Assembly (NCBI RefSeq): GCF_000024005.1
Contig: NC_013132.1
Location: forward strand, 5,760,001 to 5,824,000
Length of the DNA: 64,000 bases
Reading direction: 5' to 3'
DNA from: Chitinophaga pinensis DSM 2588
Lineage (GTDB): Bacteria > Bacteroidota > Bacteroidia > Chitinophagales > Chitinophagaceae
The first letter of the stretch is position 1; each line of letters begins with the position of its first letter. Made by a program: the position numbers and the translations under genes. This document shows positions 1-64,000 of the stretch, piece after piece. The notes under the pieces are model-generated. The model did not search any database and was not told the DNA's origin. It saw nothing but the letters and a program-made list of their open reading frames with translations.

Positions 1-78
1 AATAGCGGAAGCCCCCAGCATAAGACCTGCTATCCCGCTCAATACCCATCCCGTAATATTTCTTGCTCTTGTTGTCAT
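1..78 (-). CDS. N-terminal fragment of a small membrane protein (DoxX-like)
   Basis: The reverse strand from 78 opens with ATG and reads 26 codons to the window edge. It starts MTTRARNITGW and then enters a hydrophobic segment, as DoxX-type and related four-helix membrane proteins do. It lies 21 bp upstream of the SDR gene on the same strand, so the two probably form an operon under the divergent HxlR regulator. DoxX-like proteins are common partners of HxlR regulators and SDRs. Only the first helix is visible, so the family call is an inference. Confidence 0.45.
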   Translation of the reverse strand, partial: MTTRARNITGWVLSGIAGLMLGASAI

Positions 79-99
79 TTTTATTCTGTTTTAATTGTA

Positions 100-843
100 T
101 TATAAAGCCATGCCGCCATCAATGAAAAACTCCGCTCCTGTGATAAATGAAGAAATGGTATTATCAGCCAGATAAACAACCATACTGGCTACATCTTCCG
201 GTCTGCCCATCTTTGCTAAAGGTACCTGTGTGAGTATCTGTCCTTTCATTGCTGCCAGGGTCGCTTCATCAAATCCAAATTTCTGTTGCATCTCCGTTTC
301 TGTAGGACCAGGGTTCACAGTATTCACTCTTATCTTTCTTGGAGCCAGTTCCTTTGCTGCTATTCTGGCCAGATGGCCGACAGCAGATTTGCTCGCTGAA
401 TAAACAGCGCTATTCTCCATTACCAGTGCTGTATTCCCGGAAGTTAAAAAGATGACAGCAGCACCGTCATTCAGTATAGGAATGAACTTTTGCAGGGTGA
501 AGAAGCTCCCTTTAAAATTGACGTCGATCATTGTATCAAACTGTTCCTCGGAAGTATATTCAATCGGCGCAAAGAAAGCGACGCCCGCATTAATAAACAG
601 TACGTCTACTTTACCCGAAGTATGCTGCAGCTCTGCGACCAGCGTATCAATATCCTCCAGACTAGCCTGATCCGTTAATTTACCGGTTACGTCCAATTCG
701 GCTGCTGCCTTTTTCAAAGCATCTTCCCGTTTTCCTGTTATAATGACGGATGCTCCCAGCTCTTTAAACGCCCTGGCAGTGGCATACCCTATACCGCTAT
801 TCCCGCCTGTAATAACGACTACTTTACCATCAAATGTTCCCAT
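100..843 (-). CDS. SDR family NAD(P)-dependent oxidoreductase
   Basis: A 247-residue classical short-chain dehydrogenase, the usual length for the family. The cofactor-binding TGGNSGIG motif lies near residues 12-19, the structural NAG motif near 86, and the catalytic Ser and YSASK motif near 135-153. The end TGAEFFIDGG is typical of the classical group (glucose-1-dehydrogenase and 3-oxoacyl-ACP-reductase-like). It should reduce or oxidise a small carbonyl or alcohol substrate in the cytoplasm with NAD(P)H. The substrate cannot be read from sequence. It is divergent from the hxlR-type gene at 940 and is probably its target. Confidence 0.93.
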   Translation of the reverse strand: MGTFDGKVVVITGGNSGIGYATARAFKELGASVIITGKREDALKKAAAELDVTGKLTDQASLEDIDTLVAELQHTSGKVDVLFINAGVAFFAPIEYTSEEQFDTMIDVNFKGSFFTLQKFIPILNDGAAVIFLTSGNTALVMENSAVYSASKSAVGHLARIAAKELAPRKIRVNTVNPGPTETEMQQKFGFDEATLAAMKGQILTQVPLAKMGRPEDVASMVVYLADNTISSFITGAEFFIDGGMAL

Positions 844-888
844 TTTCTATTGTTTTAAATGAAGCACAAAGGTTATTCATTAAAGCAG

Positions 889-896
889 TAGCTTTG
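889..896 (+). promoter_or_regulatory. Predicted -7 promoter box for the HxlR gene
   Basis: TAGCTTTG fits the Bacteroidota -7 consensus TAnnTTTG. Transcription would start near 903, about 37 bp before the ATG at 940. No clear -33 TTG was found at the expected distance. The box overlaps the left arm of the palindrome at 893-928, so a repressor bound there would block it. Confidence 0.5.
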
Positions 897-928
897 TAGT
901 TGGTTACAGAGATGTAAGTAGTTACAAA
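893..928. promoter_or_regulatory. Imperfect 36-bp palindrome, likely HxlR operator
   Basis: The two 16-bp halves, centred on GAGA at 909-912, match at 12 of 16 positions by eye. The inner part is a perfect TTACA-N4-TGTAA (904-917). HxlR proteins are winged-helix dimers that bind such dyads in divergent promoters. Here the dyad lies between the SDR and hxlR-type genes and overlaps the predicted hxlR promoter, which suggests autoregulation and control of the SDR. Confidence 0.55.
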
Positions 929-939
929 AAGGATAGTAT

Positions 940-1284
940 ATGAAAGACAATCAGGATGTGGCATGCGAAAATGTACATTCCGCTATTCAGGATACACTGT
1001 ATGTAGTGAACGGGAAATGGAAACTGTTTATCCTTTCAATATTGGTAAACCAGGGAAAGAAGCGCTTCGGAGAACTCTCGCGGGAGTCTGGGATTTCTCC
1101 GAGAATACTGACAAAGGAACTACAGGAACTGGAGATGAATCAATTAATCAGCCGGACCGTCTGCAATACCAAACCGGTCACTGTTGAATACTCGTCTACA
1201 CCCTATGCAGAAACACTGAAAGAAGTCATTGATGCAATGATCCGCTGGGGACAAAACCACCGGAAGACAATCACCGGACAATAA
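940..1284 (+). CDS. HxlR family winged-helix transcriptional regulator
   Basis: A 114-residue single-domain regulator of normal HxlR length. The conserved segment 'VNGKWKLFIL' near residue 25, the recognition helix around GISPRILTKELQELE (residues 51-65) and the wing 'VEYSSTPYAETL' are typical. Cys9 lies just before the first helix, where redox-sensing members such as YodB and HypR keep their reactive cysteine, so electrophile or oxidant sensing is possible but unproven. It is divergent from the SDR gene and probably represses it through the palindrome at 893-928. Confidence 0.92.
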   Translation: MKDNQDVACENVHSAIQDTLYVVNGKWKLFILSILVNQGKKRFGELSRESGISPRILTKELQELEMNQLISRTVCNTKPVTVEYSSTPYAETLKEVIDAMIRWGQNHRKTITGQ

Positions 1285-1848
1285 CCAGAATGACGCTTAT
1301 TTGACGGAGTGATGTAAAAGCGGCATCCCATTAATGTAATTATTATCACACATTCCCCCAAAGTATGAATTACCAACTGGTCGCATTTAGCGGGTAAGTG
1401 GTCAACATTCCTTGTTGATTGCTTTTTGATGGTACTGCATACGCATTTTCAAGGCACACCCCTGAAGCGTTTTTTCGTATGCTGACAGACTGAATAAAGC
1501 ATCCCTCACCAGAAAAGCCCGTATTTACAGATACTTGTTAAAATCGTTTAATTATCAGCTAAAATATACATACAGAAACGCGGCTATTCTTTATAGCTTC
1601 ATAGCGCATTATAGAATAGTGAATTATCGGTTCATATCATCCGGACATTAGTTCGATATTCGATGTATAACCATATAACACCGTCATCAGACCCTTATTT
1701 GTTCGTTCGGGAACGGACAGATAACGGCCTGATGACGGCGTAATGCCGATGTAATGGTACATTCCGGACCTGTCTAACGTAGCAGACGGCGACGATTTGA
1801 TTGACCAACAAGATATACATACTGTTATTGATGGAAATTTATGCTTAT
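1285..1848. other. Non-coding interval with nested inverted repeats
   Basis: No convincing gene is seen between the HxlR gene and the arabinofuranosidase start. The right part holds a perfect 10-bp inverted repeat, CCGTCATCAG (1681-1690) against CTGATGACGG (1729-1738). Inside it is a smaller hairpin, GTTCGTTC (1701-1708) against GAACGGAC (1711-1718), with one mismatch. A looser hairpin sits near 1583-1620. The nested stem may be a leader structure for the downstream gene or an intergenic repeat. Confidence 0.5.
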
Positions 1849-4800
1849 ATGAAATTGTACAAAAGATTCGTGCATGTCATCCTGTTTATGGCCTTCTGGA
1901 GCCAGGGTATTCATAGCGCTCAGGCACAAAATGGAGACCAGATACTGGACGGCATCGGTGAAACGGGGATGATAGCGCGTTATGTTTTTAACGGAGATCT
2001 GAAAGATTGGTCCCGGAATACCCTGCACGGTAAATCCCAGGGAAATGAAGTGTTTTTTGTCAATGACGACCGTTTTGGAAAGGTATTATCCCTTTCCGGC
2101 AATAACAATGCTTTCATTACACTTCCCGCGGAAACATTGTCAGACATAGAATCGCTTAGCATATCAGGATGGATATACCTGCATTCCAGCCAGACGGGGC
2201 AATGTTTTTTTGACTTTGGAAAAGATGCCGGTCAGCATCTTTTTGCAGCTCCTACCGGAACAAGCACACAGGAAGGCTATCAGGTAGTAATAGCTGCGGA
2301 CAAAAGTAATCAGCGCAGCGCTGTTGCGCCTGCCATCGCCATAAATAAATGGGTACATATGGTCATCGTCATAGATATTCCTTCGAAATCCATGCTCACC
2401 TATGTTGATAGTAAACCAGTAGGCGAAACAAAGGATATTCCTTCCGGCGTATTGGCCTTATTCAGTCCTGGAAAAAAGCAGCTCTATATCGGGAAGTCAT
2501 TAGTCCCCGGCGATCCCAATCTGAATGCCATGATACATGATTTCCGCATTTACCGTGTTGCACTGAGTAACAGACAGGTTGCCGGCATTTATAATCACGC
2601 ACGACGGGGATTGAATGAAGAAGTGGTCAATACGACAGGCAAACAGGAGGATGATCTCCCTCACTTCCCGCCGACAGAAGCCCGGTTATACAATACTTAT
2701 TTAATACGTGTGGCGGATGTTAAAGTGGAGACCTCAGTCGGAAACTTACCACGCTTGCCCGCTTATGTACAGGGTACCTATCAGCATAATAAGAAAGGGC
2801 CGCAGGTACGGGTGATCTGGCCTTCACCTGTCGACAACACTGCGGTACTGAAAACCGGGCAATACACCCTTACAGGACGTGTACCAGGCACGAATTTTCA
2901 GCCAAAGGCACTTGTTACCGTAAAAAGTGTCACTCAATCCCCCGCAGCTACTTTAAAGCTGGAGCCGTTTAAGCTGGGACAGGTTGCACTGAAAAATGAT
3001 GCACATGGGCATGAGACCCAATTCGTCGAAAACCGTGATAAGTTCATACGGACATTAGCCACTACCGATCCGAACTCCTTTCTCTATATGTTCCGTCATG
3101 CTTTTGGTCGGCAGCAGCCTGAAGGCGCTAAACCTTTAGATGTGTGGGACAGTCAGGATACCAAGTTGAGAGGACATGCTACAGGACATTACCTGACAGC
3201 CATTGCGCAAGCTTATGCGAGTACGGGATATGACAAGACCTTACAGCAGAATTTCGAACAGAAAATGGCGTACATGGTCAACACGCTCTATGAGTTGTCC
3301 CTGTTATCAGGAAACCCTAAGGAAACAGGCGGAGTCGCCGTATCCGATCCTACCGCGGTGCCTTATGGTCCCGGCAAGTCAGGATATGACTCAGATCTGA
3401 GTAATGAAGGTATCCGCAATGATTACTGGAACTGGGGTAAAGGATTCATCAGTGCTTATCCTCCGGATCAGTTTATCATGCTGGAGAAGGGCGCTAAGTA
3501 CGGCGGACAAAAGAACCAGATATGGGCGCCCTACTACACCCTGCATAAGATACTGGCTGGCCTGATGGATGTTTATGAAGTAAGTGGTAATCAAAAAGCG
3601 CTTACGGTAGCTACAGGTATGGGAGACTGGGTATATGCCCGGTTGAGTCATGTGCCACAGGATACACTCATAAAGATGTGGAACACCTATATCGCCGGTG
3701 AATTCGGCGGCATGAATGAGGCCATGGCCCGTCTTTACCTGATTACCGGCAAACAGCAATACCTGCAGACGGCGCAGTTGTTTGACAATATCAGGGTCTT
3801 CTTTGGCGATACTGCACATTCACATGGACTGGCTAAAAATGTGGATATTTTCCGTGGATTACATGCCAATCAGCATATCCCCCAGATCGTAGGAAGTATA
3901 GAAATGTACCGTGCTTCCAATAATCCGGAGTATTATAAAATAGCCGATAACTTCTGGTACAAGGCAGTCAATGATTATATGTACAGTATCGGAGGCGTCG
4001 CAGGTGCACGTAATCCCGCTAACGCGGAATGTTTTATCAGTCAGCCTGCTACCTTGTATGAGAACGGTTTCTCTTCTGGAGGACAGAACGAAACCTGTGC
4101 CACCTACAATATGCTGAAGCTAACCAGTGACCTGTTCCTCTTCGATCAACGGGCGGAATTCATGGACTATTATGAGCGGGCGTTATACAACCACATTCTT
4201 GCTTCCGTTGCCAAAGATAACCCTGCCAATACCTATCACGTGCCACTCCGGCCTGGTGCAATCAAACAGTTTGGCAATCCGGATATGACAGGTTTTACCT
4301 GTTGTAACGGTACAGCTATCGAGAGCAATACCAAGTTGCAGAATACCATCTATTTTAAGAGCAGGGATAATCAGGCGCTCTATGTCAATCTGTATATTCC
4401 CTCTACTTTACAATGGACAGAGCGGAATGTAACCATAGAACAAACAACAGATTTCCCGAAAGAAGACGATACCCGTCTTACGATCAAAGGCAATGGACAA
4501 TTTGATATCAATGTACGTGTGCCTGGCTGGGCGACAAAAGGATTTTTTGTGAAGATTAATGGTAAAGAACAGGCACTTACCGCTAAGCCGGGTACTTACC
4601 TGACCATCCGCCGGCAATGGAAAGACGGCGATATCATAGACCTAAAAATGCCTTTCCGGTTCCACCTTGATCCGGTAATGGATCAGCAGAACATTGCGAG
4701 CCTTTTTTACGGACCGATCCTGCTGGCAGCACAGGAAGGGGAAGCCAGAAAGGATTGGCGCAAAATAACCCTGAATGCAGACGATATCAGCAAGTCCATC

Positions 4801-4908
4801 AAAGGAGATCCGCAACAATTGGAATTTACAATTGATGATGTGGTGTTTAAACCGTTTTATGAAACATATGGCCGTCACTCTGTTTACCTGGATGTACAGT
4901 TGAAATAG
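1849..4908 (+). CDS. Secreted beta-L-arabinofuranosidase, GH127/GH146 type, with LamG and Ig-like domains
   Basis: About 1019 residues from the ATG at 1849. That start begins a clean signal peptide (MKLYKRFVHVILFMAFW); a TTG at 1801 would add 16 residues in front of it. Order: signal peptide, LamG/concanavalin-like domain (about 35-250), Big_4-type Ig domain (about 285-360), then a GH127-family catalytic domain to the end. Counting from 1849, Glu748-x-Cys750 (NETCATYN) and Cys818-Cys819 (TCCNG) match the Glu/three-Cys zinc site and cysteine nucleophile of the GH127 enzyme HypBA1. It should release terminal beta-L-arabinofuranose from plant glycans outside the cytoplasm. No SusC/D pair adjoins it. 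Confidence 0.88.
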   Translation: MKLYKRFVHVILFMAFWSQGIHSAQAQNGDQILDGIGETGMIARYVFNGDLKDWSRNTLHGKSQGNEVFFVNDDRFGKVLSLSGNNNAFITLPAETLSDIESLSISGWIYLHSSQTGQCFFDFGKDAGQHLFAAPTGTSTQEGYQVVIAADKSNQRSAVAPAIAINKWVHMVIVIDIPSKSMLTYVDSKPVGETKDIPSGVLALFSPGKKQLYIGKSLVPGDPNLNAMIHDFRIYRVALSNRQVAGIYNHARRGLNEEVVNTTGKQEDDLPHFPPTEARLYNTYLIRVADVKVETSVGNLPRLPAYVQGTYQHNKKGPQVRVIWPSPVDNTAVLKTGQYTLTGRVPGTNFQPKALVTVKSVTQSPAATLKLEPFKLGQVALKNDAHGHETQFVENRDKFIRTLATTDPNSFLYMFRHAFGRQQPEGAKPLDVWDSQDTKLRGHATGHYLTAIAQAYASTGYDKTLQQNFEQKMAYMVNTLYELSLLSGNPKETGGVAVSDPTAVPYGPGKSGYDSDLSNEGIRNDYWNWGKGFISAYPPDQFIMLEKGAKYGGQKNQIWAPYYTLHKILAGLMDVYEVSGNQKALTVATGMGDWVYARLSHVPQDTLIKMWNTYIAGEFGGMNEAMARLYLITGKQQYLQTAQLFDNIRVFFGDTAHSHGLAKNVDIFRGLHANQHIPQIVGSIEMYRASNNPEYYKIADNFWYKAVNDYMYSIGGVAGARNPANAECFISQPATLYENGFSSGGQNETCATYNMLKLTSDLFLFDQRAEFMDYYERALYNHILASVAKDNPANTYHVPLRPGAIKQFGNPDMTGFTCCNGTAIESNTKLQNTIYFKSRDNQALYVNLYIPSTLQWTERNVTIEQTTDFPKEDDTRLTIKGNGQFDINVRVPGWATKGFFVKINGKEQALTAKPGTYLTIRRQWKDGDIIDLKMPFRFHLDPVMDQQNIASLFYGPILLAAQEGEARKDWRKITLNADDISKSIKGDPQQLEFTIDDVVFKPFYETYGRHSVYLDVQLK

Positions 4909-4935
4909 GCTTCCGGTTCACAGTCTCCCACGCGG

Positions 4936-5673
4936 TTACCAGGGACAAGTCGCTGGTTCAGGGAAGTATTCTTCACTGATATATTGCGCGGTTGGTCCAT
5001 CTGCGCCGATCAGTGCATATTTAGCAATACGTTCACCTGCTTGTTCCGGTGTGTTGGTGCCTTGTTGCATGGTAAAATCAGTTTGTGTCCATCCCGGGCA
5101 AACTGCATTCACCTTAAATGCGGTATCGCGCAATTCATACGCCAGTTGTACCGTGTACATATTCAGTGCAGCTTTAGAAGACTGGTAAATGACATACCGT
5201 TTCGGGTAATTACTATTTTGAATATCTGCGGCCATTGACAGGGATGCCATAGCGGTGCTTACGTTTACGATCCTTGGTTCGGATGACTTTCTAAGCAGAT
5301 CAATAAATGCCTGCGTCGTTCTTACAACGCCGAATAAATTTGTATCAAATACGGACAGATATTGATCCGCTGAGGAGGTAAGTGCCGATTGCTCAAATCC
5401 ACCGGCAATACCTGCATTATTGACCAGCACATCCAGTACATCGGTTTTCTCACCGATCTCCCTGCGTGCAGCATCGACAGAGGTCTGACTGCTAACATCC
5501 AGTTGTACGGCGGCTATATTATTTAGTCCTTTAGCGCGTAGTTTTTCTACTGCGGACAATCCATTTTCAATTGTGCGGCTACCTAAATAAACGAAAAAAC
5601 CTTTCTGTGCGAGTATCTTGGCCACTTCAAAGCCAATCCCTTTGTTGGCGCCTGTAACTAATGCTGACTTCAT
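4936..5673 (-). CDS. SDR family oxidoreductase (carbonyl-reductase-like)
   Basis: The ATG at 5673 begins MKSALVTGANKGIGFEVAK, giving 245 residues with the Rossmann motif at the very N-terminus. An in-frame extension up to 5733 adds a hydrophobic stretch unlike the family, so I prefer 5673. The NNAGIAGG motif and the YVIYQSSKAALN active-site Tyr-x3-Lys are present. The TGANKGIG opening resembles the carbonyl-reductase-like SDRs common in plants and Bacteroidota. It lies 66 bp downstream of an AraC regulator on the same strand, which may control or be co-transcribed with it. The substrate is unknown. Confidence 0.9.
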   Translation of the reverse strand: MKSALVTGANKGIGFEVAKILAQKGFFVYLGSRTIENGLSAVEKLRAKGLNNIAAVQLDVSSQTSVDAARREIGEKTDVLDVLVNNAGIAGGFEQSALTSSADQYLSVFDTNLFGVVRTTQAFIDLLRKSSEPRIVNVSTAMASLSMAADIQNSNYPKRYVIYQSSKAALNMYTVQLAYELRDTAFKVNAVCPGWTQTDFTMQQGTNTPEQAGERIAKYALIGADGPTAQYISEEYFPEPATCPW

Positions 5674-5739
5674 GTTGTTTTCTTTTGTTGATGCAACGAA
5701 GGTAGTCAGCAGAAAAAAGAACGACAGGGACAAATCATT

Positions 5740-6636
5740 TTAATCGTGGGACAAATCCTGCAAGTCAGCCAGATAGCGGCTGATACTCTTGCCTGTACTC
5801 TTTTTGAAAAGACGGGAGAAGTAACCTGGGTCGTTGAATCCCAGTTCGTAAGCCAGCTCTTTCACTGACAATGTGGAGTATTGCAATTTGCGTTGTGCTT
5901 CCAGCATCAGGCGGTTGATGATCCATTCTTTCGGAGAAACACCGCCGAATTCTTTCACGATACCATAAAGGGTATTAGACGTCAGCGCTAATTGCTCTGC
6001 AATGCTTTGTACATCATGCTGCTCTGTCAGGTTTTCTTCTACTGCCAGTTTAAAAGCAATATACTTTGACAGTTTAGATCCTGCTACTATTTCCGGTGCT
6101 TTGTATTGCTCAAAATAAGCAGTATTAAACTCGGTCAGCACGGTATGTAAATGTGCCAGTATGACTTCTACCTTTCGCTGTCTTCCGGGGGCGTGCAACA
6201 GCTGAAAAAGACCTGAAAGCAGGTTTTTGACCCTTTGCTGTGTAGCCGGATCAAAAGCGATGGAATTGACGTTAAATGGATTGACAAGGAACTGGTAGGT
6301 ACCTGGCAACAGTTTTAGTGTATCTTCATCAAAAGAAAGTGCATACTGTCGCTGGTGCTTGTCATAAGGCAGTTTGGTAAAAATCTGATTGGGTAAACCG
6401 AAGGCCAGTTCTCCGTCACCTACATTGAATTTCTGCAGGTCGGCGATAAAAGTGGCAGACCCGCTTTCAATGTATTGAAAGTAGTAAAAAGAAAGGCGAT
6501 GCGGTTTGAGTAATATCTGCATTACGTCATCCGGCAGGGGTATCGCACAATTCTCATTCAGTGCGATCGACAATTTATCGTGATGCCGGATCTTGTCCAG
6601 TAATCCTGTTGTTTCTTCCATGTAGAATCCCTTCAC
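5740..6636 (-). CDS. AraC family transcriptional regulator
   Basis: 298 residues: an N-terminal cupin-like sensing half and a C-terminal double helix-turn-helix. The second HTH carries the family signature 'ELAYELGFNDPGYFSRLFKKSTGKS'-type sequence ending near residue 287. A second ATG at 6621 (MEETTGLL) is a plausible alternative start. It sits directly upstream of the SDR gene on the same strand, consistent with a local activator plus its target enzyme. The inducer is unknown. Confidence 0.9.
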   Translation of the reverse strand: MKGFYMEETTGLLDKIRHHDKLSIALNENCAIPLPDDVMQILLKPHRLSFYYFQYIESGSATFIADLQKFNVGDGELAFGLPNQIFTKLPYDKHQRQYALSFDEDTLKLLPGTYQFLVNPFNVNSIAFDPATQQRVKNLLSGLFQLLHAPGRQRKVEVILAHLHTVLTEFNTAYFEQYKAPEIVAGSKLSKYIAFKLAVEENLTEQHDVQSIAEQLALTSNTLYGIVKEFGGVSPKEWIINRLMLEAQRKLQYSTLSVKELAYELGFNDPGYFSRLFKKSTGKSISRYLADLQDLSHD

Positions 6637-6706
6637 ATTTCTGCAAAGCTATCATTTAAAGTAATGCGAAGATGATTTCGGGGGATTTTACCGGCGTCTA
6701 TTGTGA

Positions 6707-7588
6707 TCAACCTGCTTGCCGGTTAAAACCGACTGTCTCCCGGTAAGACTGTGGAGAGATCGCTGTTTTACTCTTAAAGAACCTGCTAAAATAGTATTCA
6801 TCTTCATAGCCAAGCTCATAGGCGATCTCTTTGATCGTTTTTGGTGTGAGGTACAATTCTCTTTTTGCCTCAATAATAATACGCTCAGAGATCAGTTCAG
6901 AAAGAGGTTTCTTAAAATGGGTTTTAGCAATCTTTGATAATACCGGTGACGTCAGATGTAATAAATCGGCGTAATCACTAGGTGCATGTTTGACCCTGAA
7001 ATTGTCTTCTATTGCATTTCTTAGGCGCTGCACGAGCAACAGCTGTTTGGCATTAACGGCTTCGCCTTCCTGCACGGATTGTTGTTCCAGTTTTATCCGG
7101 GTAGCGATTACCAGGAATATCTTCAGATAGGAAACGATCACTTCATCTCTTCTCAGTGCATCTATTTTCAGTTCACCGATGATCTCTTTGATGAAGTTAA
7201 GCAGGGTTGCCTTTGCACTCTCCTCCAGCGAGATAAACGGTTGCTGATAGATATTATTGAACAGAATACCATTGGTGGCAATCTCTTTGTGATGTCTGTA
7301 TATGCAGAAAAAGTCGTGGTGAAACTGAATACAAAATCCGACCAAAGGTCCTTTTACCTGCAGCAGGAAGGGTTGGTAGGGATAAAAAGCGAACATGCTA
7401 TTTTCCTGAAAAGGATATTCGCAGAAATCTACTTTTGCAACCCCTTCTCCTGAAGTAACGATAATGATGGTAAAGTAATTATTACGCTGGATATGATCAA
7501 AGTAACTGTTATTATCGAATTCGAATACCTTAAAGGAAAGGTTGCCATTTTGTTGATTGATGAGAGTATAAACAGCCTGATTTGACAT
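6707..7588 (-). CDS. AraC family transcriptional regulator
   Basis: 293 residues. The N-terminal half is a beta-rich cupin-like region with 'FTIIIVTSGEGVAKVDF' near 40-56. The C-terminal half has the AraC HTH pair, with 'KEIAYELGYEDEYYFSRFFK' near residues 250-270. It is tandem with the regulator at 5740 (70 bp apart) and downstream of the PNPOx-like gene on the same strand. The two AraC proteins differ in sequence and are not a recent duplication. The target is unknown. Confidence 0.9.
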   Translation of the reverse strand: MSNQAVYTLINQQNGNLSFKVFEFDNNSYFDHIQRNNYFTIIIVTSGEGVAKVDFCEYPFQENSMFAFYPYQPFLLQVKGPLVGFCIQFHHDFFCIYRHHKEIATNGILFNNIYQQPFISLEESAKATLLNFIKEIIGELKIDALRRDEVIVSYLKIFLVIATRIKLEQQSVQEGEAVNAKQLLLVQRLRNAIEDNFRVKHAPSDYADLLHLTSPVLSKIAKTHFKKPLSELISERIIIEAKRELYLTPKTIKEIAYELGYEDEYYFSRFFKSKTAISPQSYRETVGFNRQAG

Positions 7589-7753
7589 TCGCTTTTATGT
7601 TTTACTTATAAAGGACTTCCTGATTGGATTTCACCAGGCTTGATCCGATCGGTTTTTTTCAGGGCGGTATTCACAATGAGTGCTTTCACTCCCTGCGTAT
7701 GCCTTCCCAAAGTAGGCAAAAAACACCTGATTAACAGTAATCCCCGGAGGTCT

Positions 7754-8671
7754 TCAAGGATTGAACCGTGAGTATTCTAAAAAGTTCCATCCCACGCGAT
7801 GATGGTCAACCGTATGTATCCAGCGTGTGGGATGGAAGAACCAGTAACGGCCTGTCCCTTTTGTTTTTAAAAGATCGCTTGCTGCTGTCTGGTCAAAAAG
7901 CAGGCTGGTGGTGCCTGTCAGCTGTAAAGTCTGCCGGTTCTCAAAATCAATAAATAACAATCCTGCCCTGGGATGCTGAAGAAGATTGCCAAACGTGCTG
8001 AACAGACTGTTACCGGGATAGTCTGGTATCTTCAGCGCTCCGTCTGCTGTTATTTCCACGAAACCGGGATTGCCTCCCCGGTGAGATGCATCAAGGTGTC
8101 CGTCCGGACCGGCGCTGGCTACAAACAAGGTATCTGCGCCTTGTATCCAGTTAATAAACGATGCTGTCAAGACAGTTCCTTCAGTTGACCTGGAGGGTGT
8201 TCTTTCAAAATATTCCGGCAGCTCCATTACCCTGCGCTGTATATATCTCGGACAATTAGGAAAAGCCTGGTGTACGGTGCATTCAATTTTCGAATTTTCG
8301 ACCCTGCAGGTTCCGTTTACCCGCAGGCGTTTACGGGAATCCAGTTCGATGAAAAGACCGCCTATCTGGCTGTTATGTGTGATATTTGAATAGAAGATAT
8401 CGGCCGGATTGCTGATTAAGCGTTGTGTATCAAAAATAATCGTGTCTGGATCGGGTACTTTTACGAATCCGACACTGCCGATCAGCAGGGATGCCCAGAG
8501 TTCCTGTTCCCCATTGCTGCTACCAACAATAGCCATTGGCTGTTTCTCGACAAAACTGATGGCTCCTTTTGCGATCGAATGTGCAATCATGCGGCTGTTG
8601 CCTTCTGCTATTGCAGTTTCACCCGCCCAGGTCTGGACGGTTCTTTCCCCCTGATGAAATACGTCTGTCAT
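7754..8671 (-). CDS. Pyridoxamine 5'-phosphate oxidase-like FMN-binding split-barrel protein
   Basis: The ATG at 8671 begins MTDVFHQGERTVQTWAG, a typical start for the larger PNPOx-like proteins, and gives 305 residues. A GTG at 8713 would add 14 atypical residues. Two related split-barrel halves are visible: 'FYSNITHNSQIGGLFIELDSR' near 90-110 and 'FSTFGNLLQHPRAGLLFIDF' near 225-245. Such proteins bind a flavin and reduce small molecules or act in general stress. True PNPOx activity is not implied. It lies between bioB and an AraC gene on the same strand. Confidence 0.82.
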   Translation of the reverse strand: MTDVFHQGERTVQTWAGETAIAEGNSRMIAHSIAKGAISFVEKQPMAIVGSSNGEQELWASLLIGSVGFVKVPDPDTIIFDTQRLISNPADIFYSNITHNSQIGGLFIELDSRKRLRVNGTCRVENSKIECTVHQAFPNCPRYIQRRVMELPEYFERTPSRSTEGTVLTASFINWIQGADTLFVASAGPDGHLDASHRGGNPGFVEITADGALKIPDYPGNSLFSTFGNLLQHPRAGLLFIDFENRQTLQLTGTTSLLFDQTAASDLLKTKGTGRYWFFHPTRWIHTVDHHRVGWNFLEYSRFNP

Positions 8672-8947
8672 ATGCGAAGTATTAAGGTATCTGTGCAGCG
8701 GCTTTTTCGGCACCTGTCTCGGCCCGGAAAAGACGACGACGGCTGTCTGCCTGATTCTGCAAAGATGCCCCGGTATCAGGGATTGGAGAATGGAGAAATC
8801 GTATTATTTAATGGAGGAATTTGCCGGGAGGGCTAAAATGAAAAAGGGAGCCACCTTTCGGCAGCACCCCTGTCTTTGATCTTACAATGCCCAAAGGCAT
8901 GTCTGGTTAGGTGTGTTGTGTCTTTTACTGGTATGGGATTTTCAATC

Positions 8948-9946
8948 TTATGCTTTTACTGCTTCTGCAACAGCTGGTTCTTTTACCAGTGGCTTTAAGC
9001 CCAGGTTCTGTAACATCTGTAAGTCGTCAGATACACCCGGATTAGGGGTCACTAACAGGGTTTCCCGTTCACCCGTAAAGATGGAGTTAGCGCCTGCCAT
9101 GAAACACCAGGCCTGCTCTACTTCAGTCATCTCGATACGGCCTGCACTCAGGCGTACCATGGAAGCTGGCATGGCGATACGCGCTGTAGCGATCATACGT
9201 ACCATGTCCCAGATATCTACTTTAGGGTTGTTTTCAAGCGGCGTACCCTTCACCCTTGCCAGGGCATTAATAGGCACTGATTCCGGGTGTTTTTCCATAC
9301 CGGACAGTGTCAGCAGCATAGAGATACGGTCTTCATGCGACTCACCCAGGCCGATGATACCGCCGGAACAAACCGTGATACCTGCTTTGCGAACGTTATC
9401 GATCGTTTTAATACGGTTATCGAATTTTCGGGTAGAGATAATCTCATTATAATAAGCCTCGGAAGTATCCAGGTTGTGATTATAAGCATATAAACCAGCG
9501 TCTTTTAAACGTTCTGCCTGGCTTTCTGTCAACATGCCCAGGGTACAGCATACCTCCAGATCCATGTCATTGACACCTTTTACCATGTCAATAATGCGAT
9601 CAAAATCACTGTTATCGCGCACTTCTCTCCAGGCAGCTGCCATACAGAAGCGGGAAGCGCCATTTTCTTTGGCTTTGCGTGCGTGCGCAAGCACTGTTTC
9701 AGTAGGCAACAAGGCCTGTACTTTGATGCCGGTCTGATACCGGGCAGCCTGACCACAATACGAACAATCCTCAGGACAACCGCCGGTTTTTACCGATAAT
9801 AACGTCGATATCTGCACCTCATCGGCTTTGTGCCACTCCCTGTGTACGGATGCAGCTTCGTATATCAGCGTCAGCAGTGGCTTATTATATATAGCCAGCA
9901 GCTCCTCTTTTGTCCAGTCGTGGCGTAATGCGGTTGTTTTACTCAT
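8948..9946 (-). CDS. bioB: Biotin synthase
   Basis: 332 residues, the usual BioB length. The radical-SAM motif CxxxCxxC is seen as Cys57-Pro-Glu-Asp-Cys61-Ser-Tyr-Cys64, followed by GQAARY. '[15 protein letters not shown]' near 150 and '[13 protein letters not shown]' near 190 are BioB signatures, and 'RLSAGRIEM' near 263 includes the arginine ligand region of the [2Fe-2S] cluster. It inserts sulfur into dethiobiotin to form biotin in the cytoplasm. The other bio genes are not adjacent. It is divergent from a MocR regulator and has a predicted -7 box at 9994-10001. Confidence 0.97.
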
Positions 9947-9993
9947 TTTACATTTATTTTGGGTGATAGAGCCCCTATTATCCCGTTTCCATC

Positions 9994-10001
9994 CAAAAGT
10001 A
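9994..10001 (-). promoter_or_regulatory. Predicted -7 promoter box for bioB
   Basis: Read on the minus strand this is TACTTTTG, fitting TAnnTTTG. Transcription would start near 9987, leaving a leader of about 40 bases before the ATG at 9946. No convincing -33 element was seen upstream. Confidence 0.5.
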
Positions 10002-10041
10002 ATATCTTGCCGGTAGGTTCATAGGTGCCAGTTTTAATATT

Positions 10042-11511
10042 ATGAATAGTCCGGTTGAGATACCATTTAAAAGCTTTATCCAGATAGAACGTGCTTCTCA
10101 CATTCCTATTTATATACAAATAGCGAATCATCTGACGCAGGCGATACAGTCCGGGACCCTCTTACCTGGTACCAAACTGCCCGGCGCCAGGACTTTAAGC
10201 GAGCTTTTACAGGTACATCGGAATACGATCACCTCGGTATACGAGGAATTGTATGCCCAGGGCTGGATAGACGTTAAACCCAACCGGGGAGCAGTAGTGA
10301 TGCCGCGTTTGCCCAAAATAAAGGGGCGAACGACAGAAAGTCATGGTTATCCGGCAACGACCGGCTTTTCCTTTATAACAACCCCGCTTCTGGATAATCC
10401 GTTTGACTATGCCCCCTGTGACTATGTATTTAACGATGGCGTACCTGACATCCGGCTCACGCAGATCGATGACCTCTCCCGTTTGTATAGCGCCAATATG
10501 AAGCGCAAAAGCAACCAGAAGAAAATGAGTTATTATAACCAGGAAGGCAGCAGGTATTTTAAGGAGCAGTTATCTCAGTATCTCCGGCTTTCCCGTGGAT
10601 TCAAAATATCTATCAATAACCTGCTGATCACGCGGAGTATTGAAATGAGCCTGTTCATCATTTCCGAAATCATTCTGCGACAGGGAGATTATGTGGTAGT
10701 CGGTGCGCCCAGTTATTTTGCCGCCAATATGATCTTCCAGAAATCCAGCAACCGGGTATTAACTATACCTACTGATGATGAAGGACTGAATACTGACGCC
10801 CTGGAAGAATTATGCAATAAACATCTTATCAGACTGGTATATGTTACCCCACAGCATCACTATCCTACTACGGTTAGTTTAAGCGCCCGGAGACGTATGG
10901 CCTTGTTACAACTGTCAAAGAAATTTGGATTTGTCATTGTGGAAGATGATCATGATTATGACTTTCACTATGACAAACAACCACTACTCCCACTGGCAAC
11001 AGTAGATACCGCAGGTATGGTGATCTATGTAAGTTCGTTTGGGAAGTCTCTTGCACCGGGCTTCCGTACCGGATTTGTCGTAGCGCCGGAAAATCTGATG
11101 GTAGAAATGCGTAAATACCTGGGTATCATAGACCGTCAGGGAGATGTGATGATCGAGCAGGCTTTAGGAGAAATGATTGAAGAAGGCGCTATTCAGCGGC
11201 ATATGAAACGATCCCTGAAGATCTACAAAGAACGCAGGGATTATATGTCTGAATTGCTGGAAAAACACCTCGGCGAATGGCTCTCCTTTCAGAAGCCCAC
11301 GGGTGGACTCGCCTTCTGGCTCTCTTTCCGGCAACCGGTTAACCTGATGCGGCTAAAAAAACTGTGTGAGAAAAATAATCTCTTTATTCCGAGAACACTG
11401 CTTTATCAGAATAAAGACGTAACTGCTTTGCGGATTGGTTTCGGGCATCTGGATCAGGAAGAAATGAATAAAACGGTGGATATTCTGAGGCAGTCGATAA
11501 GCGAGTTATAA
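10042..11511 (+). CDS. MocR/PdxR-type regulator (GntR HTH fused to aminotransferase fold)
   Basis: 489 residues, the normal length for MocR proteins. Residues about 15-90 form a GntR winged helix ('IPIYIQIANHLTQAI' and 'LQVHRNTITSVYEELYAQGW'). Residues about 130-489 form a type-I PLP aminotransferase-like domain with Lys335 in 'SSFGKSLAPGFRTGF' as the expected Schiff-base lysine, and 'VEDDHDYDFHYD' for the PLP-pyridine aspartate region. MocR proteins sense PLP or amino-compound adducts and usually act on a divergent neighbour. Here that neighbour is bioB, which would be an unusual target. A hairpin at 11540 follows the gene. Confidence 0.92.
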   Translation: MNSPVEIPFKSFIQIERASHIPIYIQIANHLTQAIQSGTLLPGTKLPGARTLSELLQVHRNTITSVYEELYAQGWIDVKPNRGAVVMPRLPKIKGRTTESHGYPATTGFSFITTPLLDNPFDYAPCDYVFNDGVPDIRLTQIDDLSRLYSANMKRKSNQKKMSYYNQEGSRYFKEQLSQYLRLSRGFKISINNLLITRSIEMSLFIISEIILRQGDYVVVGAPSYFAANMIFQKSSNRVLTIPTDDEGLNTDALEELCNKHLIRLVYVTPQHHYPTTVSLSARRRMALLQLSKKFGFVIVEDDHDYDFHYDKQPLLPLATVDTAGMVIYVSSFGKSLAPGFRTGFVVAPENLMVEMRKYLGIIDRQGDVMIEQALGEMIEEGAIQRHMKRSLKIYKERRDYMSELLEKHLGEWLSFQKPTGGLAFWLSFRQPVNLMRLKKLCEKNNLFIPRTLLYQNKDVTALRIGFGHLDQEEMNKTVDILRQSISEL

Positions 11512-11539
11512 ATGTCGCTGTAATTTGATCGTAAAAGGG

Positions 11540-11610
11540 TCAGACTATACTTACTCAACGTTAGCGCTACGATAAAAAGGGAGCATTAACGGAGAGTAAG
11601 TATAGTCTGA
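11540..11610. repeat. 71-bp long inverted repeat (MITE-like or structured element)
   Basis: TCAGACTATACTTACTC (11540-11556) is exactly reverse-complemented at 11594-11610. After a 2-nt internal mismatch the pairing continues with CGTTA (11559-11563) against TAACG (11587-11591). The result is a 22-bp paired stem with a 23-nt loop. No T-run follows, so it is not a classical intrinsic terminator. No target-site duplication is obvious. It could be a miniature element or a 3' stabiliser for the MocR mRNA. Confidence 0.6.
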
Positions 11611-11620
11611 GTATAGATAT

Positions 11621-11849
11621 TCAACTATCTTCTGATATCCAGTTTATCCCTATGCGCTTTGCCATTTCTGCCATATCGCTACAGGCAGTTTTTATTACAG
11701 GCGTAATCAAACAAAGGACAAAGATCATCATCTGCCGATTCAAAGTACTCCCTTGGATCAGCTCCTTTGTCGTATAGGTAATATAGTGCTTTAGCAGGTA
11801 ATCTTTTTTGCTCTATTTCGAAGATCGCACATGGCAGTGACTTCCTCAT
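11621..11849 (-). pseudogene. Decayed ankyrin-like gene fragment
   Basis: The minus strand from ATG 11849 reads 56 codons to a stop at 11679-11681. The product contains 'LPAKALYYLYDKGADPRE', which looks like an ankyrin-repeat turn, and an acidic stretch ending 'LFDYACNKNCL'. Coding-like sequence continues in another frame as 'DMAEMAKRIGINWISEDS' to a stop at 11621-11623, suggesting a frameshift. It resembles the repeat-protein material at 15946-17037 in style. The assignment is by eye and tentative. Confidence 0.35.
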
Positions 11850-12005
11850 TGTCAATGGGTGGGTTTAAGCATGGTTTCCCTTCAAATTTGGATTATTTAA
11901 ATGTATATAACTACAATCCGACTACTACAAAACATCTACATCCCTCAGCTATTATTGGAACAAACCAACTACATCATGTAACTTGCGGCATTATTAACCA
12001 TACCT

Positions 12006-13922
12006 ATGTATCAGAAAATCAGACTAGTAGCGTTATTGATATGTATCACCCAGTTTGTACACGCCGAAGGACTTGTTGATTCCCTTAATAAAGTGCTGGC
12101 ACGTAAAGACATATCCCTGGAAAATCGCATCACCACCATGGGATTCCTGGCAAGGGCTAAATGTGTAACAGATATTGACGGGGCGCTACGCCTTGAAAAA
12201 GAAGCCATGCAGCTCTGCAGGCAATTGAACAAGCCAGCCACGACCGCCTATATCTGGTCAATTATGGTGTTGCTGGATTATTATCATCACAGAGATATAC
12301 CTAAAGCTTGTATATCGGCGGACAGCGCCCTGTTCTATGCCCGTCAGTCACATGATAAACTGGCGCTGGGTATTGCCTGGTACCGCAAAGCATGGTCGCA
12401 AAACTTACAGGGGAATTACAAAGAAACGGTAGATTTTGCCCTGGAAGGTCTGAAAAACCTGGAAGGCACCGATGGATATACCTATGAAGCCAGCTTATAT
12501 TATATCATTGGCGGCGCCTATGCGGAATGGCGAGACAAGCCCCAGCAGGAAAAATATGCCCGCCTGTGCCTAGCTGCGGCCGAAAAATGCGGAGATCCCG
12601 ACAACCTCATTTCTGCTAATCAGGCGATGGGTACCTATTATCATTACAGTTTCCAGAATAATGGTACGGACAGGCATCTGCTCGATTCTACTTTCTATTA
12701 CTATCACAGAGGCATCGACGTTTACAAATCAGCGCCTGACAAAGTGGTTTTTAAAAGCAGCGTAGGGGTAATTGCCCTGAATGTCGCCGGTTTGTATATG
12801 CAATACAAGATCGGATCATATAAAGATTCTGTTCTTCCCTACCTCAACTTTGCTATAAAAACGGCGCATGAGACCAAACAGGCAGCCGTATTGGGCACCT
12901 GTTATGGTATTATGAGCGATATTGAAATCGAAAACGGGCATTATGCAAAAGCAGAGTCTTTATTATTACAGGGCTTATCTTCCCTGCTCATAGACGGTAT
13001 CGACCATACCAGGAACAGGTTACAGTTGCTGGAAGGACTTATCAGCCTTTATGAAAAAACAGGGAATTATCAGAAAGCCCTTCAATACTACAAAGACTAT
13101 CACAAAGTATATGACGGCTTTTTTGATGCCGAGAAATTAAAGGCGACCAAAAACCTGGAAGAAAAGTATCAGTCTGAGAAAAAAGAACAGGCTATAAAAA
13201 CGCTGAGTCAGCAAAACGCTATGAACCGTAAAATGAAATACCTCTATGGCTTTATCGGACTGCTGATGGTAGTGGCCGGGGTATATATTTTCAGGTCGTA
13301 TCACTTCCAGCTAAAAGCCAGCAAACAGCAAAAGCAGCTGTTGCAACAGGAGAAGGAAGATGCCGACCTGCTGGCCCGCCTCAAACAACAGGAGGTAAAG
13401 CAACTCGAACTGGAAAAACAGGAAGCCGCGCTGACAGCAAGGGTGAAAGAGGAAGAAACACGGCGTTTACTGGCCGAGCAAAAGCTGTTGCAGGAACGTG
13501 AGGACAGACTACAAAAAGACCTGCTGGCAGTCAATTTGCAGATAGAGCAGAAGGATGAATTACTGCAAACCATTCAAAAAAAGATCGAAGAAAGCACGGA
13601 TAAGAGTTTTGTTGTCAACAAGATCAATAACATTATCGATCAGAACAAAAAATCGGATGAAACCTTCGCCACCAATAAAGCTGATTTCGACACCATCCGT
13701 CCCGAGTTCTTCCAACAGCTTAAAGAAAAATCCGGCGATACGTTATCGCGATTGGATCTTAAACATTGCATCTATATCTCCCTTGGTCTGACGAATAAAG
13801 AAATCGCCCAGCGTTTTGGCGTTGCTCCTAAAAGCATTCTAATGGCCCGTTATCGCATTAAATTAAAACTGGGTTTAGGTAAGGATGACGATCTTGATGG
13901 CTTCATCAGAACACTCAGTTAA
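12006..13922 (+). CDS. Membrane-anchored TPR regulator with C-terminal LuxR-type HTH
   Basis: 638 residues. Order: signal peptide (first 20 residues, ending near FVHA), a helical TPR-rich sensor (about 25-400), one transmembrane helix ('YLYGFIGLLMVVAGVYIF', near 409-427), a long Glu/Gln/Lys-rich coiled coil (about 430-540), and a C-terminal HTH ('LTNKEIAQRFGVAPKSILMARYR', near 590-615). The topology puts TPRs outside and the DNA-binding domain in the cytoplasm. This is a one-component architecture common in Bacteroidota. Ligand and targets are unknown, and no obvious target gene is adjacent. Confidence 0.85.
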   Translation: MYQKIRLVALLICITQFVHAEGLVDSLNKVLARKDISLENRITTMGFLARAKCVTDIDGALRLEKEAMQLCRQLNKPATTAYIWSIMVLLDYYHHRDIPKACISADSALFYARQSHDKLALGIAWYRKAWSQNLQGNYKETVDFALEGLKNLEGTDGYTYEASLYYIIGGAYAEWRDKPQQEKYARLCLAAAEKCGDPDNLISANQAMGTYYHYSFQNNGTDRHLLDSTFYYYHRGIDVYKSAPDKVVFKSSVGVIALNVAGLYMQYKIGSYKDSVLPYLNFAIKTAHETKQAAVLGTCYGIMSDIEIENGHYAKAESLLLQGLSSLLIDGIDHTRNRLQLLEGLISLYEKTGNYQKALQYYKDYHKVYDGFFDAEKLKATKNLEEKYQSEKKEQAIKTLSQQNAMNRKMKYLYGFIGLLMVVAGVYIFRSYHFQLKASKQQKQLLQQEKEDADLLARLKQQEVKQLELEKQEAALTARVKEEETRRLLAEQKLLQEREDRLQKDLLAVNLQIEQKDELLQTIQKKIEESTDKSFVVNKINNIIDQNKKSDETFATNKADFDTIRPEFFQQLKEKSGDTLSRLDLKHCIYISLGLTNKEIAQRFGVAPKSILMARYRIKLKLGLGKDDDLDGFIRTLS

Positions 13923-14053
13923 TCAATATTGTAAACAGTTTCCGCCTGTAAATAAAAATTCTATGAGACGCTTCTGTACAATGGGCTACTTAGTATAGAA
14001 AGGCAACATGCGGGCGGGGATCGTCGCAACTTTGTAAGTAGATGTATTAGATG

Positions 14054-15763
14054 CTACCAGTTTATTGTAGTACCGGAAAATGTGGTATTGATTCTTTCTT
14101 TCACCTCATCCGGAAAATTATTATACTTCAGGTTAAGGTGTTCCAGGTGTTGCAGTTCAAAGAATGTTTCAGGTAGCCAGGCCAGACCATTAAAAGAGAG
14201 ATCAAGGTATTTCAACCGCTGTAGTTTATGAATATCCTGCAGGTCTTCCGGCTTCATCCCTTCATGAAGGATATAGGAGAAACGTCCGCCGGATTCCGGT
14301 TGTTTGACCTGTTTAATCCATTCCAGGTGCTCGCGAAAATCTTCGTTTTCATCAGCTGCCATTTCGTTCATCAGGTCGAGGGTATCCTGGGTAATGAATT
14401 CTTTCTCTTCCTTGTTTCTATCAATTGCCAGGTGTTCTAATGTAGTGATGTCAAAGACTTCGGCTTTCCAGCCAAGGAACTTCTTACTGATCACCAGTTT
14501 TTTAAGCTGTTTAAACCCGGTGAAATTGGGAAAATTGGGCGAATGCGTGCGACTACCCGTCCATTGAAACTCCTCTAAGGTCTGAACATTCAGCAGACCT
14601 GACGGCAGCTCCTGGATATTATTCTCCCGGAAATCAAATCGTTTGAGGTTTTTCAGTCTGGTTATCACTTCCGGGAACGGAGCCGGCGCATTCACATGGT
14701 TATAACACCCATACATGCTCAGTTCTTCCAGCTTTTCCAAGCTGGCCAGACTATCGGGCAATGGTATTGCCATATAATCGTTCTTCAGGACCTGCAAATT
14801 GCTCAATGCACCAATAGCATCGGGGTATGCATCCAGGTCGTAATTGCCCCCCAGATCCAACACCCGCAGTTGCTTTAATTGACCAATGGCTTCGTGAATA
14901 GTTTTAATGCCACTATTGTACATATATAGCTCTTCCAGCTGCTGCAATTCACCAATGGCGGCGGGTATTTCGCTGATATTGTTCTTTGAGAGGATCAGTT
15001 TTTTAAGGTGCCTTAGCTTTGTGATAGCTGTAGGAAACACCTTCATTTTCTTCTCTGATAAATCCAACTCCACTATTTCATCAATATTGCCTGCAATCAG
15101 CTTTTCCAGTTCCTCCTGATGCACTAATCTTGTCGGTTTTGCCCCTTCCACAAAAGGCGACTGACCAGCTTTAACAAGCGCAATAAACTGCCACTCGTCG
15201 AACTCATTATGTTCGTTAAATGTAGCAGGTACCATTACCTGTGGCAATACCTCCTGCGTATAATCATACTCAAAGAAATCATTGTGATCGCTGTAGGTAT
15301 TGATAAGAATAGCGCCCCGCGGGTTTATGCTGGAATCATGATCGGAGTTCAGTACGTATGGAACATAGGTTGTTCCTTCAATTCTGATACTGCCATCATT
15401 ATAATTCCCAAAGAAGGCATATCTGATATGTGCATCACCGGCAATGTGGATCGTATCGTCACCACTCTTCAGCACATCGCAATGTACATCGCCTAATACC
15501 AGTAAAAGTGGATGATAGTCGCCGATATTAATATTTCCCTTTACGGTCAGATTACCGTTGACCATGATCAGCACATTACCCAGATCAGTGTCTTCATTTA
15601 ATGTTTCCAGTATGGTTGTTGCCCAGTCTGAACTAAGATTACCATTAATGGTGGTATCTCCGTCAAAGTAAATGATCCTGTTATGATCCAGCCTGCTAAT
15701 GGGATCATAAAGTTTCATATCAAACTGCTGATGAATTGCCTCTTTTGTAAGAAGGACCGGCAT
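14054..15763 (-). CDS. Leucine-rich repeat protein with N-terminal bactofilin-like beta segment
   Basis: 569 residues without a signal peptide. Residues about 30-150 hold short repeats such as 'DGDTTINGNL', 'MVNGNLTVKGNINIGD' and 'IHIAGDAHIRY', the pattern of polymer-forming (bactofilin-like) beta-helix rungs. Residues about 225-569 hold LRRs of the L-x-x-L-x-L-x-x-N type ('LRHLKKLILSKNNISEIPAAIGELQQL'-like repeats), interrupted by an acidic helical insert near 470-520. The LRRs imply protein-protein binding in the cytoplasm. It shares the beta-rung module with the ankyrin protein at 15946, 183 bp away on the same strand. The function is unknown. Confidence 0.8.
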   Translation of the reverse strand: MPVLLTKEAIHQQFDMKLYDPISRLDHNRIIYFDGDTTINGNLSSDWATTILETLNEDTDLGNVLIMVNGNLTVKGNINIGDYHPLLLVLGDVHCDVLKSGDDTIHIAGDAHIRYAFFGNYNDGSIRIEGTTYVPYVLNSDHDSSINPRGAILINTYSDHNDFFEYDYTQEVLPQVMVPATFNEHNEFDEWQFIALVKAGQSPFVEGAKPTRLVHQEELEKLIAGNIDEIVELDLSEKKMKVFPTAITKLRHLKKLILSKNNISEIPAAIGELQQLEELYMYNSGIKTIHEAIGQLKQLRVLDLGGNYDLDAYPDAIGALSNLQVLKNDYMAIPLPDSLASLEKLEELSMYGCYNHVNAPAPFPEVITRLKNLKRFDFRENNIQELPSGLLNVQTLEEFQWTGSRTHSPNFPNFTGFKQLKKLVISKKFLGWKAEVFDITTLEHLAIDRNKEEKEFITQDTLDLMNEMAADENEDFREHLEWIKQVKQPESGGRFSYILHEGMKPEDLQDIHKLQRLKYLDLSFNGLAWLPETFFELQHLEHLNLKYNNFPDEVKERINTTFSGTTINW

Positions 15764-15825
15764 AGTGCGCTTTATTTATAGTTTATGTTTATCAGGGTAT
15801 ATTCAGGTGGTCAAAGGTAGGGATT

Positions 15826-15906
15826 TCATTCTTTCTTTAGCCATTGCCTGATCATCACATCATCGTAGCGATCGGCAAGGGTATACAGTAAGGGTTCATT
15901 TTGTGG
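15826..15906 (-). pseudogene. 26-codon ankyrin-like remnant between the two repeat-protein genes
   Basis: The minus strand reads 26 open codons, including 'NEPLLYTLADRYDDVMIRQW', to a stop at 15826-15828. There is no start codon, and the frame opens after TAA at 15907-15909. The wording is like the end of an ankyrin repeat protein. It may be the original 3' end of the gene at 15946 or a leftover of a lost paralogue. Short and tentative. Confidence 0.3.
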
Positions 15907-15945
15907 TTATGGCGATAATAGATCGTTTACTTCCTGAGTTTAAAC

Positions 15946-17037
15946 TTATTTTTCGATCCGTTCCTTTACGTCGAACTGACCGGCTATTACCTGGTGATGA
16001 TCGATGATCAATGTGTCAGTCTGCAGGGTTTGTTTCACCTCCAGGGCATAGTCATTATAATATGTTTCTACCTTTGCAGCTTTTAAATTCCCTCCGATGA
16101 TCACCGGTCCCTCGGTATACATGCTTGCACATTCGAAGTCGCCCCCTACAAATAACTGACAACCTTGTACATTGGAAGCATGTCCCTTCACGGTACAATT
16201 GCCTGTTACCATCAGCGAACGGATTTTCAGACTCCCTGTAACTTCCAGGTTGCCATGATGCACATAGTGCTCTGCAGCGATGCTCTTCACTGTCTTCTGG
16301 GCAGGCGCCTTTGTAATCGCATTTGTAATCAGCGAGATACAGGCAAAAACCAGTTCTGGATCCTGTACGGCTATGATTTCATAGAAATTGGCCAGTTTTA
16401 CGGAATACTCCTCTATAAACAGGCTCTCGATAATGTTGTGCAGTTTTTGTTGTTGGTTTGCCGAAATGGATACCTGCGGTAAGTATTTCAGCATATTTTC
16501 CTCCGTAAGCTCATGCAGTTTCTTAGGGACAGGCATCCTTTCTGATTTTGTTTTTCCCATTACGTCCATAAGATATGGAAGCACTTCCCTGCTATAACGT
16601 GATGACCGGGCTGCAGCCAACACTGAAAAATCACGTTGAGATCTTCTCCTGGGATTCACGCCCTTTTCTTCAATCAGGAAGCGGACTATCTGCGCAGCGC
16701 CCTTTTCTGCTGCATGATATAGCAGTCCTTTTCCATTTACTTCATTAATGGGCAAGCCCGCCGACAAAAACATTTGAATGAGTTCAATGCTATCCGTGGC
16801 AACAGCTCTTTCCATCACTGATTTGTTCTTAAAATTAAGATCTACCCCCTCTTCTATCAGCATTTTTATAGCAGCCAGTAACTGCAGGTTCTCTTCGTGT
16901 ACTTTATTCGACTTATTGAGGCGGATTTCTTCATTTTGCTCGTACTTATTGAATTGATGTCCAATGAATATTACCTCCATGCGTTGAATCAATCTGGCCA
17001 ATTCCCATTGTTTTTCTATCATCTCCTGCTCGGTCAT
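15946..17037 (-). CDS. Ankyrin-repeat protein with C-terminal bactofilin-like beta segment
   Basis: 363 residues, no signal peptide. Residues about 45-145 carry ankyrin-like repeats ('MLIEEGVDLNFKNKSVMERA', 'FLSAGLPINEVNGKGLLYHA', 'FLIEEKGVNP'). Residues about 260-355 carry beta-rung repeats ('HHGNLEVTGSLKIRSLMVTG', 'NCTVKGHASN', 'LFVGGDFECAS', 'VIIGGNLKAAK') of the polymer-forming type. It is the upstream member of a same-strand pair with the LRR protein at 14054, which has the same rung module but a different partner-binding repeat. A scaffold role is plausible but unproven. Confidence 0.78.
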   Translation of the reverse strand: MTEQEMIEKQWELARLIQRMEVIFIGHQFNKYEQNEEIRLNKSNKVHEENLQLLAAIKMLIEEGVDLNFKNKSVMERAVATDSIELIQMFLSAGLPINEVNGKGLLYHAAEKGAAQIVRFLIEEKGVNPRRRSQRDFSVLAAARSSRYSREVLPYLMDVMGKTKSERMPVPKKLHELTEENMLKYLPQVSISANQQQKLHNIIESLFIEEYSVKLANFYEIIAVQDPELVFACISLITNAITKAPAQKTVKSIAAEHYVHHGNLEVTGSLKIRSLMVTGNCTVKGHASNVQGCQLFVGGDFECASMYTEGPVIIGGNLKAAKVETYYNDYALEVKQTLQTDTLIIDHHQVIAGQFDVKERIEK

Positions 17038-17488
17038 ATAGGTTTTCTTGTTTATTATTATAAGTAGTTGTCCTCCCCGGTGGTATTCGTGCAGTCCTCG
17101 TGTTTGGTCTGGGAGGGAGGCGCTGAAGTGTTATCTTTTAACCGCTGTCAAAAATATAATTCCGCTGCGAGTCTAGTCACTACGGCACTACTACAAATCA
17201 TCTACACGAGTTCAAAAATATAAATAACAAAAGTATACAAATACGCTTTATTTATAATAATAAAACATCGGGGTAGTGGAGATCTCCTTTACGGATAGGA
17301 GAACAGATTCGTTAAGGAAGAGAAAGGCCACTTATATATGCATTTGGGTTACTATTTAACGAGCCCCACCTCTGACCTATATACGCCCGGAAATTACTAT
17401 CTACTAGTCACTGCATGTTCGTTACAGCCCTGTCTGTTTACCTTTGCAGGGAGTCTGTCACACCTTTAACCCTTTTAAAATTCCCTAA
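17038..17488. other. Non-coding interval upstream of the T9SS cargo gene
   Basis: No gene is seen in these 451 bases. The interval contains the start of the minus-strand ankyrin gene's leader, a GGAGATCTCC palindrome at 17278-17287, and the promoter box at 17439-17446 for the plus-strand gene. Confidence 0.6.
17439..17446 (+). promoter_or_regulatory. Predicted -7 promoter box for the T9SS cargo gene
   Basis: TACCTTTG fits TAnnTTTG. Transcription would start near 17453, about 36 bases before the ATG at 17489. No clear -33 TTG was found at the usual spacing. Confidence 0.55.
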
Positions 17489-19315
17489 ATGAAGAAACAC
17501 TTCTACCTGTCTATTATCGCCTGCCTTATTTGTTTGAGCACGACCCAGGCACAAAATGCGGATCAACAGTATTACAATACAGTCGCATTAAAATTCCACT
17601 ACAAGGCAACAAGTTTTGTTGTAGACACGCAATTTGTCGCTTCTGCTCCACAAGCCTTTCTGTTATGGAGCGCCAACGTGTACCAGGATTCCACAAGAAG
17701 TTCTTTATCGCTTGACCAGTTTGATGCCAGCGGTAACTTCATCTCCGAGCACATCGTACCACAACCCGGCAAACTGCTACCGTCACTGTTGCCAAAGAAA
17801 ATCTTCCGCATGAAAAGCGGCAAGGGCTACTATCTCTTAGGCTATGTGATCCAGTCCCCTAACCTGATCAATGGCATCCCTGTGTATTCTACGCCGGTAC
17901 TTCTGCGCCTGGACCAGCTGTTGAACCCAGTCTGGGTACAAAAGTTGCACTTCTCTGCCGTTAGCACAGCCAATGCCAACGCGCTCATTGAGTACAATGA
18001 TCTTATCGAAGCCGTTAACGGCGATGTGATCATTGCAGGCAGGTACAGTCCGACTCCGGCTGGCCAGCAGATCAACATACTCACAACACGCCTCACCAGC
18101 GCAGGCGCGATTGTGTGGAACTACCAGTACTCCACCAACTCTACCTGTAACGCCAACGCGCTGGCCCTGACAGAGGCCACCGACAACAACATTATCCTGA
18201 CAGGCTACGTTGAGCTGTGTACCAGCGGCTTTAGCGGACCACGCCAGGTACTGTTTCTCCGTCTCCAGTCCAGCGGTATTCCGGTGACTGGCTTCGCTTA
18301 TCTTGGCGCTACAACTGAATCTGCGGGTACCAAGATTGTGAAACGTACCAACGTCCTCGGTAATGATGCGTTCTTTATCTCCGGCTTCACCGATGTGACA
18401 GCTGCCACCGGCGCGGTTAACAGACAGGTATTGATCCTGGATGTAAGAGAAACAGGCGCTATCACCGGTTCTTTCCATGTTGGCGATGCCGGGATAGAAG
18501 AATCCAATGACCTCGTCATCCGCAACCTGGGCAACGAAAACTACCTGCTCTATCTCACGGGCTTTACCACCAGCTATTACACTGCCGTGAGTAAAGAGGT
18601 ATTTTTCCTGCAACTGCGTTATGTACCCGGTTCTCTGGGCCTTGTAGAGTTTAGTACCTTCCCGCAGACCGCCAACTACACCGAAAGGTATGGCCTGGAA
18701 ATAAAGGCTGCCGGCAAGGACAAATTCGCGATACTGGCCAATGCCAACTACATTATCAACAGCACGAGCAATACCAGTACGTTTACCAACGTGCTTATCC
18801 GTGATCTCAGCACCACCAACCAGCAGTGTATCAAGTTGCATCAGCCACCGGTGAGTATTATCAATTTAAGTCCTAAACAGCTCTCGGTATCGCCGATCGC
18901 ACTCTCTTTCAAACCGTATGCAGAGAAATATACCCTGTTCCAGAAAGTATATCCCAAACTGCTCTGTGGTCAGTTCTTTGTGAATCCATACGATGCACTC
19001 AATAGCGGCGTAATAGAGCAACGGGTAGCCGCACCAGCCATAACACCCGACAAACTGGAGCCGGCAACCAAGCATGAAACCGTCAACGTCTATCCTAACC
19101 CAGCCAGCAATTATGTGTTCATCGAATATGGTAAACCTATCATCACCAGAGTGCAGGTGAAAGTATTCGGTGCTGATATGCGCTTGCTGAAAACAGTGGA
19201 AATAAAGGACAACAGCAGACAAACATTGTCACTCGATGGCCTGCCCTCCGGCATGTACTTCATACAGGTGGGCGACCGTAGTAAAAACGAAACCTTTAAA
19301 GTCTTGAAACAATAA
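17489..19315 (+). CDS. Secreted protein with T9SS type A sorting domain
   Basis: 608 residues. A signal peptide covers residues 1-22 (ends TTQAQ). The central 500 residues are beta-rich with repeated 'LLRLDQ', 'ILTTRLTSAGAIVW' and 'VLFLRLQSSG' segments that suggest a beta-propeller-like fold. The last 75 residues are a type A C-terminal sorting domain: 'VNVYPNPASNYVFIEYGK' near 532-549 and 'LDGLPSGMYFIQV' near 582-594, ending in a short basic tail. It should be exported by Sec, then translocated to the surface by the type IX system. Its surface function is unknown. A strong hairpin terminator follows. Confidence 0.88.
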   Translation: MKKHFYLSIIACLICLSTTQAQNADQQYYNTVALKFHYKATSFVVDTQFVASAPQAFLLWSANVYQDSTRSSLSLDQFDASGNFISEHIVPQPGKLLPSLLPKKIFRMKSGKGYYLLGYVIQSPNLINGIPVYSTPVLLRLDQLLNPVWVQKLHFSAVSTANANALIEYNDLIEAVNGDVIIAGRYSPTPAGQQINILTTRLTSAGAIVWNYQYSTNSTCNANALALTEATDNNIILTGYVELCTSGFSGPRQVLFLRLQSSGIPVTGFAYLGATTESAGTKIVKRTNVLGNDAFFISGFTDVTAATGAVNRQVLILDVRETGAITGSFHVGDAGIEESNDLVIRNLGNENYLLYLTGFTTSYYTAVSKEVFFLQLRYVPGSLGLVEFSTFPQTANYTERYGLEIKAAGKDKFAILANANYIINSTSNTSTFTNVLIRDLSTTNQQCIKLHQPPVSIINLSPKQLSVSPIALSFKPYAEKYTLFQKVYPKLLCGQFFVNPYDALNSGVIEQRVAAPAITPDKLEPATKHETVNVYPNPASNYVFIEYGKPIITRVQVKVFGADMRLLKTVEIKDNSRQTLSLDGLPSGMYFIQVGDRSKNETFKVLKQ

Positions 19316-19333
19316 GGTGCTCCTGATTAAAAT

Positions 19334-19370
19334 AAAAGCGGGCCTACGATATAATCGCAGGCCCGCTTTT
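19334..19370. terminator. Bidirectional intrinsic terminator
   Basis: AAAAGCGGGCCT (19334-19345) and AGGCCCGCTTTT (19359-19370) form a perfect 12-bp stem with a 13-nt loop. A-runs and T-runs on both sides let it end both the T9SS cargo gene and the convergent esterase gene. Confidence 0.9.
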
Positions 19371-19382
19371 ATACTACAAAAT

Positions 19383-20210
19383 CTAAATGCAGCTAAAAAC
19401 CGCCATTTCCCTCAATGCCCGCTGCGAGGCTTCACTGCTGATCTCTGTGAACGGCCAGACGTGTAATTGACCTTCAAACAACATTATTTCCGCCCTCACC
19501 TGACATTCAAGTAAGCGTTTATACAAGTTGACAGCGTCATCTTCCAGGATCTCATAAGTACCACATAATATCAATACCGGCGCCAGCCCATGAAATTCCC
19601 CATTTACAGGCGACAGGTAAGGGTTTGACAAATCACCACCAGCAGCATACATAGCGGCACATTGCCTCAGATAAGCCTGTGATAATATTGTATCCAGTTT
19701 TTCCTTGTGTTCATAGCTGGCATTGGAGCAGGTAAGATCCACCCAGGGGGAAATAACGATCGTGTATCTTGCGGCTGGTCCGCCAGCTTCCCGCAGGAAA
19801 AGTTGTACGGACATACTGATATTGCCCCCTGCACTATCTCCTATGATACCAAAAGTAAGGTTAGGATTACCAGCAGCAAGTGTGGTTATTACCGCTACAC
19901 AATCTTCAATACCGGCAGGAAATGGATATTCAGGAGCCAGGCGGTAGTCAATCGCCAGTACCCGTTTATTCATGGCCCGGGCAATATGACTGACCAGGGG
20001 TGCATGTGACCTCAGCGAACCATAGATAAAAGCGCCACCATGGATGTAAAATATAATATCATCTTCAGAAGCGTCATCCGGCGAGAACCAGGCACAAGGA
20101 ACCCCTTCAATATTTACATCTCTCCTGTTGATGCCTTGCGCAACAGCATAACTGTTCCCAATAGCTTCAAAACCTTCCCGTTCTTCCTTAAATTTGTTCA
20201 TTGGCATCAA
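19383..20210 (-). CDS. Alpha/beta hydrolase, hormone-sensitive-lipase family esterase
   Basis: 275 residues. The HSL-family oxyanion motif HGGAF ('IHGGAFIYGS') is near residue 56. The nucleophile elbow GDSAGGN is near 128, a candidate acidic residue lies in 'GTYEILEDDAV' near 222, and the catalytic His is in 'GQLHVWP' near 252. Such enzymes hydrolyse short-chain esters in the cytoplasm. A start at the fourth codon (MNKFKEERE, 20201) is also possible. It is divergent from a Crp-type regulator across a 34-bp palindrome and is probably regulated with it. Confidence 0.9.
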   Translation of the reverse strand: MMPMNKFKEEREGFEAIGNSYAVAQGINRRDVNIEGVPCAWFSPDDASEDDIIFYIHGGAFIYGSLRSHAPLVSHIARAMNKRVLAIDYRLAPEYPFPAGIEDCVAVITTLAAGNPNLTFGIIGDSAGGNISMSVQLFLREAGGPAARYTIVISPWVDLTCSNASYEHKEKLDTILSQAYLRQCAAMYAAGGDLSNPYLSPVNGEFHGLAPVLILCGTYEILEDDAVNLYKRLLECQVRAEIMLFEGQLHVWPFTEISSEASQRALREMAVFSCI

Positions 20211-20242
20211 GATTTAATGACGCAAAAATCAGGAGTCCGGCA

Positions 20243-20276
20243 CTGGAAAAAAATAAGATATCTTAATTTTTTCCAG
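20243..20276. promoter_or_regulatory. 34-bp near-perfect palindrome between the esterase and Crp-like genes
   Basis: The core TAAGATATCTTA (20254-20265) is a perfect palindrome. It is flanked by one A-A mismatch and then by 10-bp arms, CTGGAAAAAA (20243-20252) and TTTTTTCCAG (20267-20276). The site lies in the divergent intergenic region. Its size and symmetry suit a dimeric regulator, most simply the adjacent Crp-like protein. Confidence 0.6.
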
Positions 20277-20323
20277 CGGCCAGGAGGTAACTTTTGGGAA
20301 TCAGCACTTTAATCATTTCACAT

Positions 20324-20908
20324 ATGCAGTACGACAATATCCTACGGAATATCAGACGTTACGTCCTCCTGACACCCGCGCAGGAAGAAGCTTTCTGTGA
20401 TTTACTGACCATTGAGACAATCAAAAGGAAGGAATTGCTGCTGAGGGAGGGGGATGTTTGTACAGATGAATATTTCGTTAACAAAGGTTGTCTGAGGCAA
20501 TATTTTATAGATAAAAAAGGACTGGAACACAACCTCTATTTCGCCATAGAAGATTGGTGGATATCCGACTTATATAGCCGTACACAGATGGCGCCGTCCT
20601 ATTGTAATATTATTGCGCTTGAAGATTCAGTGCTTGTGAAAATCAATCATCAGTCATTGGAAAAATTCATGACGCAGGTTCCTGCAATGGAACGTTTCTT
20701 CCGGCTTTCTTATGAGCAATCAATGGTTAGTCAGCATCTCAAGAACCTTCAGATGCTATATATGAGTGCTGAGGAACGTTATGTATACTTCCGGGAACGC
20801 TTCCCGGCGCTTGCCAACCGTATTCCGCAAAAGCATATCGCCAGCTTTCTGGGGCTGACACCTCAGTTTTTTAATACTATACATGCAAAAGTGCTACGTT
20901 CAAAATAG
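20324..20908 (+). CDS. Crp/Fnr family transcriptional regulator
   Basis: 194 residues from the ATG at 20324 (MQYDNILRN). An in-frame ATG at 20294 would add 10 residues but comes very close to the palindrome. The N-terminal cyclic-nucleotide-binding-like beta barrel includes 'LLLREGDVCTDEYFVNKGCLRQYF' near 40-63. The C-terminal helix-turn-helix is 'QKHIASFLGLTPQFFNTIHAKVL', close to the Bacteroidota Crp group that lacks a conserved cAMP pocket. It probably controls itself and the divergent esterase. The effector is unknown. Confidence 0.9.
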   Translation: MQYDNILRNIRRYVLLTPAQEEAFCDLLTIETIKRKELLLREGDVCTDEYFVNKGCLRQYFIDKKGLEHNLYFAIEDWWISDLYSRTQMAPSYCNIIALEDSVLVKINHQSLEKFMTQVPAMERFFRLSYEQSMVSQHLKNLQMLYMSAEERYVYFRERFPALANRIPQKHIASFLGLTPQFFNTIHAKVLRSK

Positions 20909-20926
20909 ATAGCAGGCTGCTCCCAC

Positions 20927-21091
20927 ATGCTGTATGCACCGATTTTCAAGAGCGATCAAACCAAGCACTTACATTCCGGCAATGAGGTAGTTACACCGGA
21001 GCCTATTAGCTTCCTTGAATTGAGCATATTTGCGGACAAAAGTTTTGAACATCATCTGCCTGCCGGATGGAATGGGTATTTGCGGCGTTGA
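20927..21091 (+). pseudogene. Pirin-like gene remnant
   Basis: ATG 20927 reads 54 codons to TGA at 21089-21091. The middle, 'VVTPEPISFLELSIFADKSF' followed by 'LPAGWNGYL', matches the pirin/quercetinase pattern in which 'P-V-x-Y/F-x-D' is followed by a Pro-x-x-Trp-Asn turn before the second cupin. The rest of the roughly 280-residue family is missing on both sides. It lies between the Crp-like gene and a SnoaL gene. It is a fragment and unlikely to be functional. Confidence 0.4.
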
Positions 21092-21120
21092 ACAGCTTAT
21101 AAGTCACATTCATCAGTGAT

Positions 21121-21501
21121 TTAAAGCTGCTTTTCGATAGCCGCTTTGTCTACTACAGACCATACTTCCGTAATTTTCCCCTCCTGAAACTCATAAAACA
21201 CATTTTCCGCAAATCGAATTTTCTTACCGTTTACCGGAAGACCCAGGAATTCGCCCGTGGGCGTACATCTAAAAGACAACCTGCACGCAACATAGGTATC
21301 CTGAACAACCAATAATTCCGGTTCGAAACGTAAGTCAGGAATGTCTCTATAATTACCAATAAGCATTTCGCGATAACCATCTATACCAAGCCGTCTGCCA
21401 TTGTGAATTACATCAGCACTGACAAAATCCGCTAATTGCCGCCAATCTTTGTCATTTAAGCAGCCTAAGTAATTCAGATATATTTCTGTTAAATTGTCCA
21501 T
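21121..21501 (-). CDS. SnoaL-like ester cyclase / NTF2-fold protein
   Basis: 126 residues, typical for a single-domain SnoaL-like protein. The start is a helix with 'YLNYLGCLNDKDWRQLADFV', the pocket strand is 'RLGIDGYREML' near 36-46, and the sheet ends with 'FYEFQEGKITEVWSVVDKAAIE'. The family holds polyketide cyclases and many uncharacterised hydrolase or isomerase-like proteins with a cone-shaped cavity. Cytoplasmic. The substrate is unknown. Confidence 0.8.
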   Translation of the reverse strand: MDNLTEIYLNYLGCLNDKDWRQLADFVSADVIHNGRRLGIDGYREMLIGNYRDIPDLRFEPELLVVQDTYVACRLSFRCTPTGEFLGLPVNGKKIRFAENVFYEFQEGKITEVWSVVDKAAIEKQL

Positions 21502-21636
21502 GGGAAAAAGTTAAGACTAATAGATAACGGCTTGTAGCAGCAATTATAACACCAGTTTAAAGATGCGGTTGGAAACGACTTTCTACCGGGCTTAGCATAA
21601 ATCCCATATTCATCCTGACTAACGGGTGGTTTATCC

Positions 21637-21939
21637 TTATTCTGAATCCTCCGGACTCACACCATATTTATTCGCCCCGGAAGTACCGGATGCGAATATC
21701 ATCCAAAGAATATAAAATGGAATAAGCTGCCATAACATATTTCTGTCCAGGTCATGACACCGTTTGGCGCCCTGCGCCAGCAAAAACCATATGACCGGGA
21801 TAAAAAGAATCAGCAGCCATTGAAAATAAAGATTAGCCAGCGTACCAATCAGGCCCAATGCCAGCAGATAAATAACGAAGGACATGAAGTATTCCAGTCT
21901 CGTAATCCTCCAATTAAAAGAAAAAGGATCTACAAACAT
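21637..21939 (-). CDS. DUF805 family small inner-membrane protein
   Basis: 100 residues with three hydrophobic helices. It opens with 'FSFNWRITRLEYFMSFVIY', the family's 'RR..Y' start. The hallmark 'AQGAKRCHDLDRNMLWQLIPFY' near 55-76 and the ending 'SGTSGANKYGVSP' are typical of DUF805. The function of the family is unknown, and members are often single genes in accessory regions. Confidence 0.88.
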   Translation of the reverse strand: MFVDPFSFNWRITRLEYFMSFVIYLLALGLIGTLANLYFQWLLILFIPVIWFLLAQGAKRCHDLDRNMLWQLIPFYILWMIFASGTSGANKYGVSPEDSE

Positions 21940-22130
21940 AAATAGCGGTTTTTAGGGGTTATAAAATCACTCTAACGGCGGGGAAACGGAAATGTTTAAG
22001 CGATACCTTGCAATAGAGACAATTAAGTAATACTACCTATGCTATAAAACATCGTTTTCACGTAAAATTTTAATAAATATGGCCTGTCGCCAGGAGTACT
22101 AAAAACATTACCTTCGCTGAAAGGTCCCAA

Positions 22131-22403
22131 CATGCCTGCTTTGTTAAATCCGTTCTTGCTTTCCTCCTCTTCTCATTTTCAATATCAATCTGTAACGCCC
22201 AGGCCAAGGATGAGATTGCACAGCTATGATACAATGGAAAAAAACGCCATCAGCTCATTATTGACCGGACACCTCACTATGGTATGGGCGAAGAAGACGG
22301 TTGTATAGTAAAGAGAGGCATCAGACGTGATGTATTCTTTACTGATATTAAGGGAATGTTTGTCGTAACGAAATCATCACCGGTCAAACAGCTCAATGCT
22401 TAG
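22131..22403 (+). pseudogene. Decayed gene for a small secreted protein
   Basis: One frame reads a good signal-peptide-like segment, 'FVKSVLAFLLFSFSISICNA', then 'QAKDEIAQL' and an in-frame TGA at 22227-22229. After it come about 57 more codons, including 'GIRRDVFFTDIKGMFVVTK', up to TAG at 22401-22403. The frame has no start codon upstream. The opening resembles secreted NTF2/DUF4440-like proteins, but that is a guess. The rest of the 21940-22555 interval shows no gene. Confidence 0.35.
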
Positions 22404-22542
22404 TATATCGGGTATAGGATGCCCAGGGCTAATATACAACGTCGTAAGTTGTTTTGACGATACTATCTGCGGCGCAGTTTTTCTGGCTTAAAAGCCCCCG
22501 TATTTGTCGCGAATCCCCCCTATGAAATAGTTTATCCTCACT

Positions 22543-22550
22543 TACCTTTG
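22543..22550 (+). promoter_or_regulatory. Predicted -7 box directly before the RibD-type reductase start
   Basis: TACCTTTG fits TAnnTTTG but ends only 5 bases before the ATG at 22556. Transcription would begin at or next to the start codon, giving a leaderless mRNA. Confidence 0.45.
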
Positions 22551-22555
22551 GTTTC

Positions 22556-23107
22556 ATGAGGACAGTAAAATTTGGCATGAACATTAGCCTGGACGGCTAT
22601 TGTGACCACACCATCGGTAATCCCAGCGAAGAGTTGATGGACTATTTCACAGCCATGATGGACGACGTAGATCTGCTATTTTTTGGACGTGTCATGTATC
22701 AGATGATGTTTCCTTATTGGTCAGATGTGGCAAGGGACAAATCTGGTTCAGCAGCAGAGAACAGGTTTGCAGAGCGGTTATCTGCAATTGATCGCGTCGT
22801 GGCATCTACAACTTTGGATAGCGAGGACGCCAAAACGCGCATTGTTCGTAGCAATCCCGCAGAAGAACTGCTAAAATTAAAACAACAATCAGGTAAGAAA
22901 ATAGCTATTGATACCGTAAGTATGTTACCTGAATTGGTGAAAGCGGGACTTATTGACGAGTTTTATCTGGTTATCCACCCGGTCATTGCAGGCCAGGGAA
23001 GACACTTGTTTCCTGCCGGAAGTCTGCATGAACTAGTGCAACTTAAATTGACAGAGACCAAAACTTTCCAAAACGGCTGTGTGGCGCATCATTATCTAAA
23101 GCAATAA
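22556..23107 (+). CDS. Dihydrofolate reductase family protein (RibD C-terminal type)
   Basis: 183 residues with the start MRTVKFGMNISLDGYCDHT, standard for this family, which supports the ATG at 22556. 'DVDLLFFGRVMYQMMFPYW' near 42-60 and the C-terminal 'LIDEFYLVIHPVIAGQGRHLF' near 143-163 match the RibD_C/DHFR-like fold. It should bind NADPH, but the substrate is unknown. It is followed after 9 bp by a VOC-family gene, so the two are probably an operon. Confidence 0.9.
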   Translation: MRTVKFGMNISLDGYCDHTIGNPSEELMDYFTAMMDDVDLLFFGRVMYQMMFPYWSDVARDKSGSAAENRFAERLSAIDRVVASTTLDSEDAKTRIVRSNPAEELLKLKQQSGKKIAIDTVSMLPELVKAGLIDEFYLVIHPVIAGQGRHLFPAGSLHELVQLKLTETKTFQNGCVAHHYLKQ

Positions 23108-23116
23108 AATATTATT

Positions 23117-23545
23117 ATGAGAGCAATCAATCCATGGATCAACTTCAACGGCAACGCCGAAGAGGCATTTACTTTTTACAAATCAATTTTTGGCGGCGAA
23201 TTCAGCAAGATCGTCCGCTTTAAGGACCTGGCAAGTGACGAATTTAAGGTTCCCGAAAATGAAGCGGATAAGATCATGTACATCGCTTTACCGATAGGCA
23301 GGCAAAACGTGTTAATCGCCAATGATGTGCCGGAGTTTATGGGTAAGGTAAACGAAAAGGAAAACAGGTCTAAAATAGTTGTAAGTGCCGAAAGCCGTGA
23401 AGAAGCCGACAAAGCATTTAACGGATTATCAGCAGGCGGTGAAGTTGAAGGCGGCATTGGTGATACGCCCTGGGGTACCTATGCGGGAATGTTCAGGGAT
23501 AAATACGGCATTGAATGGATTGTGGAATTTGACCCGAATTTTTAG
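23117..23545 (+). CDS. VOC family protein, PhnB-like
   Basis: 142 residues beginning 'AINPWINFNGNAEEAFTFYKSIFGGEF', the hallmark of the PhnB/3-demethylubiquinone-like VOC proteins. It ends 'WGTYAGMFRDKYGIEWIVEFDPNF'. Paired beta-alpha-beta-beta-beta modules are expected to form a metal or small-molecule pocket. It lies 9 bp downstream of the reductase gene. An inverted repeat at 23561-23635 follows and may end the operon. Confidence 0.92.
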   Translation: MRAINPWINFNGNAEEAFTFYKSIFGGEFSKIVRFKDLASDEFKVPENEADKIMYIALPIGRQNVLIANDVPEFMGKVNEKENRSKIVVSAESREEADKAFNGLSAGGEVEGGIGDTPWGTYAGMFRDKYGIEWIVEFDPNF

Positions 23546-23560
23546 CAGACAGACAGGAGA

Positions 23561-23635
23561 CCGTCATCCCCGAACATCGTGAGAGCAATCTTGCTTAGCC
23601 CAGTTGAAGAAGTTCCCGATATCTGGGGATGACGG
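23561..23635. repeat. Long inverted repeat after the VOC gene
   Basis: CCGTCATCCCC (23561-23571) is exactly reverse-complemented at 23625-23635. Inside the loop AGCAA and TTGCT form a small hairpin. The outer arm is like the GTCATCC arms of the dispersed elements near 42.7 kb and 44.8-45.2 kb, so it is probably one member of that family and not a simple terminator. Confidence 0.6.
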
Positions 23636-23695
23636 CACAAATCCCTACCTGCTCAAAATTAACTACCTTCATTGTGGTAAACTATAAACACCTCC

Positions 23696-24085
23696 ATGCG
23701 CGCAATTTTAATCGACGCTTATCATCAAAAGATGGAAGAAATCGTCCTGCCAGCAGAAGCAGCGATATTTCATCGGCATATAAAACAACTTCTTAATACG
23801 GAGGCAATTGACACGATACATCCTAATCAACTGCTTACCATTTTTTTTGATCCACTTGCCTTTGCTCAGGCAGGTATTCCAGGGTTTCATTCGGGGCTGA
23901 TGGCAGCATTCCCATTCTTTGGTAATGCCATTTGTGTTGGAAGAAATCCAATCACTTATCAGGAGGAAGATTTACCCAGGGGATTTACTATTGATCATTT
24001 AGATATAAACTGGTATAACCAGGAAGCGTCAGAGGAATGCAGAAAGAAGGCCATGCAAATCGGTATCGATAATTATAAAAGTTAA
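23696..24085 (+). CDS. Hypothetical protein
   Basis: 129 residues, not recognised. There is no signal peptide or membrane helix. It opens 'MRAILIDAYHQKMEEIVLPA' and has a conserved-looking centre 'FAQAGIPGFHSGLMAAFPFF' near 55-74. Codon use looks normal and the frame is clean. It stands alone, 60 bp after the inverted repeat that follows the VOC gene. Confidence 0.6.
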   Translation: MRAILIDAYHQKMEEIVLPAEAAIFHRHIKQLLNTEAIDTIHPNQLLTIFFDPLAFAQAGIPGFHSGLMAAFPFFGNAICVGRNPITYQEEDLPRGFTIDHLDINWYNQEASEECRKKAMQIGIDNYKS

Positions 24086-24464
24086 CCTTTGCTGTAATTG
24101 CACATACCGCCTGCTCATGAATGAGCATGATGATACCCATCTGGACTTAAATTATTCCGTCCTACCATTAACCTGATTTGCCACGGTCCTTTCTGTCCGC
24201 CGTTGCCTTTGCCCGGTAATTACCAAAAAAGTCCGTAAAATGTCGGTTTTACTATGCGGGGTGTATCAAAACCTGGTATCTCGTCGGCTGCCTTTATCCG
24301 GAGGTCCAAATTTGGACTGATTTAGTATATAATATGATTTGTTTTTTGTAATTTAAACCTGTGCCGCTTCTCTTGTCCGGAGATTGAGTCTTGATGCAGC
24401 GACAAATCCTATATGTTAAAGAACTCGATACCTAACCGATATTACTGTCCTAAACACCACGTAT
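24086..24464. promoter_or_regulatory. Upstream region of the MFS gene with a 14-bp palindrome
   Basis: No gene is seen here. GTCCAAATTTGGAC at 24304-24317 is a perfect palindrome about 150 bp upstream of the MFS start and may be an operator. A short CTCAT/ATGAG dyad lies near 24114-24126, close after the preceding gene. Confidence 0.4.
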
Positions 24465-25745
24465 ATGCAAAACATTCAAAGCAATAAGTTATTCTGGGCA
24501 AGTTGCCTGGCATTATTAGTGACCTCACTTTCCTTTGGTATCCGCGCAGGAATGATGAACCAGTTAGGGGTCGATTTTAAGTTAAATGCGACTCAGCTGG
24601 GTACTATTACGGCTACCGCCTTTTGGGGGTTTCCGCTGGCTATGGTCGTCGGAGGTTTTATAGTCGACGTCATAGGGATGAAACGCCTGCTCGTGCTCGC
24701 TTTTGTTTTTCACCTGGCCGGCATAGCACTTACTATTTTTGCGCAGGGTTACTGGACGCTGTTTTTCTCAACGTTACTGATCGGTATTGCCAATGGCACA
24801 GTAGAGGCAGCCTGTAATCCGCTGGTGGCTACTCTTTATCCGAAGGAAAAGACAACCAGGTTGAACTACTTTCACCTTTGGTTTCCGGGTGGTATCGTGA
24901 TCGGTACGCTGGTGGTTACTTTGTTTGTTAATCTGCACCTGGGCTGGCAATTGCAGGTGGCTACGATGCTGATACCTACCCTGATCTATGGATATCTGTT
25001 TTCGAGGCTGGATTTTCCGCCTACGGAAAGAGTTTCATCCGGTTATTCCAGCGGTGACATGTACTCGGCAGTATTTACACCGCTTTTTATCTTTATGTTC
25101 GTCTGCATGTTGATGACTGCCATCACCGAGCTTTTCACTGGTCAGTGGATAGGTCTGCTGCTGAAAAACGTCACAGACAATGCACTTTTACTGCTGACGC
25201 TAACGACTGGTATTATGGTTGTGGGGAGAGCCTTCGCCAAGCCAATCGTTAAGAAGCTGGAACCACAGGGTGTACTATTGTTTTCTGCCATCTTCGCTGC
25301 GGCAGGTCTTTATATGCTGAGTACATTTACAGGCAGCTCGGTATTCCTCGCCGCCCTGATCTTCGGTATTGGCGTATGTTACTTCTGGCCAACCATGATC
25401 GGTTTTGTTGCCGAAAACATTCCACAATCAGGAGCACTGGGGCTTAACCTGCTGGGCGGGGCCGGGATGTTCGCCGTATCCATATATACGATGTTTATGG
25501 GAGGATTTTATGATGGTTTGATTGTTAAACATCTTCCGGCAGGTAGCACCCTGGCCACCTATGCGGCTGCAACGGAAGGTACCCCCGAAGCCGCCATGTT
25601 AAACGAGGCGAAAAACCTTGCAGGCCCTGAAGTATTAAAGATTACTTTAGTGCTGCCAATTATCCTGATTGTCGCATTTACTTTCCTGGTAGTTTACATG
25701 AGATCCAGAAGGTCAAGACAACTGACCGGCGCGCAAACTATTTAA
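24465..25745 (+). CDS. MFS transporter
   Basis: 426 residues with about twelve hydrophobic helices. The loop 2-3 motif is 'GGFIVDVIGMKRLLVLAF' near 63-80, a form of the MFS G-x-x-x-D-x-x-G-x-x-K/R signature. A central cytoplasmic loop lies near 190-205 and the C-terminus is basic ('RSRRSRQL'). It should move a small solute across the inner membrane. The substrate is unknown. The gene is single and closed by a perfect hairpin terminator, which also serves the convergent susD-like gene. Confidence 0.9.
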   Translation: MQNIQSNKLFWASCLALLVTSLSFGIRAGMMNQLGVDFKLNATQLGTITATAFWGFPLAMVVGGFIVDVIGMKRLLVLAFVFHLAGIALTIFAQGYWTLFFSTLLIGIANGTVEAACNPLVATLYPKEKTTRLNYFHLWFPGGIVIGTLVVTLFVNLHLGWQLQVATMLIPTLIYGYLFSRLDFPPTERVSSGYSSGDMYSAVFTPLFIFMFVCMLMTAITELFTGQWIGLLLKNVTDNALLLLTLTTGIMVVGRAFAKPIVKKLEPQGVLLFSAIFAAAGLYMLSTFTGSSVFLAALIFGIGVCYFWPTMIGFVAENIPQSGALGLNLLGGAGMFAVSIYTMFMGGFYDGLIVKHLPAGSTLATYAAATEGTPEAAMLNEAKNLAGPEVLKITLVLPIILIVAFTFLVVYMRSRRSRQLTGAQTI

Positions 25746-25763
25746 AATAGCTGATAGCTGATA

Positions 25764-25806
25764 TATACAAAAGCCCGGCTTCGAACTGAAGCCGGGCTTT
25801 TGTATA
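25764..25806. terminator. Bidirectional intrinsic terminator
   Basis: A perfect 19-bp stem (25764-25782 against 25788-25806) with a 5-nt loop GAACT. The core is AAAAGCCCGGCTTC paired with its complement, and A/T runs lie on both sides. It separates the MFS gene from the convergent SusD-like gene. Confidence 0.92.
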
Positions 25807-25876
25807 CTTATTATTCTGATACGTTCAGGGGCATGTCAAAAATTCTTTTACACACATTCTCTGGTTCTGCCGTATG

Positions 25877-27658
25877 TCAATACCCTGGATTCTGAACGAT
25901 CCGTGAATTGCGGTCTATGACATCCTGCGGAATAGGATTCAGATACATTTTTTGCAGGAACACATGCGGATGGTTTAATGGTACAACTTCATATTGCCAT
26001 ACGCCGCTGTTATTCGCGGGAATACTGTTGGAAATCTTCATACCATGTCTGTCATGGATCAGCAATTGTTCCGCTGTTTTCCAACGTATGAGATCATAAA
26101 ACCGTTTGTTTTCAAAGCACAACTCCACGCGCCGCTCCTGGTGGATAGCAGTACGCATACCATCCTGGTTGAGTGCTGCTGGCAAATCCGGAAGTCCTGC
26201 ACGGGCACGTAACTGGTTCATTGCACTATATACGGAGGCATCCGGACCTACAGCTTCATTCTGAGCTTCGGCGTATCCAAGCAGGACTTCTGCATAGCGG
26301 TAATAAATGAAATTTGCACCACTGATGGTTCCTCCGCCAGGTCTCACGAGTGGATTCAATCGTTTCTTGAAGTAATATCCTGTATTACTGACATCATCCG
26401 TACCGAAATCTATCTGATTTTTGGAGGGCCGCACTTTATCTATACGTGTGTAAATAGTATCCTGCTTGTCCATCCAATCCATTTTGTAAGGCGCACCGTC
26501 ATAGACGATCCACTGATAGAACCTTGGTTCCCTGCCAATATAAGGGCGCTGGGGGTTATAGCCAGATGCAGGATCCTGTATACTTTTGCCATTTGCCATC
26601 TGAAACTGATCTATCAGTTCCTGCGTAGGATTATAATTGCCCCAGGTATAATAGGCGCCATTGATCCATACCGGTCCGCCATATTGTTCAAAGGAAGATC
26701 CCATAGTGACAGCTACTACCTGGCGGTCCCAGATCATTTCGCTATTGTACTCATTCGCTTCATACCATAGAGCTGACAAGTCGGAAAACAATCCATAAGG
26801 GTGACCGTTGCCAAATTGATCCAGGAATTGTCTGAAGGTGGCTGCGGCGGCGGCCCATCTGTTTCCGTCAAATTGCCCGTAGCCGGCCACATGATGAGGA
26901 TCTGCGCCCGCAGCTGGTTGTGCTGCATTAAAGGCAGGACTGGCAGCGTATAACTGTATCCAGCCTTTTAAAGCCAATGCAGCCCCTAACGTCGCCCTAC
27001 CTGCGTCAGCATCACCCCTGTTATACTTAACAGCCAAATGTGCATTTAAAATGACCGTATCGAGGTCGTTGGTAATAAAGTCGACCGTTTGGGCAAACGT
27101 GCTCCTTGGATAATACAGCTGGCTGCTGTCACCGGTGTTACGGTCGGGTACATTAGTAATAATGGGAAGTCCACCGAGGTGCATCCAGAGTTCACTATAG
27201 AAGAAAGCCCGAAGGAAGCGGACCTCGTCCAGACGTCTTTCTCTCCAGGCATCCGAAAAGTTGGCGGCATATGCCTGGACCTTCGCCATAAAGGTGTTGC
27301 ATTTTCTGACGGCGGTGAAAGTGGCGGGCCAATTGGTAAGATCGCCTGATCCGGTAATGCCCCCCCATACCGTATAATCTGTGCCGGCAGGAGATACGAT
27401 TCCCTGTTTCCAGTTGTAAGAGGTGTAATAGAACCCGGCATCATTGTCGTCGGTGAAATTATCCAGGTTCTCTGGTTGATTCCAGTAATTTGGCAAACTG
27501 CCATAAATATCATTGAGGAAGATATCGGCGTCTCCTTCTGTCGACCATTGCATTTCATCCGTTAATTGTGTCTTGTCCGTATTGTCCAGAAAATCCTTTG
27601 TGCAGGAAAAAAAAGGTACGTATCCGGCGAGCAGCATGATGTATATAATACGTTTCAT
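25877..27658 (-). CDS. SusD/RagB family nutrient-binding outer-membrane lipoprotein
   Basis: 593 residues with a lipoprotein signal ('GYVPFFSCTKDFLD', lipid Cys near 19). The N-terminal part has SusD-type TPR helices ('FLRAFFYSELWMHLGGLPI' near 148-166), and the C-terminal 'RRVELCFENKRFYDLIRWKTAE' near 515-536 is a family signature. It lies 23 bp downstream of the susC-like gene on the same strand and should form the lid of that TonB-dependent transporter at the cell surface. No glycosidase adjoins, so the substrate cannot be inferred. Confidence 0.95.
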   Translation of the reverse strand: MKRIIYIMLLAGYVPFFSCTKDFLDNTDKTQLTDEMQWSTEGDADIFLNDIYGSLPNYWNQPENLDNFTDDNDAGFYYTSYNWKQGIVSPAGTDYTVWGGITGSGDLTNWPATFTAVRKCNTFMAKVQAYAANFSDAWRERRLDEVRFLRAFFYSELWMHLGGLPIITNVPDRNTGDSSQLYYPRSTFAQTVDFITNDLDTVILNAHLAVKYNRGDADAGRATLGAALALKGWIQLYAASPAFNAAQPAAGADPHHVAGYGQFDGNRWAAAAATFRQFLDQFGNGHPYGLFSDLSALWYEANEYNSEMIWDRQVVAVTMGSSFEQYGGPVWINGAYYTWGNYNPTQELIDQFQMANGKSIQDPASGYNPQRPYIGREPRFYQWIVYDGAPYKMDWMDKQDTIYTRIDKVRPSKNQIDFGTDDVSNTGYYFKKRLNPLVRPGGGTISGANFIYYRYAEVLLGYAEAQNEAVGPDASVYSAMNQLRARAGLPDLPAALNQDGMRTAIHQERRVELCFENKRFYDLIRWKTAEQLLIHDRHGMKISNSIPANNSGVWQYEVVPLNHPHVFLQKMYLNPIPQDVIDRNSRIVQNPGY

Positions 27659-27681
27659 AATAGGTCCTGTTTAAGCGTGAA

Positions 27682-30600
27682 CTAAAAAGTTACATTCAAT
27701 CCCATCACAAACACTTTCTGATTAGGATAAGCTGTTTCACCGTCTGTATAACCCACTTCGGGGTCCATAAAATTCAATTTGCTGATGGTGAATACATTCT
27801 GGCCTGATACATATACACGGAGGGATTGCATCTTCCAGCGTTGCGTGAGCGTGGCGGGTAAAGTATAACCCAGTACCGCTGTTTTCAGGCGCAGCAGTCC
27901 GGTATTTGCCATCCAGAAATCGGAGGTCTGTGTATTATTGGCGTAGGGAGACTGGTTAGCCCTTGGATACTTTGCCTGCTGATTGCCGGGCGTCCAGCGG
28001 TTATCATAGTATTCATACGCTGAATTACTGTTGTTGTTATTGAAGGGGATCGTCTGGAAACCTGCAATGTTAAAGCTGGACAAGGAAGAACCCTGAAATA
28101 ACAGACTAAGATCCAGGCCTTTCCAGGAAGCTGATGGAGTGAACCCGTAGGTGATCAATGGATAGTTTGGATAACCAATATGCGTTTCATCATTGGCATC
28201 GATCTTTCCATCCGGTTTTCCATCAGGTCCGTTGAGATCGGCGTATTTTATATCGCCAGGATGCAAATTGCCAAACTGTACCACATTGTATCCGTCTGCA
28301 GGATTGATGATCCCATCATTATTCTTATCATCAGCAGTACTGAACAGTCCCAACGCGTGATAGCCGAATGGCGTACCGAGGGCCCTCCCTGTACGGCTTC
28401 TGTTAGGATTATTGCGCGTAGCGGATGTTTCAAAGATCTGTAGCATTTTATTGCGTGCATAACTGAAATTTCCATTCAGGCCAATACGGAGCCCGTTTGC
28501 CAATTGATGTGTCGTACCCACCGTGATCTCGATGCCATGGTTTTGCATGATGCCTTCGTTCTCATCCGATAGATTGAGGCCATATTCAATGGGGATAGTT
28601 ACTGCTGGCGGCAGCAGCATCCCGGTCCTTCTTTCACGGAAATAATCTACTTCCAGATCCAGTAATCCTTTCCATAATGAGGCTTCAAACCCGATATCTG
28701 TTTTCGTTGAGATCTCCCATGTGATGTTGCGGTTGGCTTCACGGGGTACAAAGGATCCCTGTACCATAGATCCATTGCCCCAGGCATATGCATTACCATA
28801 CAATGAATAACCCTGTAAATACTGGAAGGATGTTCCGGCAAGATTACCCGATTTACCCCATGATCCTCTTAGTTTCAAGTAACTTATAAAGGGCATTCTC
28901 TGCATGAACGGCTCACCTGACATCACCCATCCAAGAGACAATGCTGGGAAATATCCCCAGCGTTTGCCCGGTGCAAAATAATAGTGGCCATCATAACGGC
29001 CGGATGCTTCCACCAGGTATTTGTTAGCATAACTATAGCCGACCCTGTATACAAATCCGATCTGGCTACCGGTAGACGAAGACCCGCTGTTATCAAAGTC
29101 ATTCTTATTGGAACTACCCATGCTGAGCTCATCGATATTTACGCCGAAATTGTTTCTGCGGGCAGAGAAAGCACTTGAGTCACTGTCTCGTGCTTCTGCT
29201 ACCAGCAACCCGGTGACATCATGTTTGCCAAATGAGCGTTTATAATTCAGATATCCCTGGTAGGTATATGTTCGCTGTTGTGCATATTCCTGTTCCAGCC
29301 ATGTATATGTAGCGGCACTGCCTTCGGAAGTGGAGATCTGTCTGGTATAGCTATATGGTGTGGTGGACAGATTCTGCGAGTAGAAATAAAACGGCGTATG
29401 CCATCCTTTACTGGTGGTTTGCATCGGGTCGAAGCTGAAAGTAGCCTTGAGACTCAACCCTGGTATGAATGGCAGTTCCTGGTTGACGGCAAGCGTTGAT
29501 AGCATGGTGCTCTTGTTATCACGCTGGTAGCCAGCCTTGAGAACGCCAATTGGAGAGTTTCCTGCAAATTCGCCCCATAGACCATTGCTGTATTGCAGGT
29601 TCGCGATAGGGACAAATTTATAGCCACTGCGGAACAGGTTGCCGACTGTTGTGCCGGCATCCACGGAACTTGTCTTTTGCCAGGCACCGATCAATGAAAC
29701 ATTCACAGTAGTAGTTTTTGTAGCCTGTACATCCAAATTGACAGTATAGTCATACCGCTGATATTTAACCGGATCAAACATACCCGTCTGGTTTAAATAG
29801 CCCAATGCAACGAAATACTTCACTGATTGTGAGCCGCCGGTCAGCTGAAGGGCGTAATTTTGCATAGGTGCGTGCAGCTGCACGAGATCTTTCGTATTGC
29901 TGATCGGATACCGGTCCGGATCTTTGGCATGCAGTGCCGGATAGTCGTCGATCAGGCTCTGGGCGTAAGGCAATTGTGTACCGCCTGGATTCTCATTGAG
30001 ATAGGCTTCATTGTGGAGACGCATGTAGTCCTGAGCGTTCAGCATATCAGGATAATACGTGGGTGTCTGCACACCGTAATAGGCATTCAAAGAAAGTTGC
30101 GGCGGGCCGGTCAGTCCTTTTTTCGTAGTGATCAGCAATACTCCGTTGGCGCCCCCGAGACCATAAGGGGCGACGGCAGCAGCATCTTTCAGCACAGTTA
30201 CGGATGCAATGGAAGTGGCAGGTATTTCGTTGATATTATTACGGATAATACCATCGACAACGATAAGTGCGCCGTTATTACCGGTCGTGGCGATGCCCCG
30301 GATATGAATGTCCGGATTATCAGCGCCCGGCTGACCACCATCAGGTCGCATACTTACTCCGGCGACTCTGCCCGCTAATGAGTTTGAAATGTTGGGAACC
30401 GTTGCTTTCGCCAGTTCTTTACCGCCTACTGATGATATGGCAGCTGTGGAAGACACCTTTTTTTGTGTGCCATATCCGATCACCAGTACTTCATTTAGCC
30501 CACTGGAGCTCTCTGCAAGGGTGATCTCCAGGGTACTGCGGCCCCCGACTGCAATTTCCTGTGACTGGTATCCCATGTAACTGACCTCAAGCACGGCTTT

Positions 30601-30867
30601 ATCCGCTCCTGATACCTGCAATTGAAAACTGCCGTCCTCTCTGGAAACAGTGCCAGTACTGGCACCTTTGACTTTAACTGTTACACCTGCAAGGAATTCA
30701 CCTTTTGCGTTTTTGATGATGCCTTTTAACGTGGATGCCTGCTGTTGCGAGAGGTTGGTCGCATTGTACCAGGCAAATGCCGGCAGTCCTTCGCCGGTCA
30801 GCAATAAGGACACGAGAAGTGTGGAGAGGCCCTTGCGCAGGGCGGCTCTCCAGTTTCCTGGTTTCAT
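27682..30867 (-). CDS. SusC/RagA family TonB-dependent outer-membrane transporter
   Basis: 1061 residues. Order: signal peptide (about 1-33), carboxypeptidase-regulatory-like domain (about 45-118, 'GIIKNAKGEFLAGVTVKVKG'), a TonB-box-like 'EVLVIGYGTQKKV' near 125, plug domain (about 140-250, 'IHIRGIATTGNNGALIVVDG'), then a long beta-barrel ending in aromatic 'FVMGLNVTF'. There is no STN domain, so it is not a FecR-signalling type. It imports an oligomeric nutrient with the adjacent SusD. Confidence 0.95.
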   Translation of the reverse strand: MKPGNWRAALRKGLSTLLVSLLLTGEGLPAFAWYNATNLSQQQASTLKGIIKNAKGEFLAGVTVKVKGASTGTVSREDGSFQLQVSGADKAVLEVSYMGYQSQEIAVGGRSTLEITLAESSSGLNEVLVIGYGTQKKVSSTAAISSVGGKELAKATVPNISNSLAGRVAGVSMRPDGGQPGADNPDIHIRGIATTGNNGALIVVDGIIRNNINEIPATSIASVTVLKDAAAVAPYGLGGANGVLLITTKKGLTGPPQLSLNAYYGVQTPTYYPDMLNAQDYMRLHNEAYLNENPGGTQLPYAQSLIDDYPALHAKDPDRYPISNTKDLVQLHAPMQNYALQLTGGSQSVKYFVALGYLNQTGMFDPVKYQRYDYTVNLDVQATKTTTVNVSLIGAWQKTSSVDAGTTVGNLFRSGYKFVPIANLQYSNGLWGEFAGNSPIGVLKAGYQRDNKSTMLSTLAVNQELPFIPGLSLKATFSFDPMQTTSKGWHTPFYFYSQNLSTTPYSYTRQISTSEGSAATYTWLEQEYAQQRTYTYQGYLNYKRSFGKHDVTGLLVAEARDSDSSAFSARRNNFGVNIDELSMGSSNKNDFDNSGSSSTGSQIGFVYRVGYSYANKYLVEASGRYDGHYYFAPGKRWGYFPALSLGWVMSGEPFMQRMPFISYLKLRGSWGKSGNLAGTSFQYLQGYSLYGNAYAWGNGSMVQGSFVPREANRNITWEISTKTDIGFEASLWKGLLDLEVDYFRERRTGMLLPPAVTIPIEYGLNLSDENEGIMQNHGIEITVGTTHQLANGLRIGLNGNFSYARNKMLQIFETSATRNNPNRSRTGRALGTPFGYHALGLFSTADDKNNDGIINPADGYNVVQFGNLHPGDIKYADLNGPDGKPDGKIDANDETHIGYPNYPLITYGFTPSASWKGLDLSLLFQGSSLSSFNIAGFQTIPFNNNNSNSAYEYYDNRWTPGNQQAKYPRANQSPYANNTQTSDFWMANTGLLRLKTAVLGYTLPATLTQRWKMQSLRVYVSGQNVFTISKLNFMDPEVGYTDGETAYPNQKVFVMGLNVTF

Positions 30868-31479
30868 ATGTTTTTCATTAAACGATGGAATAATACACCT
30901 GGTAGCCTTACAGCCTGTCAGATGTTGTTTCGGGTTCGGATTCGGGTCCGGATAATGCGAGTAAGGGAATTCCCTTCAAAATGTGGAATTGGTTAAGTAA
31001 TATCACTTTAAGTCATGACATTGATTTGGTTGATGAATTATTAAATAACCGGTATCGGCATCAGGGTGCGTAGTATAGAATATGCCTCACGGGCCTATTA
31101 CGGGTTGTTCTCTTCGTCGGGTCTTTGAATGTCTTTTTTTAGGTTAAACCGGATACCAGCGTTCTATTATAAAATTTGAACCAGTTTAGAGGGTGCATGT
31201 TATACTATTTATTACAAACAGTATGCACTTCTGATAGCTAATATAAGTCATTAAATCAGATAATTGTCATCCATACATGTATTAAAATTTGCGTAATCGA
31301 TTCCTTTTGAGAATACAAGAGCGAAGGCCGTATAAGGACTTAAAACAGGTGCTGAAGTGTTTCAATCGTTTTTATTGGTGAAAACACTGTCTCTGATATT
31401 CAGTGTCTAACAGGTGTTACCGAGAACAATAAGAAAGAAGGGACATTTGCTGGTTGTATAGGAATGAATAAAGAGATAA
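30868..31479. other. Non-coding upstream region of the susC-like gene
   Basis: No gene is seen. A 12-bp unit, TTCGGGTTCGGA, is tandemly repeated with one mismatch at 30929-30940 and 30941-30952, about 60 bp upstream of the susC-like start. No TAnnTTTG box was found on the minus strand close to the gene. Confidence 0.5.
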
Positions 31480-31886
31480 CTTTAAACGATATGCCTAACG
31501 AAAGAAATGTATCGGCAGTTGGCACATCGTCTGTTATTTCTGGTACAGAGCGCCCATTATGGCAAACTGGTGAAAGATCGCAACTTAAATGATTTTGCAG
31601 ATGAAAAGGATCAGCTACTTTTTTTGGGGGTTACAGTTTCATAACTGACGCTACCCGTTGGAGTAAGCTAAAATTAAGAGCAGATGCACTTTTGAGTCAG
31701 AAAAAGGATAAAGGACAATCGTATAGCGGCTGTTTTGACTGCCCAACTTACTATTTGGTACACAACTCAACAACCGCGGTTAATTTTGGAATTGGTGCTG
31801 AGAGTTTTGAACAATTTGAAAAGTATCTAAAGGATTCTCTGTTAAATCAATATATAGTCCAGAGAAAACCTGTTTTACACAAATAA
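31480..31886 (+). pseudogene. Decayed gene of unknown family
   Basis: Coding-like sequence in three frames in succession. One reads 'CIGMNKEITLNDMP'. A second starts at ATG 31507 with 'MYRQLAHRLLFLVQ' and 'KDRNLNDFADEKDQ' and stops at 31642-31644. A third runs through 'FITDATRWSKLKLRADALL' and from 31692 continues with 'CFDCPTYYLVHNSTTAVNFG' to the stop at 31884-31886. Two frameshifts in one old gene explain this best. I do not recognise the family. It lies at the left edge of the RHS island. Confidence 0.4.
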
Positions 31887-32685
31887 AGTGATTTTGCATC
31901 TAACCTATATCCAAATTTGAAAAGTAACGCTGCCGCTGTGTAGCTTTACTTTTATAACGCTGATTAATCTCATGATATGAAAGATTGAGCCTATCATCGC
32001 TAACATCGTTAAAAGATCATTCCACAACTAACTCTGAACTACAAAACATTTCAACGAAATTCCCCTCTCCTCCTTCCTGCTTGATAAATCTTTTTTTGCT
32101 ACGCATGTACGCTGCGTATCCTGCTCCGTCCTTTGTTTAAAATGGTGAGTGGTAATGGGAAAAAGGCCCTACAACAAAGATGTTATGTGTTTTTTCAGTA
32201 GGTTTTTTGACCTTTGAGCCCGGTAAAAGTTTTGTGTTTCCCAATAACCTTTGTGGTTACCTATACTTTGTTCATGGAATGTTAGCATTTTCAGTTTAGT
32301 TATTGACCTTATACTTATGAGTAGTTAGATTATTGTAAGGCTTCTTATGATAACTCTGCACAGTTCTGTTGACTCCCGCGTGAAGATATCACGTAGCCAG
32401 CCCGGGATAGCAGTTTTGTAAAAGTATCTCAATTGCCTGCCAAATACCTTTCACGAGTAAACAGAAGTCGGCTTACATAAGAAGCCAACTGAATAACTGT
32501 ACCGATAAGTTATGAGTCGGCTACTAATACAGGAGAAAAGCGGGTATCTCGAAGAAATATAAGGTAGGCTCCAAGCTGAAAGGTAATATCATGCTGTTGC
32601 ATGATTTTCTGACCAAAGGGAACAAGCGCCACAAGCATCGCTAAGTTAAGATCAGGATATAATTTTTAGACTAAAAATAAATAAC
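31887..32685. other. AT-rich interval with a small coding scrap
   Basis: Mostly non-coding. An 11-bp inverted repeat, GGCTTCTTATG (32339-32349) against CATAAGAAGCC (32476-32486), encloses 126 bases. A 38-codon open segment without a start codon at 32528-32644 reads 'VGSKLKGNIMLLHDFLTKGN' and ends in a basic tail. It looks like the C-terminus of a lost gene, family not recognised. Confidence 0.4.
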
Positions 32686-33660
32686 ATGAAGAAGTTGTTA
32701 AGATTAATTGGTGTTTCCTTAAGTATTGTTGGATTTTTAAATGTAAAGACAGCGACAGCACAGTATTCCGGTACCATTACGGTTAATGGGGATATTGATA
32801 AGTATTACGTAGTTACATTCATAGATGGTGCTTCCTCTTCAAATCTGGCCACGGAATTGGAAATAGGCAGATCTAACGTTCATCAGGACAGCTCATGGAG
32901 AGGCGCTTTAATTGCAAAATTCAGATATCACGTTAACAACTGGGGATCGGGTGCTGAATTTATTGACGCAGATATCAGAGAAGCCAACAGTCGTGTACCG
33001 GCCTACGGCTCTTTCATCGCAGGCTGGGCTGATGCCTCTTTTAATAATGGTTCTGCAAATATGGTTGTATGGATGCGTGGAAAGACAACCTATAAATATT
33101 ACTCCAATTACATAACGGCACCGGTTGTTTATGATGGGGTACAGAATCCTGTCAGTTATACCCCCGTTGCCGGAGGAACGACCTTTGGCGTTAAATCGGC
33201 AGTAGACAATAGTGTAAACATGTATGGCATGACCTATGGCAATACGGCATACTTCAATGGTGTTGGTACAAATTATTTTGGCGGAAGTCTGGGGATCGGA
33301 ACTCGGGCTACCGGGCAGTATAAGTTAGCTGTTAACGGCGATTTCAAATCGAAAAGAGTAAAGGTTGAACAGGCAAACTGGGCTGATTTTGTGTTTGAGC
33401 CGGAGTATCAATTGCCGTCATTGGCCGAGGTGGAAACTTATATCAAGGCTAATAAGCATCTGCCGGATGTACCGTCTGCGAAAGAGGTGACAAAGGAGGG
33501 CGTTGATCTTGGAGAGATGAATAAGATCCTGTTGCAGAAGATTGAAGAGCTGACTTTGCATTTGATAGAGCAGGAAAAACGCAGCGCAATGCAAGATGAT
33601 TGTATCAGATCAATGAGAGAGGAGATTAAAAAGCTCAAGAGCAGTATTGATAATCATTAA
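32686..33660 (+). CDS. Secreted tail-fibre-like protein with C-terminal coiled coil
   Basis: 324 residues. A signal peptide covers 1-25 (ends TATAQ). The middle is a beta-rich region without a known family. From residue 205 comes 'SLGIGTRATGQYKLAVNGDF', then 'WADFVFEPEYQLPSLAEVE' and 'HLPDVPSAKEVTKEGVDLGE', a C-terminal block that recurs in Bacteroidota fibre-like exported proteins and is thought to drive trimerisation. A coiled coil ends the protein. It is first in a same-strand series with the two RHS genes and may be part of the surface assembly. Confidence 0.75.
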   Translation: MKKLLRLIGVSLSIVGFLNVKTATAQYSGTITVNGDIDKYYVVTFIDGASSSNLATELEIGRSNVHQDSSWRGALIAKFRYHVNNWGSGAEFIDADIREANSRVPAYGSFIAGWADASFNNGSANMVVWMRGKTTYKYYSNYITAPVVYDGVQNPVSYTPVAGGTTFGVKSAVDNSVNMYGMTYGNTAYFNGVGTNYFGGSLGIGTRATGQYKLAVNGDFKSKRVKVEQANWADFVFEPEYQLPSLAEVETYIKANKHLPDVPSAKEVTKEGVDLGEMNKILLQKIEELTLHLIEQEKRSAMQDDCIRSMREEIKKLKSSIDNH

Positions 33661-33761
33661 ATACAATGTTGTTACAAGTGTACTTTTATTATTCCAGTGC
33701 ACTTAATGCATATGTAACCATAGCGCGTTTAGAATATAAATATTACAAATAACTACACAAT

Positions 33762-36700
33762 ATGAGAAGGCAGCTTTTCGGACTTCAATGTTTGTGCTTT
33801 TTGATGTGTTTTGTGTTTAATACATCCGCACAGTCAAATATTGGAGATCCACAGTTTGACTATTCACCGAAAACGCCAGCCGTTGGAGCGATGCAACAGG
33901 CGATTGATGTTCCGGTAAGTCATTTTACAGGTTCGGGTAGTTTTGCGATTCCACTGCATACAGCCCGATCAAAGGATATAACTGTACCTATAACGATAGT
34001 ATATCAGGCAGGTGGTATAAAAGTAGACCAGGATGCTACAATGGTTGGTCTGGGCTGGGAGTTTAAAGGCGGAGGAATGATTTCGCGTACGGTTAGGGGA
34101 AATCCTGACGAGGGTTTGATTACTAAAATATGGAAGGATACAATTGTTACAGTAGTTGGAACCAGGCGTGACACCACAATTCGCTATCACAGTAAGGTGG
34201 AGGAGTATGTCGACATGAAAGGCAAACATGGTGGGTTTTATGTAGATAATGGCAATTCACTAGATATTCCGGTTTTATCGACTGTTATGCAGCAACATAA
34301 TGATGCCATTAAAAATGGACAGGTTCCCTCACCTTCAGATATGGACTGGACTTTTTATGGACTAAATGACGCTTCCCCAGATCTATTTTATTATGATTTT
34401 GGGAACTACTCAGGAAAATTCTTTTTTGGTAATAACAGGGAGCCGGTACTTGTTCCTTATAATAAGGATATCAAAATCACGCCTGTTTTCTCCCAACAAA
34501 ACCTGAATGGCTGGACTAATTATTATTTTGACACCTGGTCTATTACTACTCCTGACGGGGTTACCTATTTCTTCGGCGAAACAGATAACTCAAAAAGTTA
34601 CGCTACGTTTCAGGGTGGACGTCGCCCCAATGCCTGGGCATTGACTAAAGTAGTAAACAATCTCACAAAAGACAGTGTGTTGTTTACCTATGATAAAGCA
34701 ATTTCTTCTCACACAGGTACTTTTAATAAGGAGGATTTTGTGACACAACAACAATTGGATTCATGCAACTGGCCATCTTTTACAAAAGCTGTTGAGGTAA
34801 ATGGTATGGAGGAGTGTCAGCTTGCTACTATCACTACCAGAAATGAACAATTGAACTTTTATTATTCTACTACTGACAGTAATTACTATCATGAGCAAAC
34901 AGTTACAACGCGTTTTAACCGGCTCGATTCTTTTATTGTAAAGAACGTAAATAGTGCTGTGCCTTATAAAAAAATTCAATTTACATATGGCAGTTTTCTA
35001 TCTAAAAAACTTAAATTAATGGAAGTACTGGTAATGAACTATCAGCGTACCCAAATCATGCCTTACACTTTCAATTATTATGACACGGCATTCAGAAAAG
35101 TGAGGGTAAATTCAGATTCGATACCATTTTTTAGCTACTACGCTCAGGACTACTGGGGGTACTACAACGATGCACGCAATGATCTGAAAACGACATTGTA
35201 TATAAATGGTTGTAACGGTGAGGGTATGGTGTCCAGGAAGGCTGCCTGGCCACAGATGCAAAGAGACGCGTTGACTGAAATATTATATCCGACAGGTGGA
35301 AAAGTGAGGCTCATTTATGAACCCCATAGCGCATCGGGTGGTAGACTTATGAACGGTTTGGTGGGAGACTATGAGACGTTTTTCTGCGATGCTCATCACA
35401 ATTTTTCTATTACCGATACCATCGGTGGATTAAGGATAAAAAGAATTGAACAGATTGATCCTGTTAACAATGATACCCTGATTAAAACATTTAAGTACAA
35501 TATTTTTGGATCTGCATTGTCCTCCGGATTTTTAAACAGTACTCCTTCAATAGTGACCGATGTGAGTAATTTCCAGTATTGCGGTAATACGATAAGTAAG
35601 CCTAAATACCTGGTCAGTACCCAAAATCAGCAGTCTGGTGCTGGCGCGGGGCCATATATCTCCTATAAAAATGTCAGCGTCGCTCAGGAGCGCCGGGGTG
35701 TGCAGAATGGTAATACGCAGTATGAATATTATGACGATACAAATACAGATTCATCGTTTTATTTCAATATATGCACGAATACAAATTACTGTTTCCCCGG
35801 TAGTTACGATGTATTGCCGAACTGGCAGGTACGTAAACCGTTTGAAAACTTATTGGCAGGTTCTGTTAAAAGTACAAGAACTTATAATAGCGCGGGACAG
35901 CTATTAAAGGAGGAAAAGATGACCTATGAGGCTGTCAGATATCCCGTTATGGCAAGGATAATTGAGCTAAGCAGCTTACTAAATACAAAGATATGTGATC
36001 GCCCACCGCTCCCAACCTATGATTATGGTAATCATCCAGGTGTTCATTACATGAATAGACCAGAAGATTCATATACATTCTTCAGGACGTATGCAATTGG
36101 CAAGATGTCGGTATTGACGCGAAAAATAACAACAGATGTCTATGACGTCAATGGTAATAAGATGACGGATACGACAACCTTGTACTATGAAAGCCCATAT
36201 CATATCAATCCAACGACCTCTAAAACAATCGCAAGTAATGGTGATACGCTTCGCACTGAAACAATTTTCTCCATGGATCTGAAGGATGTTAATGGAACAG
36301 ATTCGTTGGGGTTACAGATGCGCAATGCATCTTTGAATATACCTGTAGCTTCTTTTACGAAACGGAATAATCTGGTTTACAGTGGTGGATATATTTTGTA
36401 CAAAAGAACATCTCCACAGGATACTAAGAGTATTTTAAAAAGAGAGGAATTTAAACTAACCACAAGTACCGGAGTGGCTCCATTGGCACTTAACCTTAGT
36501 AGTACATATCCTAAAATACTAAATTTTCCATCTACGCTGTTTCAGCGGCAGGCCGCTTTGAGTTATGACAATGATAATAACCCCATACAGCTGGTCACGA
36601 AAGATCAGGAGGTGCGAGGGCTTATATGGGGATATAACAATACACTGCTGATAGCTGATGTGACAAATGTAGGCATAGGAGAGATTGCTTTCACAGGATT

Positions 36701-37730
36701 TGAGGGTAGCGATAAAGGCAACTGGACAATACCCTCTGCAACGAGAAGTAATCTGTTTTTTACAGGTTCGAAATCATATGTTTTGGCTGCCGGAAATATC
36801 ACTTTTAACAGGATTCCAACTAACAAAAAAGTCGTTGTTTCCTATTGGGCAATGGGTGGCACTTCACAAGTTAATGGAATTTCAGTTACAGGCGGTCCGA
36901 TGAGAAATGGCTGGACTTATTACGAGCATCTTCTGCCTGAAACAACAACTACTGTGACTGTAAGTGGCAATGCCAACATTGATGAACTTAGAATGTACCC
37001 AGCAGGAAGTCTTGTAACAACCTATAACTATGATCCTATATTGGGACTGACGTCTGGTGTTTCGCCCGACAACCAAACAACTTACTATGAATACGATACA
37101 CTTTATGGGTTAACAACTACCAGGGATGCCTATAAAAATGTTATTAAGGAAACAGAGTATTACGCTGTTGGGTTTAATACCACAGCCCCTATATGGCGTT
37201 CCACAGGTCAATCAAGATGTAAGCCGTGTCCAGCAAATGCTGCATATACGACTGACACGCTGCAATTGTTGTATGCGGACTATAACCCCAAAAGCACTAC
37301 CTGGAAGTCTCTAAAGTGGGAGGACGCGGGCAAGTCTACCACTTGTCCCATTGTAGCCGGATGGACTAACACTTCAACACCAGCACGCTGCCAGTTGACA
37401 ACTGGAGGACAACCAAATGGTAACCAGGAGCAGGAACAGATAGACGCAAATCCCTGCAGTCCTACCTATAATACCAAACGATGGGTGATTGTTGGTGTAC
37501 CTAATACCGTTTGTGTTGCTTGTATCGGTGTTGATAAGAAGGTAATCGGGGGTGTTTGTCAGACAGGAAACAGGGTGAATAGTTCTTCTCAGGCTGTTTT
37601 GCAGCCAGGTGGAGGGGTGCTGTATAAATGTACTTATCATTTTGAATGGAGTGATTGCAGCAAGAGTGCTGACTTCACCGAGAATAATGCAACACCATGT
37701 ACAATTAATTTAAGTTGTAGCGACTGGTAA
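33762..37730 (+). CDS. Large secreted RHS/YD-repeat-related protein without RHS core
   Basis: 1322 residues with a signal peptide (ends NTSAQ near 24). Residues about 30-110 hold the block 'FTGSGSFAIPLHTARSKDIT' and 'VGLGWEFKGGGMISRTVRG', which opens many Bacteroidota RHS-associated shell proteins (SpvB-like). YD-type strands such as 'TYNYDPILGLTSGVSPDNQTT' occur near 1090-1110. The last 170 residues are Cys-rich ('CKPCPANAAY', 'CVACIGVDKK', 'CTINLSCSDW'). No RHS DPxG core or toxin tip is present. It lies 93 bp before the second RHS gene and may help encapsulate it. AT-rich compared with the flanks. Confidence 0.75.
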   Translation: MRRQLFGLQCLCFLMCFVFNTSAQSNIGDPQFDYSPKTPAVGAMQQAIDVPVSHFTGSGSFAIPLHTARSKDITVPITIVYQAGGIKVDQDATMVGLGWEFKGGGMISRTVRGNPDEGLITKIWKDTIVTVVGTRRDTTIRYHSKVEEYVDMKGKHGGFYVDNGNSLDIPVLSTVMQQHNDAIKNGQVPSPSDMDWTFYGLNDASPDLFYYDFGNYSGKFFFGNNREPVLVPYNKDIKITPVFSQQNLNGWTNYYFDTWSITTPDGVTYFFGETDNSKSYATFQGGRRPNAWALTKVVNNLTKDSVLFTYDKAISSHTGTFNKEDFVTQQQLDSCNWPSFTKAVEVNGMEECQLATITTRNEQLNFYYSTTDSNYYHEQTVTTRFNRLDSFIVKNVNSAVPYKKIQFTYGSFLSKKLKLMEVLVMNYQRTQIMPYTFNYYDTAFRKVRVNSDSIPFFSYYAQDYWGYYNDARNDLKTTLYINGCNGEGMVSRKAAWPQMQRDALTEILYPTGGKVRLIYEPHSASGGRLMNGLVGDYETFFCDAHHNFSITDTIGGLRIKRIEQIDPVNNDTLIKTFKYNIFGSALSSGFLNSTPSIVTDVSNFQYCGNTISKPKYLVSTQNQQSGAGAGPYISYKNVSVAQERRGVQNGNTQYEYYDDTNTDSSFYFNICTNTNYCFPGSYDVLPNWQVRKPFENLLAGSVKSTRTYNSAGQLLKEEKMTYEAVRYPVMARIIELSSLLNTKICDRPPLPTYDYGNHPGVHYMNRPEDSYTFFRTYAIGKMSVLTRKITTDVYDVNGNKMTDTTTLYYESPYHINPTTSKTIASNGDTLRTETIFSMDLKDVNGTDSLGLQMRNASLNIPVASFTKRNNLVYSGGYILYKRTSPQDTKSILKREEFKLTTSTGVAPLALNLSSTYPKILNFPSTLFQRQAALSYDNDNNPIQLVTKDQEVRGLIWGYNNTLLIADVTNVGIGEIAFTGFEGSDKGNWTIPSATRSNLFFTGSKSYVLAAGNITFNRIPTNKKVVVSYWAMGGTSQVNGISVTGGPMRNGWTYYEHLLPETTTTVTVSGNANIDELRMYPAGSLVTTYNYDPILGLTSGVSPDNQTTYYEYDTLYGLTTTRDAYKNVIKETEYYAVGFNTTAPIWRSTGQSRCKPCPANAAYTTDTLQLLYADYNPKSTTWKSLKWEDAGKSTTCPIVAGWTNTSTPARCQLTTGGQPNGNQEQEQIDANPCSPTYNTKRWVIVGVPNTVCVACIGVDKKVIGGVCQTGNRVNSSSQAVLQPGGGVLYKCTYHFEWSDCSKSADFTENNATPCTINLSCSDW

Positions 37731-37823
37731 ACTTAACTGAATAGACAATATGGATCTGAAAGAATATGCTTTCAAATCTCGCGATCATCAGTATAAGACT
37801 ATCATTATTAAAGTAATAAACCT

Positions 37824-40800
37824 ATGGAGTTTAATAAAAATGTAATTCATCCTATAACACTGGGTGCTTTCCTGATTGTACCAGTTTTTTTGGCGGCACA
37901 AAACAAGCCTGGAGGAATACGCACAACAGCGACGCCTGTAGCTGTTCCGGCGGCATATACAAATACGCAAACGAATTATGTCAGGACCTGGGAGCCAGAT
38001 ATGCCTTTAACAGATCCTGCTGCTGTCGTGTCGGCGGCTCGGAAAGCGAGGGAGGTAAAACAGACTACTCAGTATTTGGATGGTTTGGGCAGGCCTTTGC
38101 AAACTGTTTCGAAAGCTACAAGTCCCAATGGCCGGGATATTGTTGTGCCAGTTGTTTATGATGCTTATGGCAGGGAAGAGTTCAAATACCTTCCTTATGT
38201 GCAACAAACAGCCAGTGACGGTAAATTTAAAATGGCTCCTTTTTCTGCTCAAAGGGATTTTTATAAGAACGGGGTACTCAATCCGGGAGTTGCGGAAGAC
38301 AGCATTTACTATAGCCGGACGCAATATGAGTCTTCTCCACTGAACAGGCCATTGAAGGGTTATGCTCCAGGGAGCAGCTGGGCGGCCAAACCTGCAGAAA
38401 CCCGCTATCTGGTTAATACGGTGAGCGACTCTGTTCGGATTTGGAATATGGGAACTGTTGTACCTACGAGCAATTCTAACTATGGTGCCGGGCAGTTACA
38501 GAAGAATGTAAGTATCGATGAACATGGTAGTCAGGTAGTTGAGTTTAAGGACAAAGAAGACCGGGTTGTTTTGAAGAAAGTACAAATTGCGAATAATCCC
38601 GGTACCGGACATATCGGATGGCTGTGTACTTACTATGTATATGATAATTTGGGGATGCTTCGCTTCGTCATCCCCCCGTTAGCCGTGGAAGCGATCAAAG
38701 GGGGGTGGACGATAAGTACTGTTGTGGCCAATGAGTTGTGTTTTCAATATCAGTATGACACCAGACAAAGGATGACCCTTAAACAGGTTCCTGGAGCAGG
38801 TGCGCTTTTGATGGTGTATGATGTGCGGGACAGGCTGGTGTTTACGCAAGACTCAGTTCAGCGTGCGAAATCTCCGATGGAATGGTTGGTGACCTTTTAT
38901 GATGACATCAACCGGCCTACGATGACGGCAATTTATAAGGCAACGGCGACAAGGGATACCCTACAAGCGAGAACGAACCGGGCTCCGACATATCAGAGTG
39001 TATCTTATGTGCAGGCGGCAAAGGCAGATCTGGCGTTGTACAGCCATGATGGTACACCTTTATATACTGCGACCAACAGCATCGAGCTATTGGATGGATT
39101 CGATACAAATGGATCCGGTGATACTGAGGCCAAAATAGATGGTTCGGTCACAGGAGATACGAATATAATCACAGCCAGCAATCCTTTGCCCAACATCCCT
39201 GCTTCTGCTTTAACACCCCTCTCCTATACATTCTATGATAATTATAATTATTCCGGGAAGTTGGCCTTTGTGGGTACAGATACGGGAAAGCTCCTGGCGG
39301 CAGATACCCTCTATCCTGAGCGGCTTCCAATAACAAATGTGACGCAAGGCCTTGTGACCGGTAGTAAGATAAGGGTATTGGGTACGGAAAAATGGCTGAC
39401 GACTACCACCTATTATGATGACAAGGCCAGGGCGATTCAGGTGGTAAGTGAGAATAATCTTGGTGGGAAGGATGTATTCAACACACTTTACAGCTTTAAG
39501 GGACTTGTATTGGGCACTTATCTGCGCCATCAGAACCCTAAAAGCAGTATGTCACAAAGTACCTTATTGACCACTATGACTTATGATCATGGCGGACGGT
39601 TATTGACGGTAAGAAAAAGGCTAAATGATGATGTTAATCAAGAGAAGCTGATTGCCTCCAATAGTTATGATGAACTTGGACAGCTTAGACTGAAGCGTTT
39701 AGGAGTGACATCTTCAGGAAGTATGATTGACAGTTTGAATTATACCTATAATATCCGTGGCTGGTTGCAGGGTATCAACAAAAACTTCGTGAACAGCGGA
39801 ACCAGTACATCTAACTGGTTTGGACAGGAACTGAGTTATGATTATGGCTTTGATTCCGCCCAGTATAATGGGAATATATCAGGGGTGAAATGGAAAACGC
39901 GTGCTGACAGTGCCTGGGCGTATGGTTATAACTATGACAAAGCAAACCGTCTGGCTGGGGCGTATTTTACCCAGAAAAATGGTGGCAGCTGGGCTCAGGA
40001 CAAGAAGAATTTTTCTGTCAGCAATCTGAGTTATGATGCCAATAGCAATATCAAAACCATGTTGCAGAAGGGCATGGTAGGCACCACCAGCAAAACGATA
40101 GATAGCCTTATCTATTCATATTCTGCGAACAGTAATAAACTGGCCGGGGTGCGTGACATTGACTCATCGATTACGAAGTCGGCGCAGCTGGGTGATTTTA
40201 TAGATGGAAACACAGGTGCAACTGATTATGGTTATGATGGCAATGGCAACCTGATCTCGGATTTGAATAAGAGGATTACTTCAATCAGTTACAACCATCT
40301 GAATCTTCCGTCTGTGATCACCATTACGGGTAAAGGAACGATAACCTACCAATATGATGCTTCAGGAAACAAACTATCTAAGACGGTTTTGGATAACAGC
40401 GGGAGTTCACCTAAAACTACAGTTACAGATTATGCTGGTGCCTTTGTGTACAGGCAAGATAGCCTGGAGCTAATCGGCCATGAAGAAGGTCGTATCCGTC
40501 CGATTTATAAAAGCGGGCAACCGATAGTGTATGCTTACGATTATTTCGAGAAAGATCACCTGGGCAATGTGCGCACGGTGCTGACCGATCAGACTGATTT
40601 TACGATGTATGCGGCGACTATGGAGACTGAGGCGGCGCCTCAGGAGGCTGCATTGTTTAGCAATGTGGAGGAAACACGGGCTGAAAAACCATCGGGCTAT
40701 CCGGAAGACCAGACCACAGAGGAGAACAAATCGGTAGCGAAGCTGAATGCCAAACAGGGCGGTAAGAAGATCGGGCCTTCATTGGTATTGCGGGTAATGG

Positions 40801-42209
40801 CTGGCGATACGGTTCAGATCAATGCGAAGGCTTTCTATAAATCTCAGGGACCAACGGACAATACGGCCAAGGCTGCTGTAGAGGATATGATTGCTGGATT
40901 GGTACAGGCTTTTGGTAGTAGTGTTGGGGAAAGTGATTTGCATGCTTCAGAAGTCGTTTCGAATAATACTCCTTTTAACGCAGATTTCTATAATAATGAT
41001 TATCAACGTTTAAAAGAGAAAAGTCAGGCAAATGAAGAGTCTAACCGCCCTAAGGCTTATTTAAACTTTGTTTTATTCGACGATGATTTTAAATTAGTGA
41101 AGGATAACAGCGGGGTAAGGCAGATCAAGGCTGACCCGAACGAGCTGCAAGAGCTTGGTGTGGATAAGATGGCGGTTGCCAAAAGTGGTTTCTTGTACGT
41201 TTATACGAGCAACGAAAGTCAGCAGGATGTGTTCTTTGATAATGTTGTGTTGGGATTGAGTAGCGGACCTCTATTGGAAGAAACGCATTATTATCCGTTT
41301 GGCTTGACGATGGCGGGGATATCGACAAATGCGTTGAAGGGTGTGAATTATGCTAAGAACAGAAAGGAGTTTAATGGAATTGAGCATACTACCGATCTTG
41401 ATCTTAATCAATACGATGCTTTTTATAGGACATTAGATCCGCAGATTGGGAGATGGGCGCAGGTTGATCCTAGACCTCATGAGATGTTTAGTCCTTATGT
41501 TGCCATGGCAGGAAATCCCATTCTATACTCTGATCCTCTTGGCGATACCACCTATAGATTTGATACCAAGGGAATTTATTTAGGGATGTTTGACACCGAC
41601 CAAGCAGGAATGGTGGGTGCATTCGGATCGAATTCTACGTCTAAAGATGGGAAGGGTAACGAGAAAACAACATATAATGCAATTACCTATTTTGGTTTCA
41701 ACGATCCAGAAAATGATGCAGAACAATTGGCTACCATGACAGTTGGACTAAAAGGATTAGTAATAGTTTCAGACGAAAACATTAATTATGTGATGGATAG
41801 ATCAGATAGCAAACACAGATCTATGATTTCGCGATGGTTTTTTGCTTTTAGAGAAAGCGAAGACCGAATGGACTTTAATTGGAACTATACGTTACCAAGT
41901 CAGGGGGTACTTCCTAACTCCCATGATATGTCTGACTACGATGGCATTGGCGGATTTATGTTATTTTCGGGTGCAAGTACAAATGCATATAATTTAAATG
42001 ATGCAGGGCAATTTTTATGGGGAAACTCTATGCAGCGAATGGGTTTCGGATACTTTAGTGCAAAATTCGGTTCTCAAGCGAACGAGTTATTTGGTGATAC
42101 GAAGGCCGATCAACAAGCAATAAGAAAAGGATTCCATTATAAAGTACGCACATCGAAAATAGCTGCTGGACCATTTAATGGTTTACCTAGAGAAGTAGAG
42201 GACAAATAA
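37824..42209 (+). CDS. RHS repeat protein with DUF6443 start and polymorphic C-terminal tip
   Basis: 1461 residues. Order: signal peptide (about 1-26); DUF6443 ('NYVRTWEPDMPLTDPAAV' and 'LDGLGRPLQTVSKATSPNGRD', about 50-110); YD repeats (about 110-950); RHS core ('EETHYYPFGLTMAGIS', about 1150) ending 'NPILYSDPLGD' near 1242; then a variable tip of about 220 residues. The tip contains 'DYDGIGGFMLFSGASTNAYN', 'DAGQFLWGNSM' and 'AKFGSQANELF'; it looks like a toxin domain but I cannot assign its activity. The next gene, 27 bp away, is the candidate immunity protein. A partial copy of the core lies at 43171. Confidence 0.85.
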   Translation: MEFNKNVIHPITLGAFLIVPVFLAAQNKPGGIRTTATPVAVPAAYTNTQTNYVRTWEPDMPLTDPAAVVSAARKAREVKQTTQYLDGLGRPLQTVSKATSPNGRDIVVPVVYDAYGREEFKYLPYVQQTASDGKFKMAPFSAQRDFYKNGVLNPGVAEDSIYYSRTQYESSPLNRPLKGYAPGSSWAAKPAETRYLVNTVSDSVRIWNMGTVVPTSNSNYGAGQLQKNVSIDEHGSQVVEFKDKEDRVVLKKVQIANNPGTGHIGWLCTYYVYDNLGMLRFVIPPLAVEAIKGGWTISTVVANELCFQYQYDTRQRMTLKQVPGAGALLMVYDVRDRLVFTQDSVQRAKSPMEWLVTFYDDINRPTMTAIYKATATRDTLQARTNRAPTYQSVSYVQAAKADLALYSHDGTPLYTATNSIELLDGFDTNGSGDTEAKIDGSVTGDTNIITASNPLPNIPASALTPLSYTFYDNYNYSGKLAFVGTDTGKLLAADTLYPERLPITNVTQGLVTGSKIRVLGTEKWLTTTTYYDDKARAIQVVSENNLGGKDVFNTLYSFKGLVLGTYLRHQNPKSSMSQSTLLTTMTYDHGGRLLTVRKRLNDDVNQEKLIASNSYDELGQLRLKRLGVTSSGSMIDSLNYTYNIRGWLQGINKNFVNSGTSTSNWFGQELSYDYGFDSAQYNGNISGVKWKTRADSAWAYGYNYDKANRLAGAYFTQKNGGSWAQDKKNFSVSNLSYDANSNIKTMLQKGMVGTTSKTIDSLIYSYSANSNKLAGVRDIDSSITKSAQLGDFIDGNTGATDYGYDGNGNLISDLNKRITSISYNHLNLPSVITITGKGTITYQYDASGNKLSKTVLDNSGSSPKTTVTDYAGAFVYRQDSLELIGHEEGRIRPIYKSGQPIVYAYDYFEKDHLGNVRTVLTDQTDFTMYAATMETEAAPQEAALFSNVEETRAEKPSGYPEDQTTEENKSVAKLNAKQGGKKIGPSLVLRVMAGDTVQINAKAFYKSQGPTDNTAKAAVEDMIAGLVQAFGSSVGESDLHASEVVSNNTPFNADFYNNDYQRLKEKSQANEESNRPKAYLNFVLFDDDFKLVKDNSGVRQIKADPNELQELGVDKMAVAKSGFLYVYTSNESQQDVFFDNVVLGLSSGPLLEETHYYPFGLTMAGISTNALKGVNYAKNRKEFNGIEHTTDLDLNQYDAFYRTLDPQIGRWAQVDPRPHEMFSPYVAMAGNPILYSDPLGDTTYRFDTKGIYLGMFDTDQAGMVGAFGSNSTSKDGKGNEKTTYNAITYFGFNDPENDAEQLATMTVGLKGLVIVSDENINYVMDRSDSKHRSMISRWFFAFRESEDRMDFNWNYTLPSQGVLPNSHDMSDYDGIGGFMLFSGASTNAYNLNDAGQFLWGNSMQRMGFGYFSAKFGSQANELFGDTKADQQAIRKGFHYKVRTSKIAAGPFNGLPREVEDK

Positions 42210-42236
42210 ATTGTTAATTTCTTATTTGGATCAAAA

Positions 42237-42557
42237 ATGAATAAAAGTATGAAAAAGTGGTGGGAAACCAGAAGGTTAGTATTTAACGTTTATATTATTT
42301 TAAGTGGACTTCTTTGTTTAATAACAATGAGGTTATTAAATCGGGCTTCCGTCAATTTCTTTATGGCCCCCTTTCTTTTATTTTACTTATTGCTTCTTAA
42401 TATAGGATATACTCTGTTTTATATTTTATTTTGCAAACGTGTAGAACAAGATGATATAAACCTAATAAAAAGGAAATTTAACGGACTCGTTATAGGAGTT
42501 ATATTAGTCGATATACTCTTAGCTTATTTGATAGTGACTACTATACCGCATCATTAA
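42237..42557 (+). CDS. Small three-helix membrane protein, candidate RHS immunity protein
   Basis: 106 residues. After 'KKWWETRRLVFNVYIILSGL' come three hydrophobic helices, near 15-32, 42-65 and 82-102, with no other domain. It begins 27 bp after the RHS stop, is on the same strand, and is closed by a hairpin terminator at 42605. In polymorphic toxin loci the gene directly after a variable tip usually encodes its immunity protein. The role is inferred from position. It might also be an unrelated membrane protein. Confidence 0.65.
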   Translation: MNKSMKKWWETRRLVFNVYIILSGLLCLITMRLLNRASVNFFMAPFLLFYLLLLNIGYTLFYILFCKRVEQDDINLIKRKFNGLVIGVILVDILLAYLIVTTIPHH

Positions 42558-42604
42558 AAATTCCCAGGTCTCTATATCGCAAGACACTATGATGCTTGGT
42601 AAAG

Positions 42605-42632
42605 ACAAGGCGGCGCTTTTGCTCCGCCTTGT
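42605..42632 (+). terminator. Intrinsic terminator after the RHS/immunity genes
   Basis: ACAAGGCGG (42605-42613) pairs perfectly with CCGCCTTGT (42624-42632) around a 10-nt loop. The trailing T-run is modest. Confidence 0.75.
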
Positions 42633-42752
42633 TCATCTCGTATTGTTTTTCTATAGATACAAACATGCCTCAGGAACCGGATCGAATCAGTTTGAAGCCC
42701 CTTTTTCACGTCCGTGAATGTCAATTTTTACTACCAGTCAAGCGATTTTGAG

Positions 42753-42773
42753 ATCCTGAGATGAACTCAGGAT
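42753..42773. repeat. Dispersed GTCATCCTGAG-type palindromic repeat
   Basis: ATCCTGAG (42753-42760) and CTCAGGAT (42766-42773) form a perfect 8-bp stem with loop ATGAA, followed by GACG. It is a copy of the element seen near 44798-44880, 44969-44985 and 45221-45244. The rest of 42633-42951 has no gene. Confidence 0.65.
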
Positions 42774-42951
42774 GACGTGATGGCTAAGATGACTGTAAGA
42801 GGCATCACATCATGCGGTTTGGATGGCGTCCTATTTAAGGCATTTCTTCAATCAAATTTTCATCGATAATTTCAAATATTCAAGGACTGCCATTACCACT
42901 ATTTCCTGTTCTTCAGTAACCGGGTAGATAATTAGGGTATTCATTTTTTGA

Positions 42952-43171
42952 CTAGTTGTTTGAATTGATGAGGTTTACGATTACTTTGATCATGGTGTCT
43001 TTCTCTTCAGACTTACTCTCTGCAATCATTAATGTAAGTGCAACGAGTGCGTTATCTGCAATCCGCTTGGCACCATGCTTTGTATATAAGATGGCGTTTT
43101 TATCCATAAACCAAACAAAAAGATAAGCCGCAATTCTTTTATTACCATCTGAAAAGGAATGATTCTTTACA
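42952..43171 (-). pseudogene. C-terminal remnant of a Fic family gene
   Basis: The minus strand encodes 'VVKNHSFSDGNKRIAAYLFV', which contains the Fic motif HxFxDGNxR, then 'RIADNALVALTLMIAESKSE' and an intact C-terminus. This matches the end of the RhuM-linked Fic/DOC proteins. Everything upstream of the motif is lost: the sequence changes at about 43165-43175 into a copied RHS segment running on the opposite strand. No proper start codon remains, so it is a truncated gene. Confidence 0.7.
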
Positions 43172-43323
43172 ACGAAAGCCAACAGGAGGTGTTGTTTGAT
43201 AATGTTGTGCTGGGATTGAGTAGCGGCCCGCTACCGGAGGAAACGCATTATTATCCGTTTGGACTGACGATGGCGAGGATATCGACGAATGCGTTGTAGG
43301 GTGCGCATTATGCGGAAAACAGA
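43171..43323 (+). repeat. Duplicated RHS core segment, interrupted by a stop codon
   Basis: From 43171 the sequence aligns without gaps to 41211 onward in the full-length RHS gene, with about 20 mismatches in the first 140 bases by eye. The copied frame encodes 'EETHYYPFGLTMARIS' but has TAG at 43297-43299 where the intact gene has AAG. The frame reopens and continues into the gene at 43324. It is the anchor of an orphan tip cassette. Confidence 0.85.
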
Positions 43324-44232
43324 GTGAAGTATAATGGAAAGGAATTGCAGCGCAGAGAATTTGCAGACGGAAGTGGGCTGGAATGGTATGATTACGGAGC
43401 GAGGATGTATGACCAGCAGATTGGGAGATGGCATGTGGTGGATCCTAAATCTGAAAAGTATAACTATATTTCCCCGTATAATTATGCGTTAAACGATCCT
43501 ATCAAATTTATTGATCCCGATGGGAAGGATGTTCGTATAAGCATTGACAACGAAAAACGTATGATTATACTATCGTCGAACATCTTTGTGATAGGCGCAG
43601 GAGCAAAAGAACAAACTGAAAAGTATAATCAATTTCTTGCAGATAACGCAAGACTATTAAGTGGCACGTTTAATGATGATGAAGGAAACGAATGGAGCAT
43701 CTCATTAGATATAAAGTACCAAGAGGGAACTCAGGAGGACAAAAAGAGAATCGCCGACAACCCAAATGGTGATAACATTTTAGATCTAGAGGCTCATGGT
43801 AACTTTGCTCGAGCTGAGAGCATCGACGGTCGAACTCCCGAAGGAAAATTCGTTCGGGCTGATCCAAATGATCCATATAGCAGAATAATTGCGCGATACA
43901 ATGGCATCGGTCGACGAACAGTTATCGGAATTGGACAAAACCACAATTCTGCATTTTCAAACGGGTTGACCGGTTTCCATGAAAGTTTGCATTTGTTTGG
44001 GCTTGAAGATAGATATTTCCTAACCTCACAAAGGGAATTTGCAGGCGCTCATAGCGGTTATGATGGAGACGTTATGGGAGTACCAGCTAATTACCCTGCG
44101 AGCAAACTAACAATGCATAAAAGTCACTTCCAAAACTGGGGGAATTATATTCTGAACAATAAATTACCTTCTGGATCAATTATAAACGTAAATGTGGATA
44201 GAAATCCTAAAACACAAGAATTACTCCCATGA
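43324..44232 (+). CDS. Orphan RHS tip with metzincin-like zinc metallopeptidase domain
   Basis: 302 residues from a GTG at 43324, just after the stop in the copied core. Residues 1-68 are the end of the RHS core ('[20 protein letters not shown]', '[10 protein letters not shown]'-like end). The remaining roughly 230 residues are a new tip. It contains His219-Glu220-Ser-Leu-His223-Leu-Phe-Gly226-Leu-Glu-Asp229, which fits the metzincin zinc site HExxHxxGxxH/D, and 'DVMG' at 249-252 as a candidate Met-turn. This predicts a zinc endopeptidase toxin. It lacks signal peptide and repeats, so alone it is probably a silent cassette. Its stop overlaps the next gene's ATG. Confidence 0.75.
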
Positions 44233-44720
44233 AAATAAAAAAATATTTGATTGCTACAATTTTGATATTAGGTTGTTCTTCGTGCAACAAGGTTTTTTTC
44301 GCTGACAAAGCAACTATTCTTCATGAGCAAGATGGATATATCTTTGAGCAAAAAAATCAAATGATCTTTGTTCCGCTTGATATAAATTTTGATTTTTTTA
44401 GCCAGATTACAAATAAAAAAGGATACCGAATATACCAGGCACCAGGCTATGACGATGCTAAATATGCTCAGGGAGATAGCGCTGTATTGAATTTACATTA
44501 TTTAGATTCAAAAAGTAAGTCCGATGCGATATTGAGTGAGAAGGTTCATTTGGTGAGAGTTAAGGTGGTTTACACAGAAAACAAAAAAAGCTTGTCAAAT
44601 GAGAAAGCTGAAATTCGATTTGATTTTCAAGATAAACTCTATTCCTTTACAGCCTACGCCAATCGTTATTTACAGGTTTACCAAGTAGTTGGTGTTATAT
44701 CCAAATTGGATCGGAAGTAA
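44229..44720 (+). CDS. Lipoprotein, candidate immunity protein for the metallopeptidase tip
   Basis: 163 residues beginning [19 protein letters not shown]. The lipobox LILGC gives a lipidated Cys16, so the protein should sit in the periplasm or outer membrane. The mature part is beta-rich and not recognised. The ATG overlaps the toxin-tip stop (ATGA), which implies translational coupling. A periplasmic lipoprotein is a fitting inhibitor for a secreted peptidase. The role is inferred from position and coupling. A terminator follows at 44751. Confidence 0.65.
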
Positions 44721-44750
44721 TAACCTTAAAAGATGTTAACAATTATAACG

Positions 44751-44779
44751 AAAAAGGTGCAGTTTAGCTGCGCCTTTTT
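44751..44779 (+). terminator. Intrinsic terminator after the orphan toxin/immunity pair
   Basis: AAAAAGGTGCAG (44751-44762) pairs with CTGCGCCTTTTT (44768-44779) with one G-T pair, and the T-run is part of the stem end. Typical Rho-independent form. Confidence 0.85.
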
Positions 44780-44797
44780 ACTTTTTCTAATATGGTT

Positions 44798-45244
44798 GTC
44801 ATCCTGAGTTTAATATCAGTTTTTTTAATTCCTAAAAGAACTTTCTTGTATAGGATGCTGAGATAACTCGGGATGGTGTGATGGTGATCCAGTTGTGTTT
44901 AAGGAATTTCGTCATGCCGGGGAAGGCCGGCATCCCATAACTGCAAGGTAGCCTTTGTGATGCCAGACCCTGAGATGAAATCAGGATGACGTTAAGTGAT
45001 GATGATGACGATATGCCCTATCCAATTTATTGATAGATTATCCAATTTTCTTAATGGTTTTTCAAAATAATTTATAGTTAAGTTTTTGTTGCGGTTGTAA
45101 GTTTTTATCTGCTTTTTTGCGGTGTGAACATGGAGTAAAAAATGCGGCTTTTCTCTTTAAAGGAGAAATAATCTTCTTTACAATTGTTCTTCAACCTTGG
45201 TATCGGATAGGGTTGAGGAGATCCTGACATAAGTCAGGATGACG
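44798..45244. repeat. Cluster of dispersed palindromic repeats
   Basis: Three copies of one element lie in a gene-free stretch: GTCATCCTGAG at 44798-44808 with a partner GCTGAGATAACTCGGGATGG near 44857-44876; CCTGA/TCAGG at 44969-44985; and ATCCTGAC/GTCAGGAT at 45221-45240. A related hairpin ATGCCGG/CCGGCAT lies at 44914-44933. Several are followed by GACG. The XRE gene begins just after the last copy. Confidence 0.65.
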
Positions 45245-45312
45245 ACAGAGGCAAGAAAGTGCTGCGCATAAACGATATGGTGTGGATGGTTTTGCTTCGC
45301 CATAAATTCGGT

Positions 45313-45546
45313 ATGGCTGAGATTTCTAAAATTGACAGGTATATAATTGATAAGGTTCGTGAGCGCCGCCTGGAGTTGAATATTACTCAGGTGGATCTGT
45401 CTTTGCGGCTGGAAAAGTCTGACAAATATATTTCTCAGTTTGAGTCTTACAAAACTGGCAGACGTTATAGTGCCTTTATGATTAATGAGATTGCAAAGGC
45501 GCTGGATTGCTCGCCAAGGGATTTCTGGCCGGAGAAGGCGTTGTGA
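45313..45546 (+). CDS. XRE family helix-turn-helix DNA-binding protein
   Basis: 77 residues from the ATG at 45313 (MAEISKIDRYIIDKVRERR). An in-frame ATG at 45259 would add 18 residues encoded partly by the palindromic repeat, so I reject it. The Cro/C1-type HTH covers about 12-70, with 'NITQVDLSLRLEKSDKYISQFE' near 24-45 and 'INEIAKALDCSPRDFWP' near 57-73. It is a small stand-alone regulator. Its target is unknown, and the adjacent genes are not an obvious antitoxin partner. Confidence 0.85.
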   Translation: MAEISKIDRYIIDKVRERRLELNITQVDLSLRLEKSDKYISQFESYKTGRRYSAFMINEIAKALDCSPRDFWPEKAL

Positions 45547-45598
45547 GAGTGTTGTTTGTTTCCCTGTTAACCTGGTTCCCTCACTTAATCTATAAAAA

Positions 45599-45898
45599 AT
45601 GAATCGCGCGAAAAAATTGGCGTTCTGCCTGCTTACTGCTGTTTTTGCTTTTGGCTTCAGCTCGTTCAATAACCATAGGCCTTATACAGTTTACAGGTAT
45701 TACAAGGTTGATATGACTTATCCCAATGCAAGTGATTACAGAGGATATGTGTATTACAGTGGTGATCTTTGCGTCACTGGCGGTAATTTATGCTCTGCCC
45801 TTTGGAGCATCAATGATCCATTGCCCGCAGAGGGGTCAGCACTTCCGTCGTCATCTAATTACATGGGCGGGGTGATACATGGGCATGTTGAGCTTTAG
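45599..45898 (+). CDS. Small exported hypothetical protein
   Basis: 99 residues with a signal peptide-like start (MNRAKKLAFCLLTAVFAFG, cleavage after about 22). The mature part is short and polar, with two cysteines in 'GDLCVTGGNLCSALW' near 55-69. Such small Cys-containing exported proteins (DUF6520-like) are common in Bacteroidota, but I am not sure of the family. It is convergent with the SRAP gene with 11 bp between stops. Confidence 0.6.
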   Translation: MNRAKKLAFCLLTAVFAFGFSSFNNHRPYTVYRYYKVDMTYPNASDYRGYVYYSGDLCVTGGNLCSALWSINDPLPAEGSALPSSSNYMGGVIHGHVEL

Positions 45899-45909
45899 TA
45901 GTGATATAC

Positions 45910-46743
45910 TTATGATGCCTTTTGCAGGCATGGATCGAACAGGTTACTGATGTCGATCGGTGTGTCGTTTCCGAGTGTTGGCAGTCCTGGCCAGGTCCAG
46001 GGGCTGTCTTTACTTTTGCCATCTGCACGTTGCTTTTTGCCCGTGAGTGGGTGGACGGTGTAGTAATTGAGGTCTTCTGATGGGAGTTGGTAGTTGATGA
46101 TTTCTTTGAAATCGCCGAGGGTCCGTTTGGGTGATATCCATTGCTTTGCCATTTCCAGGGGTACGTACAGGGGCATACGGTGTTTGTTTTCACCATGGTT
46201 GTGGATGTTCTGCATGGTGGTGTTGGCTTCGGTGGTGATGATGGCGAAGCTGGTGTGTTTTCGGGTTTGACCGTCTGGCTGTTTGGTGTCGTATACCTGA
46301 TAGACGCCGGGTATGTAGAAATATTCGTCTTCTGGCTGGTGGTTGGTGCTAATTGCGTATGGAACTGGGGTATCCCAGGTTTCGATGTGCCGGTGTTCGT
46401 AAATTTTGTTTACGGGTATGAGTGCCGGGTTTCTGATCAGTCCTTTGCTATTCCAGTAGGAATTTGTATCCAGGAGCTTATCGCGCCGAGCATTGACCAT
46501 GCTGAGCCTGCGTTTATGGTAGGCGGCTTTGTCGGTTTCGAAGATTGGGTGTACCCCCCACTCCATTTCGCCGAGTAATAGCCGTTCGTGATGGCGCACG
46601 ATGACATCGGCGGGCTGGAAGGCGTTGCCGTTAATGAGGGTGCGATCTCCCTGATCAAAAGGAAGTTTTTTGACGTTTTCCAGTTGCGGGAATATGTCTG
46701 TAATGAGGTCTATTTCTCCTTGCTGCGATATCATTCTGCACAT
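45910..46743 (-). CDS. SRAP (YedK/HMCES-type) DNA-protein crosslink repair protein
   Basis: 277 residues. The protein starts Met-Cys2, where Cys2 forms the protective thiazolidine crosslink with abasic sites in single-stranded DNA. 'SMVNARRDKL' near 80-89 holds the conserved Asn-Ala-Arg, and 'HNHGENKHRMPLYV' near 180-193 holds the catalytic His-Arg-Met-Pro block, slightly longer than the usual 'HxRMP'. Known members shield abasic sites during replication. It is 9 bp downstream of the gene at 46753 and probably in the same operon. Confidence 0.88.
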   Translation of the reverse strand: MCRMISQQGEIDLITDIFPQLENVKKLPFDQGDRTLINGNAFQPADVIVRHHERLLLGEMEWGVHPIFETDKAAYHKRRLSMVNARRDKLLDTNSYWNSKGLIRNPALIPVNKIYEHRHIETWDTPVPYAISTNHQPEDEYFYIPGVYQVYDTKQPDGQTRKHTSFAIITTEANTTMQNIHNHGENKHRMPLYVPLEMAKQWISPKRTLGDFKEIINYQLPSEDLNYYTVHPLTGKKQRADGKSKDSPWTWPGLPTLGNDTPIDISNLFDPCLQKAS

Positions 46744-46752
46744 AGCCTGTAT

Positions 46753-47118
46753 TTATTTGATGATGTTGTAAAAAAGTACTCCGCTGGTTTGTTTTTCGTA
46801 ACTGAAGGTGCCGTACAGCTGGCCTGCTTCTACCCTGATGCCGAAAACAAAATTACCACCGTAGTGTGTTTTTGAATATTCTTTTATGCTGGTTCCGTAT
46901 TCTCTAACTAGCTTCTGACGGGCGTCTTTATCTCTGGTGGCGCTGTAAAAGAACTGGTAGCCTGAGTTGGGCTTTGTTAGATCTTTTAAACGTTTTATTG
47001 ATTCCTCTTTATGCAGATCGAGCACTTTGCCTTCTCCTGCTTGCAACAGGCGATGGTGGTTTGCTGCGAGATCTGAATGGGGGTATGCGGTGAGCATGAA
47101 GCCTTTATTTTCCGGCAC
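46753..47118 (-). CDS. Hypothetical protein upstream of SRAP (coding probably extends to 47247)
   Basis: From a GTG at 47118 it gives 121 residues, including 'GFMLTAYPHSDLAANHHRLL' and 'GYQFFYSATRDKDARQKL'. The same frame stays open upstream for 43 more codons to 47247 and looks strongly coding ('RPAFVDILVNAGRYHVVAQR'), but no ATG, GTG or TTG is in frame there. The real N-terminus may have lost its start codon or use an unusual one. The family is not recognised. The stop is 9 bp before the SRAP gene. A perfect palindrome at 47252 lies at its 5' edge. Confidence 0.65.
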   Translation of the reverse strand: MPENKGFMLTAYPHSDLAANHHRLLQAGEGKVLDLHKEESIKRLKDLTKPNSGYQFFYSATRDKDARQKLVREYGTSIKEYSKTHYGGNFVFGIRVEAGQLYGTFSYEKQTSGVLFYNIIK

Positions 47119-47251
47119 TCCGGGCCATTGAAAGCGCTGGGCTACTACGTGGTAGCGCCCGGCATTGACCAGTATATCTACGAACGCTGGTCTGATCCTT
47201 TCAAATGGATTGTATGGCTGTGCTGGCTTGATTTTACCCCCCTTTGCTTAA

Positions 47252-47274
47252 ATTTACTAAATAATTTAGTAAAT
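47252..47274. promoter_or_regulatory. 23-bp perfect palindrome upstream of the SRAP operon
   Basis: ATTTACTAAAT (47252-47262) and ATTTAGTAAAT (47264-47274) are exact reverse complements around one A. It sits directly upstream of the open frame leading into the hypothetical/SRAP pair and is well placed as an operator. A LexA-like or S24-type repressor would fit a DNA-damage operon, but no regulator can be assigned from sequence. Confidence 0.55.
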
Positions 47275-47327
47275 AGTAGCAGTGACAGTTTGATATTTAA
47301 TGGGTTGTAGAGGCCGGTAGTTTGCGA

Positions 47328-47612
47328 CTAAAGCCCCGGATGCTCCGCCTGGATGGCGTTGGCCAGTTGCTCTTCCGGCATGTTAATCTCTTGTGGCAGG
47401 CGGTGCCTGTCGGTGATTTTAAACTGGCCATCTGCGTTTCTTTGCATGTGAAATCTAATGCGCTTCTGTTCTGGCAGCTTTACATGCACCTGAAATAGTT
47501 GCAGGATTTTGATGTTCATTGCAGTGAATTCGAATTCTGTGGCGTGTCCGTTTACTTCTATGCTTGCTGTAAAGTTATGCGGTATGATTCGGTCCATTAC
47601 TGAGATTGGCAT
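47328..47612 (-). CDS. Hypothetical protein
   Basis: 94 residues from the ATG at 47612 (MPISVMDRIIPHNFTASIEV). In-frame upstream starts at 47651 and 47687 would draw codons from the repeat element beginning near 47651, so the shorter start is preferred. The protein is small and alpha/beta with no signal peptide or motif that I recognise; 'HATEFEFTAMNIKILQLFQV' lies near 23-42. It ends 53 bp before the palindrome of the SRAP operon. Confidence 0.55.
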   Translation of the reverse strand: MPISVMDRIIPHNFTASIEVNGHATEFEFTAMNIKILQLFQVHVKLPEQKRIRFHMQRNADGQFKITDRHRLPQEINMPEEQLANAIQAEHPGL

Positions 47613-47650
47613 GTTAGGACGGCGAAGGTAGGGAATTTTGCAAAGAGGCA

Positions 47651-47818
47651 TCGTGATGACTTCCGAAGACGGGAGCGGATGGTTCATCCTCCGCTCCCGT
47701 CTTCTCCGTTTATAAAGTTGCTTCTCTCGGGAGGGGGTGGAATGGCTTTTATGCGCTTCGTATGGCGCGGGAGGGTTCTTTCTCCCTCTGGGAGAAATGC
47801 CCGAAGGGAAAGAGGGAA
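47651..47818. repeat. Two-module palindromic repeat, copy 1
   Basis: Module A (47651-47740) has a perfect 15-bp stem, GAAGACGGGAGCGGA (47665-47679) against TCCGCTCCCGTCTTC (47690-47704), with loop TGGTTCATCC. Module B (47768-47818) has TTTCTCCC-TCT-GGGAGAAA followed by CCCGAAGGG. Both modules recur at 48720-48917 in the opposite order. Module B also recurs inside the FecR gene. Confidence 0.8.
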
Positions 47819-47833
47819 CATAAATACTAGTAT

Positions 47834-48427
47834 TTAGTGTAGTTTCATCTTTGTGATTATACGGGTCATCTGAAAAATACAGCTATCGGCCAAAGCCAAT
47901 GTCTGCTTTTGTTGCTGCTGCATGGTAGCGTTACTGATTTGTTGTGTGCCATAGAGGTCCATCACGACCATCTCCATTTTTTTCCTTTTCCGATCCAATT
48001 CAGTTGTCAGATTATCTTTAATCGAAGTTATGCGATCAGAATACCGCCTACCGTATAGACTATCTAACTCGTGCAGTCTTGTATTAAGTCTTGTAAATGA
48101 CTGGCGCATTGATTTTATCTTTCTATTAATGTTGCGGCAGGGTGGTGAAATAGAGCAATTGTACATGCCTGCTTTGATTTCCCTCAATGTTACCATTTCA
48201 TTTCTTATAAGTTTTGCCTTAGATATGACTTGTTTCTTTTCTTCTTTTGAAATTAATGTAATGAAGGACTCTTCGACAGCTTCCAGAATTGCAGTTATTG
48301 AAAAGTAACTCTTGATGAACCCAGGAATTGCAGAAGTTGCATCGCTTGAATTACTAGAAGGCTGACCACATAATTTGGTGGTAAGGAACAGGGAGAAGAC
48401 TAGTAGGGAAATGTTAAACTTTTTCAT
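47834..48427 (-). CDS. Exported helical hypothetical protein
   Basis: 197 residues from the ATG at 48427 (MKKFNISLLVFSLFLTTKL), giving a signal peptide that ends near GQPS at 22. The mature protein is mainly helical and charged, with heptad-like segments ('LDRKRKKMEMVVMDLYGTQQ') suggesting coiled coil. Two Cys occur near 'NCSISPPCRN'. No family recognised. Its start overlaps the end of the membrane protein gene at 48414 by 14 bases, indicating translational coupling. Confidence 0.65.
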   Translation of the reverse strand: MKKFNISLLVFSLFLTTKLCGQPSSNSSDATSAIPGFIKSYFSITAILEAVEESFITLISKEEKKQVISKAKLIRNEMVTLREIKAGMYNCSISPPCRNINRKIKSMRQSFTRLNTRLHELDSLYGRRYSDRITSIKDNLTTELDRKRKKMEMVVMDLYGTQQISNATMQQQQKQTLALADSCIFQMTRIITKMKLH

Positions 48428-48632
48428 GTTTTTCTTTTTTTGAGGCGTACTTGAGAATGAGGATTCCAATAGCTATTGCTAGCGTGGGCCGAATGAGTAA
48501 AACTGTCTCATGTCCGGTTACATTGGAAAAGTTGGTGAGTAATTCAACTATAATATGGAAGGTGTAATAGAACACGATGATTCCATACAGAATGAGTAAG
48601 ATTGACATTATGGTCAACAGTCCTCTTTTCAT
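48414..48632 (-). CDS. Small two-helix membrane protein
   Basis: 72 residues with hydrophobic helices near 6-33 and 44-62 and a basic end 'KYASKKEKHEKV'. No family recognised. The gene overlaps the following exported-protein gene by 14 bases, so the two are very likely made together. It might be a membrane partner of that protein. Confidence 0.6.
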   Translation of the reverse strand: MKRGLLTIMSILLILYGIIVFYYTFHIIVELLTNFSNVTGHETVLLIRPTLAIAIGILILKYASKKEKHEKV

Positions 48633-49069
48633 GTTGTGAGCGTTTTGGGGTTATAAATGGCTATGAGTTTAAGATTTTTATGGCTATGTCGTTCATATTA
48701 AAATTTGACCTTTCTGCCTTTCATTTTTTATTTCTCCCCAGAGGGGACGAAATACTATTATGACGCTTCTATGGCGCGGTGGCGTCTTTCTTCCTTGGGA
48801 GAAATGCCCGAAGGGAAAGAGGGTCGTCATGACTACCGAAGACGTGAGCGAATGGTTCATCCTCCGCTCTGGTCTTCTCCTTTTATAAAGTCGCTTCTCC
48901 CCGGAGGGGTGAAGGTGGTCGAGTTATCCAACCAGCATAAAGACTAACAGATTTTTTTTGATTTTTAACGTCTTAGCTATTGAAAATAATGTGATGTGTT
49001 TGTTTTGTTTTGATACCATAAATTTGTGCTATTCCATTAGTGAACACTCAAAACCATTACGAAGATACT
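48633..49069. repeat. Gene-free stretch with two-module palindromic repeat, copy 2
   Basis: Module B (about 48776-48826) and module A (about 48828-48917) repeat the sequences at 47768-47818 and 47651-47740 with scattered mismatches, in swapped order. A partial TTTCTCCCC hairpin lies near 48731-48745. No gene is seen elsewhere in this stretch. Confidence 0.75.
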
Positions 49070-49529
49070 ATGACAAAGCATGGACCCATAATCCATCGTT
49101 GAGGATGATCTGGATGACCAGGACTTTCTAATTAGTGCGATTAGGACGACAAGAACAACGAATAAAATTCTCACTTTTGGAGATCCTGTCTCGGCACTTT
49201 CTTATCTCATTTCTGCTGACGTACCCCCTTTTCTGATTTTCAGTGATATCAATCTGCCTAACATGAACGGACTGGATTTCAGGAGAAGCATTTCGGATCA
49301 TCCTAAACTGAGAAATGAACTGACGCCTTTTGTCTTTTTTTCTACCAGCGGGGAGGCTAATATTGTTAATGAGACGTTCAAGCTATCTATTCAGGGGTAT
49401 TTTGTCAAGTGCAATACCTTCTCTAAGTTGGTCACCTATGTGGAGACTGTTATCAACAATTGGAAGATAAGTGAACAGTCCGCTGGCAAAACCAGCACGC
49501 AGGTTGTGGCTGACAATAGAGTTGCGTAA
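49070..49529 (+). pseudogene. Frameshifted single-domain response regulator
   Basis: The ATG at 49070 starts MTKHGPI, like the intact paralogue at 50353 (MAKHGPI). One extra base between 49085 and 49100 shifts the frame. From 49101 the receiver sequence resumes ('EDDLDDQDFLISAI', 'FLIFSDINLPNMNGLDFRR', 'FFSTSG', 'GYFVKCNTF') to TAA at 49527-49529. The phosphoacceptor Asp in 'SDINLP' is intact. The ATG at 49263 could express only the C-terminal half, which would not fold as a receiver. Probably a recent pseudogene. Confidence 0.8.
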
Positions 49530-49571
49530 CAATCAGCAGCTTTGTTAGATTTATATTTATGCCAACTTCAG

Positions 49572-49593
49572 CGGGCCGCTTGTTAGTGGCCCG
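49572..49593 (+). terminator. Intrinsic terminator after the broken response regulator
   Basis: CGGGCC (49572-49577) pairs with GGCCCG (49588-49593) and is followed by TTTTGTTTTT. Confidence 0.8.
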
Positions 49594-49658
49594 TTTTGTT
49601 TTTCGAGTAGTGTGATGCTTGGTTCAACGGCATAATTTTCGCCAGATATGGTGATAAC

Positions 49659-50237
49659 TTGTTAATCATGAATTTTTTAGTAGTTGCTGTGGCTGTTTCG
49701 GGTGGCGGTATTGAGGATTTGAAGGTTTTGTTTAGTGGAATACCTGCAGATTGCGATATGGCCTTTATTGTTGTTGCTCCGGTGCAACGCGACCGGGAAA
49801 GTAAATTGGCTGACATTGTTGCCAGGTATAGTGCCTTGCCGGTCATTAAGGCTACAGAGACTGTAGCGATTTATCCGGGAAATGTTTATGTGATTGCTGA
49901 GAATAGTTTGATGTTGGTTGAGGATGGGTGCCTGCATGTAAGGAAACGGGAAAAATATGAGTTGATCAATACGGCGATAAAGGATCTATTTTATTCTATG
50001 GCGATGACCTTGAAAAATAGGACCATTGCAGTTGTTTTAGGCGGCATGGGAGATTCTGCAACTTTTGGCGCTACGATGATCGGGGATATGGGCGGGTATG
50101 TAGTGACTAAGGAACCTGATTTCCATTCGAATAGCGAAATGACTAAAAACGTAATTGAGTATGATACCCCGAATGCGATACTGCCTTTGGAGGAGATTTC
50201 AAATCATTTGATGTGGCTTTCGAGCCAGCGAGTTTGA
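49659..50237 (+). CDS. CheB methylesterase-like protein lacking catalytic residues
   Basis: 192 residues covering only the CheB C-terminal domain; the usual receiver domain is absent. The fold can be followed: 'VVAVAVSGGGIEDLKVLFSG' (Ser14 at the nucleophile position), 'MAFIVVAPVQRDRESKLADI', 'PGNVYVIAENSLMLVEDG', 'AVVLGGMGDSATFGATMI'. The catalytic His of 'VVQH' is replaced ('VVAP') and the Asp of 'GSDG' is displaced ('GDSA'), so methylesterase activity is doubtful. It lies between two receiver-domain genes and may act with them as a non-enzymatic or altered partner. Confidence 0.75.
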   Translation: MLIMNFLVVAVAVSGGGIEDLKVLFSGIPADCDMAFIVVAPVQRDRESKLADIVARYSALPVIKATETVAIYPGNVYVIAENSLMLVEDGCLHVRKREKYELINTAIKDLFYSMAMTLKNRTIAVVLGGMGDSATFGATMIGDMGGYVVTKEPDFHSNSEMTKNVIEYDTPNAILPLEEISNHLMWLSSQRV

Positions 50238-50352
50238 TTTCGCGTGAAGATCATATTGATACTCACAAGCTTGAAGCTGCAGCTTACTGTTCGCTTCGTT
50301 AGCTTACCTTCGTCGCACAATCTTTATTGACAACGACCCAAAGCATTAACCC

Positions 50353-50775
50353 ATGGCGAAGCACGGACCTATTCTTATCATTGAGGATGACATTGATGAC
50401 CAGGAGTTTTTAAGTAATGCTATTGCTACTACGGGCCTTCACAATGAAATTGTCACATTCGCAGATGCTATCGCTGCTATGAAATATCTGCTGGAGGTGG
50501 CTGCGCATCCGTTTTTGATTTTTTGTGATATTAATTTGCCTAAGATGACTGGCCTGGAATTTAGGAGGCAATTGCTTACCAATGAAAAATTGCGGGATCG
50601 GGGTACTCCGTTTGTATTTTTCTCAACGAGCGAACGGGCCGACTTCATCAGGGAGGCCAGTGCGCTGTCGGTACAGGGCTATTTTCTGAAGAGCCATAGT
50701 TTTGACGCTATTGTCCGGGATGTACAGCTGATTATTGACTATTGGTCTTTGAGCAAACATCCGTTTTCTTTTTGA
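50353..50775 (+). CDS. Single-domain response regulator (Rcp1-type receiver)
   Basis: 140 residues, only a receiver domain. The acidic pocket is 'IIEDDIDDQEF' near 9-19, the phosphoacceptor is Asp59 in 'FCDINLP', the conserved Thr/Ser is in 'FFSTSE', and Lys is in 'GYFLKSHSF' near 113. Such Rcp1/CheY-like proteins pass phosphoryl groups from hybrid or phytochrome-type kinases. It is a paralogue of the frameshifted gene at 49070. No kinase is nearby. A perfect terminator follows. Confidence 0.92.
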   Translation: MAKHGPILIIEDDIDDQEFLSNAIATTGLHNEIVTFADAIAAMKYLLEVAAHPFLIFCDINLPKMTGLEFRRQLLTNEKLRDRGTPFVFFSTSERADFIREASALSVQGYFLKSHSFDAIVRDVQLIIDYWSLSKHPFSF

Positions 50776-50796
50776 TGTTGTTTAATCTTTTGTTTG

Positions 50797-50818
50797 AGAG
50801 GCTTTTGCCTCTTTTTTT
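50797..50818 (+). terminator. Intrinsic terminator after the response regulator
   Basis: AGAGGC (50797-50802), loop TTTT, GCCTCT (50807-50812), then a run of T to 50818. The stretch from here to 51069 shows no gene. Confidence 0.88.
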
Positions 50819-51069
50819 ATGCCCGGGCATTGATTTATGTTATTGATCTGATCTTTACAAGTATTGGGGGCAGGTTCCTCTCCTTCGGCACGACGACGGA
50901 ATGTGGCGATCGCATGACTTCCTCATGAAATTCATTTGCTTTTGTTAACTGGCCGTTAACGCCGGGATTGCATTGAAAGTCTTAAATTAAAACTGCTTTT
51001 CCCTTAATATTACTGGTTTGTGTTGAATTTGACTGCGGTAGTGCCGCTTAACTTTTTCATTACATTTTC

Positions 51070-51100
51070 TTGATATTGGTTTTTATTGTAATTAGATTTG
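51070..51100 (+). promoter_or_regulatory. Predicted promoter of the ECF sigma gene
   Basis: TTG at 51070-51072 (-33), 20-bp spacer, TAGATTTG at 51093-51100 (-7). Transcription would start near 51107, which supports the ATG at 51140 over upstream starts for the sigma gene. Confidence 0.65.
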
Positions 51101-51139
51101 GTTTATCCCTACTGTAGTAACTGGCTAATTATAAAACTG

Positions 51140-51698
51140 ATGGGAGCTTTGAGGTCTCTTTCTGATAGTGAACTGGCTGGCAGGCTGGCTGCGGTAGACA
51201 CGGCTGCGGTTGAGGAGGTGTATCTTCGTTATTGGGGTTTGTTGTACCAGCATGCCCGTAAAATGCTCCGGGACGATGCACAGGCTGAAGATATTGTGCA
51301 GGATATTTTTGTGTATCTGATGAATAATTTGGGCAGGCTTTCTATTAGTACGTCTCTTTCTTCTTATTTGTACAGGGCGGTGCGGAACCGTGTCATTGAT
51401 TGCCTGGATAAGGACAGCAACAGGCAGCGCTATGTCAATTCGATTAAGGCGATTTATGAGAGGGGTGAGTATGTGACGGATGAAACTATCCGTGAGAATG
51501 AGATGAAGAAGCGTATAGAGGATGCAGTAGAGGCGTTCCCGCCTAATGAAGGAGGTATTTTTAATGAGCCGGTCGGGTGATCTGTCCCGGAAGGAGATTG
51601 CCAGGGCTACTAATGTTACTGAGGGGACGGTGAATACGCAGCTGAACCGGGCAATTAAAATTTTAAAATCGAAGCTGACGTTGCTGTTTACGCTGTAG
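51140..51698 (+). pseudogene. Frameshifted ECF RNA polymerase sigma factor
   Basis: From ATG 51140 (MGALRSLSDSELAGRL) the protein has sigma region 2 ('AEDIVQDIFVYLMNNL') and linker, then a frameshift after 'AVEAFPPN' near 51545-51552. Region 4 resumes from 51552 in another frame: 'DLSRKEIARATNVTEGTVNT' and 'QLNRAIKILKSKL' to TAG at 51696-51698. Two bases appear to be missing where the family has Pro-x-x-Met-Arg. The unshifted product ends at 51580 and would lack the -35-binding helix. Such sigma factors normally pair with the FecR gene downstream. Confidence 0.8.
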
Positions 51699-51763
51699 GC
51701 GTTTGCATATAATTTATTTTTCCCACATATTTGTAATAAGAGTTACCCTTGATTAATAATCCT

Positions 51764-51970
51764 ATGATAGCCGTTCAATTATCTTTCTCCCAATTAGTAG
51801 ATGCCGTCAGGCAACTTTCCCCTAAAGAAAAGCTGAAGCTTAACGAGGTTATCTGGAATGATGACATGAGCATTCCGCTGGAACAACAACAGGAAGTACT
51901 GGAGCGAATGAAGATGGCAAAAGCCAATCCAGATTTATTGATAGATTTTGAGGCTGCATTTGAGGATTAA
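51764..51970 (+). CDS. Antitoxin-like protein of a ParE/RelE module
   Basis: 68 residues from the ATG at 51764 (MIAVQLSFSQLVDAVRQLSP). It is small, helical and acidic, with 'QLSPKEKLKLNEVIWNDD' and a C-terminal 'LLIDFEAAFED' that could wrap the toxin. It lies 8 bp before the toxin gene on the same strand, the usual antitoxin-first order. Similar short proteins of Bacteroidota are found next to ParE toxins. The family is assigned from context. Confidence 0.75.
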   Translation: MIAVQLSFSQLVDAVRQLSPKEKLKLNEVIWNDDMSIPLEQQQEVLERMKMAKANPDLLIDFEAAFED

Positions 51971-51978
51971 TATTAGCC

Positions 51979-52281
51979 GTGTATAAAATCAAGATTTATG
52001 CAGATGTACGGGTAGACATTAGAAATGCTGCCGCTTGGTACGAAAACCAGTCTGAAGGTCTCGGTAGCCGATTCAAAAAACAGGCTAAAGCACAGATTCA
52101 AACTTTAGGAAAAAATGCGCTGTTATATGCTCACCGTTACCAAGATGTAAGGTGCATGCTTCTAAAAGATTTCCCCTTTATGGTGCATTATTGGATTGAT
52201 GCTGAAAATGACCAAGTCCATGTTTATGGTTTCTATCATACGAGTTTGAGCCCCGCATCGTGGAACAGAGGTTCTAAGTAA
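51979..52281 (+). CDS. ParE/RelE family toxin
   Basis: 100 residues from a GTG. 'YADVRVDIRNAAAWYENQSE' followed by 'GLGSRFKKQAKAQIQTL' is the ParE-type helical hairpin, and 'DVRCMLLKDFPFMVHYWIDA' with 'VHVYGFYHTSLSPASW' is the sheet and C-terminal segment. ParE members poison gyrase and RelE members cut mRNA; sequence alone does not decide. The module lies between the broken sigma gene and fecR, where related loci have no extra genes, so it is likely an insertion. Confidence 0.85.
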   Translation: MYKIKIYADVRVDIRNAAAWYENQSEGLGSRFKKQAKAQIQTLGKNALLYAHRYQDVRCMLLKDFPFMVHYWIDAENDQVHVYGFYHTSLSPASWNRGSK

Positions 52282-52433
52282 TTCCCATCTGTCCCTCATT
52301 GCTACCGTCCCAAAATATTTTTTTTGGGGTTGTATATATGTTGTCCATTTTAGCCGTCATACCATTATAAAGGCAATATTAAACTGACATTAGTTGTATT
52401 ACCTATGCCGGAAAATATAGAGTGGACAGACTT

Positions 52434-53726
52434 ATGACTGATCAGGAATTTAACAGCTTATTGAAAAAATACAGGAACGGTGAATGTACTCCTGAAGAGC
52501 AGGCTCTTGTTGAGAGCTGGTATCTTGAGTTGGAGGGTAGTTTGCCTGATCCTGGCACTGCGGCTTGTGATATGGTACAGCAACGTATTTGGGAGCGTGT
52601 AAGGGAAACTTCTCAGGTGGCTGAAATCCAGGAGTTGGAGGGCCATAAGAGGGTTACGCTGTTCAGGCGTTTCGGGCCTGCGGTGGCTGCTGCGTGTCTG
52701 GTTGCTGCTGTGGCTACATTCTATTTTAACAGACATCAGCAAAAGCAGCCTGCTCCTGTAGCGAAGAACGTAGTCGAAGATGCGCCTGCAGGTACGAATA
52801 AGGCGATTCTGACTTTGGCTAATGGACGGCGGATTGCGCTTGATGATGCGGCTGACGGAACGCTGGCTGAGGAAAGCGGCGTGACGATCAGGAAGAATAG
52901 TAAGGGGCAGTTGGTGTATACTGTAGGTGATCCTGGCCTGCCTGGGGGTAACACCCCTCTCTCCCCGCAAGGGGGATCTCTCCCAGAGGGAGAGAGAAAC
53001 AGAGTGGCGTATAATACCATTTCTACGCCTAATGGTGGGCAGTACCAGATTTACTTGCCGGATAGCAGTATGGTGTTTTTGAATGCAGCCAGCAGCCTGA
53101 AATACCCTGTTAAGTTCAACGGTACGGAACGCCGTGTTGAACTTAAGGGTGAAGGCTATTTTGAGATTACAAAGAATCCTGATAAACCCTTTAGAGTTTA
53201 TAGCGATAAGCAAACTATTGAAGTCCTGGGAACACATTTCAATGTGTCCAGTTATGATGCTGAACCTACCACTACTACCCTAGCCGAAGGCCAGGTAAAA
53301 ATCACAACCTTCAGCTCGTCATATCAAAGTACGAAGCTACCCTCTGGCGAGATTGCTTCGGAAGCTGCCCAACCTCGCAATGACGGAAAGAGCTTTATCC
53401 TGAAGCCCGGCCAACAAGCAATTCTCTCTGCCTCTGGGAGAAATACCAACGGCAGAGAAGGTAAATTTCAGATTACCAGCGTGAACCCAGAGGAAGCTAT
53501 TGCCTGGAAAGATGGGCTTTTCATTTTCAGGAATACGGAATTGAAAGATGTATTGAGACAGCTGGCCAGATGGTATGATGTCGAGGTCGATTACAATTCA
53601 ATTCCTGCGATAAGCATTGAAGGTGAACTGCCCCGAAATGTGAGCCTGCTGAGGGTTTTACAACTCATAGCGGCTTCGAGCAATGTGTCACTTAAACTAG
53701 AAGGAAGGAGGATTATGCCAAAATAA
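52434..53726 (+). CDS. FecR family anti-sigma factor with in-frame repeat insertions
   Basis: 430 residues from ATG 52434. Order: N-terminal anti-sigma helices ('TDQEFNSLLKKYRNGECTPE'), one transmembrane helix ('FGPAVAAACLVAAVATFYF', about 78-96), FecR periplasmic domain ('ISTPNGGQYQIYLPDSSMVF' onward), and the C-terminal DUF4974/STN-like domain ('ELKDVLRQLARWYDVEVDYN'). It should hold an ECF sigma factor and receive a signal from an STN-type SusC. The linker before the FecR domain carries 'TPLSPQGGSLPEGERN' and a later loop carries 'SASGRNTNGREGK'. Both are translated copies of an intergenic palindromic repeat. Confidence 0.9.
   Translation: MTDQEFNSLLKKYRNGECTPEEQALVESWYLELEGSLPDPGTAACDMVQQRIWERVRETSQVAEIQELEGHKRVTLFRRFGPAVAAACLVAAVATFYFNRHQQKQPAPVAKNVVEDAPAGTNKAILTLANGRRIALDDAADGTLAEESGVTIRKNSKGQLVYTVGDPGLPGGNTPLSPQGGSLPEGERNRVAYNTISTPNGGQYQIYLPDSSMVFLNAASSLKYPVKFNGTERRVELKGEGYFEITKNPDKPFRVYSDKQTIEVLGTHFNVSSYDAEPTTTTLAEGQVKITTFSSSYQSTKLPSGEIASEAAQPRNDGKSFILKPGQQAILSASGRNTNGREGKFQITSVNPEEAIAWKDGLFIFRNTELKDVLRQLARWYDVEVDYNSIPAISIEGELPRNVSLLRVLQLIAASSNVSLKLEGRRIMPK
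52951..53003 (-). repeat. Module B palindromic repeat inserted in the FecR coding sequence (copy 1)
   Basis: TCTCTCCC-AGA-GGGAGAGA (52977-52995) and CCCC-GCAA-GGGG just before it match the reverse complement of the intergenic module at 47768-47818. The open reading frame is kept. Confidence 0.75.
53424..53463 (+). repeat. Module B palindromic repeat inserted in the FecR coding sequence (copy 2)
   Basis: CCTCTGGGAGAAATACCAAC followed by GGCAGAGAAGGT aligns to the intergenic CCTCTGGGAGAAATGCCCGA and following bases, in the same orientation as the copy at 47768. The reading frame is kept. More diverged than copy 1. Confidence 0.55.
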
Positions 53727-53778
53727 GTACGAACCAGGTTATCTTAAAAAGCACAACAAAAAGTATAAGAAACTAAAA

Positions 53779-53806
53779 ACCGGGAAGTGCGGTCACACTA
53801 CCCGGT
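53779..53806 (+). terminator. Hairpin between fecR and the susC-like gene
   Basis: ACCGGG (53779-53784) pairs with CCCGGT (53801-53806). After one mismatch four more pairs form (AGTG with CACT), with loop CGGTCA. There is no long T-run. It may be an attenuator or processing hairpin that lowers or separates susC expression from fecR. Confidence 0.55.
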
Positions 53807-53871
53807 AAGCAGTTAGTTTTTTTATAACAGTGAGTTATCAACCATTAATCTTAAACCAACCAACCAAATTT

Positions 53872-56556
53872 ATGAATTTATTCATTCATATCAATGGCAT
53901 GCCCTTGCCCGACGGAGGCGGCAAGGGGTACCACAGCCAGACCTTTAAGTACCTTTTAGCAATGAAGTTGTTCCTAGCCATCTTACTGATTACTGTGAAT
54001 GTATCGGCTAATGTATACTCCCAGAAGGTAAACATTTCGGTTACCAATGCCCCCTTGCGGGACGTGATGACACAGATACGACAGCAAACGGGGCATTATT
54101 TTCTGTTTGCCACCTCCCTGCTCAAAGATGCACACCCCGTAACTGTAACGCTAAAACAAGCAAGTCTGGATGATGCACTAAAAGAAATATTCAAAAACCA
54201 ACCATTTACTTACACTATCCAGGACAATGCGATCCTTGTAAATCCGAAGCCTCAAAACCTCTCTGAAAAAATAAAGGATTTTTTTTCGGACATCGTTATC
54301 CGCGGCAGGGTAACTGATGAAAATGGAGCACCCCTCCCCGGAGCATCGGTCAAGGCAAACGGTAAAGTAGCGATAACGAACAGTGAAGGCAATTTTGAAC
54401 TTACCGGGATTAATGAAAGTTCGACTGTAGAGGTATCTTATATCGGTTATCGAACTATCTCAATGGTTGCCTCAGTTGAATTCATGGCCATTAGATTATC
54501 TCTAAATTCATCCGACCTGCAGGAAGTGGTGATCAATAAGGGATACTACCAAACCACCAAAGCGCTAAATACAGGAAACGTAAGTATGGTTGAGGCGAAA
54601 GACCTAGCTAGAAATCCTGTCTCAAACCCATTAATTGCATTGCAGGCACAAGTACCCGGACTTTTCATCTCTCAAACATCGGGCGTTTCCGGATCGAAAG
54701 TTAATGTGAGGTTGCGTGGCCAGAATAGTCTACGTTTTGATGCCAATAACCCATTATATATCATTGATGGAGTTCCCTTTCCTGTTATTGTAACGACCTC
54801 CGGTGCTGGCGCTGCTGGTGAACTTAGCCCGTTTGCAAATCTTGCTTTAAATGATATCGAAAAAATAGAAGTCTTAAAAGATGCCGATGCCACGGCGATC
54901 TATGGTTCACGAGGTGCAAACGGCGTTATCCTCATTACCACTAAAAAAGGTGTTAACGGAGGCACACGTGTATCCTTTGATGTAGGTAACGGAGTTGGCG
55001 TAACGTCTAATAGAATCCATTTGATGAAGACAGATCAATACCTGGCCATGCGCAGGCTTGCTTTGGCAAATGATGGCGTTACAACGCCTGCGGCATCAGA
55101 TTATGACCTCAATGGAAAGTGGGGAGATATAAACCAGTATACAGACTGGCAAGACTTACTGATCGGTGGAACTGCACATTTTACGAACGCACAGACTTCA
55201 GTATCCGGGGGCAACGCCAATACACAATTTATTTTTGGCGGTGCTTTCAGAAGAGAATCAACGGTCTTTCCGGGGGACTATCACGACCAAAAGGCTTCAA
55301 CACATTTAAGTATTAATCACAAAAGTGATAATCAGAGGTTTCGTAGCTCTATTTCCTTCAGTTATTTGAATGATAATAACTTGCTGCCTTCAGCTGATTT
55401 CACGACAAACATCGGACTGTCTCCTAATGCGCCAATGGTTTATAATGCCGATGGTACGTTAAATTGGCAAAATGGTACCTGGGTCAATCCAATATGGCCC
55501 ACCACTCAGTCTTCAACAGCGATTACTGATAATTTAAACGGATCAGCAACTGTAGGTTATGAGATAATAAATGGATTAACAATTAACGGTAGGTTTGGAT
55601 ATACCGATATAAAAACAAGCACCTCGTCTATTAATCCGTTCACGAATTATAATCCAGCTGTAGTTATTCAACCGACTCAAAGAACAAATTCATTTAGTGC
55701 AGGAAGTGTTAAGACCTGGATCTTAGAGCCATATTTGAATTACGAGAAGTCGTTGGCCGGTGGAAAAATTGAAGCAGTGCTGGGTGGTACATTGCAGCAA
55801 ACAGATCAGAATTTCATTTCACAGTTTGCGTCCGGCTTTTCTTCCCCTTCAATGGTAACCAACATTGCTGCAGCGACCTCGGTACAGGTTTTCAGCTATA
55901 CAGCTTCCCGATATCGTTATAATGCGTTATATGCCCGCTTGGGCTATAATTATCAGGACCAATACTTAATAAATTTCACAGGTCGACGTGATGCCAGTAG
56001 CAGATTTGGTCCGGGTAAACAGTTTGCCAATTTTGGTGCCATTGGAGCAGCCTGGATATTTAGTAAACAACAGTTTGTGACTGAGAAATTACCAGTACTT
56101 TCCTTTGGAAAGCTTAGAGCAAGTTACGGCCTGACTGGAAATGATCAGATTTCAGACTATAAGTTTTTGAGTACATATTCTGCAACAGGATTTTCTTATC
56201 AGGGTACAGGTGGCATTAGCCCAACTGCCCTTACAAACCCGGATTACGGATGGGAAACTGTAAAAAAATTGGAGGCTGGATTAGATCTAGGATTTTTTAA
56301 AGATCGCATTCTTCCTAATGTAAGCTGGTATCAAAACAGAACAGGTAACCAACTAGTTGCCTATGCGTTGCCCGGAATTACTGGTTTTACTTCAGTACAG
56401 GCAAATTTGCCAGCAATACTACAAAACAGGGGAACAGAATTTGAGTTGACAACACAAAATTTTCAGGGTGGACACTTCAGATGGACAACCAGTGCAAATT
56501 TAAGTATACCTACCAATAAACTGGTCTCAATCGGTAGCAGCAGCAGAGATGGATGA
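53872..56556 (+). pseudogene. STN-type SusC/TonB-dependent transporter truncated by an IS remnant
   Basis: About 894 residues from ATG 53872 (MNLFIHINGMPLPDGG). Order: signal sequence ('YLLAMKLFLAILLITVNVSA'), STN domain ('NISVTNAPLRDVMTQIRQQT'), carboxypeptidase-like domain ('VIRGRVTDENGAPLPGASVK'), plug ('GSKVNVRLRGQNSLRFDANN'), then barrel. The barrel stops after 'LSIPTNKLVSIG', roughly 150-250 residues early, where IS sequence begins. The C-terminal aromatic strand needed for assembly is missing, and no susD gene follows. The STN domain marks it as the signalling partner of the FecR. Confidence 0.88.
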
Positions 56557-57520
56557 CACGGACCCTTCCGGTTTTGATAAAATCGATAAAGAGAAAGTCA
56601 ATGCCACTATCGATAAAATAAACGAAGCATTGAAGGATAAGCCAGTTAGTAAGGAGGTTAAGCAGAAGCTAAATTACGGGCGTAAACATTGGCCAGCTGC
56701 GCTAGACAGATATGAGCAGCAAGAGGCAATTATAGGCAGTCAGCGAAGCAGCTACAGCAAAACAGATCCGGATGCTACGTTCATGCGTATGAAAGAAGAT
56801 CATATAAAAAATGGACAGCTAAAGCCTGCTTACAATTTACAGATAAGTACTAACAGCCAATACATTGCTCATTATAGTATCCATCAAAACACTACCGATA
56901 CCAATACGCTAATAAATCATTTAAGCGAACATATAAAGCAGGTTAAAATCAAGCCTAATAATGTAACGGCAGACGCTGGATACGGCAGCGAACAGAATTA
57001 TGAGTGGTTGAAAAGCAAACAAATTACTGCATATGTAAAGCATCAAAACTTTGACAGGGACCAACATAAACGTACAAGAAACAAGAACCCCTACAGGGCT
57101 GATAAACTGACATACAATGAAGCAAAAGATCATTATATATGCCCCTCCGGGAAAAGAATGAAGAATATCGGCACTTTTACATCGAGGACATCAACAGGTT
57201 TTGAACAAACACTTACACGTTATAAAGCCAGCAAATGCAAAGGCTGCCCATTAAAAGAACAATGCCATCAGGGAAAGGGCAACCGCGTCATAACAATTAA
57301 TCATCATCTAAATCATCTACGAAATAAGGTCGATAAGCGTTTGAAGACCAGACGAGGAATCGCTAAACGTAAACAACGTTGCTATAATGTAGAACCTGTA
57401 TTCGGTAATATAAAGCACAATCATCATTTTAAACGTTTTATGCTACGAGGCATCGAAAAAGTAACTATTGAGGCCGGATTATTAGCACTGGCACATAATC
57501 TAAGAAAGAGAACTGCATGA
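56549..57520 (+). mobile_element. IS1182-type transposase, 5'-truncated
   Basis: 323 residues, against about 450-550 for complete IS1182/IS1380-like DDE transposases of this kind. The DDE region is recognisable: 'NGQLKPAYNLQISTNSQYIA', 'NNVTADAGYGSEQNYEWLKS' (second Asp) and 'GIAKRKQRCYNVEPVFGNIK' (Glu), with a zinc-like 'CKGCPLKEQC' insert. The N-terminal DUF772-like part is absent: the frame begins inside the SusC reading frame at about 56545. The element is therefore immobile by itself. Its right end must lie in the short AT-rich stretch after 57520, but no terminal repeat was identified. Confidence 0.85.
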
Positions 57521-57642
57521 AAAACGGCAGAAATAGTCCGAAAAATTGTTCCCACCTTCCTAAAACCACTATAACCTTTATTGAATAAAATCAAAGTATC
57601 GCATATATGGCAAGATGCCCAGTGCTATACAAAAAGAAAAAA

Positions 57643-57666
57643 CCGCCTCAATTACTATTGAGACGG
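57643..57666. terminator. Hairpin terminator after the IS remnant
   Basis: CCGCCTCAAT (57643-57652), loop TACT, ATTGAGACGG (57657-57666), with one mismatch. An A-run precedes and short T-tracts follow. Confidence 0.7.
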
Positions 57667-57938
57667 CTTCTTCGTGATCCCAAGTATAGGAAACTCGAAC
57701 CAGATTATGCAAGAATTAACCGAACTAAATAAAATATTATTTAGTTCTGTCAATAAAGTATAAAGAAAGTTCGAGCCGTATCCTTCGGGTACTATACTGC
57801 AGAAATTCAAAATCAGGCCGGATCAGCGACAAAACTTACTAAGTTATATGACTTAAAGCGGACTTTACCTAACTAATTATCCGAGATAATGGAGATTTTT
57901 TTTTTAATTTACCCGTTTTACTGTCGAAATTGAACTGC
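57667..57938. other. Intergenic region with a tRNA-like scrap and an AT-rich hairpin
   Basis: No gene is seen. On the minus strand 57675-57703 reads like the 3' part of a tRNA: a GGTTCGAGT T-loop-like motif followed by GGGATCAC, resembling the tRNA-Lys at 61348, but the T-stem does not pair. GAACTAAAT (57722-57730) and ATTTAGTTC (57739-57747) form a perfect 9-bp hairpin. Confidence 0.4.
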
Positions 57939-59255
57939 ATGGCCAAAACTCCTATTGAAAAAATACTTAGACCTATACATAGATTCATTCATCAGGAATT
58001 TACTGGAGGAATCGTACTTTTTATTAGTGTCATAATTGCAATTACCTGGGCTAACTCACCTTGGCACGAATCATATCATCACCTGTGGGAGAAAAACCTG
58101 GCTGTCTCATTTTCGGGGATGGGCTTAGATCAGCCACTGCATATATGGATTAATGATGGTTTAATGGCATTATTCTTTTTTGTCATTGGATTGGAATTGA
58201 AGCGCGAGTTTATTGCGGGGGAACTTTCTTCGATCAAAAAGGCTTCTTTGCCAATGGTAGCAGCATTAGGCGGAATGCTGGTGCCAGCATTTATATATTT
58301 TCTTTTAAATGCTAGTCGGCCTTCCTCTGGTGGTTGGGGAATACCAATGGCTACTGATATCGCATTTGCACTAGCGTTGCTATCGCTTGCCGGCAAGAGA
58401 ATACCATCATCTGTAAAAGTGTTTCTGTCAGCACTGGCGGTTGCAGATGACCTTGGGGCAGTTATAGTAATTGCGCTATTCTATACCGCTAAAATTGCCT
58501 ATTTCCCGCTAATCATAGGTGTTGGGCTATTACTACTACTAACGCTAGGGAATGCACTTGGCATACGAAGCACATTATTTTATTTATTGATAGGAATTTG
58601 TGTATGGGGCTGCTTTCTTTCCTCAGGGGTTCATGCCACTATTGCTGGAGTACTAGTAGCGTTTACTATTCCCGCACGCACAAAGATAGACGAAGATGAA
58701 TATGTCAGTTGCCTAAATGCTTACACAAATCAGTTCAGAGAAGCTATTCCATTAAAGGGATCATTAACGACTGCCGAGCAACATCAAACAATTGAAAGAA
58801 TTAAACAACTTTCTCTTGATGCAGAGACCCCTCTTCAAAAAATCGAATATGGTCTGCATCCGTGGGTTGCGTTTGTTATCATGCCGCTTTTCGCACTTGC
58901 CAATTCAGGAATGCTCATTAATAGCAGCTTTTTTACTGCATTGCTAAACCCGGTTAGCCTGGGCGTCGCCATTGGGTTACTAGCAGGTAAGTTTATTGGA
59001 GTCTTTTCATTTACATGGTTGATGGTGAAATTAAAAATCGCGGATCTACCTCAATATGCTACATGGAGGCATATACTAGGAGTCTCTGTACTTGCAGGCG
59101 TTGGGTTTACAATGTCCTTATTTATAACAGGATTAGCCTTTTCAGATCCTGAAATGGTTGATCAGTCTAAATATGGAATCCTGATATCATCAATTATTGC
59201 GGGATCGCTTGGCATTATAATTTTAAGAACTACACGATATAAATCAGATAATTAA
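57939..59255 (+). CDS. nhaA: Na+/H+ antiporter NhaA
   Basis: 438 residues from ATG 57939 (MAKTPIEKILRP). The family signatures are clear: 'FFFVIGLELKREFIAGELSS' near 81-100, 'GGWGIPMATDIAFALALLSL' with the conserved Asp near 140, and 'ALAVADDLGAVIVIALFYT' with the paired ion-binding aspartates equivalent to D163-D164 of E. coli NhaA. About eleven to twelve membrane helices. It expels Na+ or Li+ in exchange for protons. A charged insert near 255-300 is longer than in E. coli. Single gene. Confidence 0.95.
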   Translation: MAKTPIEKILRPIHRFIHQEFTGGIVLFISVIIAITWANSPWHESYHHLWEKNLAVSFSGMGLDQPLHIWINDGLMALFFFVIGLELKREFIAGELSSIKKASLPMVAALGGMLVPAFIYFLLNASRPSSGGWGIPMATDIAFALALLSLAGKRIPSSVKVFLSALAVADDLGAVIVIALFYTAKIAYFPLIIGVGLLLLLTLGNALGIRSTLFYLLIGICVWGCFLSSGVHATIAGVLVAFTIPARTKIDEDEYVSCLNAYTNQFREAIPLKGSLTTAEQHQTIERIKQLSLDAETPLQKIEYGLHPWVAFVIMPLFALANSGMLINSSFFTALLNPVSLGVAIGLLAGKFIGVFSFTWLMVKLKIADLPQYATWRHILGVSVLAGVGFTMSLFITGLAFSDPEMVDQSKYGILISSIIAGSLGIIILRTTRYKSDN

Positions 59256-59278
59256 TTTGAAGATTTCACATGCTGCTA

Positions 59279-59727
59279 TTAGAAATTTTTCAGCATCGAT
59301 TTCATTAATCGAATCTCTCGCTCCTGAGATTGGATAATGCTATCTGCAAGTTGCCGGACTTGTGGATCTTTTAGTTTTGCAGTTTGCTGGTCATAATTGC
59401 TGATGAATGATGTGGAATCATTGCTTTCATATATTGGACATCAGTAACTGGTGTCTGGCTTCTTAATAAAATAAGCGATACGGAGAAGAGTAAGATACTA
59501 GATACTATAATTAAACCATTTTTACTTCTATTCATATACATGTCCCGCATTATTGCTAACATAATAAGTGCCATAGGACACACCATTAATAATGACATGT
59601 AAAATCGGGTAAGACTTAAATATATGTGATCAGCAGCATCTACATTTAAAAACATGACCCCGTACATTACAAAAAAAGATATTACGCAAGATATCAGGAG
59701 CTTCCAATAATTATTTTTATTCATCAT
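59279..59727 (-). pseudogene. DUF305 membrane protein gene with a one-base frameshift
   Basis: From ATG 59727 there are three hydrophobic helices and then the DUF305 hallmark 'YMKAMIPHHSSAIMTSK'. The frame stops at 59371. The rest of the domain, 'KLKDPQVRQLADSIIQSQER' and 'EIRLMKSMLKNF', is intact in another frame down to the stop at 59279-59281. One A missing from an AAAA run (TTT at 59383-59385 on the plus strand) explains the shift. It may be a true mutation, a slippage site or a base-calling error. The family is possibly metal-related. Confidence 0.8.
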
Positions 59728-59900
59728 TTTTTCTGAATTTATCTGCCGTATGTATGATTATAAAGTCCACCTACATCATCAACACTAAAATCATTCCCAA
59801 CTTGATAGATCAGATTGCTTATCATGCGGTTATTAAATCTGAACAAGCCTATTTTAAGTATATCGTAGAGGGAATTTCATCGATTTAAAGTATATAGAGC

Positions 59901-61223
59901 ATGTCAAAAGGATTAAGAACAATTAAATATTTTCTTCAGGAACGATTTAATCTCAATGAGGATAAGGCGGATGAGCAAAGAATTGTTGCGGAAATAACCC
60001 GCAATGTTCATTTCAAGGGTACAAATTTATGGACACTTATTTTTGCAATTTTCATTGCCTCTATTGGTCTCAATGTGAACTCTACTGCTGTTATTATTGG
60101 CGCAATGCTTATTTCTCCATTGATGGGGCCGATTATGGGCATAGGGCTTGCGATAGCAATAAATGATTTTGATCTACTAAAGAAAGGCATAAAAAATCTT
60201 GCCATTGCGGTCATCATAAGTGTAGCTACCTCTTCTATTTACTTCTCTGTGACACCTCTCCATGATGCCAGCTCCGAGCTGCTGGCAAGAACAAATCCAT
60301 CAATATGGGACGTATTTATTGCGCTGTTAGGTGGACTAGCGGGTATCGTGGCTGGGACGAGAAGGGAAAAGAGTAATGTCATTCCTGGTGTTGCGATTGC
60401 AACCGCTTTGATGCCACCTTTGTGTACAGCTGGATTTGGTATTGCTACTGGCAAATTGTATTATTTTTTAGGCGCTGCATATCTATTCTTTATAAATAGC
60501 GTTTTCATATGCCTCGCAACTTTTTTAATAGTTAAACATCTAAAATTTCGCAAGAAAGAATTCGCGACTGCTGAAACGGAGAAGCGGGTTTCCAGGTACA
60601 TTCTTCTAGCCGTCATATTGACGTTGCTACCTAGCGTTTATCTTGGATATAGGATAGTTCAGCGAAGTATATTTGAGAACAATGCTAACAAGTTTGTTCA
60701 GACAGAATTCCATTTTACAAAAACTCAGGTTGTCACCCATACTTACAAGTATAATAACAAAGGAGGAGAAATAGATCTCCTGTTGGTTGGCCAACCTCTT
60801 GACCAGGCAATAATCGATTCTTTGCAAAAACGGCTGTCGCTTTATCATTTAAGTAATACAGCGCTAAATATTAGACAAGGACTTGACGCTAAACAGCAAA
60901 TTGATTTATCTGCCATTAAAGCAAGTGTTCTGGAGGAAGTATTTGCTGCAGAATTAGTTTCAGATACCTTGAAGCGCCCAACCCCAGGAAACATTACAGA
61001 AGTTCCAGACATAAGTCTTGAGTTAAAAGCGCTTTATCCATCTTTGATACATTATACGCTTGAGTCAAGTGTTTTTACACGTCTCGATTCTATCAAAAGA
61101 GATACACTGTTTTTATTTGTAGGTCGTTTTTCTGATAGAGTTAAAAATTCGGAACGAAATAAAATTAGTAGATGGCTGAAAGAAAGAATACAAGCAGATA
61201 GTGTTAAAGTGGTGATCGAATAA
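59901..61223 (+). CDS. DUF389 domain membrane protein
   Basis: 440 residues. The DUF389 membrane core is residues about 40-220: 'AIFIASIGLNVNSTAVIIGA', 'MLISPLMGPIMGIGLAIAIN', 'TRREKSNVIPGVAIATALMP'. After it come a further helix near 230-248 and a soluble C-terminal region of about 190 residues with alternating strands and helices. Family members are inner-membrane proteins of unknown function. It lies downstream of NhaA and the DUF305 gene, but those are on separate transcripts. Confidence 0.88.
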   Translation: MSKGLRTIKYFLQERFNLNEDKADEQRIVAEITRNVHFKGTNLWTLIFAIFIASIGLNVNSTAVIIGAMLISPLMGPIMGIGLAIAINDFDLLKKGIKNLAIAVIISVATSSIYFSVTPLHDASSELLARTNPSIWDVFIALLGGLAGIVAGTRREKSNVIPGVAIATALMPPLCTAGFGIATGKLYYFLGAAYLFFINSVFICLATFLIVKHLKFRKKEFATAETEKRVSRYILLAVILTLLPSVYLGYRIVQRSIFENNANKFVQTEFHFTKTQVVTHTYKYNNKGGEIDLLLVGQPLDQAIIDSLQKRLSLYHLSNTALNIRQGLDAKQQIDLSAIKASVLEEVFAAELVSDTLKRPTPGNITEVPDISLELKALYPSLIHYTLESSVFTRLDSIKRDTLFLFVGRFSDRVKNSERNKISRWLKERIQADSVKVVIE

Positions 61224-61347
61224 CGATAATTATTTGAAACAACCACCCACGACTCTAACTTAAATTGATTGATAATAAATTTATTGAAAAAGTGTTATAA
61301 AAAACAAACGCTCCAAGTCATTAAACTTGAAGCGCTTCATTTTCCTG

Positions 61348-61420
61348 TGATCCCGCTGGGACTCGAACCCAGGACCCATACATTAAAAGTGTATTGCTCT
61401 ACCAACTGAGCTACGGAATC
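61348..61420 (-). tRNA. tRNA-Lys (anticodon TTT)
   Basis: Read on the minus strand, a 73-nt cloverleaf. The acceptor stem is GATTCCG with CGGGATC (one G-T pair) and A73. The D-arm region is AGCTCAGTTGGTAGAGC, the anticodon loop is CTTTTAA with anticodon TTT, and the T-arm is GGGTTCGAGTCCC. CCA is not encoded. It lies between the DUF389 gene and the SDR gene. Confidence 0.95.
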
Positions 61421-61553
61421 ATTCCCTTTTTTCGTGATTGGGATTGCAAAGGTATACAAAAAATCATTCCTTCCAACTTTTTAGCAACTTTTTTTCAAAC
61501 AACTTTACAAAACCCGCTACAGACAAAAAGAAACAACATATATCATTTACCCC

Positions 61554-61561
61554 TATTTTTG
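61554..61561 (+). promoter_or_regulatory. Predicted -7 promoter box for the SDR gene
   Basis: TATTTTTG fits TAnnTTTG, 27 bases before the ATG at 61581 counted from box start. The same box with the same spacing precedes the DUF2723 gene. Confidence 0.6.
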
Positions 61562-61580
61562 CATCTGAAAAAAATTTCTA

Positions 61581-62381
61581 ATGCAAAATAAGGTCGTAGT
61601 CATCACCGGGGGTACATCCGGTATTGGAAAGGCACTGGCAATAGCTGCCCTCCGCGGCGGAGCGAAAGTCGCCGTGTGTGGCAGAAAGGCAGATACACTC
61701 CAAGCACTTGAAAAAGAACTCGCTACCGATAACCTGTACACCTATACCGCTGACGTCAGCAAGGAAGATGATTGCAAACACTTCATCGACCAGGTAATTG
61801 CCCGACTCGGTAGAATAGATGTTCTGATCAATAACGCTGGTATTTCCATGCGCGCTTTGTTCAAAGATGCTGATCTGACAGTACTTAAGCAATTGATGGA
61901 TATCAACTTCTGGGGAACTGTATATTGCACAAAATATGCTTTACCGTCATTGCTGGCGAACAAAGGTACCGTCGTAGGTGTATCTTCTATAGCAGGTTAC
62001 AGAGGCTTACCCGGTCGTACCGGTTATTCTGCCTCCAAATTTGCTATGCAGGGTTTCCTCGAAGCACTACGCACCGAAAATCTGCATACAGGCATTAACG
62101 TAATGTGGGTAAGTCCAGGCTTCACCTCATCGAATATCCGAAACACCGCCCTCAATGAACAGGGTCGTGCACAGGCAGAAACACCGCTGGATGAAGGAAA
62201 ATTAATGAGCGCTGAAACTGTGGCAGATGAAATACTCAAAGCTGTCACAAAACGGAAACGCACATTGGTGCTTACAGGGCAGGGCAAACTGACAGTTTTC
62301 CTCAGTAAACTTTTCCCCGGACTGCTCGATGGACTGGTGTATAACCATTTTAAGAAAGAACCAGGTTCACCACTTCAGTAA
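61581..62381 (+). CDS. SDR family oxidoreductase (DHRS7-like)
   Basis: 266 residues. TGGTSGIG near 9-16, NNAGISM near 86-92, Ser in 'VGVSSIAGYRGLPGRTGYSA' and the catalytic YSASK near 148-152. The C-terminal part with 'KRTLVLTGQGKLTVFLSKLF' and 'LLDGLVYNHF' resembles the membrane-associated DHRS7/DHRS7B-like SDRs. It should use NADP(H) on a lipid or steroid-like carbonyl, but the substrate is unknown. It is expressed from its own predicted promoter. Confidence 0.92.
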   Translation: MQNKVVVITGGTSGIGKALAIAALRGGAKVAVCGRKADTLQALEKELATDNLYTYTADVSKEDDCKHFIDQVIARLGRIDVLINNAGISMRALFKDADLTVLKQLMDINFWGTVYCTKYALPSLLANKGTVVGVSSIAGYRGLPGRTGYSASKFAMQGFLEALRTENLHTGINVMWVSPGFTSSNIRNTALNEQGRAQAETPLDEGKLMSAETVADEILKAVTKRKRTLVLTGQGKLTVFLSKLFPGLLDGLVYNHFKKEPGSPLQ

Positions 62382-62391
62382 ATAACGTCAG

Positions 62392-62438
62392 GCCGTTCAT
62401 CGTCAATGATTGATTACAAAGGTATTAGCATGAACGGC
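62392..62438. repeat. Inverted repeat after the SDR gene
   Basis: GCCGTTCAT (62392-62400) and ATGAACGGC (62430-62438) pair perfectly around 29 bases. The stem can be extended by AACGT/ACGTT after a small bulge. It may serve as the SDR gene's 3' hairpin. No T-run follows. Confidence 0.5.
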
Positions 62439-62647
62439 TTAACGTTTATCTTTCAGGTTTTGTCACCTTTCTTGCCGATGTTATACGCCCCAAAGCCCCT
62501 ACCCCGGCCTATTTATAGTTATGCACATCTGAACAAGTTATTGACAAATTCAATACAGCAACATATATATTTTATATTTCTTTGCAGACAAAATGCCGTC
62601 AATAGCTCAATGGCATTCTTTTTGGGAAAGTGGTATTCATTGATAAC

Positions 62648-63469
62648 ATGTCCATAATTACACTGACATCCGACATCGGCTTGCAGGACTACCTGGTAGG
62701 CGCCATCAAAGGGCAGCTGTGGCAACACTGTCCTGGTGCCCCCGTCATGGATATCACTCACCAGATCTCCCCCTTCAACCTCCCACAGGCTACATATATA
62801 TGTAAGAGCGCTTTCTCTTACTACCCGCCACGTACATTCCATATTGTACTGATCAACCTTTTCGACAGAAAAGCAAATCATGTATTACTGGCAGAACATA
62901 ACGGACAATATATCGCCTGCGCTGATAACGGACTGGTGACGATGATAGCAAACGGTACTCCCGATAAAGTCGTAAGATTACAATTATATAAAGACCAACC
63001 CCAGGATACCTTTACCATCCTGAGACGATTCGCAGAAGCTTATAAAGATCTTCAGAGTGGTAAAACACTCGAACAGATCGGCGAACCCGCTAATGACTTC
63101 GTCATCAAGAATAACCTGCAACCAATGACCGGTCAGGATTATATTGATGGCCAGATCATTCATATCGATAACTTCGAGAACGTAGTCGTAAATATCACCC
63201 GCCAGCAGTTCGAAGAACACAGACAAGGCAGACCCTTCTCCATCTTCTTCCGCCGCGACGAGGTGATTACACAACTTTGTGAAACCTACGCCGATGTACC
63301 CGAAGGCCATAAACTGGCCCTCTTTAACGCCGCCGGCTATCTCGAAATCGCAATTAATAAAGGTAACGCCGCCGGCCTGTTTGGTCTTCAGGGCTTCAGC
63401 CGCGATCAACTGGTATCCGGCTTCCAGAAACTGGCATTTTATCAGACAATACGTATCATCTTCGGCTGA
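62648..63469 (+). CDS. SAM hydroxide adenosyltransferase (DUF62 family)
   Basis: 273 residues from ATG 62648 (MSIITLTSDIGLQDYLVGAI); an upstream in-frame start at 62630 adds six residues before the conserved beginning. 'TLTSDIGLQDYLVGAIKG', 'ITHQISPFNLPQATYICKSA' and 'NGQYIACADNGLVTMIA' are family signatures. The C-terminal 'DGQIIHIDNFENVVVNITRQ' and 'NAAGYLEIAINKGNAAGLFG' complete the two-domain fold. Known members split S-adenosylmethionine with water-derived hydroxide into adenosine and methionine. It lies 190 bp before the DUF2723 gene. Confidence 0.93.
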   Translation: MSIITLTSDIGLQDYLVGAIKGQLWQHCPGAPVMDITHQISPFNLPQATYICKSAFSYYPPRTFHIVLINLFDRKANHVLLAEHNGQYIACADNGLVTMIANGTPDKVVRLQLYKDQPQDTFTILRRFAEAYKDLQSGKTLEQIGEPANDFVIKNNLQPMTGQDYIDGQIIHIDNFENVVVNITRQQFEEHRQGRPFSIFFRRDEVITQLCETYADVPEGHKLALFNAAGYLEIAINKGNAAGLFGLQGFSRDQLVSGFQKLAFYQTIRIIFG

Positions 63470-63632
63470 TTCCGCCGGAACAAGGCTCCCCATGCCTAAA
63501 TCCCAACATATTTGTTTGTTAATCAATTCCTTTCCTATAGCGACTTTTCACCCTGGCATCTTTAAATATTTCCTCTTATTAAAGAAAAAGTTAAAACTGT
63601 TATCGCTAATTATCATAATTTGCTACTTTTTC

Positions 63633-63640
63633 TATTTTTG
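63633..63640 (+). promoter_or_regulatory. Predicted -7 promoter box for the DUF2723 gene
   Basis: TATTTTTG fits TAnnTTTG and lies 27 bases before the ATG at 63660, the same spacing as at 61554. Confidence 0.6.
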
Positions 63641-63659
63641 TCGGACCTAAAACATCCTT

Positions 63660-64000
63660 ATGAATTTTAAAAGGACCAACAATATTGTAGGTTGGGTTGT
63701 CTGTATCATTGCCTGCACTGTCTACATTATGACTATGGAGGCCACCGGAAGTCTGTGGGACTGCGGCGAGTTTATTTCTAGTGCCTACAAGGTACAGGTT
63801 CCGCACCCTCCGGGAGCTCCTTTATTTGTGCTGTTGGGTAGATTGTTTACCATTCCGTTTCCGCCCTCTCAGGCAGCTATCGGCGTAAACCTGATGTCTG
63901 CACTGTCAAGCGGATTCACTATCCTCTTCCTCTTCTGGACCATCACACACTTCGCTCGTCGTCTGATGGTGAAAGCCGGAGAAGTTATTTCCAGCGAAAA
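63660..64000 (+). CDS. DUF2723 (PMT-like) membrane protein, 5' part
   Basis: 113 codons to the window edge. The protein begins MNFKRTNNIVGWVVCIIACT, with a first membrane helix, then 'MEATGSLWDCGEFISSAYKV' and 'VPHPPGAPLFVLLGRLFTI', which are hallmarks of the N-terminus of DUF2723 proteins (large multi-spanning proteins related to O-mannosyltransferases, usually about 1000 residues). The Asp-Cys-Gly-Glu motif is at about 38-41. The role is probably protein or lipid glycosylation at the inner membrane. The 3' part is outside the window. Confidence 0.9.
   Translation, partial: MNFKRTNNIVGWVVCIIACTVYIMTMEATGSLWDCGEFISSAYKVQVPHPPGAPLFVLLGRLFTIPFPPSQAAIGVNLMSALSSGFTILFLFWTITHFARRLMVKAGEVISSE

Follow-up and report, generated by a model that had tools for sequence, protein, structure and literature searches.

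Metallopeptidase toxins and their immunity proteins have been described from several systems. Tox-MPTase1-5 are zincin metallopeptidase toxins of RHS proteins, and the first three of these families are listed from Bacteroidetes in the compilation of Zhang et al. 2012 (PMC3482391). The C-terminal domain of VgrG2b is described as a periplasmic metallopeptidase toxin whose immunity protein PA0261 (Tpe-Tpi) is exported, is predicted to be a lipoprotein in some species and is invariably encoded next to the toxin, according to the account in PMC6899460. Potempins are reported as small lipoproteins encoded beside proteases, and potempin A inhibits the metzincin karilysin of Tannerella forsythia (PMC7296668). 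In Salmonella, fusion of an orphan Rhs fragment to the main gene has been reported to take place through a 522-bp repeat that is 95% identical (PMC3967940). Finally, the TANFOR/BaCT polymorphic toxins of Bacteroidetes are presented with an immunity gene behind the toxin gene, a DNase tip and a proposed use of the T9SS (PMC7073777).

The locus analysed here belongs to the soil bacterium Chitinophaga pinensis DSM 2588, whose genome is a single contig of 9,127,347 bp, and was studied in a stretch of 64,000 nucleotides referred to below as the window (see Table 1). A fragment of the RHS core reappears ca. 0.6 kb past the main RHS gene region as a direct repeat, in the same orientation, and sequence comparison within the window aligned it with window positions 41210-41379, inside the main gene. 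An in-frame stop, which the first-pass annotation had not mentioned, was found by translation inside this copy, upstream of a 302-codon ORF that starts with GTG and is intact. Residues 12-67 of this ORF match the NCBIfam Rhs core model TIGR03696 (1.3e-13) and its final 232 residues form a new tip, so that the proposed junction between a copied RHS core and a new C-terminal domain is borne out, as are the HExxHxxGxxD motif at residues 219-229, Met251 and the ATGA overlap with the lipoprotein gene, all recovered from the ORF list and its translations. The displaced fragment lacks start and export signals of its own, its sole ORF start being the internal GTG, and together with its partner it lies downstream of the main rhs gene, which is the arrangement of an orphan Rhs module. 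At its other edge, a Fic/DOC-type gene is broken off exactly where the displaced copy begins, a possible recombination scar. The current tip of the main RHS protein, for which no family match was obtained in Pfam or NCBIfam, and the small membrane protein encoded behind it (41550-42557) represent a further toxin/partner candidate.

Table 1. Coordinates of the displaced cassette and of the surrounding RHS locus (positions in the window)
Feature	Position	Strand	Basis
Large gene upstream of main RHS gene, signal-peptide-like start	33762..37730	+	G091 has a similar gene (by eye) ahead of its tip-bearing RHS gene
Main RHS gene, 1461 aa, DUF6443 and Rhs core, signal-peptide-like start (by eye)	37824..42209	+	ORF list, family matches
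Current tip of main RHS protein	41550..42209	+	unrelated to displaced tip by eye
Small membrane-protein ORF behind current tip, candidate partner	42237..42557	+	hydrophobic by eye
Truncated Fic/DOC-type gene, abutting start of displaced core copy	42952..43182	-	PF02661, 1.3e-5, profile positions 69-93 of 93
Displaced RHS core copy with in-frame stop inside	43170..43339	+	86% identity over 170 nt; stop from translation
ORF with RHS core end (residues 1 to ~70) and new tip	43324..44232	+	ORF list; TIGR03696 match
Tip domain, 232 aa, predicted metzincin-like zinc peptidase	43534..44232	+	relatives; snapalysin profile; model and structural comparison
Zinc-site motif HExxHxxGxxD (His219, Glu220, His223, Asp229)	43978..44010	+	conserved columns
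Met251 of ORF (Met181 of tip), candidate Met-turn	44074..44076	+	GDVMG segment; model
Lipoprotein gene, 163 aa, candidate immunity protein	44229..44720	+	ATGA overlap with tip gene; candidate lipobox Cys19; relatives; model

Considering the computed anatomy of the locus, the conservation of motif and partner, the predicted fold and the full-length relatives, all detailed below, we regard it as probable that the cassette is an orphan toxin/immunity module of an RHS polymorphic toxin locus whose main protein has a signal-peptide-like start; the tip would be a metzincin-type peptidase with Asp as third ligand that acts on the cell envelope, and the lipoprotein would block it.

When the window tip was used as a single query, the contig search recovered no relative; with A2 as query it recovered four loci. 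Overall, the tip was found at 17 places in 14 genomes, namely that of C. pinensis and 13 relatives, while a phylum-wide sample had it in only one of 395 genomes, C. pinensis itself; the family therefore seems to be centred on its own taxonomic family. At all 17 places HExxH and the Asp are present, and both are invariant in the 15 aligned tips (those of G300 and G347, missed by the ORF scan, were read by eye), and the motif is therefore more than a chance occurrence. Its full form, HExxHxxGxxD, occurs at 16 of the 17, G366 having Ala for Gly. Homologues devoid of the His/Glu residues had been named beforehand as evidence against the peptidase; nearly all were found to keep both, the exception being one of nine database proteins (P0003), which reads HETLY and has no second His. 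In terms of alignment columns and not of geometry, the window tip and most of the 15 rows have a Met where one is expected, whereas L043 and L045 have other residues there.

Family searches returned the Rhs core alone when the window ORF was compared with Pfam and NCBIfam. The tip family matched the profile of snapalysin (family M7) with an E value of 2.2e-4 that relates to only 46 profile positions around the motif. None of the 15 tips matched a Tox-MPTase Pfam model at E 1; as a control, the identical search does detect Tox-MPTase3 in another RHS protein of the same genome (L005, 6.3e-12). Other Pfam matches among the 15 were weak and confined to single members (Reprolysin_3, 0.013; Reprolysin_5, 0.023), and one member gave an unrelated match to Glyco_tran_WbsX (8.5e-5). 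The NCBIfam M6 domain TIGR03296 was detected in eight of the 15 tips only (best 1.4e-4) and not in that of the window, and an assignment to M6 was set aside. In the predicted structure of the tip, the active-site helix, the Gly turn, the Asp, the Met segment and the C-terminal helix follow one another in this order, a result that concerns the order of elements alone; to that extent the model did not display the scattered zinc ligands that would have spoken against the first-pass annotation. Structural comparison of this model gave Z values below 8 throughout, and Foldseek alone returned nothing at E 0.001, with Ras-like chains ranked first. Motif conservation, the snapalysin profile and the model together support a metzincin-like domain, and the tip is predicted to be a zinc peptidase whose third ligand, like that of snapalysin, is an Asp.

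A search for the tip on complete RHS proteins was successful in three relatives, where it ends full-length proteins with a start that resembles a signal peptide by eye (G091, 1584 aa; G309, 1328 aa; G347, 1457 aa), and long tip-bearing proteins with similar starts, also by eye, are encoded in G300, G366 and G001. In G091, the gene upstream of the tip-bearing RHS gene resembles, again by eye, the large gene that precedes the main RHS gene of the window. One tip type is thus attached to RHS cores from various proteins and genomes, and different tips lie behind related cores in the C. pinensis genome; a variable tip behind a conserved shell, with a partner gene directly downstream that is of exported type at 15 of the 17 places, corresponds to the organization of polymorphic toxins.

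The relatives and the C. pinensis genome contain other loci of this kind. A second tip/lipoprotein pair of C. pinensis (L042:4975-6055, minus strand; G000:C1:5276000-5290000) is joined to a long RHS core, but an in-frame stop separates this core from the tip. In G347, two tandem signal-peptide partners that are 51% identical are encoded behind one full-length tip-bearing RHS gene (L041:4021-5462, minus strand). In G244, the lipoprotein gene has been kept behind a tip remnant without HExxH (L066:3974-4784, plus strand), and a second cassette located upstream (L066, 2651-3973) combines HELGH with a signal-peptide partner. A lone lipoprotein of the family occurs in G007 (L064:2929-3432, minus strand) behind a 785-aa frame with HEVGH, a non-RHS protein. 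Finally, in G091 and G003 the metzincin-like cassettes are followed by additional displaced pieces of RHS core that carry other tips (L033:1853-3619 and L031:1985-3094, both on the minus strand), so that displaced tips in arrays seem to be common here.

The partner encoded in the window has a lipoprotein-type N-terminus, judged by eye, and its relatives recur beside other tips, in agreement with the lipoprotein first proposed. The ORFs of exported type that follow the tip fall into more than one sequence family, and deviating partners were seen behind one tip (297 aa, of another kind) and behind another (80-aa membrane protein). Because an exported partner is conserved at 15 of the 17 places, the producer presumably has to protect itself, and it is very unlikely that the peptidase is aimed at eukaryotes such as soil amoebae or fungi instead of bacteria, a reading to which Table 2 of PMC3482391 lends itself in giving no immunity protein for Tox-MPTase1-5. 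The distance correlation is equally expected from plain linkage; it was computed for C. fulva and 12 of the 17 places, leaving out G198, G300, G347, G366 and the second place in G277, and without L048, which is close to L032.

Eleven other RHS loci of the C. pinensis genome were viewed and eight were resolved, all but L006, L009 and L011. Partners seem to be exported in L003, L005 and L010, membrane-bound in L004 and L013 and devoid of a signal in L007, L008 and L012; with five of eight partners exported or in the membrane, this control is mixed and an exported partner is not special to peptidase tips. The family scan among RHS tips of this genome covered the window's own tip and the L005 protein, which ends in the Tox-MPTase3 domain mentioned above (L005:799-3114, minus strand; G000:C1:8877033-8880233). 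A signal-peptide gene (L005:344-802, minus strand) overlaps the latter gene by 4 bases and is a candidate immunity gene; Tox-MPTase3 is entered without an immunity protein in PMC3482391. With L005 and the window cassette, the genome thus pairs metallopeptidase tips of two different families with exported partners.

The lipoprotein model has a predicted OB-like fold, and its top structural rows are those of potempin A, tied with other OB folds, Foldseek alone being uninformative. Potempin A in that position, and the description of potempins as small lipoproteins that come immediately before the protease they inhibit (PMC7296668), would suit another reading, in which the peptidase is no inter-bacterial toxin but works in secreted form or at the surface, much like the KLIKK proteases with their potempins, and the lipoprotein is an inhibitor that protects the surface of the producing cell. 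We consider this unlikely: the potempin rows share their rank with other OB folds, the tips stand behind an RHS core, in the exchangeable position typical of polymorphic toxins, and displaced cassettes, tandem partners and partners without a tip fit the evolution of toxin/immunity pairs better. For the preferred toxin/immunity pair, the tip carried on a full RHS protein would be exported and then delivered into a neighbouring cell, where it would cut proteins of the cell envelope. In the envelope of the producer and its kin, the lipoprotein would bind and block the peptidase, whether incoming or home-made, and thereby protect them. Peptidase activity, toxicity, inhibition and delivery are here what we infer, as is the silence of the window cassette.

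As to the cassette itself, its toxin part has no signal peptide, no RHS shell and an in-frame stop parting it from the core fragment, and is for these reasons probably silent in the C. pinensis genome. The lipoprotein may still be made, as a stand-by immunity. A Bacteroidetes-type promoter pattern occurs twice in the window, where 2.3 occurrences were expected, and neither match lies in front of the lipoprotein, a result that neither supports nor excludes separate expression of this gene. The first-pass annotation had seen a silent cassette able to replace the current RHS tip by homologous recombination; the displaced tip stands, and the recombination is weakly supported since the repeat is short, its copies have diverged and one of them has an in-frame stop inside. 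An active store of this kind would be served by a direct repeat in the same orientation and has a precedent in the longer Salmonella repeat (PMC3967940), and relatives carry the tip on full-length RHS proteins, but with 170 nt at 86% and a stop in the cassette's copy most crossovers would not produce an open fusion, and such a store seems doubtful. Equally doubtful is a decaying remnant in which tip and lipoprotein are now neither expressed nor selected: the stop in the core copy, the truncated Fic gene at its edge, the lack of a consensus promoter match in front of the lipoprotein and the stop that parts core from tip at the second C. pinensis locus point that way, yet the tip and lipoprotein ORFs are both intact, with complete motifs. 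Reuse by recombination, stand-by immunity and slow decay are all possible readings of an orphan toxin/immunity cassette.

With respect to delivery, the T6SS sheath protein VipB/TssC was detected neither in C. pinensis nor in any of the 13 relatives, with a model that a divergent T6SS could escape. The T9SS protein SprA was found in C. pinensis and in 11 of the 13, G277 and G309, which lack it, being of the same genus group, and no T9SS sorting domain scored over the cut-off in the tip-bearing protein of G091. If the toxin works in G277 and G309, the T9SS cannot be its only route, and it was set aside as such; carriers without SprA make the route testable. More tentatively, the partner may be a potempin-like OB-fold inhibitor serving as immunity, in which case surface proteases and exchangeable RHS tips of Bacteroidota would have a design in common, a lipoprotein inhibitor with a metzincin, the tips being delivered by an RHS shell needing no T6SS and, in the two SprA-less carriers, no T9SS. 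If true, this would join bacterial surface-protease inhibitors with polymorphic-toxin immunity. In any case, the tip family comes with a ready candidate inhibitor and points to the cell envelope as a site of action for a group of RHS proteins of Bacteroidota.

A metzincin-type RHS tip with a lipoprotein as immunity protein had been thought undescribed, which was overstated given Tox-MPTase1-3 and VgrG2b: RHS tips of the metallopeptidase kind, lipoproteins as immunity to metallopeptidase toxins, and orphan Rhs cassettes have all been published before. What appears to be new is this peptidase family and this lipoprotein family, no description of either having been found in the open-licence literature. 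Tox-MPTase1-5 are likewise zincin HExxH domains located C-terminally on RHS proteins, and differ in that the 15 tips do not match them. VgrG2b shares a metallopeptidase toxin with exported or lipoprotein immunity, a likeness of arrangement, but its toxin is carried on a T6SS VgrG spike, whereas no VipB/TssC was detected in the 14 genomes. Snapalysin of Streptomyces (1c7k, 4hx3) is a single secreted domain of 132 aa, unlike the 232-aa tip carried on RHS with a lipoprotein partner, and is similar in sequence only at the active site. The TANFOR/BaCT toxins also have the immunity gene behind the toxin, with a DNase tip and a TANFOR shell in place of the RHS shell, and SprA is missing in two of the 13 carriers. 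The potempin/KLIKK pairs (8b2m, 8b2n, 8b2q) share a small lipoprotein gene beside a protease gene, and potempin A stands in the top rows for the lipoprotein model, tied with other OB folds. Finally, the Salmonella orphan Rhs-CT/immunity modules similarly consist of a displaced 3' rhs fragment and its immunity gene, located downstream of the main gene and without start and export signals; compared with them, the C. pinensis cassette has a shorter, more diverged repeat with a stop and belongs to a Bacteroidota RHS shell with DUF6443.
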